DNA from: Dinochytrium kinnereticum
Taxonomy: Eukaryota > Chytridiomycota > Chytridiomycetes > Chytridiales > Chytridiaceae
Direction of reading: 5' to 3'
Assembly (NCBI GenBank): GCA_027604005.1
Contig: JADGJT010000005.1
Coordinates: 62,001-126,000 of the forward strand
DNA length: 64,000 bases
This document shows, piece after piece, positions 1-64,000 of this stretch. The notes beneath the pieces are model-generated. The model saw only the letters and a list, made by a program, of their open reading frames with translations. It had not been told where the DNA came from and made no database searches. The position numbers and the translations under genes were made by a program. Each line of letters starts with the position of its first letter. Position 1 is the stretch's first letter.

Positions 1-165
1 AAGTCGTCCGTCTCCTCTACCTGCCCCTTTCTCCCAGTGGCCAATGCATCTGACTCAATGTTCCAGCTCAGCTTCGATCCAGCATCGGAACTTGCGAATG
101 CTGATGAGGAGGATGGTGTTGGTGAATGCGCTTCGGACCTCGGAATGTGGTTCGGTTCTCCTTGA
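1..165 (+). CDS. C-terminal end of an unidentified protein (truncated at window edge)
   Basis: Frame 1 is open from the first base to a TGA at 163-165 and gives 54 residues. The tail is acidic and ends in GMWFGSP. Composition and an uninterrupted reading frame make a real last exon plausible, but no family is recognisable. The next gene, NAR1, ends on the opposite strand at 282, so the two genes would be tail to tail. Call rests on the open frame only. Confidence 0.4.
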   Translation, partial: KSSVSSTCPFLPVANASDSMFQLSFDPASELANADEEDGVGECASDLGMWFGSP

Positions 166-281
166 GCAGAACCTTTGCCTTGCATCAGACTTCCACCATG
201 TCAAAAATAAAAGTGAAATGCTTGTGACAATTTCATATTTTCAAAGATGTGACTTAACGCGGCAGTTTATTCGGGTTTTCT

Positions 282-2117
282 CTACCAGGACCCGGAAATA
301 AATGAGCTGGAGCTGTCCTTTTCTACCCCATGATACAACGTCCTAAATCCCTCATGGCACTCAGGACCCAACTCGCTAGAAAGCTAGTTAAAGAAAGAGC
401 AGAGCAGGATAGTCTTACCTGTATAGGTTCATAACCGCAACATTTTCCTGTGGTTGCTGCAATATGCCGCCGCCACCGTCACCCACAGACTTGTACAGCC
501 GCTCTGATCGTTGTGTCAACTCTTTTGAAGCCACAGCCACGCCATCCTTATCGGCTGCACCTTCTGTTTTCAACTGCCCACCCCCATTTATGCATCCAGA
601 CGGACAAGCCATTACTTCAACAAAATGGCATACTGTGGCCGTCGATTTCCGCCCCTTAGGAGCTGAACGCGCTGACTTGGCATCTATGGGTTTGATCTTA
701 CGAACGAGGTTCTGAATGTTTCTAAAACCGTTGGCGGTTGCAAAACGAAGCACATCTTCGCCATTCTTCTGAAGCACAATCTCAGAATAATCCAAATTCT
801 TTCCAGGCTGCAATGACACTCCTTTCGCCTGATTTGTCACGTCTTCAGGAGATAAATCAATGCCGAACAGTTGCTTCGCCGCGTATCTGAAGATGAAGCT
901 GCTGTATCCTCCCGAAGTGGAGCCCTCTGTTCCAGCTAGCAATACTTCTCCGTTATCGTTTCTATGGCGCTTTGTAAACCTGAAAACATTAAATATTCAT
1001 ATGTTTCAAGAATTACATTTCTGGCAACTCTGACTCTTCCAGATCATCAATAGACATCTTAAACTCGCCAAACATCCGCTCAAGCTCCCCGGTAGTAATG
1101 ACGCTGTCAACATCTCGTGTCCGATACACATCGTTGTAAAAGTCATTACGTGACGCTTCAAGCTTTTTATCATAGCAAGGCATCACCGTTACGTGAAATA
1201 TGTCATCAGGATTAAGATTAAGCTTGTTTGCAAAATGCTGCTTCACCAAGTATCCCATAATCTGTTGAGGAGATTTAACAGCTGAGATATATGGCAGGAG
1301 ATAAGGATGTGTTTTTTCGGCATAGCAAATCCATCCTAATGGGAACGTTAAAACATGCGAAAGATTTGACATGTCAAAGGATGACGAACCAGGGCAGGCA
1401 CTAGCTAGTACGGGTAAATCAGTGCTCGGCTCATCGGACCCCCTCTTCCTCTTAAACCGTTCGACAAACTCCTTTGCACTTTCCAGCAATGAAAAGTCAC
1501 GCCCGAAAGAGGCATCGAAGAAGTAATCGACGCCAATTTTCTTGAAAAAGGTATTTAACTTTCTGTGCACGGAGAGGGGGGTGAGGTTGTATTTGGCGGC
1601 AAATGATGCTCGAGACTGAGGTGCGAGGGTAACGACAATTGTCTTGGCAGGGGATGGTGGCTCTGCTTGTGATGCGATTTGCTTGTCTTTCAGTGCTTTC
1701 ACTAAATCATGATGGGACTGTGAAGTGATGAGTACGCTTTCGGCTGAAGTGATGCAGCCACTGACAGAGGGAGGAAGGTGAGATGATGCGAAAAAAAAGG
1801 CAACCAAACCTGCATGCTAAACAGTCATTCAAGGAGATCGTGGCCGTTTCCAGCACTTTCTCCTCCCCATCCTTCGATACTTCCAGATATCGCCCGGAGC
1901 CCGCTTCCAACTTTAAGGTTGTCTAACATCAGAATGATTAGCCATGCAACCAGCCTAGTCGCAATCTTACATCTTCGTTGACGGCATCTTTCTTCACCTC
2001 CGGCGGTTTAATGCATGCCTGAACCACGGTTATCATCGGCGCATGGGGATCGTCCATTACCTGCGAGGGCCCAAGAAAGTCGTTGAGGTCTGTTACTTGG
2101 AGGACTCCAGAGAACAT
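282..2117 (-). CDS. NAR1: Nar1, cytosolic iron-sulfur protein assembly factor (iron-only-hydrogenase-like)
   Basis: Coding exons 2117-1971, 1922-1810, 1760-1017, 979-419 and 375-282 join to 552 residues. Nar1 is a component of the cytosolic Fe-S assembly machinery that helps pass 4Fe-4S clusters to apoproteins. Visible hallmarks are the N-terminal cluster cysteines (Cys35 in VVQACIKPP; Cys83, 86 and 89 in NDCLACSGC), the hydrogenase-like cysteine motifs ASACPGS, MPCYDKK and [14 protein letters not shown], and the family-typical short C-terminus ending in Trp. Introns are 37-49 nt. The start ATG faces that of the AIM18-like gene 54 bp away, so the two probably share a promoter. Length fits the family (about 480-600). 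Very secure. Confidence 0.96.
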
Positions 2118-2171
2118 CGTAAGAGTTTCACAATCTTTTTCAAATCATAAATACAATTGTAGAAGGTGGTA
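2118..2171. promoter_or_regulatory. 54-bp bidirectional spacer between NAR1 and the AIM18-like start codons
   Basis: Only 54 bp separate two divergent start codons, so both 5' UTRs and core promoters must lie here or overlap the neighbouring coding starts. The stretch is AT-rich. No TATA box stands out. Confidence 0.5.
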
Positions 2172-3268
2172 ATGGTTTTCACTCGAATCTCGCAGAAAGG
2201 CTTCGTCTTTGCCTCACGCCTTTCAAATGCACACCGAGTTTCGCAGTTCGCAACGCAAACCCTGAAGATAAATCCCTCCACGGCGAAGAGCATTCTCTTG
2301 GCTTCATCGCTGACTGCGGCTCTGATCTGTGGATGGAAAAGCTCACTTGCTGCAGAACCCGCATCTGTGCCTCCAACAAAGATTGCGAAGGATGCTGTTG
2401 CGGAGAAGTCTGTTTATATTGACCCGGATACGAAGGTCGAGATGCCACGAGTTATGGAGTTGTTGTATGCAGACAAAGATGGACGAGAATCTCTTCATAA
2501 GTTTAGCTTGGTTGGTCTCGGCGTCCGACAGGTTTTGAAAGATCATCATACTGTTTTACAATTACCATAGGTTACTGCGTTGTACTTCAATGTTTATGTT
2601 GCCGCTCTCTACGCTGATGAAGGATCCTTGGTACGCTCTGCGATTGTTTTCTCATGTTGTATTTACCATTCTCTCTTTGAAAGGCTGGAATAAAGCATAG
2701 TCCAAAGTGGAGATCCTTCACAGTCAATTCTCTTCTTCAAGGCACCGAGAATGGGTGGTTCATGAAAGACTTTGTTAGACGGCCTGGGACAGAGCTTACC
2801 TTGGTGATTCGACCGGTGAGACCGACAACAGGAACACATCTTCGTCAAGGCTTTATTCGTTTCCTTACGGCAAAGCTCTCTCAAGATTTCGGTACCGGGG
2901 CCAACCTCTCGCCTGGTGGTCAGGACGCTGAAGCCGCAATTGCAGAATTCTCAAAGAACTTTCCGGCCGGCAATGTCACTACGAAGCAGAACTTGATTTT
3001 TACAAAAAAAACTGACGGATCGCTCCGGGTGGAATTCGATGTAAGTCCTCTAATGTCAATATATTGAATTTAACAAGAATAGAATGCTGAGCTATGCACA
3101 ATAAAGAGTCGATGGCTTGCTGAACGATTGTTCGAGGGCTATCTGAGTCACGAGAAGCCAATAAGCAACAAGGCAGGCTAATTAGGCATATATAACGTAT
3201 TAATGCATATTCTTTAGTTCCGGACCAACGTCGCCCAAGGTCTCCATACCTTTGTTCAGGGGAAATAG
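2172..3268 (+). CDS. AIM18/AIM46-like mitochondrial chalcone-isomerase-fold protein
   Basis: Coding exons 2172-2531, 2571-2630, 2684-3040, 3083-3172 and 3218-3268 give 305 residues. The basic N-terminus (arginine-rich, ISQKGFVFASRLSNAHR) looks like a mitochondrial presequence and is followed by a hydrophobic segment around residues 38-52. The body matches the fungal chalcone-isomerase-like family: VGLGVRQ joined to VTALYFNVYVAALYAD, then THLRQGFIRFLTAKLSQ and WLAERLFEGYL. Members sit at the mitochondrial inner membrane and have lost plant CHI activity; their exact role is unclear. The last intron (3173-3217) appears to be GC-AG. If it were not spliced the protein would end two codons later at GCAGGC-TAA, losing the conserved tail RTNVAQGLHTF. 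The stop lies 6 bp from the UBR1 stop on the other strand. Confidence 0.88.
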
Positions 3269-3274
3269 TCTCCT

Positions 3275-6200
3275 TTAAAACATTGTCCAACGCCCATAAT
3301 AGTTATGTACATCCACTTTTCGAGCAACATGCCCAGCTATAGCGTGATTTACCCATAAACGAATAATATCTTCATATCGGCGCTCATGCAGGAATTGCAG
3401 CCGTCCTTTTCTGTAGATTTCGTTATTGAAATAAACATCCTTCAACGAACCTCATTGATAGGTCCACCTCACCATGAGAGTCTAGGTACGGGGGCTCCTT
3501 AAAAAGTCCTTTTTCCACATGAAAGAGAAGTATTCTGAACTTCTTAACGAGAAGAAACGCCCCAACTTCCCCACTACATCTAAATATCGCGGAAGTCAGT
3601 AACTTTAGCTGTTAAACATCACCTACTCTCTCATATGCAAATTACACTCTCCTAAATCCTCTTCTTGACAGCAGAAGCTTTGCGCACAAACAAAAGTTCC
3701 GCAAATCAAACATAACGCAGGTTCAGGTATATTCCTCTTGCATCTCGCGCACACTTTTTTGAAGCATTCTTCAAATAAGGTCTCAAGCTTGAGGGGAAGG
3801 TCAATCAGTCTGAAGGGAAGTGGATCCTTTAAGACTATATACCGCGAATAGCATGGAACAGCTACCCTGTCCTCCATCGGTAACCCACTTAGCTTAACGA
3901 TATCTTCCCCAGCGTTCTCGGGCCTGAGACACTTGCTTTCAAGACCAATAAGGCATTTTGATAGTATTAAGCGTGCGAACGTGTTTCCATCCGAGGATAT
4001 CATCATCTTTGCGATGTCGATCACATCCGGAAGATTTAAGTAAGCTCTCAGATGATCAAACTCGTTGGTTGAGTTTTTCTTGAATGCATCTTCTGCAGGA
4101 TTTTCGTAACCGAAACCATTGTCTCCCGAAGGAGGCACCATATTGAACTTCACAGCTAAGTAGATAGAGCACTTTCGCAAAAAGGGTAGCATCGCGGATT
4201 TAGATAGGACCCACAAATAGCTAAAGTTGATCTTCTTCGTCAAAAAGAAATTCGACACTATGGGGTCCTTTGGAAGTACCTCTGCGAGTAATATACTCAT
4301 AAATGATCGCAATGCCTCCAAGTCTGCAATACTATCAATAAGTCTTACAAAAAATAATGCAAACCATTTGGATCGACATCAAAATTATCCGTTTCCACAT
4401 CGAGCGATGCCCAGCAGTCGCCTGCCCAAAAGCTTTCTGCACTGGCAATAAAAAAGCGCACAACTTCCACAATCCAAAAAACAGTCAGTAGCTTTAAGCC
4501 ATCTTCATTCGATAGATCGGAATCGAAGTCATACACCAAAGTATTCTCGACAAAATTCTCAAACGGATCCTTCGTCAGCAGACTCTCATCCTCGGGCCCT
4601 AATTTACGAAGCAAAATAGCAAGAACTGACTGAGAATTTCTCTTCAGGTTCGTCCCAACAGACACACTCTTTTCGAATGGTCGCAGCTGGAGAAGCGCAT
4701 AGGCAATCAGGCGCAAGATCGACACAGCTGATGGTCCAACGTTTTCTAGGACGTTGATTCTTTTAAAGCCACTTCTTCCGAGGTCTAATCGGAAATTAGA
4801 GCTCTTCGCTGCTACGCCACGGGCAGCCCGTTCAATCCCTGCAATAGTAGTGGCGACGCTAAATAAAAGGCGGTCGTAAAAACTCCCTTGCATAGTCTCC
4901 TTAGTTATGGCCTCAAGGGTTGGAAATACATAAGGAAAAATGCCGGATACCAATCGGAAAGACCCATCGCTTCTCCGATCCGCCGATGCAGACACAGGAA
5001 CATGAGGAGGCTGAGAGGACTGGCTTCCTCGTCTTGAAAATAATGTCATCAGTCGACGAATCATTCCCGAGTTTGCCGACGAGGTTCCAGGTTCTATTTG
5101 AGGAGCATCTGTAGATATGTCCATATCATCTGAAAGATTCTCAGGCTCTTTCTCTTTCTCAACCTGACTTGATGCAAGCCAAGCCTTTTCTATTGTTGCC
5201 CTACAAGATGCCCACCAATGTTCAAAATCTGCCCCTCCAGAAGCAACTGGCTTCCTCTCCATAAAGGCTCCATCAACTTTTTGAAGGGATCCATTCCAAT
5301 TCACTCGCTCTTTAACTGATTTCATCAGCACAGGAACGATACAATTTCCTAGCGTTTTGCATAGTGGACAAAGGAACTCATGTCTCTCAACGTTCTCTGG
5401 GTAGGTTCGATCATCATTCACGACACGAGCAATAACAGATGCCTTGTAACCATCGAAGCAAGAAAGGTGCATCAAATGCCCGCAAGTCGATAAAAATAAA
5501 TCTGGGCTTCGAGCAGGTAAGGGAAGAGGTGGTATCAGCGATGAAGCCGCCTTCAAATCCTTACGGAGAGTGGGAGGGCTAACTCTTGCTCCAAATTCTT
5601 GGGGGCCCTTCCGACCTTCCTCGTCCAGGGAGGGTACTTTTCGAAGAAGTGTCTTAACAATATCTGGATCCTCGAAATTCAAAAAGCGGCTCCTCTCTAT
5701 TTGGCAAGTTTGCATCATACTGAGGTAGCCATACTCCTTTGACCCAACCTCCATCTCGCCCTGGCAAACAATGCAGTTCCCGGCTTCAAAATCTTTTACC
5801 CTCTCGTTTGGAATAGCTTCAATAGCGGACTCTATGGTTTCGTTTCCTAACTCGACCCTCTTTGAGACATTCTCGTTAATGAAGTCCTCATCCTCCGCAA
5901 AGCTCTCCATGAAGGCATTCTGCTGCTTTTCTAGCTGGGCCATCATGGCAGCTTGTCTGCGTTTCGCAGCAGCTTTTCTCTTTGCTTTATCCGACGCCTC
6001 TTCAGAATCCCCTTCTTTCTTTGACCGTAAGCGATGGCCTTCCCTCCACGATTGGACCTTGGCAGCAGGCACATCGCCCCCAAACTTCACCATTTGTGAA
6101 ACAATGTATGTAAGACGATCTACATAATCCTTAAAATGCTCAGAATCGTAGCGGTTGAGGACGTCCAAAAGTAGGTCAAGAAGAGATGCCGAGAAGTTTC

Positions 6201-9200
6201 CCCTTTCTTCAGTAACATCAAACACTACTCGGGATGCTGAAAACGAGAAAAGCTCTTCAGGGGATGTGCTCCCTTGAAGATATGCGTCACTTTCCACTGA
6301 ATGAATAAGAAGATGGACTAAAGATGCCATAATCTTATCACTAACGACTGGATTGTCGACTTTAGTAAGGTTATAAAGCCCGAAGAACATAGCCTTCAAG
6401 AAAGAGCGTGATATCGTTGCTGAATTGAGAGGATAAAGGCAGCAGTTGCTTTCTATAAGATTCACCCGGACAGGTCTGACCCGATATTGAATCGCTTTTC
6501 GTACAGCATCGTTCTCAATTTCACAGACGAATGATGTAAGGATAAGGTCCTTTGAAACATCTTTCAAGCATTTATCGGCATGCCTCGAAAGCACATTCTC
6601 AATTTCGATCCTCTGAGCCGGACTGTAGTGATAGAACCAAGGATCCACTTCAACTAAAAGCTCCTCTCGTAGTTCATAAAGTCCAGAATCAGATGCATTG
6701 TCGGGAAATTTGAAAGTAGTAAGCTCCTTCAGAATAACTTCCATAGATCTGGATTTCGCCTGGAATTCTACAGGAACTCCATTCTGATAGACGATATCCG
6801 GTGAGAGTGGTCGGTCTCTAGTCAATCGATCCGGAATTATTTCTCCGATTTTTGAGAACTGCATGCCATTCGGATGGACTGCAAGGGCGTGAATCAGCTC
6901 CCGCCGTATCTGAGATTCAATAGACATTGCTGTACACCGTGCACGTTCAGTAAGGATGAAAACCAAGGAGAGCAAGAAATCTTCTACGACAATATTAAGT
7001 TTTCGCTGGTCAATTCTTTTGATGTGGGCAAACGTGCTAGAGCTTCCCGAGAACCATTCGATCAACCCAAATTTGTCCAGCATGGTAGCAAAGAATGCGT
7101 CGGGTCCCAGAATCACGCAAGATGTTTGTAATAGATAAAGATAATTATCACTCAAATCACGAAGAAGATGGTTCATATACGTATAGGCTTGATCGCGCAT
7201 AGAGTGCCCATTTCTAACCCAAAGCCCGGCATGGATCTGTGCTAACAGCACTTCTACACGTAGGGGGTAGTCCATCATCCTTGAGACACGGTCAGTGACA
7301 CTTAGATGAGTGAATTGTGGATCTACATCCGCTGGTTTTTCAAGATCTACCGGCAGGCTCCCTTCGCTATCAAGTGCATTCTCAGGGAAATGCAGCTTAA
7401 AACTATTATCAGATCTAAGCTGATGCGAAGTGGAGTCAAATGGCGTCTCCTCTTCGAAAAGCTCCTTCAAAGTGAAGGGCTTACGATCAGTATCTCTCCC
7501 ATTCAGCGCGATCAGGTAATTAGGCACTAAAGACAGCAGGGACGAGAGCAGCCAGTGCAACGGATAGTGAAAAGAAACATCCAACCTTGAAACTTCGAAG
7601 TGTATAGCTTTAGTAGGCAAATGGGGAATAAATGTGATTTGTTTCCAAGTATTAACCGTCTCCTGGTTGCTGGAAGCATTTGGCACAGTCTGAAGACAGG
7701 CCCGTCCTTCCATTCGCTGCTCATGGGCGCACCAAATATCCAGTGCCTTTACAACTTTGCGAATGGCCCTTTGCAAAATCGTGAAATCTATTTCCACATT
7801 TTCTATAGTTGTCGGGGCAAAGGTATCATAAACTCTGTCGATCATCCCACAAACGTTAACACTCAGAGGGAATGCCCCAATCCATCCTTGTGATTCATAA
7901 GCAACGTGAGTAGTACTTTCTCGGCGCTGAGGATTCATTCCTTGAAGCACAGTACAAAGATCCAAAAAAGCATCCAATCCATCAAGGTCCGACTTCCGGA
8001 AAATCGACGAAGCCACCTGAGGTGTCCCAATAAGATACTGCACGTCATTAAAGACATGATGATACTGCGATGACCGGTAAACTGCATGTAGCTCGCAGTT
8101 CAGCTTAGGATAATGGGCCAGTCTCGAAGATAAACATGTCTGGAATGAAATGAAAAACTTCTCCAAATTGCATTGCACAGGAAAGGCTTCCGAGATAAAG
8201 AGGGTCTTCAAGATAGTAAACAGCACGGTTGTAATATTCGTGCTTTCGACAAGGTGAGCCGCAATTGTGGGGACTGTGAACAACTGGACCGAAAGGTTAA
8301 TTATCGAAAGATCCCACTCCCGATCCTTCATAAGATACGAGTGAGCAACCATCAAATAGCTCTGAGCAAAACGACGGGCTATATAATTCATTAGAAAAAT
8401 TGCTTATTAACGAGAGATACCTAAAGTCTTCTTGAAATCCTCTCCGGCCACAACCAAGGTGTTTATGTAAAGCTCCTTTAAGGTTACCCTAACGCATTTC
8501 CAAAGCTTTGACTCCAAAGCCAAAAAAAAGTCCAGGCGCAAAGGGATAAAATCATATCGAGAAAAGTGAATCTCGTCATATGAGCGTCCAGACAAAATCT
8601 CACGAATTGGTCTGCGAGGAGCGCAGATTTCCTCACAGATAGTTAATCGGAGAAAGTCCGTCACAGACTCGTAAAGTTGCTCGCAGGAGGATTGAGATCC
8701 TACGGATCGCCTTAAGAGGCTACGAAGCCACTCTAGAGCCATTCCCGCGACTGATTCTCTGAAAACATCCGGACCCAAGCGCACCGATACTGTGAGACCA
8801 CCATGAGTAGTTCCTGCGGCCGAACTAACCTCTTTTGCAATAAATAAAATACGGGATAACGACGGGCCCGCAGAAATGACATCACGGCCCTTTAAAAACA
8901 GTTAAGAGGAGATAATAGGGTAAAATCGTAACAACGAATCACTCAGAGTAATCAATATCGATCACTTACAATACAGTCAACAGAATCAGCCACCCGTCCA
9001 GCTCCCTCCCTTGACTTTCTTGTCGAATGCATAACCTTGTCAATAACTTCATCAAAGGAATGTTGCTCGTCATTCCACAGTATACATGCATAGTGCGGCT
9101 CATCCGAACTTAAGTTTTGCAGTGTGGGTGGTCTGGGGACAAGGTCCGGAGGATTTTTCTTTCGTATGGTCTCAATATCAAGGTTCGAATTGGATGGTGC

Positions 9201-9906
9201 GGGGCTAGCATTCAATGTATCCACAATAAAGTCAAGAACAGTTGCAATTGTCTTCCGAATCGAACACTTCAGTGGCTAAATAATGTAAGCCTGTAAAACT
9301 GCTCACCGCCTTACGTCTGGTAGAGGTGCATATGAAGCCTTCCCATCTGCATATCCATCCAAAGTCACATCCATAGATTCAGTCATTGAGTGATATTCAC
9401 ATTCTGGCTGAATCCTCCATGCTTCAGCATCCCCACAATCGCAACATCCGCCGTTTCCAGATGAAATGCTAAATTCTGTTTCATGGTTTTCATGATTCGA
9501 CGCGTGGAAGCATCGATAGCAAAAAACACAAGTTGGATCCAATGCACAGTCTCTGTGAACGTATGGAAAGAATGCATTTCAATTGAGGGCCAGACGTTGA
9601 CACATACCGGCAGTGATAGACCCCCTCGCCTTGTTCAAATACATGCCCACAAGGCTTTCCGCGCTGTGATTCCCGGTATTCTATGGGGAGGTCATCATCG
9701 TCGTTCTCCGGCCCCAATGATGATATAGCTGAATCAACCAAGACTTTAAAGTCGGATGGAGCCCCACGAACCAACGATTCATCCAATTTTAGTTGAATAT
9801 CTCTCAAAGCAGATTCATCTGGAGTCACATTCCTTCTGCTTGACGTAAGAAAGCTAAAGTGCAGGTAGTGATAGAGTTCCTTGTCGACCTCGCCTGTTGA
9901 GGACAT
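3275..9906 (-). CDS. UBR1: UBR1-type N-recognin, E3 ubiquitin ligase of the N-degron pathway
   Basis: Eight coding exons (9906-9608, 9552-9315, 9275-8970, 8889-8421, 8378-4365, 4323-3627, 3579-3451, 3410-3275) give 2095 residues, a normal UBR1 length. It recognises destabilising N-termini and ubiquitylates the substrate with an E2. The order seen is: UBR zinc box (about 82-155, GKPCGHVF through CCDCGDAEAW), ClpS-like type-2 N-degron domain (about 215-290, HYACILWNDEQHSFDEV), long helical scaffold, RING-H2 (about 1303-1442, CIVCQGEM, CGHLMHLSCFDGY, CPLC), and the C-terminal UBR cap (CLICGTFVCAQSFCC, LFKEPPYLDSHGE). Introns are 39-80 nt, and the short 3' exons are needed to complete the cap. 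The start ATG is the first in frame. Tail to tail with the AIM18-like gene. Confidence 0.96.
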
Positions 9907-10069
9907 GTTGGAACAAAAAACTCGGGAAAAAAATTAAGTGCATGTGGATAGGGATATCCTCAACACCTTATTCTAATATTTTATAAGTCTAAAGAGGTGC
10001 AGTCAAATTGGTTGACATGCAATAATTACGAGATATGTGAGTGAAATTATGGTAAATGGCAGATTCAGT

Positions 10070-11487
10070 TCAAAGATCATCCTTAGACTCCTTCATAAGC
10101 GGAGGCTCATGCTTCACGCTGAGAGGAAGCCCATTTTTCTCATTTGTTTTTTCTGTCAACTCTACAAGTTGAGCCTCGCCGTGGGCGATGTCGGCCTGCG
10201 CATTGTCATACATATACAGCCCAAGAAAAGTAAGAGCAATTCCAAATGCCTGCACGAGAGAGATATTTTCCCCAAAATAGAAAATGCTGGCGATTATTAC
10301 GAATATTCTCTTGACAAGGGAGGCGATCGAATAGGTGACGGGGGAAACCAAAGACAGAATCCAGAAGGCAAAAACTGCCTGGGTAAAATGCGTCAAGCCA
10401 TTAATGCTAAACAAGACCGCCACTTGAAATGATGCCGCTTTCTCGTCCTCTGATTGCGCTCCCCCACGCTTCACTAGTCTCAATCCATCGGCATAGAGCC
10501 AGAGCGGGAACATTAAAACGAATGCAATAAGGGCCGAGTAGAATAGTAAGTTAAGCTTATCGAGTTTTTTCGGTGCCGACGGGTTATTTGAGTGGCGAGT
10601 GGATTGAATGAAGAGCTTCTTCGAAAAGATGTTCTGAAGTACGAAGACGACTGTGGACGCTAAGGCAAATATGAAGCCTATCATCTGAAATGTAACCTTG
10701 TTGGAGCATACAAGCATAACTCCAATCGTAAGAGGGAATAGAGAGGTATAGACTTTTCCCGAATAGTAGATACTGAAAAATACTCTATACACAAATACTG
10801 TGAATAGCGGTGACAGAGCCTGAAGAAAGAAAAAAAGTACAAAGTAAATACTTAGAGATAATGTTGGTTCAAGAAGGACCGGGATATTAGAAATATACAT
10901 ACCTTAATGGTATGTGCAAAGCTCACGGAAACTCTAGATATGGCCATGGATGAAAAAACATGCCCCAATATTTGAAAAATGCTTAACGGGGCGGTCGTCA
11001 TCAGAATTTCATAAGTTGGCCTTCGTATCCGTCCAATGCCCGATAGAAGTTTTGAGCTCAGAAACGCCAAAGCGGCCACAATCCCAAATTGAAAATACGT
11101 CAAGGTGACGGGATAGTTGAAAACGCCGAGAAGCTGTTTGCCAACATTGTTCGTGACTGCCGAAGACAGGTACCACATAAAGCACAGAATAACGAAACGG
11201 GCCCAACTCTCCTTATGCTCAGCGACGCCTACTCCATGAATACTTGAAGAGTGCGTGGACAAGTGCATGCCATTTGATTCCGCGAAGGATTCCTTACGAT
11301 AGGGCCTTGGTGTTGATCCATTGACAGCCGCACTTCCTGACGCCCCTCTTGATCTCGGATGCCCCAGTAAGCTGCTCGTGGAGTATGTATCAAATTTGCT
11401 TATGGGAGTATCCTGATCTCCTTGCCGCATCAGTCGAAAATTCGATCGTTCATCCTTGCCGTCATCAGCAGCAGAGGAGACGGCCAT
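10070..11487 (-). CDS. Triose-phosphate-transporter-family (SLY41/SLC35-like) membrane transporter
   Basis: Two exons (11487-10903, 10819-10070) join to 444 residues. After a hydrophilic Ser-rich N-terminus of about 90 residues come roughly ten hydrophobic helices. Family motifs of the TPT/nucleotide-sugar superfamily are visible: NNVGKQLL, FPLTIGVMLV, FSKKLF and VKRIFVIIASIFYFGE followed by FGIALTFLGLYMYDNA. The arrangement and the long cytosolic N-terminus most resemble fungal SLY41-like ER/Golgi members. The substrate cannot be told from sequence. The C-terminus is short and charged. The 83-nt intron falls after the conserved SFAHTIK, at a site where splicing restores the TPT motif KALSPLFT. 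Confidence 0.88.
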
Positions 11488-13114
11488 GTCGTTGTAGCCC
11501 TCCTCCGGATCACTGTCACTTCCAATCTTGATAAAGCACTCGAGGTTGAAGAGGGGTGATTTTTATGCCGCTGGAGATGAGGCCCAGGCCTTGGAACGGA
11601 TGTCTAGAGGAGATTATTGCGTGGACAGCCGTGTCGGATCAAGCAGCGATATTCCCAATGGGCTTGACCCCACCCAAAAAGCCAGCGAAATTTTTGTTGA
11701 CAGGTGTAAATTCAGATCATATTTGGTGAAGGCGTCTTAAGAAACTGATATCAAACTTCGGCAACCCTTCCGTTGGGTTGATTGTTAAGGCAGTAGTTGC
11801 AGCGTTGAAAATAATCGCGTAGCTGGCATGATTTTGGTTGGCCTCAGCGCAGATACCCAAAGTAACGCTGTAGATGGTGAGAAGCTATGCACGGCATTAC
11901 CTCTTTGGATGCCCGTCTCATCTATATATTGAATAATCTCATTACCTGATTTCTTAAGTCTTTCTCTTGCCAGAGAACTGGTATTGCATGTCCTCCAGCC
12001 TGCTTCATAACCCTAAGGGAAAGAACAGAATAATGTTCGCCAACAGCATTGCGCTTAGCACTCGAATCATCCGTAGCAGCTATCCAACTGACTCTTGACA
12101 AAGATATTCTCATGCTTAGATGTGGTTGCGCCCCTTCCTCGCTCTGGTTTCTTGGTTGTGCTATCCCTTTTCCAAATCATGAGGGATTTTTTGCATCTTA
12201 TCTGATGGATTGGGGGTCCCTGAACTCACCCTGACTCCGATTGCATACAGAAGATCTCAGGTTCTCATCCTGTATCTAGTCTCGATAGCTGGGGGAGTGC
12301 TTCAAACTGTGGATCTGGTCATAACCCTTAATTATGGTTCACCGCTCTCTCTCCTTATGGTTGCATTTGGAAGTGGATGTGTTGTTTTTTGTTTGGTTAT
12401 CCAGTTTGCCACTAGACATCTAATCGCTGGTATATTGTCTTTTGCCAACTGACCTTGTGCCTTAATGGACTCAATGAATCCCCCAAATACTCCGACTCTA
12501 GTGAACTCTGGGTGGCATGGGCTTAAAGCTTCTTGCCTAGGGCTAGAGTTTTCACAGACTCGTCAGAGCTGACAACTCAATCGTACATAGCTGTCAACCA
12601 CATTAATTGAATACCTACCCCAAATATTCAAAAAAACCCAAATCGGTCAGAACCATCCAATAAGCCACTAACAATTATACTCGCCAATTTTGACCCCAGA
12701 ACGATGTAATGGTGTAATTCTTGATGGCATTGTCGAGTCCCAAGAAGAACTTGGTATGCGGATTACGAGTTTTCACTGTACGAGTCTCGACCCATCTGTT
12801 AGTCAATTTTAATATGATATTATGGAAATGCCAAGGACCCACCAGATGGCGCGGAATCGACGGGAGCACGCTTTTTCACCCGTGAATTATCGTTGCAGTA
12901 TTCGATTCCAGGATAATACTGTCTTGCTGTTCCACAACAGAAAAAGGAAGGTATTTGGAAACTGTTAGCTGTTCACTGAAAGGTGAAAGCAAATGACTTA
13001 TTGGGAATAATGTCTTTGCTTCCATCAGAGATGTTGAAAAAGTTTGAAGATACACAGTAAATCAGAGTTGGAAATTGTCAAAAGGTTGGCAGTTCCAATT
13101 CAGCCCTCACACAA
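11488..13114. other. 1.6-kb gene-poor interval with degenerate coding fragments
   Basis: No complete gene can be built between the TPT-type transporter and MNS1. The interval holds the probable spliced remnant at 12681-12961 (separate entry) and several short open frames. One (12210-12452, +) would encode about 80 residues with two hydrophobic segments, VLILYLVSIAGGVL and SLLMVAFGSGCVVFCLVI. Another (11922-12113, -) is hydrophilic. Stops break every frame between them. The part next to 13114 must hold the MNS1 promoter. Confidence 0.5.
12681..12961 (-). pseudogene. Probable remnant of a spliced gene (two exons, no start codon found)
   Basis: On the minus strand two open segments fit the splice rules of this genome. 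Exon A is 12961-12839, exon B 12795-12681, and between them lies a 43-nt intron with a TTGACTAACAG 3' end. Joined in one frame they read Cys-rich FFCCGTARQYYPGIEYCNDN, then VETRTVKTRNPHTKFFLG and ending TSFWGQNWR. No family is recognised. Upstream the frame runs into the MNS1 promoter with no ATG, and downstream all frames are quickly closed. I therefore infer a decayed or truncated gene rather than an active one. A missed distant first exon is the alternative. Confidence 0.35.
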
Positions 13115-15131
13115 ATGCTTCCAGCGGCAGCACCTCGGCGGTCAGTCGTCGAAAAGAAAGAGCAGGAACTCAGAAGAAAAGAGTTCTACCGTGAGGACCT
13201 GGTGAAGCAGCTGGTGCAAGAAGGAGTTTTCAGGAGCAACCTCAGCTCCGATGAGCGAGTCGAAAACAAGAGGCGGCTGAGGGACCAGCGGTCCATGCAA
13301 GAGGAGGAGGCTACTCAAAGGATGTTGCTTGAGGTTCTGATTATTTGAAGCTTATTATTTTTTTGACTGTTGTGGATGGCATTAGCAGGCACTAAATCAT
13401 TATTCCCACCGCTTTAGCTTGCAAGGGAAAAGGAAGAGCGAGGGATACGGCAGCGAGAGGAGCAGCAGATTGTGGAAGCCATGGAAAAGCAGCAACAGGA
13501 GCAGCTTAGAGAGGCAAGAATGCGTCAGAGCATTCGAGAAAACAGTGTTGAGCTTCGAGAACTGGAAAAGAAACTTAATTATGCCTACATGAATAAGGAG
13601 AGGCATCTTCAGATCCAAGAAAAACACTTGACCCTCCAAAAAGAAAAGGCAAGCCCTAATTTCCCGAAGGAAAATATTGACGAAGGAGCGTCAACGTTTG
13701 CATATAGAATCTGGAGGCCATTCGTAATACTGAGATGAATAAGCAGTTGGAGCTTCAAAAGAAAAAGGAGCTCGACCAAGAACGCTTCGCCTTTGAAAAA
13801 AGCATAGCTTACAAAGAGGCCCTTCAGAACCAGCTTGCAGATCATGAGCTTCAAAAGCAAGCTGAATATGAGCAATTCCTAAAAGAGAAGGCGATGGTCG
13901 ACGCTGTCGTTGCGAAAATCATTGAAGAAGATGAGAGGTATTTTTTTTGGAAGACCTGGCTTGACTTTTATTTTAGGGAGCTGCAGAGACGTTTGGAGAA
14001 GCAACGGGAAACTAAGCTGTTTATCGAGGATTTCATGAAGGAGAGAGCAGAGTGGCGTATTAAAGACGAGAAGAGAAAACAGATTGAAAACAAAAAGATC
14101 GAGGCTTATGCAAAGCTTCAAGAGGAGCGAGAGAAGGACCTATTATCACGGAAGAAGACACTGGACGCGGAGAAGAATTTGATCTATGATAGGGTATTTT
14201 TTTTTTTCTTGTATCAGTTAAACTTTCGACTGCTTCAAGCCATGTTCTTCTTTATTACTATATTCTTTTCTTGTTTTTATAACGTTCCTGTCTGATTGTT
14301 TAATTTATGTAATAATTTAATATCTGCTTTGCATAGCTGGCTTCGGAGATGGAACGTCAGGAGAAGGCCAAGGCAGATCTCGAGAATCTCCGTATTGAGC
14401 TGTATCAGGAAGAGGAAGAAGAACGCGCGAGGAAACGAGATCAGGTTTGAAGCTTCCCCTATCCTTCGCCAAAAATTACAGCATCCCATTTGCTGATATT
14501 CTCTCGTAATAGGAATTGCTCAAGGAGAGAATAAAGAAGCGACTAGAGCTTATAGACGCCTATCAGAAGCAAGTCGCGGATAAGAAGATGAGGCTCATGA
14601 AGGAGAGGGAGCAGGAGGAGGACTTTAGGAAAAAGGTCCGTCGAAGTGCATGCCTTAAAAACCTTACACAATATCCATCCCACCTAAAATCTTATCTGAT
14701 CCATGGAATATTGAAAAAAAGATGATGGAAAAATTCGCCAATGACGAGCGACTCGAGCAGATGAACGCCCAGCGCCGCCGCATGAAGCAAATCGAGCATA
14801 AGCGCGCTGTCGACGCGCTTGTGGAGGAAAGACGGAAGATTATTCAGAAGGAGTACGAGCAACACATTGCCGAGCTCCAGAAAGAGAAGTTACTTGAGGA
14901 GTACAGGCAAGAAGTTATCGAGCAGGAGAGGCAGAGGCTATTGCATGAGCATGCAAGCCATCTTATGGGCTACTTGCCGAAGGTTCGTGATTTTGTAGAT
15001 TATCAATCTAATCTAGCTGAAATAACGTTTCAATGTTCTTGTTATGTTAGGGTGTGCTGAGGGATGCGAAGGATCTGGACCTCTTTGATGAGGAGTTCAG
15101 GAAGAAGTTTGAGGAGATTTCAATGGCCTAA
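13115..15131 (+). CDS. MNS1: MNS1-like trichohyalin/plectin-homology coiled-coil protein of motile cilia
   Basis: Coding exons 13115-13333, 13418-13648, 13708-13937, 13977-14193, 14337-14444, 14513-14635, 14722-14982 and 15051-15131 give 489 residues, the length of animal MNS1. The protein is almost wholly charged coiled coil (TPH domain). Diagnostic segments are ELEKKLNYAYMNKERHLQI, YEQFLKEKAMVDAVV, NAQRRRMKQIEHKRAVDAL and HASHLMGYLPKGVLRDAKDL, which track vertebrate MNS1 along its length. MNS1 is an axonemal microtubule inner protein needed for flagellar assembly. The intron at 13649-13707 has a GC donor (AAG|GCAAGC). Its presence implies a flagellated zoospore stage. Confidence 0.93.
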
Positions 15132-15324
15132 TTTTCTTTTATCTTCGACTCATCCTTGCATACGTACATGATGATGATTTGTGTGGACAGAATAATAGAA
15201 AACGTTTTGTTAATCCTAATGATAGAAAACGTTTCGTATATGCTAATGTGGACATCCTTCTCGTAGTACACCTCAAAACTGTAAGTTGCCTTTTGAAAGA
15301 AAATTTCATTTTCTGTGGTGAGAC

Positions 15325-16272
<948 letters not shown>

Positions 16273-16316
16273 TTCATTTAATTAAAACATAAAAATTTTC
16301 AATACTCAAAGGAAGC

Positions 16317-17470
16317 ATGTCGACCAGCAAGGAGGAATGGATCAAGGCCTCGGATGGCATCGATATCTTCACCAAGACTTGGGAGCCCCAGGGGAAACTT
16401 GTGGTGGCCACCCTTGTTGCGGTGCATGGTCTCGGAGAACACATTAGCCGGTGGGTGCGGTGTTGAATGTGACAGAAGCCAACGGTGAATGAACTAGGTA
16501 CGATGAGATGTTCTCACACATGGCGCGATCAGGCATTCGAGTAGGTGAAAGAGCATTCGAATGCCAGTCTTATCTATTCCGCTTTGTGATCTCTTGCTTT
16601 TTTCCCTCAAATCTCGTCATTGGGTTGGCCTTCCCACCCCCAAATGGCCTTACGACCAAACACACGAACAAACACCTACCATTTTGTGCATTCAGGTCCA
16701 CGGCTTTGATCAGCGTGGCTTCGGGCGAACTGGCCGCCGCAGTGGGATTCTGGGACACAACGACAAGTTTGATCGCACCTTGATGGACATAAAGGAGGCC
16801 GAACTTCGAGTCATGTCCCCATCCGTACCGCACTTCTTATTTGGTCATAGCATGGGAGGCGGGATCGCCTTGGCCTACGCGATCAAGTATCCCGAGAATT
16901 TGAAAGGGATGATTGCATCAGGTTTGTCATGTGTAATGTGGGTCGTCTGACCAATCTTACGTAGCACCTCTTGTTGATTCTGGGAAGAAAACAAAGGTGT
17001 CCTCTATTGAGTACTGGCTTGTTCGAGGACTCAGCTCCGTTCTTGGAACCTTTGCTATCAACAACCCTGTTGACCCTAAGGACTTGGCAAAGGACCAGAA
17101 TGTGGGCAAGGTCTACCTTTCCGACCCCAACGTGCACCCCTTCGTGACTTTACAGACCGCTGTGGATATTGTGATGAATGGCGAGAGCTTGATGAGCGAG
17201 GGTCATAAGAAATTCCCAAAACACGTGGCTTTGCTCATTACTCACGGAACGAACGACGTCCTCACATGGTATGGGCACGCCACTGATATTCTTACTAACT
17301 CCGTCTTAAACAACAGTCCCAAAGCCTCTAACGAATTTTTGAACAAATGTGAGAACGAGGACAAAGAATTTGTGAAGCTCGAGGGGGAGTTCCATGAGAT
17401 GCATAATGATTTCATTAAGGAGGACATGTACCAGCTTTACACATCTTTTGTACTTAAGAGATTGAAGTAA
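16317..17470 (+). CDS. Monoglyceride-lipase-like alpha/beta hydrolase (serine hydrolase, Hydrolase_4)
   Basis: Exons 16317-16450, 16498-16540, 16696-16921 and 16965-17470 give 302 residues, typical for monoacylglycerol lipases (yeast Yju3, human MGLL). Visible elements are the oxyanion segment VHGLGEHISRY, the HGFDQRGFGRTG strand-loop, the nucleophile elbow GHSMGG and the acid/His region THGTNDVLTW with FHEMHNDF. Predicted role: release of glycerol and fatty acid from monoacylglycerol at lipid droplets or membranes. A lysophospholipase role is possible in the same family. Starts 44 bp after the UBC1 stop, so the genes are closely packed head to tail. The 155-nt intron 2 is long for this region. 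Confidence 0.9.
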
Positions 17471-17697
17471 AAATGTACCTTCAAAACTTGAACACACTCT
17501 TCCATCTATGACCCCATGAATAAATAAATGACTCTTTCATTCTAAAGCAGGTATTTTTGTTGAATCTTAGAACGAATAGGCAGTGAAATGGGCGTAAAAG
17601 AACCGAACGTAAGAGCATAGTAGGCAGAGGACACAATTGATAAATAAAGCATGAAGCCACCATAAGTGTGTTTGTTTTGCCATGGACAAAGAACGAG

Positions 17698-19774
17698 TTA
17701 ACTTGGGACATCGAGCCCGGGTTTTTCGTTATTACTGCCCCTGAAGTTGAGCGGTAGGGAGAAGTAGTCGACGGTGTTTGAAATCATTTGTAAAGCATTC
17801 TCAACCACCACTACAGGTGTGAGCGGGAGCATCGCAGCCTCTGCTTTTAAGTCGGCACCAGATAGCGCAATCTTTCGCCTCTCAAACTCCCTTTTCTGCT
17901 TGAACCAGAGACGCCATGAACTATTTTCCAGTCTACGCTGTTGGTCTCCGCCTTTAACCTTCGTATAATTCTTCCACACATTCAAAATGTTGGACTTCTG
18001 GTCTGTTATTGCCTAGGATGAAAACAACGTCAAAAACCGATGCAGCTAAGAATGAGGAAAACAGAAAAAGGTTCAACAAACTTGAATCATATCATTTCGG
18101 CCATCCTCATCCAGCAGCTTCACGAGCACAGTATTTCTGGTCTCAGTAGTTTTGTTATTAGACAACCAATCGGGCTGGTTCAGCTCATCGGCAGCTAGCT
18201 CGGTCTTTGCTGCATGGCTAACATCCCCTAAACAAATACTGTTTGACCTCCTCAAATAGGAGAACTTATCACGTCTCGATCCTTTCAGCCCTGTCCGCAT
18301 TCGGTTCATCAAGACAGCTCCGTAACGGAATTGAGGATTCTCCTTGAGTCTCTCCTGCTTATCCTTCGCAGGTGCAAAGTTCTGCGGAGGAAACGAGTCA
18401 GAATATAGCAAGAATCAGCAAAAACATTCAAACCTTGAAGTAACCATCCCAGCTCAAGTTCTTAAGCTTCGCTTGACGTGAAATCTTTGCCTTGACATCG
18501 TTTGCAAAATCCGAAGAGGTCGAGCCTTTCTTTAACTTCTCCGGGGGTAGGTACCACACGTCTGCCACCAAGGCCCACCGGGTCATGAGGTACAGAATAT
18601 GAGTGGTGAATGTCTGAGTTTTGCTGTGCCAGTAGGCATCTGCCCATTGCTTATTGTACCTTTAAGAATATCCGTAAATTATAAGGGTGGTAAGACCAAA
18701 TTACTTACTTGATAGCTACAGGTACCACAGCAGCATCCATCTCGAAAGCCCCTTTATGAAACAGGACCGTGTACTCGTTGTTGACACATGTTCCTTCAGG
18801 GAAAATCAGCAGCGGGACATTCTTGGGATTATGAATATGCTTCCGCATCCTAAGATAATTCGTAAACACTGCTGCAATTTAAGAGGGAACTACTTTTGGG
18901 TCAGAATCTTCCTGTCCTTCTTCTCGTTCCTATTGAACATGAGACTTCCATTTAAAGTCAGCACCGAATGTTCAAAGTAGCCGATAAGTCCACCGTGAGT
19001 CTGGGCAACAGTCGCATGTGGAAAATCATGTGCACTCAAAACAATCTGAATACGTATGTTAACCGTGAAAGCTAAAGCAGCACAGCATTCTTACGTAATC
19101 GATCACGCTCGTGTGGTTTGACACGAACAGATGAGGGCTATTGAGCTTAGGCTTCTTCCCATGGTACCGTATTTGAGATCCCCATGAGCGCAAGAAGGCA
19201 CCACAATAGAACCGGAAAAGCCAACGCTGAACAAGAATGAGAAACCTCCTGATAATGAAAACTGTGGATGCTAAGCATTACCTGCAAGGGCTCACTTTTA
19301 AGTCTCAACACCAGAGGCATCATAAGAAAAAAGAACGCCGACGCAGTAAGGAAAAGAGAAAGCCTGTATGGGAAGAGGAAAAAGTATCGGAATATCCAAC
19401 CAAGGCAGTAGACGGGGACAGTGAGCAGTTCAAGCGAGAAGCGAGTTCGAGGCTTTTGAACAAAGCATTTCGAGAACTCATCCTGGGAGATCGCTTGAGC
19501 GCCGTAAGAGATGAATGCCAGGCCATCCAATAGGACGTTTCTGGATTCAAACAACGCAAATGCCAACCCGACCCACGGAATGCAATGGTTAACACTTGTG
19601 ATCAGCTTTCAACCGATTTCAAAGCAATGTATTTCAATCTTACACAGGCCTGCTGCTCCCACTCCCAAGTTTCTCTTCAAAGCCAGGCATCACATCTTTT
19701 GGTGTCGGTTTGCTTGGTCCATTGATTTGGTCAGGTACAGAGGCGTGCATGCCGTTCTGTTTGGCATCAGGCAT
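17698..19774 (-). CDS. Glycerol-3-phosphate/lysophosphatidate acyltransferase, GPAT3/4 (PlsC) type
   Basis: Eight coding exons (19774-19644, 19594-19282, 19226-19095, 19045-18894, 18849-18709, 18659-18434, 18381-18082, 18012-17698) give 569 residues. All PlsC blocks are present: NHTSVID (block I), GSLMFNR (block II), FPEGTCVNN (block III) and VVPVAIKY (block IV). Two hydrophobic helices precede block I, as in ER GPAT3/4. The enzyme would acylate glycerol-3-phosphate or lysophosphatidate in phospholipid and triacylglycerol synthesis. After the catalytic part there is an extension of about 200 residues, charged and of unknown function (NPQFRYGAVLMNRMR). An in-frame ATG upstream of 19774 would lengthen the N-terminus. 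I chose 19774 because it precedes the first conserved hydrophilic stretch, but this is uncertain. Confidence 0.87.
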
Positions 19775-19961
19775 TTTGGAGGAAAGGCACAATTTTTGGG
19801 CACAGCACAGCGATGCAAGAGATAGATGATTTGATTTGCTTGATGGATGGATATTGATACATGGCTGTGACAACGTTCTTGCGCTGCGCTTTGATGTGAT
19901 TGACATGTGGCACCTGAAGCTAAGCTGATGGCGGGGGTGGGGAGGTGGACAGCGGGTCCCA

Positions 19962-20312
19962 TCATAGCCGGATGGAGAGCAAGTCTACTTCGTCAACACT
20001 GGTTTTATTGGCAGCTCTCGTCCTCGCACGATCATTTCGGCCCTGAGCTTGATCGGATTCGTCCATATCTGAAGATGATTTTCCCTTCTTCTTGCTGGTC
20101 AACTGCGAAAGAAGGCCTGGAACGGATTGATCTAGTAGATCTCTCATGTTCGCATCTTTGACCTTAATGTGGGCGGCCACTGATTCGAGCACTCTCTTTG
20201 ACTTTGATGTATTTGGCGATTTGAACTTGGTATTGCCGTTCGCCGACGTTAATAGTGTGCTCTGTTTTGACGAGCTTCCTTTTGCTTCACTCTTCTTTCT
20301 AGACTTCACCAT
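19962..20312 (-). CDS. Small basic protein of unknown function
   Basis: A single exon of 117 codons starts at ATG 20312, and 116 residues follow. It opens MVKSRKKSEAKGSSSK and is Lys/Ser-rich. It has one possible helical patch in the middle (RVLESVAAHIKVKDANMRDL, then LLDQSVPGLLSQL) and an acidic C-terminus. The basic start suggests a nuclear or nucleolar protein. No family is recognised. A longer open frame reaches 20372, but the added segment is hydrophobic, low-complexity and translated from a poly-A/T stretch, so it is probably leader. It lies 187 bp upstream of the GPAT-like gene on the same strand. Confidence 0.55.
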   Translation of the reverse strand: MVKSRKKSEAKGSSSKQSTLLTSANGNTKFKSPNTSKSKRVLESVAAHIKVKDANMRDLLDQSVPGLLSQLTSKKKGKSSSDMDESDQAQGRNDRARTRAANKTSVDEVDLLSIRL

Positions 20313-20712
20313 CGGTATTATTATTATACGCTTTTCAAAAAAAAAAATAAAAGAAAATAGTACACCTGACACCCATTTTACTCAGATTCGTCCGTGCTTA
20401 CATCCTGCTCTGGACCCGATCAGCTGCAAGCTAGGCGTTAAGGCACCCTCAACTATACGCAGGAACACCACGCTTGCGGACTGTATGGCATGGGCCATTT
20501 CGTTCTGACTCTGGGCTTGAAGATGACACCTTTCCTCGCTGAACGTAACTGAGGCATGCAACTTGCATATCTCAATGAAAGAAGAAAATACGAGCCAACC
20601 ACGACTTGAAATCGATGCTGTGTTAAGGATCCTCCAATTTAGTCGACCCCTCCGTGCTTTATCAACCATTAAAACACAAATAAGAATATAAAAATTCTTT
20701 ATTCAATGTACA
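20313..20712. other. Intergenic interval, nothing recognised
   Basis: 400 bp between the start of the small basic protein and the stop of the Ser/His-rich gene, both on the minus strand. It should contain the promoter of the former and the 3' UTR of the latter. A poly-A run at 20338-20350 and an AT-rich stretch near 20680-20700 are the only visible features. Confidence 0.4.
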
Positions 20713-23525
20713 CTATTGCAATAGCTCTGAAGCATATGACTTGAGGGCGGCCGCAGATGATCGTCTTGTATGTGAAAAATCGTACCCTATCTCATGCGGC
20801 ATGCCTGAAGCAGCAAAGTTTCCAACTGGAGAGAACAAGCCAGGCGAAGGAATAGACGCGCGGTGGTGGTGATGATGATGGTGATGTGTAGAATTGATGG
20901 ATGATGGGTTATGGAAAAAAGCTAGGGAGCTGGTTGCGAGCGAACCACGGTGGGAGTAGGGGTCGGAGCCCTGCGCCATCAAATCCGCCTCTAGGAGCCC
21001 CATATGCTGACCAGTGGAGGGGTTCAATGACATTTCTGCCTGGTAAACTGACGCATTTATAGCAGCTGGCTGAGACATTCCGTGCATACTCATCCCGCCC
21101 AAACTTTCACTCCCTCGCTCGGAGATGTAGCCAAGGCTAGATAGAGTATGGCCCACCAGTGACATCGAACCATTTGCATAGCTAGAGTATGTAGGTCCCG
21201 CCCCGTCTGAATAATGTGGGTGAGTCGGGTAGTCGCTCATGGCAGAGCCGGTAAGCGTTCTGTGGTCGGTCCTGAAAGAAAGCATATCGTCGGCCTCATC
21301 TTCCTCATCACCCCCCAACCCACGCCCTACCCCATTCCAAAACGCTAATTTTTCCTCTTCTGTCATAACATATTCGCCCTGCCGCTCTTCAGCCGTCTCT
21401 TGGCTGTTCAAAAGGCTGTTGCGATCGGTATAGTAAGGGGCGGGGGAAACAAGAGAAGGGATAAGCAGTTCCGAAGAGCTGTCGCGCTCGAGATCGGTGG
21501 CCCAATAAGCACCTAAACGAGGGCTTATTGACGCGGGCTGAGGTTTTGTGAAACTGATGGCTGGGCTACTCATTGTCCGCATGCGCGGGTTCAGGCTGTC
21601 GTACGTATCCGCCATTACGGATGGGACAAAAGATCGAGTTGAATCCATTGGGAACGATGGCGCTTCCCCAAAGAATGATGCGTGCTCAGAGTAGATTGGC
21701 TGCAAATCGTGACGTTGAAAGTGGCTTGTAGATGGGAGCTTGGATGAGAATGCCTCCGAAAGAGATCTCGTCTTCCCATTATTTGACGACGAATGATATG
21801 ACGAGTTCTCATTTATCGAAGAAGCAGTTGTGGTGAGGAAATCGAAGGGTGAGAGGTTATCGGCTGCAGTAATTTCGGATGGAGAGACACCGCCGTCGCT
21901 CACGTATCCATATGGGATAAGATTATCGATGTCCAGAGCAACAGGTGTGGCATGATTAGGAGCCCGTGTGGGTGGGGAAGCTAGCACCGACAGAGGCTCA
22001 TGATCATTTTCCTTCGGGTATGACTGAAGTTCATCCATTTGAGCCTCAGGGAGTGGCATGTCGGGATGATTTTCTAGGACTCCTTGCGGACCAGTAGCAA
22101 TCGTTACTGAGGCATGCAGCAAAGGGCTTTCCACTTCATCTTCCCAATTCTCAGGAGGCGGTTTTGATACTTCGAATTTGACCGAAGCAGAGCGAGGAAC
22201 CGAAGCATCTGGAGTCCATTCCTTCTCACTCGATGCAACACCGATATGAATCTTGTCAAGCCTTGCAGTCAATGAATCTGTAACTAGCTCAGCTGTACAG
22301 TCATCTCCAGCACTCGTTTTCGACTCCGCATTATGAGATTTTGAAGACAGCAATAGAGTTTCCTGCAGCTTGGAATTTTCTCGAGCGGCTACTGGCTTTT
22401 CAATCTTAATATGTTTCAGGTCATATGTCTCCGAAGGGTCCTGAGGTATTGCCATATCTACTTGTCGCTTTTGTCTTTCTTTTGAGAATTGCTTTCCACT
22501 TCTTAACCCCTTTACAATCCCAGCTTGCGTCTGTGATGGTTGGGATAACAAGATCCCTGGAGACTTCGGATTTTGCATACTTCCAGGTGGCGGTGATGAA
22601 GAAGCTTTCCCAACAACGGCGGGCCCTCTGTTTGAAGCAACTGGCGCTACTGAAGAGCTAGGGCGGGTACTGCTGTTTATAGGTTTCGAGGCTTGAGTGA
22701 TAGTGCCCAGTTTCTATATTGGTATTAAGGTAAGGATATTTAAGAAGACAAGAGAAAAGCTCTAAGTCGCCTACATTCATCTTAATCCTTGAAGTCTTTA
22801 TGCTTCCGGACTTAGGAGCTGTCTGAAGCTTTGGCACCAGAAATCGAAGTCGTTCGAGCTCTTCCTGATCGGAATTTGCTGAAGCAAAATCAAAAGGTCT
22901 GTCTGACGCTGTCGACGGTTTTCCCTCTCCAACTTTCCTGGAAGCAGCGGGTTGTGCAGATGAGGATGTTACTTTCGCTGCCCAATCCACTGAAGGCTTT
23001 TGTAAAGCGGAGGCTGATATGCTGAGCCCTGAGGATTTTGGGATTGGATTGGCGGCTAGTGATGGCTAAGAAGTAGAAAAGTCGACAATAAGTAAATGCA
23101 GAATGCAAGTAAGGGCCAATAAAGTTACATACAAACTCCTCCTCAAATGGATCGATTGATTTTGCTTTCGATTGCTGATGTTGCTGGTGCTTGGCCTTTC
23201 CTTCTGCAATACAAGTAAAAAACTAATTAATGGGAACTCTTCTACCTATCAAAGCCCCTTCCATGGGCTTAAAAGAACCTAATGTTGCAGTGCTAAGCTG
23301 GATAGTTGATATAGTAGCGGACGACTTTCTCCGGGCCTTATTGGCTGCTTCCAAAGTTGATGTTGATGCAATAGCTCCTCCTCCTCCAGTCCGAGCAGGC
23401 CAGGCGCTTGCTGCACTCCCGGAGCTTCCTTTAGCCATGCTACTCCCAACAAGACCGACATTAGCTCCTTTGACGTTTGAGCCCGATCCAATTGATGTAG
23501 ATGGCATGTTTGAGTGAGTTTTCAT
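20713..23525 (-). CDS. Large Ser/Pro/His-rich, mostly disordered protein of unknown function
   Basis: Exons 23525-23246, 23203-23133, 23065-22775 and 22713-20713 give 880 residues. Start is the first in-frame ATG. The open frame upstream lacks one. The sequence is low-complexity throughout. Noticeable pieces are a Gly/Ala/Ser-rich N-terminus, the short motif FEEEFPSLA, the peptide EEEKLAFWNGVGRG, a run of eight histidines and a basic end (SHTRRSSAAALKSYASELLQ). EEFPSL-type motifs occur as short linear motifs in several RNA-associated eukaryotic proteins, but that is weak. No folded domain is recognised. Splicing is well supported: three introns of 42-67 nt keep one frame. Divergent to LRRC23, 275 bp away. 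Confidence 0.75.
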
Positions 23526-23800
23526 GAGCACAGAATCCCGTTTGCCAACACCTGTTTGCAGACGAAAGGAATGCACATTAGCGTTCAACGCAGAGGTAGG
23601 TCATATATATCGAATATACCATTGGCAGACATCGGCTGGGACCCGTGCCCCAGTAGCCTTGACGGTCGTTCAACTGTGGTGTGGTTGGGTTGGGTGAGCT
23701 CCAAGGTCTGCGTCCACAGAAAAAAACAGCGAAACGAAGCCGGTAGCACAAAGATAGTTTTGGCGTAGGGAAAACATTGGACTTGACAAGTGCTTCAGTG

Positions 23801-25073
23801 ATGGACGAAGACGAAGACTTTGGCCAGGAGGTCGACAAGCAGCAACTTGAGGAGGATCAGGATGACCAGCCGCAGGAACAGATCCAGAAGGAGGACCATC
23901 AGCAAGAGAACGCTGACGGCCCATCCGTGGATGATGATGATGATGGCGAGGAAAAGGTGCCCGTGCCTCTGACGATGGAGATGGTTGGCCAGCACATCTC
24001 TTTGCTTGCAAGAACAGGAAACGGTCTCAGCCATGCCTACACGAGGCTTGAAATCCATGGGAAAGGGGTGACCGGTATTGATATTCTGGAGAACTACCCC
24101 CACTTGAGATACATTGTGTGTTTTAAGACTTGCTATTTCTCACTTACAGCTAACAGCCTGCATAGGATCTATCAGAAAATTTGATTAAGGATCTAGATGC
24201 TTTGGCTTCTTTGGAATATCTCTTAGCTGTTGACTTCCACAGCAATCGGTTAAAAGTGTTGCCTGCCAGCCTTGATCGACGCAAATACCTCCAACAAGCC
24301 AATTTCTCAAAGAATCGGCTTACGTCCATTAATGTTGCTAATTGGCCAATGCTTTTTTGGCTTAATTTGAATGGTTGGATCGAGTCATATATGAGAATCT
24401 AAAATATTCAAAGAAAATCGGCTTACCGAGCTGAAACTTCAAGAATTTGGAGAGCTGATACATTTGGAGGCAAGGCAAAATCAACTTAAGCACATGAAAG
24501 GAATCAATGCCAAAAAACTGGAAAAGCTTTATTTGGTTTGTAGCTTCTAAGTACATCCTTCTGATTTTTGGAGGCTGGAAATCAAATTGCAACTATCGAG
24601 CTAGATGACAAGCCTCATCTTCAATTGCTTCATTTAAGGGATAACAAGATACGTTCGCTTAGCGGAATCAATGAGTCTTATAGGCAGCTAGTATACTTAA
24701 ATCTACGGTAGATATTATGTTACACGTGAATTAACATGTACTTTAGGAACAATAAAATATCAAACATTGACGAGATCCGGAAATTATCCGTCCTCCCCTC
24801 ACTAAAGACATTGATACTATCGGGTAATTTCCAACGTATTATGCTTATCTGATACACAAAATCATTTCCAGAAAACCCTATTGATCAACTGCCAAACTAC
24901 CGCATCGATGTATTGCTACGGCTACCAAAGCTCGAAAAGCTCGACAAGGAGCCTATCACGGACGAGGAAAGAGAGGAAGTTGAGCAGGTATCTTTAATTG
25001 AAATAAACATTTCTGAACCGTTAAGTTAATGAAACAGGCTCCAGTTGAAAAGATGGGTGCAGACGATGAGTGA
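23801..25073 (+). CDS. LRRC23: LRRC23-like leucine-rich-repeat protein of the ciliary radial spoke
   Basis: Exons 23801-24115, 24166-24373, 24414-24535, 24574-24707, 24747-24823, 24872-24987 and 25038-25073 give 335 residues (human LRRC23 is 343). After an acidic N-terminus comes the diagnostic GQHISLLARTGNGLSHAYTR, equivalent to the segment before the repeats in animal LRRC23. About eight LRRs of the SDS22-like type follow (LRYIDLSENLI, LLHLRDNKIRSL, YLNLRNNKISNIDEI) and then the cap LERLDK-like LEKLDKEPITDEERE. LRRC23 belongs to radial spoke RS3 and is needed for flagellar motility. This is the second ciliary gene of the window. All six introns are 38-50 nt. Confidence 0.93.
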
Positions 25074-25232
25074 TTATTAGCTTCACATATGTCTGCACTT
25101 GCCAAACCAGAGAGTTAGACAATAAACCATCTCATTTACAAAAGTTCAAACATCTACACCATTAATTAATGCACCAAATAAGCGGTAGTGTTGCATTTGT
25201 ACAGAGGAGAAAATTTTCAAAAATAAGGAGGG

Positions 25233-26858
25233 ATGGCAAGCAATCAAAAACCTGCTGCTGAAGTTTCGGGGTCTGGTGCCAAAGCCATGGAGAACTCGAA
25301 TACGCGAACCGCGAACAGCTCGAACGTTATCAATGGGATCAAACTCAGCAGTGAGTTGCGGCTTTGTTTTTGAAGAATACCTGCCAAGAGGAAACATTGG
25401 TCTTTGAGACTTCAAAGCTGAGAGAATTCCCCTGGCGAGGTGGGCCGCAAAAGCAGGACTGAATATTCTCAAAAGATGAGCCCGATTCGTCAAAAGTCGT
25501 TACAGTTGTCGCTTGCGATGGGAAGAGCGGGGAGTCAGTTGAGCTCTCGTACACAAATTACAAGGTGATTGGAAATGGCTCGTTTGGTGTCGTCTTTCAG
25601 GCAAAGCTTCGGGAATCAGGCGAGCTTATCGCAGTCAAAAAAGTGTTGCAAGACCGGAGATTTAAGGTTTGCACCTTGTGTAGGACGGTTTCTTAGTGCC
25701 GATAGAACCGTGAACTTCAGATAATGCGAGTAATGTCCCATCCAAATGTTGTGGCTTTAAAGGCTTTTTTCTACTCCAATGGCGATAAGAAAGACGAGAT
25801 ATTTTTGAACTTGGTTCTTGAGTTCGTTCCAGAGACTGTGTACAGAGCTTCTAGACACTACACCAAAACAAAGCAAATCATGCCGGCGATATACATAAAA
25901 GTTGGTCCGTAGCATGGAGCCTGACTAATGAATTAATAGCTATACATGTATCAATTGTTTAGGTCGTTGGCGTATATTCATTCTCAAGGAATTTGTCACC
26001 GAGATATTAAGCCTCAAAACTTGGTATGAAAAGCTATGTTATTTTGATTTTAATGACTGAAAATATAAGCTTCTTGATCCGAATTCAGGGATATTGAAGC
26101 TTTGTGATTTTGGGAGTGCCAAAATTCTGGTAGCCGGGGAACCCAATGTTAGCTATATTTGCTCGAGATATTATCGGGCACCCGAGCTAATCTTCGGCAG
26201 TACAAACTATGGCGTCACAATTGGTACTCAGTGGTCATCAACTATTCTTATTTATTTTTAAAGATGTGTGGTCAACAGCATGTGTCATGGCCGAATTGAT
26301 GCTTGGGCAGCCATTATTCCCCGGCGAGTCTGGAGTCGACCAGTTGGTTGAAATAATTAAAGTGCTGGGAACCCCCACTCGCGAACAGATAAAGGCCATG
26401 AACGAAAATTACACGGAATACAAGTTCCCACAGATAAAGCCATGTTCGTGGGCGAAGGTTAGCCTAGTTAATTTATATACATTAAATATCCACAGGTCTT
26501 CCGATCACGAAATACGACACCCGATACGATTGAGCTCATTGGAAAGCTTTTAGACTACACCCCACATCTCCGTCCCACAGCTATCGAGGCTATGGCAAAC
26601 CCTTACTTTGACGAGCTCCGAAAGCCAGATTCTAGGATGCCTAATGGAAAAGAATTTCCACCTTTGTTCGACTTCTCACATCTTGGTTTTTAATTTACTG
26701 TCCTGCCGATACTAACTTTATTAGAATTATCGATTCGTCCAGATTTAAACCGCACTCTTGTCCCTCCCCATTCAGAACCATACCTACGCTCGAAGGGGAT
26801 TGAGTTGGACAACTTCCAACCCATCACAATTCAGCACGCTCAAATAGCGCAAGACTAA
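25233..26858 (+). CDS. GSK3: Glycogen synthase kinase 3 (GSK3/shaggy) Ser/Thr kinase
   Basis: Exons 25233-25350, 25476-25666, 25706-25900, 25940-26023, 26070-26223, 26264-26457, 26496-26685 and 26725-26858 give 419 residues. Kinase landmarks in order: glycine loop [12 protein letters not shown], catalytic Lys in [25 protein letters not shown] (DFG), the GSK3 signature [11 protein letters not shown] with the activating tyrosine, and [12 protein letters not shown]. The docking-loop segment LGTPTREQI and the FPPLFDFS tail are also GSK3-specific. It acts in nutrient, stress and developmental signalling. The N-terminus is short and Ser/Asn-rich. The first intron (125 nt) is the longest in the gene. 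Confidence 0.96.
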
Positions 26859-27283
26859 GGCCACCATAATATCTACGTTTTTTCTATGGATGGCGGCATT
26901 TCGGTCGTTGATAATGTTTTTCTTCTATATTCCTTACATGCCGTTTGAAATTGGTTTTTTTTGTGCCGGTTTGTTGTCCTTTTTGGCCTGCAAGCGTTTC
27001 TTTATTTTTCCTTCATACCGCCCTCTCCATTATTGTCCATCCGTTGCGATCCGACCTGTTTTTGTTTTTGTGAATTTTAATTCAGTAATTTATTCCGCCA
27101 GTCTTGCTTCTTACATTTTGTTTAATTTTTCTTTTTGGTCCACTACGCTCGAATGTTTTCAGTTGATGGCTCCCCTCCCTTCCCTCGGATGCGAGTGTGT
27201 GTCCCTTTCAACGTTTTCTCTATTTATTTTTCTGAGCTGGGCAAATCAATTTTTTTTTTATTAAGAAAAAGAATTGCTCTGAA
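26859..27283. other. Pyrimidine-rich intergenic promoter region upstream of COPE
   Basis: 425 bp between the GSK3 stop and the COPE start, strongly T/C-rich on the + strand, with a poly-T run ending at about 27260. An open frame crosses it (26890-27264), but its hydrophobic translation reflects the T-richness and is not counted as a gene. Confidence 0.5.
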
Positions 27284-28433
27284 ATGGCTGATGTTGCAGG
27301 TTTGATACATCAACTTTGCTCCTGCTCACGGTCATAGACGAGCTTTATGGTCTTCGAAATCTCTTTTACCTTGGGGCCTACCAGCAAGTGGTAAATGATG
27401 CCACCAACCCTGCGATCAACCCAAAGAGCGAGGTTGCTCGCAAGGAGCGAAGAGTTTACCTCCATCGAGCCTACATTGCACAGGGTCGCTTCAAACCCTC
27501 TCTGACTGACATCTCCGACTCTGACCCCGTTGAATTACGAGTAACCAAATACCTGGCAAAATACTACTCCACAAGTGATGTTCAATCCAAACAGCAGATC
27601 GTGAAGGACGTGAAGGAGTTGGTTTCATCATCTACCGTGACACCTTTACTCGCGACCGTCGCCGCTTCGGTCTACATCAACGATGATCTTTTTGAAGATG
27701 CTTTAAGGGTCTTACATCCTTTCCCTAAGAACCTTGAGTGGTGAGTTCATTTTAACTATTTTCCCCTTTCAATTACGAAGTTGAAGTAACTTTACGCAGT
27801 TTGGCACTGGCCATTCAGGTGTATCTCAAAATGGACAGACTGGATCTCGCCCGAAAGGAAATAGCTGGGTTTAAGACATGGGCTGATGACGCGACGCTGG
27901 CGCAATTGGTTGATGGATGGGCAAACCTCTGTTGTGTGAGTGTGGGTTTACAAGGTTTGGCAACTTTTTTGATACCGAAAACTTCAGGGCAAGGCGGACA
28001 AGTGCCGTGAGGCGTTTTTCGCCTTTGACGAGATTGCATCTTCAAACATTGTCACCCCTCGATTGCTCGTAGGAAAGGCTGTTGCGTGCATTCTTCAGGG
28101 CAAGTTCGAAGAGGCGGAGGAACTTCTTCTGGTTTCGCTTGACCGAGTAAGTTCCACCCCACTGTGGTTTTGCTAGGGATTTGTATTGACAATGATAGAA
28201 CTCGAGCGACACCGAAACACTTGTTAACCTCATTGTGTGTGCCACTGCTCTTGGAAAACCTGCTGAAGTTGTTGGGCGGTATTACAGGTAATGCATTTTT
28301 ATGTGCAGCTGACTCGACTGATATCTTTCAATATAGTCAACTGACAGATAGCAACCCGTCACATCCTTTTGTGCAAGAGCTTGCTCTTAAAGATTCCATG
28401 TTTGAGAGGTCTGCCGCCAAATACCAAATTTAG
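27284..28433 (+). CDS. COPE: Coatomer subunit epsilon (COPI)
   Basis: Exons 27284-27299, 27338-27740, 27800-27935, 27988-28146, 28199-28287 and 28337-28433 give 299 residues (family about 300). The TPR-like solenoid typical of epsilon-COP is seen: DELYGLRNLFYLGAYQQVV at the start, VYLHRAYIAQGRF, a mid-helix LALAIQVYLKMDRLDLARK, and the C-terminal LVNLIVCATALGKP followed by the HPFVQELALKD end. Epsilon-COP stabilises alpha-COP in the vesicle coat for Golgi-to-ER retrieval. The first coding exon is only 16 nt. Ends 100 bp from the Dsk2 stop on the other strand. Confidence 0.95.
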
Positions 28434-28533
28434 AGGACCGCACCACATCAGTGAAATCACAATAAATCACAAAGATATCTTATCAGGAAACCCATTTTTT
28501 AAGATGCTGCCATAATCCAGAACACAAAATATG

Positions 28534-30025
28534 TCATTCTAAAGTCTCCAAAAGGTAAATGATAGCACTTTCAGTATTGCCACCCTAGAAGACTTAAGCA
28601 TATGAGGAGCATTTGGTCAAATTACCGCTGCAAGAAGAGCTTTAATGTTCTTTGGCTTGTCTGAAAATCCCATATCCTCCATGCTCTTCAATTGATCCTT
28701 AAACTTTTCTTCAGCAGACTCCTTGCTTTCCGGCACAGTTTGTTCAGGGATAGTTGGGGTGGTTATAGCGGTCTGACGAACGAACGGACTGAAAGATCCA
28801 AAAGAGCTTTCAAGCTCACGAAGTCCTTGAAGTTGAGAAAACAGATTGGCAAATTGGTCGGAAGGGTCTGAGTTCCCAAGGCTTCCACCAGAAACAGTTG
28901 GGTTGGGATTAAAAAAGGGTAATGGCATGCTAGCTGGCAATGCTGTATCCGCCCCAGATGCCGGAGAATTGTTTGAGCCTGCCCCCATCATTGATAGCTA
29001 ATAATTGACATTAAATAAGCAATCAACGAAAAGAAATAAAACAACAAACCATTGCCGCCAAAGATTCCGCACCAGGTCCGATAGTATCTTTTAAAAATAA
29101 AAAGTAATAATCAGACTGGTTTTTATGACTGTGTGTTTTATACCTTGCGGGGCAGCCCTTTGAGCGCTGGGAGCCACAGTCGCTGGGGCAGGTGCCCATG
29201 GATTTGGTAGGGCTGTCTGGTTAAGCCCTTCCGTTGAGGGAGAGGTAGATGAGAGTGCGCCCAATCGTTCCGCAAATCGTCGGTTCGATTCCTCGGTTGT
29301 GATGGGCCTATCAGAAAGAGCTCCTTCTTCTTGCTGCATCGACTGGTACATGGACGAAAGGGCTGCCATACCACCAGGATAAGACTCGATATTGGAAAGG
29401 GAACGATCTTTGACAGAGTCAGCTTTCTTTTTCTGAAGTGCTTACCATGGTTTCTCATCATCTCTTGCATTATAGCGGGATTACGAATAGCTGAAGTCAT
29501 TTGTTGCAAGAATGAAGGGTCGTTTAACATCTGACGGACTTCCGGGTTGCGCTCTGCCATTTGTGATAGCCTGGGGTCTAGCTGAAGCATGGCTTGCAGG
29601 AAGGAAGGATTTTCCAGCATGGCGCTCACCATTGGGTTGTTAAGAAGTTCTCTCGCACCCTCTACAACATTACCAACCAAACATCGAGCATTTACCTTAC
29701 CTGGCATAAAACCGCCAGCAGAGGAGCGTGCATTAGTAACAGGAACAGTCGAAGCTGAGCTTCCAGTAGGTTCGACTGACTGCTTTGAAACATGAAGGGT
29801 GGTGCCTTCCCGAACACCGAGGGCCGACAATGAAAGCTCATCCCCTTTCAAAACTCTCCCAGAATCAATTAAGCGAACAGCCTCAGAAGATGGCATGGAT
29901 GCCACGGAAGCAATCCTCTGTTTCAAGTGCTGAAGGTTATCCTCCGAGTTCACAGTAAGTGTGCGCTTCTCTCCGGAAGGAAGTCGCAAGGTCAAGGAGA
30001 TCGGGTGGCCACTCTCTTCATCCAT
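28534..30025 (-). CDS. DSK2: Dsk2/ubiquilin, UBL-UBA proteasome shuttle factor
   Basis: Exons 30025-29446, 29407-29144, 29087-29050, 28997-28626 and 28584-28534 give 434 residues. Order: N-terminal ubiquitin-like domain (about 7-80, ISLTLRLPSGEKRTLTV), STI1-type repeats (LLNNPMVSAMLENP, NPEVRQMLNDP, IRNPAIMQEMMRNHDRSLS), a Pro/Ser/Ala linker, and a C-terminal UBA (KSMEDMGF through LLETLE) completed by the 51-nt last exon. It ferries ubiquitylated proteins to the proteasome and chaperones hydrophobic segments. Start is the first ATG. A 38-nt exon (29087-29050) lies in the linker. Confidence 0.95.
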
Positions 30026-32475
30026 TTCCAATTACTATAATACTAAATTTATTTATTTATTGTAATTATCCCTATGGACTTGATTATGAAAGAACAAGAA
30101 GACCCACACCACATACTGGTAAGAGTAGTCGCGTCTAAACAATGGAAAGAATGTGAAGGAAAATGTTTTTCAATGCGTAAGAGCGCTAAGACCGCCAAGC
30201 GATGAAGTAAATACGAGCAAGGAATAATGATTCACTTAAAAAAAATATAAGAATCACTCTTTGCTAGAATAAATCTGAATAAGGGAAGGAAGTTCTTCTC
30301 CTCAAGCTCCTCAGGAGTGTTACTCCCCGAACGCTGGGGAATAATCCTTTCACAAAACCCAAAGCTCACTTTTGAACAAATAAAAACAAACCACAAAACA
30401 GAATTTCGTTGTGGTGAACCATATGTTGTGTTGGATCTCAGGCTGTACCACCCCAGTCTACCTTGAGTTGGGCCAGGGCGCAAAAACATTACACGGTCTG
30501 TCAGTTCCGAGGGTTTATAAAACATTAAAAAGCATAAGAAAGAAGGAGGCTGGCGGGCCAGAGGAAAACTGAAGAGATAGAATACCAATACTCTTAGCAC
30601 TTCTATGATCAAAATCATGGTTGGGCCTCAGAGGATTACTTCTTCAAGGGCAGTTCCCTCCGATGGCTGTGATGGTGGTCATTGCAGAAGGTGAAGGCCG
30701 TAGATTACCAATGTACATCACCCTAGATCCTTCAGTTTTGGTGCGCCACCCCTTTACAGAATTGGTAAGGTCTTTCATCAGGATGTAGGTACGTATTCAG
30801 CGGGGTAGATGGGCATTGCGCCTTGGCCTTTCACTAACTCAGAACCAACAACCTTGCTTAATACACACTCAAATCAGAATATGGGCCTGCCAAGAGTAAT
30901 CTGGTACCCAGCGCCATCCAATTGGAACCACAGTGAACATTGCAGGGGGACTCTGCGCCAGCCCTACCGTAATTGCAGCCCTGCTGAAAAGGTGACAAAG
31001 TCACTGAAAGAAGAAAACACCACAAGGCTTGCCAAAACCTAAAAAGCCTCAAAGATAACAGTATTGGATATCCATTATTCCATGGAAATCTCAGAGGACT
31101 GATATTCTAGGAAATTAAGAAGCATTAAACAACTACAAGCTTCCTCAACTGAGTAAATCAATATCGCATATCACATAATAACAAGGCATCTAGTCAAATC
31201 AGAATACAATGATGCGCCAAGAAAAAACAAACAAGAAATGCATCGTTAAACTCAACTGGTCAAGACTTCATTCTAATCCAGGCAGAGCTAAGCGTTTCAG
31301 TACCTCCAAATAAGGCTAGATCATCTACTTGCCTCCACAGTTCAGATCGTTATCTCTACCTGCAAGAGTCTTTGGACACTTGTTCCCCTTCACACCAAAC
31401 CCTCTGGCTAGCTGTGATGTCTCTTTGTGGAGCCTCTTGCTCTTAGGATCTTCTCCAGCACAGAGTCACCCTTGGGCACTTCCCCTGTTATTATCCATTA
31501 TCTTCTGCGAGAACAATAAATTCAACTTCTTCTTCTCGTATAACATATTTGCTTTATTTTATATTCTTTTGCAGGAATTAAAGTTGTATTCATTCCTGGA
31601 TGCCACGAGTTCTTAGAATCTCAATTTCCCCACAATTGTGACAAAGCGGTACAAATGGTTGCGGGATATTCTGAGATCCTCTTGGAGGAGATACCGTGAT
31701 AGTCGCAGACCTTGAAGCAATACGCCTGAATAGGTCACGTAAATATTCATAAAGTATTTCTCCTTTTTCGGCAGGTACATTCTTCTTCTTCATTGCCTTA
31801 TATGTGTTGATGGGTGTACTATACCGCCTTACCCTTCAGTCCCAACTATACATAGCGCGCCATTCATGCAGAGAGGAGTAACGAATCTAAATTCCCTGAT
31901 CACCTTGTGTTGACAAAGTCCCTTTCCAACAACACTCCTTATCATTGCAACATCCTTCTTGCAAGTTCCAGCACGTTATGTAGCTGCTTTAGCCTCGGTC
32001 AGAGATGGTCCTCTTTCAAGAGGATCTTGGAGAGAAGGATGGACCAAGCCGGCATTTTCGATGAACCAATGCCCACATTACCTTGAATATAGGGAGAATC
32101 TGCCAGAAGTCTCTGGTGGCCAAAAAAAGTTAACTGTAAAGATTCAGGAGTGAAGGAGTGTTATTGAGCAAACAGACATTTGACGGGAAATCTCCTCTGA
32201 AGTGGTTCTTGGCTGCACTTGGAAGTTTGAACTCTCTGAGTGGGTGCTCAAAGCCGAACTTATCAGGAAATAAGTTGGAGGAGCGCAGTCAGCTGTGCTA
32301 TACATGCCAATCATGGCACTTTTTCTTATGAGCAGTATCAGCGCAACCGCTTTATAATTATTTGCGGCAATAGATATTTAGACTTAAACAACACAAACAT
32401 TGCAGCAATCACAGTTGCTACGCACAGACAACTTTTGTTTGCGGTGATTAATTAATTATATCTATTTCTGCGATA
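30026..32475. other. 2.45-kb interval without a convincing gene
   Basis: Between Dsk2 and UXS no frame stays open for more than about 130 codons and none matches a known family. The best small frame is listed at 31590-31793. Other short frames (for example 30232-30618 minus) look random. I searched by eye for snRNA, 5S rRNA and tRNA signatures and saw none. A decayed mobile element or pseudogene is possible, but no terminal repeats could be identified. Confidence 0.45.
31590..31793 (-). CDS. Small ORF, 67 residues, unknown (possible isolated exon)
   Basis: Begins with a true ATG (MKKKNVPAEKGEILYEYLRD) and ends with a CxxC-containing peptide (PLCHNCGEIEIL, then RTRGIQE). The first half looks helical and charged, the second Pro-rich, and base composition is more coding-like than its surroundings. 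It stands alone in a 2.4-kb gene-poor interval. No family is recognised. It could be a genuine short gene, an exon of a larger one, or chance. Confidence 0.3.
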   Translation of the reverse strand: MKKKNVPAEKGEILYEYLRDLFRRIASRSATITVSPPRGSQNIPQPFVPLCHNCGEIEILRTRGIQE

Positions 32476-33823
32476 CTAATCAAGTTCGTTGACAATTTGA
32501 TGAAAGTAATCCACAGTCTCGCGTATGCCTTGCTTCACAGAAAATTTAGGTGACCACCCCAGATGTATCGAAGCGCGAGATATGTCTGGCCGACGTCGTT
32601 GGGGATCATCGGTGGTTGCGGGTAGATTGATTATGTTCACTTCAGGATTCACCATGTCTCGAATCATCTCCGCAAACTGTTGTATAGTGAATTCCTCCGG
32701 ATTTCCAAGGTTAACAGGTTCCAAATACGAACAGTTCATTAGTTGAATAAGGCCATCGACCAAATCATGAACATATTGGAACGATCTTGTTTGCGATCCA
32801 GCTCCATAAACAGTTATATCTTCACCTTTCAACGCTTGCACGATGAAATTGCTTACAACCCTTCCATCTTCTGCATTCATGCGGGGACCAAAGGCTGATT
32901 GAATTATTGTTAAACTATTTTAAAATCAAAAACTACTAACTGTTGAATATTCTAGCAACCCGTACATCTACTTTATCTTGTTTGGAGTATGCATATGTCA
33001 GCGTTTCAGCGACTCGTTTTCCTCTAAATTAAGTTAGATGCACCAATGCGTTCGATGCATTACTCATCGTAGCACGCTCTTGGGCCTATCTACGGACGAT
33101 AAATTAGAACAGAAATGTGCCTATCCTAGTACATACAGGATTCACATGACCCCAATACGTTTCATTTTGAGGGTGCTCTTCAGGGTCACCATAAACCTCT
33201 GTCCCATTATTAAATAAAAAGTATCTGGTAAACCCAACCTGATGTGGATGCAAGCAAAAATCTGGCTTTAACTCGCTTCGCCAGCCCCAGCATGTTAATG
33301 GTTCCCATGACGCTGGTTTTGACTGTTTTAATCGGATTGTACTGATAGTGGGGAGGTGACGCGGGGCACGCAAGGTGATAAATCTGGTCCACTTCAATCA
33401 TAAAATGATCTTGTGAATGTAAGGATGTATCTTGAATTCGGCCTTACCAACGACATCGTGTCTAACAAATTCAAAGTTTGGGTGTCCAATCCAATGCTGT
33501 ATGTTTCGCTTTTTTCCGGTAAAGAAATTGTCTAAAACAACGACTTCATGACCCATGAGCATCAGGCGATCTACCAAATGCGACCCAACAAAGCCTGCTC
33601 CTCCTGTGACCAAAATCCGCTTTCTCTCGGATGCTCGCAAAGCCTTGACGGGAGGGTATTTTTTCTTAGTTCCATCATAAATGACATATCCATCTTCTTC
33701 AATTGCAGTGCTGTTGAAGTATCCCCCTATGTAAAGAGTCCGCAATAGAGAAACAGGGGTATTTGATGCAAAGTCTTTGTTTCCTGCTTCGGTAACTTCA
33801 CAGTGGATCGAATTGTCAAGCAT
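32476..33823 (-). CDS. UXS1: UDP-glucuronate decarboxylase / UDP-xylose synthase
   Basis: Exons 33823-33448, 33409-33239, 33198-33137, 33089-33064, 33023-32941 and 32894-32476 give 378 residues. It is an extended SDR enzyme with the NAD-binding [26 protein letters not shown], an [14 protein letters not shown] active-site strand, [20 protein letters not shown] (catalytic YxxxK) and [13 protein letters not shown]. It converts UDP-glucuronate to UDP-xylose in the cytosol or Golgi lumen. A segment of about 80 residues precedes the Rossmann fold and ends in [12 protein letters not shown]. It has no clear membrane helix, so a cytosolic form is likely. Start at the first in-frame ATG. The frame upstream has none. 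UDP-xylose synthesis is uncommon in fungi. Confidence 0.93.
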
Positions 33824-34010
33824 TTCAATTGTGACTTTTTGGGCAATCGAAATATGACTTGTATGTATTTCTACCAAGAATGGTATCTTGGATGTTAAGG
33901 ATGCAGTATATTAGACAAAAGGGTGAATTTCAGCTTTACACGATTTATTTTTATAAGGGTAATGCAACAACTTAAGCTAAGTCGCCTTTGACACTTGAAC
34001 TATAAAAACA

Positions 34011-35246
34011 TCAGTATCTTGCTTGTGAAGATGATATCAAACTGTAATTCGGAGTTGCGTTTTCATAGTTCTGGGTTAGCAGTGCCGCACTATTCAGCTC
34101 AACATATCTGAAAATGTTCAAATACTTGCGGATGCTGATGAGCTTACCTTATAATCTCTATGAAGTAATCTCTGCATACCGCAATCGCTTCTGCATCCAT
34201 GTTCGTATGCGCAATAAGTTGAGGAAGTTGTACTGGTATATCGAGGCTTCAAGTTAATTACAGATAAAAGAATGGTAAAGAGCAGGCGGGACGGATTTAA
34301 GAGTGGAGAAGCCTAACGGACCAAATAAGCGAAGGAGGTGCTCTGCTCCGTAAAAATCTGCTACGCTTTTATCGGGGAAGCTTTTCTTCACTTCAACGTA
34401 TTGCTGCCTCTCGAATCTGTAAAGAAGCAAATTTCCTAAGGCCTTTTCAAAGTACACTTTAAGTCCTTCGACAATCTCTTGAACGTAATCCTCATTTGCA
34501 CTATAGGTAATTAACAAAAACAGCAGCTAAGTGATTACATTTCCTTTCCTGCATTTTCTTTAAGAAAATACTCCTTGAAGCCTCTTAGTATATCAGAAAC
34601 ATTTGGGTCTCTTGGAAGAGAAACAAGCTTATAAAATACTGATAAATACCCATAGAAGAAAACGGTAGAATACCTTCTGGTTTTTTGTAATATTTTCCCA
34701 ATCATCCACCAACGCCATCTTCAAAGCTTCTGAAATTGGAATTTTGACTTCGGGGCGCTTCAAAAAATCCTCCTCCTGCAGTTTAAATGATTTACAACTC
34801 AAATAAAAGCAGCCTTCATACCAGCTCATTGCCGTCCCGCGTTCGCTTCTTGCCTTTTTCCACAGTTCCAGGCGCAATTTTCTTGTCCGAGGCTTTGGAC
34901 TTTTTGGCCTGCAGTGTATCGAGCAGCTCTGACTGTCTCTTGAGGTTTTCTGCGTTGTGTTTCAAAACTCGTGCCTCCGGAACCCATTCGTCCCAACTGC
35001 GCCCAAAGCCCAGAGTTAATTTTAGTGTGCTTGAAAGCGACGGCTTTACGTTTGCTTCCATCCCTTGTAATGGATGAAATAGTGCGGCCCGTTGTCTTCA
35101 GCCTTTTCCTTCCCCGCCCACACTTCTCCCTTTAATACCTTTGGCAATCAGATATATCCAATGCAGTGCCTTACTTTTGCTTCATAAATTAGGGGCCCAT
35201 GAAAACACAGAACCTTTTCATTGTCGATGAAGGTCAAAGAGGACAT
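34011..35246 (-). CDS. EAF3: MRG15/Eaf3 chromodomain-MRG protein of NuA4 and Rpd3S complexes
   Basis: Exons 35246-35175, 35138-35050, 34996-34822, 34775-34674, 34627-34539, 34500-34322, 34232-34148 and 34107-34011 give 295 residues. The N-terminal chromo barrel is clear: VLCFHGPLIYEAKVL, HYFIHYKGWKQTWDEW and VPEARVLK. The MRG domain fills the second half: DFLKRPEVKIPISEALKMAL, VDDWENITKNQKLVSLPR, YVQEIVEGLKVYF and LPQLIAHTNMD. It binds H3K36-methylated nucleosomes and links NuA4 acetyltransferase and Rpd3S deacetylase. Introns range from 36 nt (35139-35174) to 89 nt. Divergent from the muniscin gene 357 bp away. Confidence 0.95.
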
Positions 35247-35603
35247 TTGGGTTGTGTGACAATTTGGGACTTAGATTCGGTGACCTTCAACTTCAACACT
35301 GAAAGAAATGGAACGGAGATCTAGAGTATAGCTGAAACGCTAAATGTGCCTTTTTTTTCTTCGAAAACTAAATATGCGAGCGTTTGGGAGTAATAGTTCT
35401 TAATCTGAAACTTGCACTTGGGGTTTAACTCATTTAAATACATCTGCATTGGTCATGTATTTAGCAATCCTTTCAAACCCGTCTGAGAATGGCATTCATT
35501 TGTATTTTTACTTTTCATTAAGTTAAATGAAGGAAATGTCATGATCAGTTTCTGAGCCTCTTGATCTCTTAAAGGCTGTTCTGGGGTATTTAGTCACACA
35601 AAG
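35247..35603. promoter_or_regulatory. Divergent promoter interval EAF3/muniscin
   Basis: 357 bp of AT-rich DNA between two divergent start codons, so promoters of both genes must lie here. A poly-T run sits at about 35350-35360. No specific operator is recognised. Confidence 0.45.
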
Positions 35604-37932
35604 ATGACCTTTGCAGAACACTTCGCGGTACTCGAAGTCATCGAAGCCCTGCGATTAATGCCATCCTATAGTCAACAAAGTCGAGAGCAAATTTTGAGCA
35701 TGTTTCCAATCGTCTCCGAAAGGCGAAGGTGATTGACTCAGAGGTCAACGACTTCCTTCGTGATCGTCTGGCAGTCGAGGAAAGGTATATTGCCGAGTTG
35801 GCAAGGTTGTCCAAGAAGACTATTAATGTGGAGAAAGATGAATTAGGGTAGGTTGAATTCATGTATGTATGGATACGGATAGGCTCTAAGTGACTTAGTG
35901 GCTTCAATGAAGCCTGGAACAAGATCTTGACTCTTACAAGCGCGACAGCAGAATCGCACAGGGCCTTTTGCTCTGAAGTTGGAGACTGCATGGACAAGTA
36001 ATTGCATAGGTCTTTCAGTTCACTGCTATCCTGACATGCCATTAGGTCCTTCAGATCAAAAAATGAAACCTCTGCAAAGCAGAAGATTGTTAGCCTTTTT
36101 TTATTATTATTTCAAAATCCCTGACAGATAACATAGTTGGAAACAGATTTTCAAAGGCTTAACAAGGAATACGAAGACGAGCTTAAGAAGTTAAAGAGAA
36201 TGGACAGTGACGGAAAAGGGATTAGTTTTTTCAAAAAACTTAAGGCTAGGGAGGGGTCAGGGAATTCCGAGAACATGGCGAGTATGCAGAAAGCAGGAGA
36301 AAATTATGTCGCCAAACTTCGGCCATTGCTTGAGGTTAGCTAGATATTATTACTGGAAATCAGTAATGTCTTCGAATAGAAATTTCAAGCATTTGATGAA
36401 AGTAGGCTAGAGGCCCTCTTAGATACGTTTAAGACTTTGACTCGATCGGAGCTTGGAATTCATTCGAAAATGATAAACGTGCGGAAGTGGGCTTTTCTTT
36501 TAAGCTTATGGAATTTTAGACATCAACCCTTGTTAGTGATGTACTTGAAGCATTGAATATCACGGACGAGATAGAGGCGTTCTGCCGCAAAAAAGGAACA
36601 AATCAGGAAAGCTTTAGTGTTGCATATGACAGTACCGATGCATCGTCATCTAGGAAAGATTCTGTCGTTACGAGCGTTGGGAGTGCACCTCCTACAGTGG
36701 TAAGATAGAGCATATATCTAATTCTGCATTTATATTTATCTTTTAAAGCCTGTAGTTGATGCTGAAGGATTCAGCGTTCCTCCCCCAAGCACTAATATTC
36801 GATGGCCCGGTGGTAGGAACTTTGATTCAGATGAGGAGGATAATGCGAGAGATCAAGGGTAGGTCGGAATGTCTCGACGTTACTAAGTGCTTATAAAGGC
36901 AGCCCAAGTTACGAGTAGCGATAAAAGATAGCTCTATTACAGATAATCCCGAGTCTGCTATGCAGACTATGCAGAACGTTGTGGCTGCAATGCAAATTTT
37001 ACCACAACCGCAGATGCAGAGGTAAACTCCCATAATTGATATATATTTAATATTGTGATAGCGAGACTTTACATCCAACTTCAATAGATTTTTCGAAAGC
37101 TTTTGGAGAGCCTAAATATAACGACGGAAAGGGTAGATTATTTTGTTAATCCTTTCTTCCTTCAACTCAAATCTCATTAGCACCGCGAAATAACGTTGCA
37201 GTCGATGCGGTAATCACTGAAACCATTAACCTCCTGCTGCGCGATGGGGAAATTGAAAAGCTCATGGTTAGCGGGGAGGTTGCTGTCGTAGTGCCCGTGA
37301 CTCCATCAGTATCAAAATGCAAAGCCTTTTTGCAGGGATCGGACTCGATCGAAAAAGTTGTTGTTAACGATATGTATGCTTCGCAGCCCGATGCTCAACA
37401 ACAAAATCTTATCGAGCTTGATTTGGACCGCATATCGGAGTTGGGTGGGCCCGCCCCAATTTTGAAGTATAAGCTTCATATCGACTCCTCAGATTATGAG
37501 CAATACGCTCCAGTTTTCTTTAGCACCTTGTGGAAAAAGGACCCGACATATTCTTCCTTCTTACTGGCTTACCAATATAACGATGACTTCAAGGCACGTG
37601 CACCTTTACAAGGACTCTCATTTCTAGTGAACCTGCAGAATGGAGGATCAATCGCCTCTGTCCAACTGAAGCCTACTGGAATTTGGAACCCTGATAAGAA
37701 GGCTTTGCTTTGGCGCGTCGAGGATATTCGCACAGATGATCCAGCCTCTGTTGAAACACATAAGCTCTTCGCAAGATTTGAAACCTCGGAAGATCTTACC
37801 TCGGCACAAGTCATTGTGAGATTCACATCTCCGACATTGTGCTCGGAGATCGAATTGGACTTTCCTGAGGACGGCGTCCTGTTGAGAAACGTCGAAAAGA
37901 ACATTACCACGGGGACCTATGGATCCTTTTAG
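35604..37932 (+). CDS. Muniscin (Syp1/FCHo-like) endocytic adaptor: F-BAR plus mu-homology domain
   Basis: Exons 35604-35627, 35672-35847, 35899-35997, 36046-36088, 36137-36334, 36380-36478, 36520-36699, 36749-36858, 36899-37021, 37062-37132 and 37181-37932 give 624 residues. The N-terminal helical F-BAR includes VNDFLRDRLAVEERYIAELA, NEAWNKILTLTSATAESH and SRLEALLDTFKTL. A linker of about 100 residues follows, and the C-terminus is a mu-homology domain (AVDAVITETINLLLRDGEI, VSGEVAVVVPVTPS). Muniscins arrive early at clathrin-coated pits and recruit cargo and Eps15-type partners. The first exon (24 nt) encodes MTFAEHFA only. Eleven short exons are all in phase. Confidence 0.9.
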
Positions 37933-38230
37933 AAGATGCTGATGATTGAGTAATACGCTTAATAAATGTCGTCGATTGAACGACGTTTTAGTCAGACGGA
38001 ATGTACTGCAACCAATTATAATTCAAACACAATTCGCAAATCATGAATGGCCAGATGCATATTGCAAATCATCAATGAAAATATGGAAAAAACTTTAAGT
38101 TGTGAAGGACCCATCTAATGTATTTGTTTGAATAACTTCAAGAACAGGTGATGTGATCGTGTATCCTTGCTGCTCTTCTCGCATCTGCATCGTCATATGG
38201 CTCCTGGCTCCTGGCCTTAGGCCTCATCGT
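37933..38230. other. Convergent 3' interval between muniscin and eL41
   Basis: 298 bp of AT-rich sequence holding the two 3' UTRs. No gene or repeat is seen apart from a short GGCTCCT-type direct repeat near 38200. Confidence 0.4.
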
Positions 38231-38352
38231 TTACTTTAAAAAAAATTAGTACGCTCGACAGAATGGTAATCGCCAACCTTGGAGCGCGCCCGCATCTTCC
38301 TCCTCTTACGCTTAAGACGTCTCTGCCTCTTCTTCCTCCACTTGTCTCTCAT
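38231..38352 (-). CDS. RPL41: Large-subunit ribosomal protein eL41 (25 residues)
   Basis: Coding exon 38352-38278 encodes 25 residues starting MRDKWRKKRQRRLKRKRR and ending KMRARSK, the near-invariant eL41 sequence of eukaryotes. A 44-nt intron (38277-38234, GTTGGC...CTAATTTTTTTTAAAG) then separates the last sense codon from the stop codon TAA at 38233-38231. Without splicing, translation would run 13 codons further. A branch/acceptor-like sequence (TTACTGACATG to CTATAG) ends two bases upstream of the ATG, so a 5' UTR intron is likely too. eL41 lies at the subunit bridge and is highly expressed. Too short for ordinary ORF finders. Confidence 0.93.
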
Positions 38353-39133
38353 GTCTATAGGAGGTAAAGCATGTCAGTAACGTAATCTTCATTCCCAGAA
38401 GTGGTAGGGGCTCGTAAGGATTGCGATATCTTCCGCAGGAAACAAAGTGTGGAGGATGTGGTGGATCCTTCAGCTGGCCCATGATGATACTGAATGGGCA
38501 GGATGGGATGGATGGGATGGATGGGATGGATGGGATGGATGGGATGCGTTGGGATGCCTATGTACTAAGTTGGTACATACCGAGTTTCTGAGAGATTTGA
38601 TTGAGGAGGAGCTGTGTGACATACAGGGACGCATTTTATAGAGGCCTGACACAAACTTTATTTTCCGAAATTAATTCTGGAAACACTCTTTATTGAGAAA
38701 TATGTAACAAAAACCATGAAAACAGTGCAGTCTCAGCAAGACTGTACCTTTATCGGGATTGCTACCGCTACATGACGATCAATATAAGCTAGCACCATCG
38801 TTGTCGCGCGCATAATGGGTCGGCGAGTTAATAGCGTGGAGCAAGATAAAAATCGAGTGAAAACCTAACGGAGCGCCTACATACGATATTGTTGGAAGGG
38901 TGACTTTATTGGACAATGTAGAGAGTGCCAGTCTGGATCATCAATATTATACGTGTGCAGTCTGCCATCCGAGTTTACTTGGTTAACTGGCGCAGTCTAT
39001 GCTAGTTACAACATTGGGATAGTAATAATCATATATATGTAGATTAAAAAAAGGTTGGGATTTCGATAGAGGGACATAATTATACATGTCGCAGGACGAG
39101 AGAAGCGCAGCAACGCAAAATTTCGCCAGCAAT
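38353..39133. other. 781-bp upstream interval of eL41 with a 9-bp tandem repeat
   Basis: No gene is seen. The interval should contain the eL41 promoter and 5' UTR intron and the GDT1 3' UTR. The only structured element is the (GGATGGGAT)5 array listed separately. The region from 38650 to 39130 is AT-rich and featureless. Confidence 0.45.
38501..38545 (+). repeat. Tandem repeat, 9-bp unit GGATGGGAT, five perfect copies
   Basis: Five uninterrupted copies run from 38501 to 38545. In one frame the array reads Trp-Asp-Gly repeats, but the surrounding open frame is short and not credible as a gene. It sits about 150 bp upstream of eL41. Confidence 0.9.
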
Positions 39134-39957
39134 CTACTCGGCATCAATATTCAAAAAGGATAGGACAGCGAAAATAAGAAATAGAATTCCTCCGAGGAAG
39201 GTCACTGAAAACATTAAAACAATAGTTCGCAAGCAAATACCCGAACCTGATCGAACACTTATTTTCGCTGCAAGTAATCTTCCACCGAGAACTGCGACGC
39301 CTGTGCATATCGCATGGCCAGCAAGACTGCCAATAGTGACCCATAAGAAATCTTCCGATCCAGCGAGAGCAATGGCTAATATAATTTAAAAATACATGCA
39401 CACCATATAAAAAACATACTGGCTATTTGACTCCTGTCTCCCCATTCGGCCAGAAATGTCAAGATGAATGTTTGAACAAAGACTGGCGTCAAGAGGTAGC
39501 TCAGAAGGTTCTGAAATCGAGTAACCATGTCATCCTTGATAGGTTTTTCGCCACCATTTTCTAAATCATCCGTTTTTGCATCCTCTTCCTTTGCCATCAG
39601 CTCATGGGTTACTTCTTCAAGCTCTTGCTGAGTTTCATTTCCAGTCATTTTGTATCCATCGTAAAGCATTTTGACGCCAAATATCAAGAACAGTACAGCC
39701 GCTATCATTTGAGTGTACTGCTTAGATATAAGATTTGGAACTATGTGTCCCAAGAAGGCAGAGAGGACGGTCATCAGTGCTAAGGCGGATATCGCAGCAC
39801 CAAAGATGAGCAGTCGTGGGTTCCGCATGGCCATGACTGCGGCGATAAAGAATGTCTTGTCCCCTATCTCCGAGACAAGGATGACGAGGAGTGACATCCA
39901 GAGAGCCTGGACGCCAGCGCCTCCGCCCTCCTCCTTCTCAAGCACAATTTGGTCCAT
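39134..39957 (-). CDS. GDT1: GDT1/TMEM165 family cation (Mn2+/Ca2+) transporter
   Basis: Exons 39957-39420, 39375-39247 and 39204-39134 give 245 residues. Both UPF0016 signatures are present: SEIGDKTFF in the first half and LAEWGDRSQIA in the second. Each lies in a three-helix repeat, separated by a charged cytosolic loop (ELMAKEEDAKTDDLENGG). GDT1 supplies Mn2+ to the Golgi lumen for glycosylation and extrudes Ca2+. An open frame continues upstream to 40140 through the NIPA gene on the other strand. I chose ATG 39957 as the start because it directly precedes the first helix, but a longer N-terminus (ATG near 40040) cannot be excluded. Head to head with NIPA. Confidence 0.93.
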
Positions 39958-40003
39958 CTGCGTTTTCGTAATACAAGAATCTTCAAAGAGACTTCGTCGA
40001 AAG
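39958..40003. promoter_or_regulatory. 46-bp spacer between divergent GDT1 and NIPA start codons
   Basis: If the chosen starts are right, two membrane cation-transporter genes share a 46-bp spacer, so their transcripts must overlap or be nearly leaderless. No TATA-like element is obvious. Confidence 0.5.
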
Positions 40004-41395
40004 ATGGAAGACAAATACGTTGGCCTCATTTTGGCCATCATATCGAGTGTGCTGATCGGCACATCATTCGTGATGACCAAGAAGGGCCTGATTGACTCGA
40101 ATAAAAATGCAGGAGGTGGGGGGCTCAAATGGCCACGCAAGCTAATTGGGATCTACATAGGAGCGGCTGGCGAGCATTACAACTATCTGAACAACGTAAA
40201 GTGGTGGGCTGGGATGATAACAAGTTCGTATCTATTGTATTGAGTTTTTTAACTCGGATGCAGTGGTTTTGGGAGAAGCTGCAAATTTCACGGCCTACTC
40301 ATATGCTCCTGCTATTCTGGTGACACCCTTAGGCGCGGGAAGTGTGTTCATAAGGTATGATTTGGGCCATAAGATCCATCTCAACATCTACAGTGCCGTT
40401 CTTGCCTCTATTTTTCTAAAGGAACGCTTGGGAAGAGAAGGCAAGATTGGATGCGGGTTATGTGTCATCGGCTCAATCATTACAATCTTGCATTCCCCGG
40501 AGGAGAAACCAATTCAGTCTGTCGATGAAATTCTGCATTTTGCCGTACAACCAGGTAGTTTACTTGTTCTCTTACTTATTTGTTTTGATGACTTTATCAC
40601 TAATGGCCATTCAATTAGCTTTTGTCATATATATGCTTATTGTAACGGGAACTTCTTTACACTTGATATATAATGTTGGACCTATTTACGGGAAACAGAA
40701 TATGCTTGTCTACATTTCAATTTGCTCCCTCGTTGGGTCGATATCGGTTATGGCTTGGTAACTCCTGCATATGTCTTATCCTAAGTTTCCTTAGCAAGGG
40801 TTTTGGAATAGCTCTTAAACTGACATTTTCTGGGGCAAATCAGCTCGGCAATGCCTCTACATATGTCTTCGGTCTAACGGTGCGAGAATACGATGATACT
40901 GTATATTTAACGTAAAAAAGGTTGTTGTATGTGCGATTACGCAAATGAATTACTTTAATAAGGCCCTGGACTTATTCTCAACGAATATGTAAGCATTTCT
41001 TCTCTTTCAATTATGTCTAATATGCAATTAGTGTTACCCCCAGTAAGTGGATAGCATTTGATTGCTGACCTCTTTTAACTTTTTATCCAGTTTATTACGT
41101 ATTTTTTACCTCCGCTACCATCTTGGCCTCCATCATATTGTTTCAAGGATTTCACGAAGCGACAGGAGCTCAAGTCGTCTCTGTTTTTTGCGGGTTCCTC
41201 ACAATCTTTATTGGAGTCTTTATTCTTTCAGGCAAATCAATGTCTGGCTCTAAGGAGGGTGATGGGATGTCTTTGTCGGCAAGAAACTCCCCTTCAGACG
41301 ATCAAATCGGCCTCAACATACCACTCAAGATTTTCGATGATTCAGCGGATGACCGCCTGGATATGCATTCTCGCGGATTGGACGATTCGGATTAG
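40004..41395 (+). CDS. NIPA-type magnesium transporter
   Basis: Exons 40004-40114, 40160-40223, 40264-40354, 40394-40554, 40619-40757, 40795-40879, 40921-40988, 41032-41042 and 41091-41395 give 344 residues. Nine hydrophobic helices carry NIPA landmarks: SSVLIGTSFVMTKKGL, NVKWWAGMI, GEAANFTAYSYAPAILVTPL, GSISVMACKGFGIALKL and NKALDLFSTNIVTPIYYV. Family members move Mg2+ across plasma or endosomal membranes. Intron 40115-40159 is 45 nt (15 codons, no stop), so retention would insert a Gly/Lys-rich segment in frame. Exon 8 is only 11 nt. The C-terminus is a hydrophilic Ser/Asp-rich tail. Confidence 0.9.
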
Positions 41396-41593
41396 GCGTT
41401 ATATCCAAGTTGAGACCCAGAAACCCTATATACATTCGGAGACCTCTGAAATCGATACCTATACCAAAATCATGGGAAAATGAAGACTTCTCGAAGGATG
41501 GGGATGTTCGTTGAGTTCGTTCGCAATGTACTTGTACATATTTTTTGATAAATACACGGCCCAACGAATGCGGGTTACTTAATGTCACACGGT

Positions 41594-43758
41594 TCATATC
41601 AAGAAGAAACCGCAATTGGAATTTTCCATAGCCTTTTTTAATCGCTCTTCCAGTTTCCCACGGTCGGAATACTCATTGAGAAGTAATACGTTGTAGCATG
41701 TATGAGATGTGGGTAGTCGATCCCTGAAGAGTGGTCAATCAATTTCTCCCCAACCGCTTCTTACGTGTCTGGCCCGTTGCGGGATATAATGAACTGCAAT
41801 TTGGAAAGACCCCCCGCAGGAACTCGGTCGGAACCGGTAACAAAGAAAAGCAGCCTTCTCTTATCTTCATTGGAGAATCCATGAACAACCTCCCAGAAAT
41901 CTTTAATAAAGGTACTTTCTGCAGAAAACCCGCCGTCATATTGCGATGCTTTTTCTGAGGACACGTTAGACGAAAAAACCTGTCTTCATGGTTACCAAGC
42001 TCAAGAAAATCAAACTTTTCACATCCAACTACTAATTCTTGAAACTCCTCGGGTCTGAAAAGAAGAAGGGCGCCTCTCTCGACAACGCAATCAAACCCTT
42101 CCATGAAAGCAGAAAAGGCCGCGCTAACCGATTGGTTGATAATGAAATCGACATAAAGCGTAACGAATTCTTCCTTATTCTCGTTTGTCACTCGAATCTC
42201 AGAACCTCCGGGCCTGAGATCCGCAGTTTTAGTGCGATACCAGCTCGAATATGTGGCCTCAAAGGAATAGCAGTAGGTCTCTTCCACATTTCCATCAAAC
42301 TCAAGCATATCTTTCAGGCCTTTCCACAGAAGCGGATCGAATTCTTGCAAGTCGTCTAGTGCTACGGGAATCTTTAGTATTTTCTTGTATAGGGCGAGGG
42401 GAAAATGAACATCCAATGTAATCCCATTATACAGAGCAAGTCCAAAAAGTTTTCCTACGTAATGCATCAGGATCACAGTGAATGTATGTATTACCTATTA
42501 GTATGTACTCCTCTAGCACTTCGTTATCAAGAGATTCCAAATTTTTAGAAAACCAGTAGAGGCGCGATTCGTTAAACTCCTCAAACATGCCTGAACAAAA
42601 GTTAGGGCTTTAATTGATAAGGGTGGCGGCATTACCATGACCTGCGTCAAAAATGTTTCGGAAAATCATTTGAAAGAACTCCTTTTGGATTCCCCCTTCA
42701 TCTATTCCTTCCTCCCCAACAAATGAAACACGTAGCTGTTTTCTCAAATCATGTGGAGACTTTGCCGAAATCTGCAAAATAGCATCTCGAACGACGTGAT
42801 CGCGTCTAACCTCCACTTAAAAACCGTTAGATAGAGAATTTTTTTAACTGCCCACGTTGCAAATAAGGACTATTTACGCCTATAAACATTGCGCGGAAAA
42901 ATGCGTCTTGAAGTTCATGCCTCATATTTATCATCGACTCGATTTTTAGTATATCGGCCTTTGTTGTCGTGCTCAACAGAAAGGGCGAGTCCAAGAAAGA
43001 AAATCTGAAGCACAAATAAGCTACGATCCGGAGATATCTCTACCCTTGGTTACTCTTCCATTTTGGATAGTCCTCTTTTAGGTTCAAACTTGCCTCTATT
43101 GCCGGATTGTAGAATGACTGAAAGGGCACGTATTTGTAAGCATCATTTATCTCGTCTAACTAAATTAAAGCATGTAAATAACTCATGTCGCCTACGTAGA
43201 ATCTCAAGGCAGAGAACAGCGTTGACGACGGAACTATCTTTAATTGACGATATCCTCTCCTTTTCCGCGATAGCAAGCATAATGAAGGACTGGAAACATG
43301 CAACTAGTTTCTGAAAAATAACCTGGGCCTTTCCTTGAGCCTCTTTTTTTAATGAATTGGTAAGAAGCTCCTGAAACTGAATTCTGTGGTCTGCATCCAG
43401 GTTTGCGATACTCTCGCATAGATGGGGCATGAAACCGATGCTTTTTTCGTCAATATTTGACATTGCAGCAGCACAAAGAAGAATAAAAAGATTCTTCATA
43501 AAACTAGTCGTAACAGCCCCATCTTCCGCGGCAAGGTGAGCCTGTGTCAGGTCTAATAGTTTTGGAAAAGCATTGGACTCCTAAAGCGAATTTAGTAAGG
43601 GAGGAAGAAATCTCATAAGTCCCAACAGTAGATTTCTGCCATTCCTCCAGAGCCTCCGAGAGCGTCTGGTGGTCTGGTTGATTGCTGACACTCTCGGGTA
43701 GGGCGATCTGGTAGACCTTGGCGAAGTCGTTGGCCGACACGAAATTGTCAGCACTCAT
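41594..43758 (-). CDS. HECT-type E3 ubiquitin ligase, UBE3A-like
   Basis: Nine coding exons (43758-43627, 43580-43196, 43155-43044, 43004-42856, 42815-42636, 42590-42495, 42454-41996, 41954-41765, 41723-41594) give 610 residues. The last 350 or so form a HECT domain closely like UBE3[65 protein letters not shown] and [20 protein letters not shown], with the catalytic Cys at about 577. The N-terminal 250 residues are helical, and the UBE3A AZUL zinc finger is not seen. Alternative splice choices were settled by HECT motif continuity (for example donor 41995). Start ATG lies 22 bp from that of PAN3 on the other strand. Confidence 0.92.
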
Positions 43759-43780
43759 TGTACATGTGACACAAGGGACG
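43759..43780. promoter_or_regulatory. 22-bp spacer between divergent HECT-ligase and PAN3 start codons
   Basis: The two ATGs are separated by only 22 bp, so each 5' UTR must overlap the other gene's coding start on the opposite strand. The spacer contains TACATGTGACACAAGGGACG. Confidence 0.55.
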
Positions 43781-46000
43781 ATGGCGTCGCCTTCGAAGGG
43801 AACAAGGGGCAAAGATCGTGTGTGCCGATATGTCATCATTCACGGCTTCTGCAAGTTCGAGGGCCAGGGATGCGAATTTAACCACGATTCGGTTTGGGCG
43901 CTGACTGCAATTGTTACTGATATGGCGTTCTGGCAGACCAATAAAGCTCTGAACACGGCTTCTTCGAGCCCAGACTTGTAAGGGTCATGTTCATTCAGGA
44001 TGAAGATGAACGCCATTAACCATGAAAGAAGGTCTAGCATAAGAATTGATCCGGCAGGCTTTCAAGCTGGCAAGTATGTGAAGCCAAATATGAGGCCTGA
44101 GTTTTCACGTACGTTGAAAGCCAACCTTAAGGTGTATAAATCCAATTTCTAGCCGACCTGTCACATGTGCAGCCGCACAATTATCGAGGGAAAGCGCCTC
44201 AGTATCCTTCAGTACAAGCTTTTCAATCGTTTCATGAGGTACTTATCAAATTGACAAAACATATTTATTAGAAAAAGAAGTCCGAGCAACAACAGTTTAC
44301 CAGCTTTTACAACCCATACGAGCAAAATCATGGCTTCTCCGTGAGCCGACTTCCGGTAGATATCAACCAACACAAGCCGTTTTTTTGACCATTGAAAGCT
44401 TGACTACAGTTTGTACAAACCAGCAACGTCCATTATGGCGGACCCCAAGAAGCAGAATCCACCGCAGAACTTTTGCATGGCAGATGCTCTTAGGGAAGAG
44501 CTTCAGAAGAAAGGAGAGGCTGTTATGGATGCGTTCCTTCCACATAGTACGCATGCTTACCCAATGTCACGTTAACACTTCGTAGACAACGAAATACAAA
44601 TTCCTCATGAGATTCACACATATCAAAACCTAAAACACATTGAATCTGCAAATCAGAGAAGTAGCCGTATATTTGGTTTCCCTTCATGGGTGTTTAAGGC
44701 TGTGAACTCGATTGATGGGAAGCCTTATGTTTTGAGAAGAATAGAAGGTACAGTTGAGCCTGTAGCATCTTCTCACATTACTTCAAGGTTTCCGGTTGAT
44801 AAACGAAGGATTAATATCGACCCTTGAAGGTTGGAAGCGCATTCGACATGGATGTATCGTCTCATTTCGGGAGGCATTCAGCACTACTGCATTTGGAGAT
44901 AATTGTTTATTCTCCAATTTGACTCTTTTCTAAACGTCTCAGCCTTAATTTTTGTTCATGATTATTTCCCTCTGGCAGAGACACTACATTCCAAGCATTT
45001 TTCCTCGTCGTTGGCCCCACTCCCAGAAGCTACGATTTGGTCATACGTCACTCAGATTGCAAGTGCGATCAAAGCTATCCATTCAGCTGGCCTCGCTGCT
45101 CGAACCATTGAACCCAGCAAAATACTCCTTACATCGACGAATCGCATCAGGCTTAACTGCTGCGCAATATTCGATATCATTAACTATGATGGCGGGAAGA
45201 GCCTTCAGATGTTTCAGGTAATATTTCTTTTTTTACCGATTGGCTTTCCTAATGCCCTTAGCATGATGACCTGATTCACTTTGGCCAACTTCTAGTCGCT
45301 TTGGCATGCGGCTCTCTATCGGCTGTGGCAAATATCTCCAAGTCTATTGAGCATGTCAGTGCCACATGCTCCCAGGATTTAAAGAATGTTGTCTTATTTC
45401 TGCTGAGCAAGCCCTCGAACATGAAAACTATTGATGATGTTCTTCTCATGATTGGACCGCGTATTTTGGCAGAGATAAACATGAATTATAGGTTTGTGCA
45501 TATATTTTTTTTCGTTATAATATCAGTTTTAAACACTTCCGAAGCCACAATGATACTTTGGAGGAAGAGCTTCTCAAGGAAGTGAGAAACGCCAATGTTT
45601 TTAAAATGTTATGTCTTCTCGGATTCATCAACGAGCGACCACAGTATGAATACATTTTTGAGATCTAATCTGTTCCTAATTCTATTCTAAGGTTTGATAT
45701 GGATCCGAGTTGGTCTGAGACCGGAGATCGTTATCTTTTGAAGCTATTTAGAGATTATGTGTTTCATCAGGTTGATGAGGCTGGGAACGCACATATTGAT
45801 TTTGGACATGTTGTGAACTGCATTAACAAGGTAACTCATAGGATTCTTCTTTAGATTTTAATTTCTTTAAAAAGCTGGAGGCTGGAGTAAACGAAAAGGT
45901 CATGTTGATGAGTCGTGACGATCAATCTTGCTTGATTGTCACTTACAGTGATTTGAAGAGATGCGTTGAAACGGCATACCGAGCACTGCGACGATATTGA
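43781..46000 (+). CDS. PAN3: PAN3, regulatory pseudokinase subunit of the PAN2-PAN3 deadenylase
   Basis: Thirteen coding exons (43781-43891, 43937-43977, 44032-44108, 44153-44238, 44272-44340, 44399-44546, 44586-44747, 44788-44904, 44943-45217, 45262-45491, 45545-45643, 45692-45830, 45875-46000) give 559 residues. An N-terminal CCCH zinc finger ([21 protein letters not shown]) is followed by a disordered poly(A)-binding-protein-interacting region, the pseudokinase ([42 protein letters not shown]), then a coiled coil and C-terminal knob ([14 protein letters not shown]). It recruits PAN2 to mRNA for poly(A) shortening. Splicing of the linker exons 2-4 is inferred from phase rather than homology. 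One intron (44239-44271) is only 33 nt. Confidence 0.92.
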
Positions 46001-46054
46001 AATAAATATAATGTTTAATAAGGATTTACAGATTGATGATCCTATCGTCAAAAT

Positions 46055-47044
46055 ATGCATGCGTATGTGAAGCCAGCAACTCATAAGGTCCTTCTTGACA
46101 ACTGGTTTGAAACAGGTAATCAGCAATAGGTCAACATCGGTATTAAGACCCTCCAACAGATATCCAAAGGGAGGAGCGCTTAAAGGTATCTTAAGGCGCC
46201 ACATGAAGCTTAAGAATCACTAGGACTTTTTGTTGCGAAAAAACTATCGCGAATGTGGATCAGCGCCCCTGAAATGGCTGGAGGCTTACTCACATTCGCA
46301 AGCCTTGGACAAGACATCTGCCTCTCTTTCTGACAACTCACTGGATGAGACAAATGACGGACCACTGGAGTATGGAGATGCGATGATGTTGATGAACTTT
46401 GGCAATAATGTGGAGGAATTCCAGCTAACATTCGATGCCTGGACCAAGACTTTCATTCCCGGAACGGGGTTTTCTGGAGGCAAGGCAGAGCATAGAGTGT
46501 TTGTTGGCAGTAAACCCTTGATAAAAGCACCCAAAAACTCTCGGTGCTCTTTCTTCATAAAATCATGGGACCTCAACTCCAAAGGTGACTTTTCAGGAAA
46601 ATATATAACCTTTGGAGCAAAGGTCCAGATTTTAACTAGAATCGACGGGAATATGGTTTATTGAATCTTATCTCTTTTTTACTTACCCCGACTTAGATGG
46701 CACTCAGGGCGCCTTCAACATCTGTTGGAAATTTACCAGGAGGGGGAGAGTCAAATCTGTCTATAGTATTGACGCCCGATCTTCATAGTCGCGATACCGC
46801 GTTCAGAATTGAACCTGTTTCGGTCATTCACAATCGAAGGCTGCTGGTTCAGGATCGAACCCCAGTTCATGCGAATGAGCCTTTCATGCTTGTCTCTTGC
46901 AACACGGGGAAGAACGTGTTTACCAATAGGGAAAGACAGGTTCTGACTTACCTCGGAGGAGGTTTTTACGGCGTGATAGCATCACATGTGGGGGCCTTTT
47001 ATCAAAAGCCCATTGCAGTGCAATGGAAACTCCTGCCAATGTAA
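46055..47044 (+). CDS. CFAP161: CFAP161-like cilia- and flagella-associated protein
   Basis: Exons 46055-46115, 46160-46185, 46224-46655 and 46697-47044 give 288 residues (human CFAP161 is 301). Conserved features are the N-terminal VLLDNWFETDIQREERLKDFL (family GNWxED...LKDF), LEYGDAMMLMNFG in the middle, and the terminal VHANEPFMLVSCNTGKNVFT, where the TNxxL-like segment precedes VIASHV. CFAP161 is a microtubule inner protein of the axonemal doublet. The start was fixed by reading back from exon 2 to the first ATG (MHAYVKPATHK). Tail to tail with SPF45, with 50 bp between stops. Third ciliary gene of the window. Confidence 0.85.
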
Positions 47045-47094
47045 TAATAAGGATGTAGATATGTTGATACTCTCTATTATACATATATATAGCT

Positions 47095-48668
47095 CTAAGG
47101 TGCCAGGTCCAAGCGCTCGAAGCGATCCTTGCTGAAAAATGTGGCAGAGACTTTGCGTCCGCCGAAAAACCGGCCATCCATCTTTGATTTTGCTGCAAGC
47201 ATAGCTTGTTAAAAACAAAAAAAGAGTAAGAAAAGTTGCTGACTAACCATTCACAGCTGCATCAATATCACAGAATTTTACAAAGATGCGGACGGCCTCA
47301 TCATCAGAAGCCTGACCTGCTGCCACCTGCCACATATATTAGTGACGCTAAAAAATCGCAATACCTCAAAAATCAAGCACTTTTCCACTTTGCCATATTT
47401 CGAGCATTCCGAGGCGGTCTCTTCCTCTAAGTCAGGGTCGACTTCACCCGGGCCAACGAGATTGCAAAGGAGTATAATTTCCGTTGGTTCTTCCGCTAGT
47501 ATGACTTAATTTAGTGGTTACGTAAAAACAGTTAATTACCATCTGGTCTGTTTAACGGAACTCCATCAAGATCCGAGTCATATTCCTCGTCATCTTCACA
47601 CTCTCCTAATGCTGTGAGCAACTATAATTACTTTAAAAAGCAAACCATTTTTATCTGCGTCTATTACGGATTCTGTTATTGGAGCGACAGGGACTAGAGA
47701 AGACGAAGATGTCTGTGATAACATCATGCGGCGACGATACGCATCCTCTCCACTTTTGTCCTGTTGAACTGCTGTGTATGCAGTTACAGGTTCTCCTGCT
47801 CCTGAGAGCTGCGTACGACGACGGTATGCTTCTTCCCCACTAGCATCTTCAAAAACAACGGGAGTGGCTGCCTTCACGGCAGAGATAGGGATAAAAGGCT
47901 CGCCGTCAACTGAATAATCGGCTAAAATATGATAAGATATTGTGAGATGAAAGCAGCCCCAGATGAAAGCAGCCCCTACAATGTCGTTCATCATCGGAAC
48001 GTCGGTCCGCTTCGTCCTCAGGGGGATATGACCTTTTGTTCCTCTCTTCGTGCTTACGACGTTTGGCCTCCGCTTTACATATATCATACTCGTTCGGTTT
48101 TGATGGGTCTTTACAAAAATAAGCATATTCATTGAAGGAAATAAACAAAACCATAGTTTTCCGTGGGTGCCCGTTTCGACTTTTTCGAATGCTTCTTCTA
48201 AAATAAGAGTGTCAGGATCACTACACGTAGAATGACAAGAATTAAAAGAAAATTGAATATAAACGCCAATGTAAGCTTGCAAGATAAGCTTGCAATGGCT
48301 TGTTTTTGGTACGCAGCTGAACTAATTACCTGGAGTAGAAGAGGGAAACTTTCTTGGGATGGCGGATGATTACTCAAATTTGAATTTTCCGTTAACTCTT
48401 GATGCTCAGTAGACGGCAATACTTTCTGAATAACTTTCGGTCGAGAAACAGCGGCGACCGGCACATGCCTCCGTTTCACAGGGGCCATAAGCTTCGCGGC
48501 CGACTTCCAACCTGAAGAATCTCATAAAACTCAACATGCTGCATTGAATAGTTGAGCCAAACTGGATTTCGGATTTGACTGTGCCGTTTGAGCCTGAGGC
48601 AAATCAGCCTCTTTCTGCACTTGCTGAGGTTTGAGGGTGTCGAGGTCAGAAAGATCGTACAGGGACAT
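47095..48668 (-). CDS. SPF45/RBM17-like splicing factor (U2AF-homology motif protein) lacking a visible G-patch
   Basis: Exons 48668-48563, 48511-48330, 48197-48152, 48108-47980, 47921-47646, 47611-47540, 47495-47365, 47326-47248 and 47204-47095 give 376 residues. The start MSLYDLSDL, the WKSAAKLMAPVKR segment, YDPSKPNEYDICKAEAKRRK and the C-terminal UHM-type RRM (EIILLCNLVGPGEVDPDLEE, KCLIFEVAAGQ, GRFFGGRKVSATFF) all match SPF45. It would assist 3' splice-site choice. The G-patch found in animal, plant and fission-yeast SPF45 is not visible. In its place are two related peptides, SGEEAYRRRTQLSG and SGEDAYRRRMMLSQ. The 132-nt intron 2 and the repeat-bearing intron 47922-47979 are notable. Confidence 0.88.
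47945..47976. repeat. Perfect 16-bp tandem duplication inside an SPF45 intron
   Basis: AGATGAAAGCAGCCCC occurs twice back to back (47945-47960 and 47961-47976), wholly inside the 58-nt intron 47922-47979 close to its 5' splice site. One copy less would leave a 42-nt intron, the modal size here, so this looks like a recent intron-lengthening duplication. Confidence 0.9.
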
Positions 48669-48678
48669 TTCGCCACAA
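48669..48678. promoter_or_regulatory. 10-bp spacer between divergent SPF45 and METTL2-type start codons
   Basis: The two ATGs (48668 on minus, 48679 on plus) are separated by ten bases only. Each is the first in-frame ATG. The upstream frames have none. Confidence 0.55.
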
Positions 48679-49818
48679 ATGGAAAAAAGCGAAGGCAACA
48701 GACAATCTGCCCTTACGGGGGAGTTTGGGGGTCGCACTCTGAAGGACGAGAGCCAGGTCTATGACTTTAATGCATGGGATAATGTGGAATGGGATGAACA
48801 GCAACGGACAGAGGCCCAGGCGATCGTAAAGAAGCAGTTCAAAAATCCGGTCCCAGAGGACATGCGGCAGAGTTATAATGATAAGGCCTCGGACTTTTGG
48901 GACAAGTTCTACTCTATCCACACAAACTCTTTCTTCAAGGATCGTCATTGGCTCCGGCAAGAGTTCTCCGAACTTTTTTCTAAAGTCACCGAAGAGAAAC
49001 GCACAGTGTTCGAGATAGGATGCGGAGCTGGTATTTAGACCCGTCAAATGGATTCGGTATCTGACTTATTCAAAGGAAATACGTAATAGATAATTTGCTC
49101 TAGAGCTATTGCTAACAATAGGTTAAGTGTTTTCCCACTGCTTAACGAAGATGCCGACAAAAAGCTCTTTGTCTATGCCGCTGATTTTTCCAAAACAGCG
49201 GTGGATGTTGTGAAGGTTAAAGGATACTTTTTCATCCCATTTCTGACACCATTGCATACATTCAGAATAGTCCTGAGTACGATGAGAGTAGATGCAAGGC
49301 ATTTGTTTTCGACATCACTTCGCCCTCACCACCCGCGGAGATAGAACCTGGCTCTTTGGATATTTGCATCTGCATCTTCGTCCTTTCAGCTCTTCATCCG
49401 TCTGCCTGGAAAGCAGCTGCGGAGAATATTTACACCCTTCTTAAACCTGGTGGATTGGTAGTCTTCAGAGGTGCTTCAATTTCCTTCAGCAGCTCCAGTT
49501 ATGAACTATTTTGTTTAGATTATGGTCGATATGACCTCACCCAGCTTCGGTTTAAAGGAGGTCGACTCCTAGACGAAAACTTTTACATTCGTGGTGATGG
49601 GACTCAAGTATATTTCTTCACACAGGTTTTTGTCGAGCTCTTCTGCAGTTCTAAACCTGATTTAGGAAGACGTAAATACTCTCTTTGACAAGTTCGAGAT
49701 CATTCAGAATGTTGAAGATAGACGCTTATTGATAAACCGATCACGACAATTGAAAATGTATCGAGTGTGGATACAGGGTAAATTCCGGAAACCTCTAACG
49801 GAGACTGCCGATGAATAA
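48679..49818 (+). CDS. METTL2/Trm140-like tRNA(Thr/Ser) N3-methylcytidine methyltransferase
   Basis: Exons 48679-49030, 49076-49082, 49122-49215, 49266-49470, 49519-49625 and 49666-49818 give 305 residues. The N-terminus has VYDFNAWDNVEWDEQQ and FWDKFYSIHTNSFFKDRHWL, both diagnostic of METTL2/6/8. The SAM site is EIGCGAGNTLSVFPLL, followed by FDITSPSPP and FIRGDGTQVYFFTQ. It would make m3C32 in the anticodon loop of tRNA-Thr/Arg or Ser. The second exon is only 7 nt (GAAATAC) and is needed to complete Gly-Asn of the SAM motif. The flanking introns have good branch sites (CTGAC, TGCTAAC). Confidence 0.93.
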
Positions 49819-50246
49819 ATTGGTTCGGGGTGATCTTGACGGTCACAACACACCCTAAACCGTGCAAAGAATTCCCCTGTGAACGACTTTGCTCAGTCGC
49901 GAACAATGTATCCTGATCTCACGGGAGCAGTCCATCAACATCGGGGTTTATAAAGAGGAATTAAAATCTAGTTAAAAAGAAATAAGGGTATCTTTCCAAC
50001 TGGTGACAAGGAAGCCCTTGGCAAGTCGTACTTGACTCGTTTCCAGAGTCCTGATAACAACAGACCACCTAAGGCGAATCAAAATAGTCAGTGCTGGCAC
50101 TACAAAGGTCAGGTCACAGCTGGTCAATACAGAAAAGGCAGAGCTCTTAATAAAACATATCTATATATGATGCTCAATAGAATCAAGTACATTCAACTGC
50201 GAGGGAAAAAAGAGCGTCTCATTCAGGATAGCGCTGAAGAGATCCT
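49819..50246. other. Convergent 3' interval between METTL2-type gene and SDR
   Basis: 428 bp between two stop codons on opposite strands. A 72-codon plus-strand frame (50032-50250) has no coding character. Nothing else is seen. Confidence 0.4.
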
Positions 50247-51456
50247 TTAATTGCCAAGCTTCTCCTTGACTAAAGCGTCGGTAAAGTCCCAAAGTCTCTT
50301 GGCTAAATCCATGTCAGTGCCTTGCGTTATAACCGGCTTGGAGAGCTTCGCTACCGGAATCTGAAATGCTATGTTAAAACGTAGGAATAACTGAAAGTTC
50401 TTACGAAGAATTCGCCGCGGATAGCCTTCTCCTCGATCTCAGGTGAAGTGGCAAGGTAAAGCTGGGTGGAAGCACCTTGGTCCTGCGAAATCACACCGGT
50501 CAAGGGCCCGAGGGAGTAGTAGATAGAGAAAATAAAAGAGGGGATCTTTTCTTGCTGATGACGAACAAGCTCGGTACGGATCACACCGGGGTGAACGGCA
50601 TTCGCATATATATTGTTGATACCGCGTGCTTGAAGTCTCGCATTCAGCTCCTATATTGTTTTATGATTAACAGTAAAGTTGCGCATGGGAAGAACCTTTG
50701 CGAAGAGAATATTGGCCAACTTGCTCTGTCCGTAGGCGGTCCATTCATTGTACGTTTTTTCATCATTAATGTGTTCAAAACGGATACCCTCAGGAACTGG
50801 CGCACTTTTGTGAAGCGATGAAGAGACAGAGACGATTCGCGATGGTGAGCTTCTTTCAAGCACAGGAAGAAGGAGATTTGTCAAGTGAAAATGCTTTAAA
50901 CAACGTGAGATAAAGTATGATGATGTAGAAAAGACCCACAGCAACATGGTTGGTGGCAAACTGTGACTCTATTCCATCTTCGGAAAGGGTGAAAGGGCAT
51001 GCCATAATGCCAGCATTGAGGATCAAGGCGTGCAGAGGGAGCCCACGATTTATGAACGTCTTGGCAAAAGCCTCAACCGACTTCAAGGAGAGAAGGTTAA
51101 GGGCGATGAATTCCACGTTATCATTGCCCGTCTCCTTTTTCAAGTCGGCAATAACAGGAAGGCTTTTCGCCTCAGAACGACTCGCAATGATTCTGTATGG
51201 TGGAAAAAATGATGATTAGAGAAGGACAGAAGCAAAAGAGATTGTGTGGGAATGATATGCATGTAGGCGCAGAAAGACTTACACGTGAGCCCCTTTCCTG
51301 GCCAACTCACGGCAGGTCACCCGTCCTGTAAGGCAAGCCATTCGTTAGCGGGCATAGCGGATGCAGTGCATCAAGCTTACCCAGCCCAGTGTTTCCGCCA
51401 GTGACGATCATGACCTTGCCGGCCAGCGATGGTATGTCATTAAAGCCCCAAGCCAT
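50247..51456 (-). CDS. Short-chain dehydrogenase, retinol-dehydrogenase/WWOX-like
   Basis: Exons 51456-51381, 51325-51283, 51192-50940, 50893-50696, 50650-50405 and 50360-50247 give 309 residues. The classical SDR fold is visible: cofactor motif TGGNTGLG, LILNAGIM (NAG), SSSLHK with catalytic Ser, YGQSKLANILFA with Tyr and Lys, and the proline-turn NAVHPGVIRTELVRH. The substrate is not predictable. Fungal relatives act on carbonyls or lipid aldehydes. A 20-residue longer start at ATG 51516 is possible. I prefer 51456 (MAWGFNDIPSL) because family members begin this way. Divergent from the flippase gene. Confidence 0.9.
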
Positions 51457-51845
51457 GCTGTTGTTTGAGATAGTTTTCGATTCTGCTTTTTCGTTTCGGG
51501 AAATCTTTATCCTCATGAATATGACAAATCAAAACAACAGCAACAGCCAACTTGCGATCTGTCACTATCGTCCGAAAAGATCGTGGAGGACGAAGGCGGC
51601 GACGCGCTCGTTTGTTTGAATTGTGAAGGATTTCCCGCAAAACACAATGAATGGATTTACATTGCTGTTATCATTTCTGAAAGGCGCTCCTACCGCTTTC
51701 TCAATCTAGCTTCTTCCAAACTTGAGAGTTGCTGTAGCCTTGCGACAACCATTACGCCACTTCACAAATAGCTGCAGCTGACGTTGAGCTTGCTTGAGGA
51801 ACGAAGTCACTCTTTGAAGCCCTGCATCGTGTTCAACGCTGTCAA
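51457..51845. promoter_or_regulatory. Divergent promoter interval SDR/flippase
   Basis: 389 bp between divergent starts, or 329 bp if the longer SDR start is used. No repeat or other gene is seen. Confidence 0.4.
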
Positions 51846-54800
51846 ATGTTGTACGGCGGCGAAGAAGATTTGGTCGCTGACCGCATCATCTACTTGAATG
51901 ATCCCATTAAGAACGAGGCTGCAAAGTTTCTTCATAACCGCATCACCACTGCCAAGTACAATGTCTTCACGTTCATTCCCAGGTTTCTTTTTGAGCAGTT
52001 TTCGCGCTACGCCAACCTTTTCTTCCTTTTTATAGGCTGCATCCAGGTGAGGATTTGTGTCGTTCGTATATTGCTGACCTTGCCTCCAGCAAATTCCAGA
52101 TTTGTCACCTGTAAACAAGTTGGGAACCATCATCCCGCTGTCTATTGTCCTGCTCGCCTCTGGTATCAAGGAGGTTCTTGAAGACATAAAGCGCCATCAG
52201 CAGGATGCTGAAGTGAACTCACGTCTCGTCAAAGTTTTGCATGGATCCTCTTATGTTGACAAGCCATGGCGAGATGTTGTAGTTGGTGACATTGTTCGGG
52301 TTGAGAACGGTCAGTTCTTCCCTGCCGACCTGGTTTTGCTATCAAGTTCTGAGCCGGACGCTCTTTGTTACATTGAGACAAGTAATCTGGATGGGTATGT
52401 TACTTTAGACTGTTGATCCGAGAAACTAATGTTTTATTAGTGAAACCAACTTGAAGATTCGACAGGGTCTGACTGAAACTGCTCACTTACTTACCCCCGA
52501 GGATGTTTCCAGGATGGAGGGTGTTATCAAATCGGAGCTTCCCAATAATTCGTTATACACTTATGAAGGGACTCTTCGACTTGGAAACAAAGAGGTTCCG
52601 GTTGACCCTACTCAGCTGCTTCTACGAGGTGCTATGCTCCGAAATACACGCTGGATTTATGGTGTCGCGGTGTTTACTGGGCACGAATCAAAACTCATGA
52701 AGAATTCTACGTATGTTTAACAATTTAGACTCTGCCTATACCTATCTGAAACTTTATCGTTCATCTCTCTTTTTCTTAAAAGGGCAACACCGGTTAAATC
52801 CACCAAAGTTGAAAGGATGGTTAACAACCAAATCGGATATTTGTTTATTATTTTGGTCTGCTTGGCCGTTATCTGCGCTCTTGGAACATTGAATCGCCAG
52901 GTACTATCTTCGAAAAAGAAAAAAATCTAACTATTGGCAATAGCTCAACTCTTCTTTTGAGACTACTATTCTGTTTTTTAATAGAAACGATGCCTTGCCA
53001 TACTTGTTCTGGAATATCCTTACTTTCATGATTCTGTATAACAACCTGATCCCTCTCAGGTATAATTTTTTTTTTCTAGAGGATGAAACTAATTCGATTT
53101 AAGCTTGATTGTTACGATGGAATTTGTGAAGTTTTACATCGCATCTTTGATCAACTCCGATATAGATATGTACCACGAACAAACTGACACACCAGCGATT
53201 GCCCGGACGTCATCCTTGGTCGAAGAGCTTGGGCAAATCGATTATATTTTTTCAGATAAGACTGGAACTCTCACTTGTAACATCATGGAATTTCGCATGT
53301 GTTCAATTGGTGGAATTGCTTATACAGATATCGTTCCAGATGAGAAAAAGATTCAGATTGATGAAAATGGCAAAGAAACGGTTGGTTTTTTGTTTTTTTT
53401 CCTTTAGAAAAAACTAAGATATCTATTTTCTTCCAACTAGGGTTACCACACCTTTGAGAGGCTGTTCGCAAATGCCGTTAGCCACCCAACTGGTCCTACT
53501 ATTAAAGAATTCCTCACCCTTCTTTCGGTCTGCCATACCGTTATTCCGGAAACGTTTGAAGATGAGCCTGGCAAGATTGTTTACCAAGCCTCCTCGCCTG
53601 ATGAAGGTGCTCTTGTTAAAGGAGCCCAAACTCTTGGATACACATTTACCGTAGGCATACTCCTTTAGTATATCGCTTAACATTTTCTAGACTCGTCGAC
53701 CAAAATCAGTTACAATTACTCACGATGGTATCGAGGAAGAGTGGGAGGTGCTTAACATTTGCGAGTTCAACTCGACCAGGAAGAGAATGTCATCCGTTGT
53801 TCGAGGCCCTGACGGAAGTATCAAGCTTTACATCAAGGGTGCGGATACTGTTATTTTTGAGCGTCTTGCGAAGGAAGGAAACGATTTCCTAGATGCTACT
53901 TGTGTTCACCTCGAGGTACGTACTTCTGAAAGTATTCAACTTCGACTGCTATTCCGAATACAATATTCAAACAGCACAATTCTCTTTAGGAGTACGCTAA
54001 CGAAGGCCTCCGGACCCTCTGCATTGCCTATCGAGATATTAGTGAAGAGGAATACAAGGAATGGCAGGTTATTTACGACAAAGCCGCCACCACTATCAAC
54101 AACCGTGGAGATGAATTGGACGCTGCTGCAGAGCTTATTGAGAAAGATCTTATTTTACTCGGCGCGACTGCAATTGAGGACAAGTTACAGGATGGTGTTC
54201 CTGACACTATTCACACATTGGCAACTGCTGGTATCAAGCTTTGGGTTCTGACGGGTGATAGACAGGAGACAGGTATATTTTAGTGGTTTAATATTTCCCG
54301 GCATTCTTTATTTTTTTAACTTTAAAATTTCTTTGAAAGCTATAAACATTGGATACTCCTGCAAGCTACTCACTGAGGAGATGTCACTTATTATCTGCAA
54401 TGAGGAGACGCATTACGACACCAGAGACTTTTTGGAGAAGAAGCTTATGGCCGTGAAGGGAGGTCTTGATATGGATAGTATAGCCGCCAGTAACCAGATC
54501 CTGGGAACCAAGAAAAAGCCGGCTAAGCTTGATAAAGAGGCATTCAATGACCCTGAGGTGGGAAGTATAATTACGTATAAACTATTAACCATAATCAATA
54601 TGTATTCAGCCCTTGGCACTAATCATCGATGGTCGTTCGCTCGCGTTTGCTCTTGAGGAGGATATAAAATACCTCTTCCTTGAGCTAGCCTGCATGTGTA
54701 AGGCCGTTATCTGCTGTCGTGTTTCCCCTCTCCAGAAAGCCCTTGTGGTTAAGCTCGTCAAGAAGAACGTTTTGGGGTCCGTGACTTTAGCTATTGGAGA

Positions 54801-56023
54801 TGGTGCGAACGATGTAGGAATGATCCAAGCCGCCCACGTCGGTGTGGGTATCTCGGGTATGGAAGGGCTTCAAGCAGCTCGATCTGCAGATTTTGCTATT
54901 GCGCAGTTCAGATTCCTTCGTAAGCTACTCCTCGTCCACGGTGCCTGGGCTTATTCGAGGTTGAGCAAGCTTATCCTGTACAGCTTTTACAAAAACATTA
55001 CCCTCTACCTTATTCAAATGTGGTACGCATTTGATAATGGTTTCTCTGGTCAGACTCTTTTCGAATCATGGACTCAGTCAGCCTATAATGTTGGTTTCGC
55101 TATTCTCCAGCCCGTCGCCATTGGTATATTTGATCAGTTTGTAAATGCTAGGATGTTGGACCGTTACCCTCAATTGTACCGCCTAGGCCAGCGCTCCGAA
55201 TTCTACAATAACGCTGCGTTTTGGGGATGGATCGCCAACTCTTTCTTCCACTCAATGATTATGTATTATAGCTTTGCGGCTATCTACGGAGATTCCACTG
55301 TCTTGGAGAGTGGACGTGGGGCGTCGAACTGGCTTCTTGGTGCTATGGTATACACGACTGATCTCTTGACCATCACATGGAAGGCGGCACTTGTTTGCGA
55401 TACTTGGGTCAAGTTTACTCACATCGCGATCTTTGGCAGTATTGCGCTTTGGTTTGTCATGTTCCCAGTCTACGTCATTGTCGGCCCTGAAATTCACCTT
55501 TCTGAAGAATTGTACGGCATGGTCCCACAGCTCTTCCCTTCGCTTGTCTTCTGGGCGAGTATCCTATTGGTCCCTGTAATCGCCAACTTGAGAGACTTTG
55601 TCTGGAAATAGTTAGTTCCTTTCCTTCCTTCATGCCGATTGAACATCAACCTTCTGTTGCCGCTAGTTGCTTGTCATAGAATGCTTGCCTAACAATCAAA
55701 CAATCATACATCTAGCTTCAAGCGCAACTACGGACCTCGATCCTACCACATTGTCCAGGAGATTCAGAAATACAACATTCCGGATTACCGTCCCCGTATG
55801 GAGTGGTTCAGAAAGGCCGTTCATAAGGTCAGACAGACCCAGAGGGTCAAGAGGACACGTGGTTTTGCCTTTTCTCAGAACGAGAGCGGCCAGGCAAACC
55901 TTATCCGTCTCTACGACACTACCAGGAGGAAGCCTCAGTAAGTGTTATACTACTTTTTCTATCTGCGACAGAAACTCGATAAAGAATGCTGATCAGTCGT
56001 GTGCTTCTACTTCTAGGGGTTGA
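51846..56023 (+). CDS. P4-type ATPase, Drs2-like aminophospholipid flippase
   Basis: Thirteen coding exons (51846-52046, 52090-52394, 52441-52710, 52783-52900, 52944-53059, 53104-53380, 53441-53650, 53691-53915, 53990-54272, 54340-54557, 54610-55610, 55716-55937, 56017-56023) give 1150 residues. Landmarks: [20 protein letters not shown] at TM1, [20 protein letters not shown] (DGET-type actuator joined across an intron), phosphorylation site [30 protein letters not shown] and [12 protein letters not shown]. Ten helices are expected. The tail has [12 protein letters not shown], a Drs2-type autoregulatory/GAF-like stretch. It flips PS/PE to the cytosolic leaflet of Golgi or plasma membrane. The last coding exon is 7 nt and holds only the final G-stop. 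Confidence 0.95.
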
Positions 56024-56310
56024 AATGGCGTACAGGGGCAGTTTCTAGGCTCGTTTCCTTCACCTTATTCTTTCCATGTATCATGTTAATGACCTTCTCA
56101 TCCTTGTTTTCTTCACTCCCCACTTCCTGTGGTAGCATCCTTTGTTTATTCAAAGCATCAAACTCAAACATTTAGATTTTTAGACTTTTCATATAAAAGA
56201 AAATATAATATTTTTACATATACAGTAGATTAGTAACGATTATAAGGCAGCGGTACGTGCTGCTCAACTGGGCGACTCGTTCAGTGTTGGAGGTACAGGA
56301 TAGGTTGAGA

Positions 56311-56520
56311 TCAGTCGGAAAGTAGTGGAAGCGTGTCGGTTGGGTTAAGCGTGACGCTACCGTTGCTGTGGTATACTCGTATAGGTCGCTTGTACTTGAA
56401 ACAAAATAGAGATTGGGTGCTTAAAAAGTAAGTAAAAAAGTTAGTAGGGGCATTAGAGGCATAAAAGGCGGCGAAGATGGAGATGGGCGATGTTGGAGAG
56501 ACGTATTTTGGCGGAGCCAT
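56311..56520 (-). CDS. Possible small gene, 69-residue ORF of unknown function
   Basis: ATG 56520 (MAPPKYVSP) opens a frame to 56311 ending KYKRPIRVYHSNGSVTLNP then TDTLPLLSD. The last third has a regular, protein-like composition. The middle is poly-T-rich and contains CCCTACTAAC followed by TTTTTAAG, a good branch and acceptor. Part of the ORF may therefore be an intron, and the true product could be a shorter spliced protein of about 33 residues. Upstream there is another acceptor (CATTCCGCAG) and a telo-box-like repeat. No family is recognised. Confidence 0.3.
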   Translation of the reverse strand: MAPPKYVSPTSPISIFAAFYASNAPTNFFTYFLSTQSLFCFKYKRPIRVYHSNGSVTLNPTDTLPLLSD

Positions 56521-56674
56521 GGTCCTGCGGAATGAGGGAATGATGAATGTTGGGTGTGCCTACAGTGGTGGGGATGAGCGTGAGGGATTAAAAAGATGGT
56601 GATTACGAAGAACGGGGAAGTTGGCAGCGATGATGACGGGCCACATGAGAGGTGGGGAGGCGAGTTGTGTGGTT

Positions 56675-56690
56675 TTAACCCTAACCCTAA
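56675..56690. repeat. Interstitial telomere-like motif (TTAACCCTAACCCTAA)
   Basis: Two and a half copies of the TAACCC telomere unit lie in intergenic DNA about 155 bp upstream of the small minus-strand ORF. A second TTAACCCTAACCC copy is at 57661-57673, within intron 2 of the receptor gene. Confidence 0.7.
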
Positions 56691-57447
56691 GCCACGTTGG
56701 CTCGCGCCAAAAGATGAGAAGCTCCGAACGCGTTTCCCCCCAAGTACGGCATACAGCGTTATTAGAACGAACAACAGAGTATTTTCTCATATTTAATCGG
56801 GCTGCGCAGAATATTCCAGCCCTCTGCGTCCAAGAGTAATGCTACTATTTTGGCTGACTGAAGACAGAGGAAGGGTTATTCAGTAATCAAGCGTGTTGAG
56901 ATTGAGCACAAGGATCTAATTACGTATTACTTGTTTTTCACCCAACTGGGTGATTATTTGATGCAGTTCAGGTGCTGACCTAGGGAAAAGAAGCCCAACT
57001 TGACGCAATGCATAAACAACCCTCCTCGAGCAAGCATTCTCGTTGGCCCATGCACCCACTGGCTGATTGCACGCGTTGACAACTTGTGCGCTGACATGCC
57101 CTTTTGTGTTCAAATCGTTGAAGATGCTGAGCCAGCTCAGACCACCACATACCAAGAAACGCTTTCATACGGTATTCACAGAGCACTGTCCGCGAATCTT
57201 CTCTTCCGCATCCATACATCCGTCCAGCTACTCTCCTCTCATCCCTTGGCTTCAAACCCCACTGCGACGGTGGAATTGCAGAATCTAACGAATCATCCAC
57301 TCAAAGGCGTTGCGATAGCTTTTCTCCGGCGCTGGTGAGAAGGGACAGCTTTGGATATTGGCTGCCCCATGATCCGGAACCCTGGGAGCTGACACCGAAG
57401 AACAATTGACACGCTTTGCCTATCCGTCTTCCTCATTCACAACCACC

Positions 57448-60400
57448 ATGCTTCGTCCACTCCTGGCATGCCTTCTATTCATAAACACAGTAGCTAATGC
57501 AGCTCTACCAGGTAATTCCCGTAACTATCCTGCCCAATCTAATAGCGTTTTATAATGGCAGTCAACTTGACGGCAAGCGGAGCCTCTTTCCCCTCTGATA
57601 TACACTTGGAGCTTGTAGACCTCTTCAAGAGGGAGTATTGTATGTCTATCCCAGATATCATTAACCCTAACCCTTGTTCTTTCACTACAACATAATCAGC
57701 CCAAGATGTTTCAGCATTCAACTACATCCCCTTTAACAGTGATCGCGGTCAAAGCGATCCCTACAACAATATCACTCAGTGGGGAGGCTCCGACGTTGCT
57801 ATCAACCGCACCAAATATCCTGGCCCACCGAATCTTTTGGCTTTTCCGGCTGTTGCGGGGTAAGATAATGCCAAAAGATATAGGCATTTTTTTCAGCAAA
57901 GCTCACACCACTTTTACCACAAAACGAAATCTCTCCTAGCGCCATCGCCATCTCTGCCAATATCCCTGAACTTTCTGGTATCGCGACACCCAGCACTCCA
58001 ATGCGCCTTAGTCGATCCGCCCTTCCTCTTATCGCCCGAAATGTGATTCAGTTCTGGAACGACACGCGCATTCTTGACTGCCAAGATAACACCACCGTTC
58101 GGTCTATACTCGCAAGCATTAATCATGCCATAATCCCAATCATTCGGAGCCCAGGATCTGGCACTACCATCAATTATGTGCGGGCCCTCACCAGCATGGA
58201 TCCTGAGTTCCCTAACCTTAGCAGCCTTGCCGTTGTTGCTGGTCCTCTGGCCATTACTGCTGTATCTAATCCGGCCGTTGGGAATATTCACTCAAGTATT
58301 CCGTACACGGTAAAATAATCTTATTATCATAGTCATGAATAACGCTTTATCATATGCAGATGACATATATGGATGCGAGAGAGCTTGCTATTGCTAACGA
58401 GAATACCCCAACTAAACCTCTAGTATCGATATCCATAGAAAATAAAAATGGGGAGTATATCTTGCCAAGCACGAGCGGCATTAGGGTAGGTGGTTGCATC
58501 TTGTTATCTCTATTATCTAACAATGACATCAATCACTAGATTGCTCTTAGTGGCGTTGACACTTCAAATATTGATCCGCAGAACTCAAATGTGATCGCTG
58601 TCGATTCTTCTTTATCTGGTGCCTACCCTATTTCCCTGATTACCAACTATGTTATCCGCCAGGACGATATTTCTGATGATCTGGATGTTACCGTATGGAC
58701 ACTACGTTTTCTATGGTGGACTCTTACGAACCCTAAGGTATGTTTTTTTTTTCATGCCTGCACTTCTTTAAATCATTTTTTCTAAAACCGTATAATTAAT
58801 CACAATTGTTCTTTCTCTCGTTCAAAACCTGCTAGCTCGTAGCTCTTGTGGAATCCAAGAGCTTTGTTCACCTCAAAAACACTTCAGCCAGCCACCTTAG
58901 CTTAAATGTTTTAAAATCCCACCGTTTCAAAGGCAACATGACAATATTTGGACAGTCTATTTGTGACTTGAACCCAGGAGATCCTTCGCCTTGCAAGAAC
59001 GGAGGATATTGCCCCAATACCTTACCTTTCCAGGTTTGCATATACTATTTAAACTGCTTTTGGTACGTAAGAACCATTCCTCAATACTGTCTTTCTCCTC
59101 ATTATAGCCGGCTGGAGTAGCCTGCATTTGTCGTAATGGCTACATCAACAAGGACAGGGCCGATTGTTCAGAACGTGCGCCTATATTTATGCCAGACATT
59201 CTCACACGTATCCAGCTAGGAATGGCCGCTGCTGCCGGAATTGTAGTCATCGCAATTTGGGGATTGCTCCTTCTCTATAGCCGCCACCATAAGATTAGGT
59301 CTATTGCCCCTTCTTGTTGCAGTTTGATACTTCTCGGATGCCTTCTGGGAGCATTCTCGGTAGTTGCCTATGCGGCGACTCCAAGTGACATTATGTGCAG
59401 GTTTCGTGCGTTCTTTCCGACTTTAGCGTTCGGTTTAGTATTTGGGTAAGTTGAAATTTGCTCCTCCTTTGCCTTAATGGCTGTGCTTTAATGACCCATT
59501 TAACTAAGTAGACCTTACTAGAATGATAATGCTTAAGACGTACCGTATTTACCTCATATTTGGCTACCGACACATATCGGCTGCTCGCAGTATACGCAAC
59601 TGGACGCTTATATGCCTCACTCTTTTGATCGCCGTAATTGAGGTTGGAATATGCACTGGTTACGTCTTCATCGCGCAGCCCGTTCTTTCTCAGGTTTATA
59701 TCTCTGCCTCCTCGTCAGATGGAAGCGGTAACACGTCCACTTCTTTATCACATTCCTCGAGCTACTTGACTTGTAAGCCGAGTAATAAGAATACCTATGT
59801 TGTGCAAATCATGGAGGCAGTTCTGTTTGCATTCAATGGTGGAATCATGTTTATATGCCTGGTTTTAGCGTTCAAAACGCGCGGTGCTTATAAGCGTTAT
59901 GTAGAGTCGAAAGCTATTGGCCTAACAACCTACGTTGTCGCAATCTCAGTCCTCGTTGCGTTGGTAAGTTTCTTTTTATCCTTCCTACAATTTTACTTAT
60001 CAAGGAACTCATTGCTTTGATTTGCATCCAAATGACACTTAGCCTGTGATCTACGTCGTCCCAATCGAGAGCATTCGCACCAATCTTGTCATTAACGGTG
60101 TTCGAAGTATTCTTTTGGTCGTACTATCCACCGCTGTTCCACTCATCTTATATGCCCCTCGCATTCTTGAGGCCCTTGAAAACAAACGGGATTTAGAGGA
60201 GGATATCGACGTTCGACCGGCGAATATCAGGTCTGGTCATGGAGGACCCTGGCACGCTCCTGGGAGCATTCCTGCCAGTCCTGCATTTCAACCGATAGAC
60301 GCGTCTGATGTGCTTGGCGGAGTTCTAGACGCTGGAAATAGAAAGAGAAGGGCTCCAGAAAACCGGAACCTCCAGACTTTTACGGTGAGTTCAGAGGCAT

Positions 60401-61823
60401 GTCTTATTCCTCATTCTGCTTTTTTTGTACCGCCTCGTTTAAGATTTTTCCTCTGGAATACGATTATCTAAAGTCTTTTTAGTTCGAGATTGGATTCCGA
60501 AAAAACCGCTTCGGGTCTGTGTGGCAATCGGCAGTCCTCATGGTTTTTCCGGAGCTCGATTTGATATTTTTCTTGGATTCATTTAAATGCGGCAATACCC
60601 TTCAATCCTTCCGTTTGTCAACATCCGAAATAGAAGGCTTTGTTAAATCTGGAGGCTTTAAAAACGTCGCGAGGCGGAAGTCAAAGATGGGAAAAGATGG
60701 AAACGGGGATATTGATATTTCTCTTGGGAAATGGCATGGTGACAACGAGAACGTTTCTTCTAGTAGCTCAACTAGTGGAATCCATCAGTATCCACCTGGA
60801 TATATGGAGGGTGTGGAAGAAAATGGCAATCAAGCAGCTGGAGTAAGCAACGGAGGAAACCCTATCACTATTCTTCCGCGAGGAGATCATCACGGATATT
60901 TCATTGAGTTTTCCGACGACAATCGGCTTAGAGCCTTCTACGATATCCACGAGGTGGTTAGGTCAAGGGCATCGGGGGTATCTACAGTTGCCGGACGTAT
61001 AGTCTCACGGTCGCAAAGGCTAAACAACACACCTATTATTAACGTTGTGAAGAACTCAAACACCGCCGACCCCAGCCATGACAGTTCAACATCTCTCACG
61101 GGATCGCCTGCAACCTTGGTGCCTTCAACTCCTCCAGGAGAGACTTTCGAGGGAGGAAACGATAGATTCGGTGGGCCTCGTCACGCGTCTTCTAACACGA
61201 TTCTGACGATCGGTAGCGGAACTAGACTTAACCCTCTTGACCCTGTTCCCGCCAGTCCTAACATGCCCCTGTCCCCAAAGCTAGAAGCGTCAACTATTGC
61301 ATCTGTTCTGTCTATATCAATGCCTCCTCCAGCTGCTTACTCCCATGGGCCTTCATCTCCAAGGTGGGAGAATCCTTCGACACTTATTTCTCCACTGGCT
61401 CGAGCAGTAGCAGGCGGTTTCATTGCGCCTCCCCCATCTCTTCCTCCTTGGGCGCGGAAACTCGAAATCTCTCTGCCCCAACCAGCGACCTTTGGGGCGT
61501 CTGAAGAAAGCCATAGAGCGATTCCGGAGCCGCTGAGAAACTATAATGATAATGACCTTGAGGACTCTTGGCTTCCCCCGCCAGTAGTGGCTTCATCAGT
61601 CTTACAACCTGCTCCTCGGACCACTCCTCCGACTCTCCACCGCTCTAGATCAGCGTCAAACATTGCTTCACAAACGCATCAAACTGATTGTTTTCGAGGC
61701 GGGCGGCGGCCGTCGGCCGGGGCCGTTGAAGAAAGGGGAGTTGGAAGAGGAAGATATTCTGGACGCGTCAGGTTTCCCAGTAGTGGAGTTGCCTTGAGCA
61801 GTCGGTCAACGAACCCAGAGTGA
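57448..61823 (+). CDS. Chimeric receptor: PstS-like phosphate-binding domain + EGF-like module + class C GPCR seven-helix domain
   Basis: Exons 57448-57511, 57562-57639, 57700-57859, 57940-58309, 58360-58485, 58540-58737, 58836-59033, 59108-59445, 59522-59963, 60043-60384 and 60483-61823 give 1218 residues. Signal peptide 1-19 (LLACLLFINTVANA). Residues 22 to about 330 resemble bacterial PstS: ASGASFP at 26-32, GGSDVAI at 76-82, FWND at 139-142, RSPGSGTT at 170-177. These correspond to the phosphate-contact loops (Asp79, Arg170, Ser174 and Thr176 as candidate ligands). Six cysteines at 375, 385, 391, 404, 406 and 418 form an EGF-like module. Seven helices (about 433-740) follow with the class C pattern: Cys at start of TM3, AFKTRGAYKRYVESKAIG before TM6. 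The 480-residue cytosolic tail is Ser/Pro-rich, with an unassigned segment after TM7. Predicted nutrient-sensing GPCR. The ligand is inference. Confidence 0.88.
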
Positions 61824-62234
61824 TATGACGCGACTCAATTCATCCGGCTCATATGCTATCTATATCTGAAGTTGGTGTTCAGTCTCAGACTTCTCTTCGA
61901 CGGGAAGTTTAGCTATTACGGTTTTTACATTTACATCCATTTTCTTTTCTCTGTCCTTTCTTGTTCGGCGAATCTGCCGCAGTCTGCACCGTTTCAGTCC
62001 TTTCTCATGCCCTTTCTCCTACCCCTGTTTTTGTCGTCGTCTTCGCTAGCAAAAGGAGTCGTCTGCTATTCTTCCCTTCAATTTCGCTTTTATCCCGTTC
62101 CTTCATTTTAAATGCCGTTAACACCATGTTAACCCTCTCTCCGCATTTGGCCAACAAACTGCTTTCGGCCTAACCCAACAACCAAAAAAAAAATAAAATA
62201 AAAAAAATTGCAATTATACTACAGAACAATAATA
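61824..62234. other. Intergenic interval between receptor and ABHD12-like gene
   Basis: 411 bp, pyrimidine-rich up to about 62110, then a poly-A stretch (62184-62207) just before the ABHD12-like start. Nothing else is seen. Confidence 0.4.
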
Positions 62235-63701
62235 ATGAAGGCGACACTTCAAAAGAAAACTCCACTATCATTGGTCTCCCGGTTATTGTCCATCACTCTA
62301 TACATCCTCACCATCTATGGCGTAAGCCCCAGATTCATTTGTGTTGATGACCATCTAACTATACACACGATCGCTCCCAGGCAATCCTCTCTGTCCTTGT
62401 CGCTTTTCCAAGGGAGACGCAGCCCTTCCTCATATATCTCCACTGGTTGAATATACCGCTGCGGGTTGGCCACGACTCGGCTGCTAGATTTGGTTTCCGT
62501 GCTGGCACCTTACGGAATGTTCGTATTCCATCCTCAGATGGCATAGAGCTTGGTAGGCAGGATCTTTCATGGTTCCTTGTGTTCATCTGGAGAACTAACG
62601 AGACTAAAGGCGCATGGCATATCTTGCCTCATGACAAGGCGCAAAACATTCTCTCGCCGTTTCATGCGCATGAAGATGAGTATTTCGATCAGTCTTTAAA
62701 GGAGGCAGACCGAGTCTTCCTCTACTTTCATGGCAACGCAGGCAACCGTGCAACATTTGTTCGGCCTGCCTTCTACAAGACTTTGACTGCCTTCGGAACG
62801 GGAGATTCACATGTTATTACAGTGGACTACCGAGGATTTGGGGATTCTACCGCAGAGGGAGGCACGTACATCGTTCCATCAGAGTCTGGAATGAAGGATG
62901 ATGCATACTCATCTGTGAACTGGGTTATTGGGAAAGGCGTGGACCCGTCAAAGATCATCCTTGTTGGCCACAGCCTTGGATCTGGCGTTGCTACTTTCCT
63001 CGCCCGAAATATGACTATTGATGGTCGGCCTGCGGGCGGTCTTGTTCTGGTTGCTGGATATGCTACCATTCCGGGTTAGAGGCTTTTACGTTTTAACAGC
63101 TTCCATTTCTCCTTTCGTGTATCGCAAATGCGGCTTCTAACCACCACTCAACTTGGTCTTAAATTCAACGTATGTAGATACTGCTTTATCTTACCCAAAT
63201 GTGCCCTTGCTCCGACCATTCACTTTCCACCCGGTTGCAAAGGAGATTGCAAAGTCGGTCGTTGTCGAACGCTGGGAATCAGTAAAATACATTAAGGACG
63301 TGACAAAGTCACCTATCCTCCTCGTTCACGGTCGTGCTGATCACGAGATTGAGATATGGCAGGCCAAATCCAACTTTTTTTCAGCGGTAGAAGGGCGTGT
63401 TGGTGGCAACAAGAAGGTTACCCCTCCGAACGCTGCGGACCTCATGAAAGCAGACGACGACGAAAAATCGCCCACTGTTTTTTCGGATGGGCTATTTAGC
63501 GTGCGACCGATTGGTGGAAAGGGTGCTAAGGAAGGGCGGCTATGGCTAAGCAACATCCGCGATGCCGTGGGATCACCGCAGACCGCAAGTTTGGGCGAGA
63601 TTTGGCTGCTTGAGATCACGCATGCGAGCCACAACGACGTTGGCAAGTTCCAGCTGTTTTCCGATGCGGTCGAGGAGTGGCTGCTGCACCATGGGAAGTA
63701 A
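62235..63701 (+). CDS. ABHD12-like serine hydrolase (lysophospholipase/monoacylglycerol lipase type)
   Basis: Exons 62235-62321, 62381-62552, 62610-63074 and 63178-63701 give 415 residues. A single N-terminal membrane anchor (LLSITLYILTIYGAILSVLV) is followed by an alpha/beta hydrolase: oxyanion motif YFHGNAGNRATF, VDYRGFGDST, nucleophile GHSLGSG, acid in LLVHGRADHEIEIW, and His in ITHASHNDVGK. The order and the anchor match the ABHD12/ABHD13-like family (yeast YNL320W-type relatives). Predicted hydrolysis of lysophospholipids or monoacylglycerol at the ER surface. There is an insertion of about 60 residues between the Asp and His regions (GGNKKVTPPNAADLMKADDD), longer than in animal ABHD12. 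Confidence 0.88.
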
Positions 63702-63911
63702 AAACAGATGCTCGCAATAGCCAGAGCACGACATTATGTGTATTAAATAAATGGAAAGGTCTCATCTGACTTTCAGCACCCGATATCAAATTTGAAAAAT
63801 CAAATACAGTGAATTTCCTTAAAATCGCTACTTCCAGGTCCGATCGCCACCCTCGGAGAAGCGGGGTTTCTGCTGCTGCTGCTACTGCCACAGCCCTCAT
63901 CAACTCACGCT

Positions 63912-64000
63912 CTACAGCCCCTCCTTTTCCTCTGAAGGTGCGTCCATGATCCCTCCCGTTGGCTGCAAACGCGGGAGATCCTTGGTCTTGTTGTGGTCGC
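63912..64000 (-). CDS. C-terminal end of an unidentified protein (truncated at window edge)
   Basis: On the minus strand the frame is open from the window edge to a TAG at 63914-63912 (29 residues, ending MDAPSEEKEGL). The composition is plausible for a hydrophilic C-terminus, but the segment is too short for identification, and another minus frame is also open for most of it. Low confidence. Confidence 0.25.
   Translation of the reverse strand, partial: DHNKTKDLPRLQPTGGIMDAPSEEKEGL

Follow-up and report, generated by a model that had tools for sequence, protein, structure and literature searches.

A chytrid gene at positions 57448-61823 (plus strand) of the window encodes what is probably a class C G protein-coupled receptor, in which a PstS-type phosphate trap and an EGF-like stalk precede the seven-helix domain, signalling would run through a G-alpha protein and the cytosolic tail has a predicted PH-like fold. 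The window is a 64,000-nucleotide stretch (C5:62001-126000) of the 22.4 Mb genome of Dinochytrium kinnereticum (Chytridiales), a chytrid, in line with the zoosporic fungus that an earlier sequence-only reading of this DNA had supposed.

Removal of ten GT-AG introns of 50-98 bases joins 11 exons into one open frame of 1218 residues with a single stop at its end, giving the single spliced gene over 57448..61823 that had been described from the letters. The public protein is HDU67_007746 (P0001), with 100% identity over 98% of the 760 residues searched. Its start is an ATG within intron 1, so the public model lacks the exon for the signal peptide, a feature that the sequence-only reading had correctly placed at the start of the gene. 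The features, all on the plus strand, are as follows.

57448..57511, plus: exon 1, signal peptide MLRPLLACLLFINTVANA..., placed by frame and GT-AG splice, with a hydrophobic peak at residues 11-15; absent from P0001
57562..57639, plus: exon 2, start of the PstS-type domain, with loop ASGASFP (S30, F31)
57700..57859, plus: exon 3, PstS-type domain, with S61 and loop GGSD (D79)
57940..58309, plus: exon 4, PstS-type domain, with loop RSPGSGT (R170 to T176) at 58145-58165
58360..58485, plus: exon 5, PstS-type domain, by splice and fold match
58540..58737, plus: exon 6, PstS-type domain, by splice and fold match
58836..59033, plus: exon 7, last part of the PstS-type domain, then the EGF-like module from about 58956 up to its midpoint
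59108..59445, plus: exon 8, remaining half of the EGF-like module (to about 59173), TM1, TM2 and first half of TM3
59522..59963, plus: exon 9, remaining half of TM3 through most of TM6, including LKTYRIY, the Cys of ECL2 and ESK
60043..60384, plus: exon 10, last part of TM6, TM7 (to about 60195) and first part of the cytosolic tail
60483..61823, plus: exon 11, cytosolic tail and stop, by AF2 models, structure comparison and sequence conservation
about 60483-60638 and about 60861-61022, plus: predicted PH-like fold in exon 11, two parts flanking a low-confidence insert; the remaining tail is mostly low-confidence

The neighbouring genes are ordinary: upstream lies the C-terminus of a phospholipid-translocating P-type ATPase (54595-55608, plus strand), and downstream an alpha/beta hydrolase (62351-63076, plus strand). 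Elsewhere in the window, the frame at 1016-1816 (minus strand) matches the iron-only hydrogenase large-subunit C-terminal domain (E 9.8e-50) and may, we presume, be of the common eukaryotic NARF/Nar1 type, and a 666-residue open frame at 20716-22713 (minus strand) has zero Pfam matches at E 0.001.

The first part of the chain is a type II binding domain of the PstS type. The PBP_like_2 profile that the sequence-only reading had proposed for checking this, PF12849, returned no match to the window protein even at E values as high as 1, a search in which HMMER filters discard most weak matches. PF12849 was therefore dropped as a test of the window domain and the assignment was made through TIGR00975, the PDB and fold. 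The cut-off of PF12849 is passed by nine of the nine relatives scanned (P0052 was left out). TIGR00975 matches residues 24-345 with an E value of 5.4e-32; its score of 111.1 bits lies far below the PstS equivalog cut-off of 205, as does that of NF008171 (43.9 against 339). Structure comparison of the AF2 model with E. coli PstS gave the predicted type II binding-protein fold that had been claimed for the domain; mean pLDDT over the whole model is 69, and the fold matches apply to each domain rather than to the arrangement of the domains. No type I trap (ANF_receptor) was matched in the window protein at E up to 1, the fold matching PstS instead.

The three motifs picked out in the sequence-only reading, ASGASFP, GGSDVAI and RSPGSGTT, all occur in the protein and line up with the ligand loops of PstS. 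We take the phosphate contacts of E. coli PstS to be Thr10, Phe11, Ser38, Asp56, Arg135, Ser139, Gly140 and Thr141. Their equivalents in the window gene are S30, F31, S61, D79, R170, S174, G175 and T176, so that all eight contacts are kept, T10 as Ser. These positions are covered, in the same order, in 7, 7, 8, 9, 11, 11, 11 and 11 of the 11 receptors of the family described below, and are kept in every receptor that covers them. Among the seven full-length rows, 53 of 351 columns (15%) are invariant and all eight contacts fall among them (hypergeometric 1.7e-7, a guide only, given the relatedness of the rows and the location of the contacts in shared loops). Judged by this conservation, phosphate is a good candidate for the ligand of the trap. 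The role of the ligand arginine in phosphate binding by PstS is treated in PMC12421899.

One residue at the pocket departs from PstS. The position of Asp137, next to the ligand Arg, is non-Asp in all 11 receptors (Pro in eight, including the window gene, with a single case each of Ala, Lys and Arg), indicating that the edge of the pocket has changed, and is Asp in 12 of 12 free-standing PstS-type rows. Five of those rows are named, in each case for phosphate transport or PstS, and for one of the 12 the organism is given, a Polyangiaceae bacterium. The 12 were picked by similarity and are also in the AF2 alignment, which tilts the contact match and the fold match alike in favour of PstS. The loss of Asp137 in every receptor is the basis for supposing that the same receptor binds an organic phosphate, a phosphonate or another oxyanion instead of inorganic phosphate. 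A SAR11 PstS in which the ligand Arg is replaced by Pro is described as having a larger cavity that may admit larger phosphorus compounds (PMC12421899). That pocket change is a different one; here all eight contacts are intact, Arg included. In addition, PDB entries 1quk, 1qui and 1qul are, by their titles, phosphate complexes of E. coli PstS mutants that have Asn, Gly or Thr in place of Asp137, so loss of this residue is compatible with phosphate binding. We regard a ligand other than inorganic phosphate as unlikely, though of the alternatives considered here it deserves the most weight.

Between the trap and the membrane, residues 375-418 contain six Cys. The six-Cys EGF-like module recognised in the sequence-only reading holds up across the family, with EGF spacing in 11 of 11 members by both of the Cys-spacing patterns used, which we take to be EGF patterns. 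In window frames of 60 or more, 38,685 residues in all, the joined pattern had 0 chance matches. Of the Pfam models, those of EGF type come out on top for each of the ten pieces tested, and none reaches its cut-off; the top PF00008 score is 20.5 against a cut-off of 21.5 (P0003), and the window piece scores 15.7. The module occupies the place of the nine-Cys domain that is described for animal class C receptors other than GABA-B (PMC5168858), and a search of the window protein for that domain (NCD3G) at E up to 1 gave no match.

The membrane part belongs to class C by profile and by predicted fold. As anticipated, 7tm_3 matches residues 437-697 with an E value of 4.6e-33 and a score of 115.4 bits, well above the cut-off of 33.5, and seven transmembrane helices with a class C fold are predicted. 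The TM3/ECL2 Cys pair, KTxR in TM3 and ESK/EAK in TM6, which we take to be class C marks, are kept in 11 of 11 members, and G-alpha and RGS genes are present in the genome. Class C seven-helix domains are not, to our knowledge, known to transport; this point, like the profile, the fold and the motifs kept in all 11 members, speaks against the reading that the protein is a transporter or transceptor whose trap feeds phosphate to the seven-helix domain, which we hold to be very unlikely. That role has been put forward in print for the fusions of SBP or PBP_like_2 to 7tm_3 in Plasmodiophora, which were interpreted as transporters, in four cases as phosphate transporters (PMC4815078).

The same plan is seen in ten further proteins: three from Phlyctochytrium planicorne, three from P. 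bullatum, and one each from Blyttiomyces sp., Irineochytrium annulatum, Chytridium lagenaria and a second D. kinnereticum gene, on contig C476. The I. annulatum and C. lagenaria records are short at the C-terminus, and four of the 11 rows (P0002, P0003, P0007 and P0052) are without part of the N-terminus. A search of the D. kinnereticum genome with P0005 picked up exons of the window gene and of the C476 gene, as well as weak matches to the binding domain on C73 and to the seven-helix domain on C266 and C370. This family, the C476 paralogue and the PH-like tail fold are additions to the sequence-only reading.

The paralogue bears directly on whether the trap and the seven-helix domain are one protein. 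It contains one stop-free frame of 282 codons, 246 of them matching the protein before the frame enters an intron, that covers the last 108 of the 352 residues of the binding domain, the complete EGF module and the helices to mid TM3. This uninterrupted frame settles at the DNA level that trap and seven-helix domain are joined. The public family models are faulty at their ends, P0001 being without exon 1 and P0006 merged with a GH47 gene, which counts in favour of the reading that two adjacent genes were wrongly joined here. Against this stand the frame of the paralogue, the position of intron 7, which splits the EGF module itself between exons 7 and 8, and the occurrence of the same joint in ten further proteins; on these grounds the two-gene reading was rejected as extremely improbable. 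The merged model at the paralogue (L011, C476:7500-14500) is HDU67_007625 (P0006); its GH47 exons end over 1 kb upstream of the receptor paralogue and look like a separate gene.

In the binding-domain tree the receptors are united as a single group, apart from the 12 other rows (100/100). Subgroup P0001/2/3 recurs with values of 97/95 for the binding domain and 99/99 for the seven-helix domain, and subgroup P0004/6/51/52 with 100/98 and 87/92. P0005/7 group at 96/93 in the 23-row binding-domain tree and at 99/94 by the seven-helix domain, and are not resolved in the binding-domain tree of receptors alone. P0009 joins P0001/2/3 by the binding domain (91/89) and P0008 does so by the seven-helix domain (95/95); both are long branches in one tree or the other. 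The recurrence of subgroups in both trees indicates that the two halves have largely travelled together and that the fusion predates the duplications, the placing of P0008 and P0009 being uncertain.

A donor of the binding domain was sought in a family-profile scan of the genome contigs, which gave 41 pattern stretches, none of them confirmed; the scan patterns were drawn from the receptors, so a distant PstS could be missed. A protein search with the binding domain returned 42 proteins, comprising one further chytrid receptor (P0009) and 41 with PF12849. Sixteen of the 41 are named, all as phosphate transport or PstS, and P0024 alone names its organism. By their length and names, these 41 are probably free-standing and bacterial. 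No free-standing eukaryotic PstS was recognised among the best 8000 candidates by shared words.

The cytosolic tail is predicted to contain a PH-like fold by AF2 models and structure comparison, and the top structure-comparison rows also include FERM and Ran-binding domains, which have the same general fold. A PH identity by sequence was dropped, since Pfam gave no PH match in the tail at E up to 10 and sequence matches in the PDB were to unrelated proteins at E 0.21 or worse; the tail is accordingly labelled as PH-like in predicted fold only. We know of no PH-like fold in the tail of animal class C receptors.

We surveyed the ectodomains of other class C genes in this genome, which has 28 7tm_3 matches in about 20 places. 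The survey took in 20 frames from 15 of the 18 class C loci retrieved (L017, L020 and L021 were left out), and ectodomain-type matches were found in eight of the 20 frames.

Kelch: L015, L022 and L027
Bmp: L015
ANF_receptor: L018, and L030 under the cut-off
Peripla_BP_5: L029
Ephrin-receptor-like repeat: L016

At L016, L027 and L029 the ectodomain match lies within the same open frame as part of 7tm_3. These matches indicate that unlike ectodomains on class C seven-helix domains are common in this genome. At L027 (1403-2428, minus strand), Kelch and part of 7tm_3 share one open frame, which suggests a beta-propeller ectodomain on a class C receptor, and at L016 (3900-5435, plus strand) an ephrin-receptor-like Cys-rich repeat and part of 7tm_3 do so. 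A further PstS-like gene lies at L012 (C73:20500-26500), on the minus strand from about 3440 to 790, with a PBP_like_2 match at E 4.9e-14 and, as read by eye, a probable signal peptide and a number of hydrophobic segments. The GSGT loop of this gene is ACAS and its Asp137 position is Asp; the genome scan found no 7tm_3 match on C73, and the gene is possibly a different membrane receptor.

The variety of unrelated ectodomains at the other class C loci, and the altered GSGT loop in the PstS-like domain of the membrane-type gene on C73, would fit a receptor that is blind to phosphate, with the PstS fold acting as a dimerising or adhesion module and the true cue lying elsewhere. The invariance of the contact set in seven of seven full-length rows, set against 15% of columns overall, argues against such a module, and we consider it distinctly improbable.

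On the preferred reading, a phosphate-sensing class C receptor, inorganic phosphate or a close tetrahedral oxyanion would bind in the cleft through the kept Ser, Phe, Ser, Asp, Arg, Ser, Gly and Thr contacts. The EGF-like stalk would relay closure of the trap to the seven-helix domain, and this domain would signal via one of the G-alpha proteins of the genome; the PH-like tail fold might hold or regulate the receptor at the membrane through lipid. The steps after binding are modelled on class C receptors and PH domains in general, and we infer the ligand, the disulphides, the coupling of closing to signal, the G-protein partner and the role of the tail; a kept pocket is by itself no proof that closing of the trap drives the seven-helix domain. 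The receptor might conceivably also help to guide zoospores, which the sequence-only reading had linked to it through their finding of substrates.

How chytrids perceive phosphate is, as far as we know, open. More tentatively, these proteins may be a family of fungal GPCRs whose bacterial-type PstS trap directly detects inorganic phosphate outside the cell, in one chain with an EGF stalk and a PH-like tail. Such receptors for a nutrient anion would carry a membrane-lipid module of their own, and would go back to an ancestor of some of the chytrids, with duplication in that lineage. Should a type II phosphate trap indeed drive a class C seven-helix domain, this would be a second way to build a Venus-flytrap receptor, and one that lends itself to testing, since the pocket can be compared residue by residue with that of E. 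coli PstS. The presence of class C seven-helix domains beside several unrelated ectodomains also makes this genome a good one for studying receptor assembly.

Two papers from 2016 describe related fusions, one on gut fungi that we take to be by Seppala and others and one, presumably by Rolfe and others, on Plasmodiophora, a rhizarian. The sequence-only reading had set the window gene apart from all known class C receptors, and this is not supported in the form given, since similar fusions were already in print in 2012 and 2016. In the chytrid Spizellomyces punctatus, the class C receptor SPPG_06488 was reported to have PBP_like_2 (Krishnan and others, 2012; PMC3251606). Compared by description only, it is like the window gene in joining such an ectodomain to a chytrid class C seven-helix domain; the Pfam name only is given, the main text does not contain the word "phosphate", and we saw no EGF stalk or tail domain described for it. 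The gut-fungal paper (PMC5168858) reports type II domains in almost half of the class C receptors and EGF-like modules in some; those type II domains resemble sugar-uptake proteins, unlike the PstS-type domain here, and the EGF-like modules are reported with pectin-lyase folds. The Plasmodiophora brassicae fusions share PBP_like_2 or SBP joined to 7tm_3, again compared by description only, and were found as single coding regions by transcriptome; the term EGF is absent from the main text of that paper (PMC4815078). These chytrid, gut-fungal and Plasmodiophora reports mean that the kind of fusion is already known. A 2025 survey of fungal GPCRs lists 918 Glutamate-class sequences, and the terms periplasmic and PF12849 are absent from the available part of its text (PMC12842992). 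In the open-licence literature searched, we recognised no paper on a PstS-EGF-7TM-PH chain, and found neither the EGF stalk with a PstS trap, nor the intact pocket with lost Asp137, nor the PH-like tail.

Compared with E. coli PstS, a soluble transporter subunit that has Asp137 and is without stalk, seven-helix domain or tail, the window gene shares the predicted binding-domain fold and the eight contacts. Metabotropic glutamate and GABA-B receptors are like it in the class C fold and sequence of the seven-helix domain and in the plan of a trap above seven helices; their trap is of type I, whereas the window gene has a type II trap and an EGF-like module.
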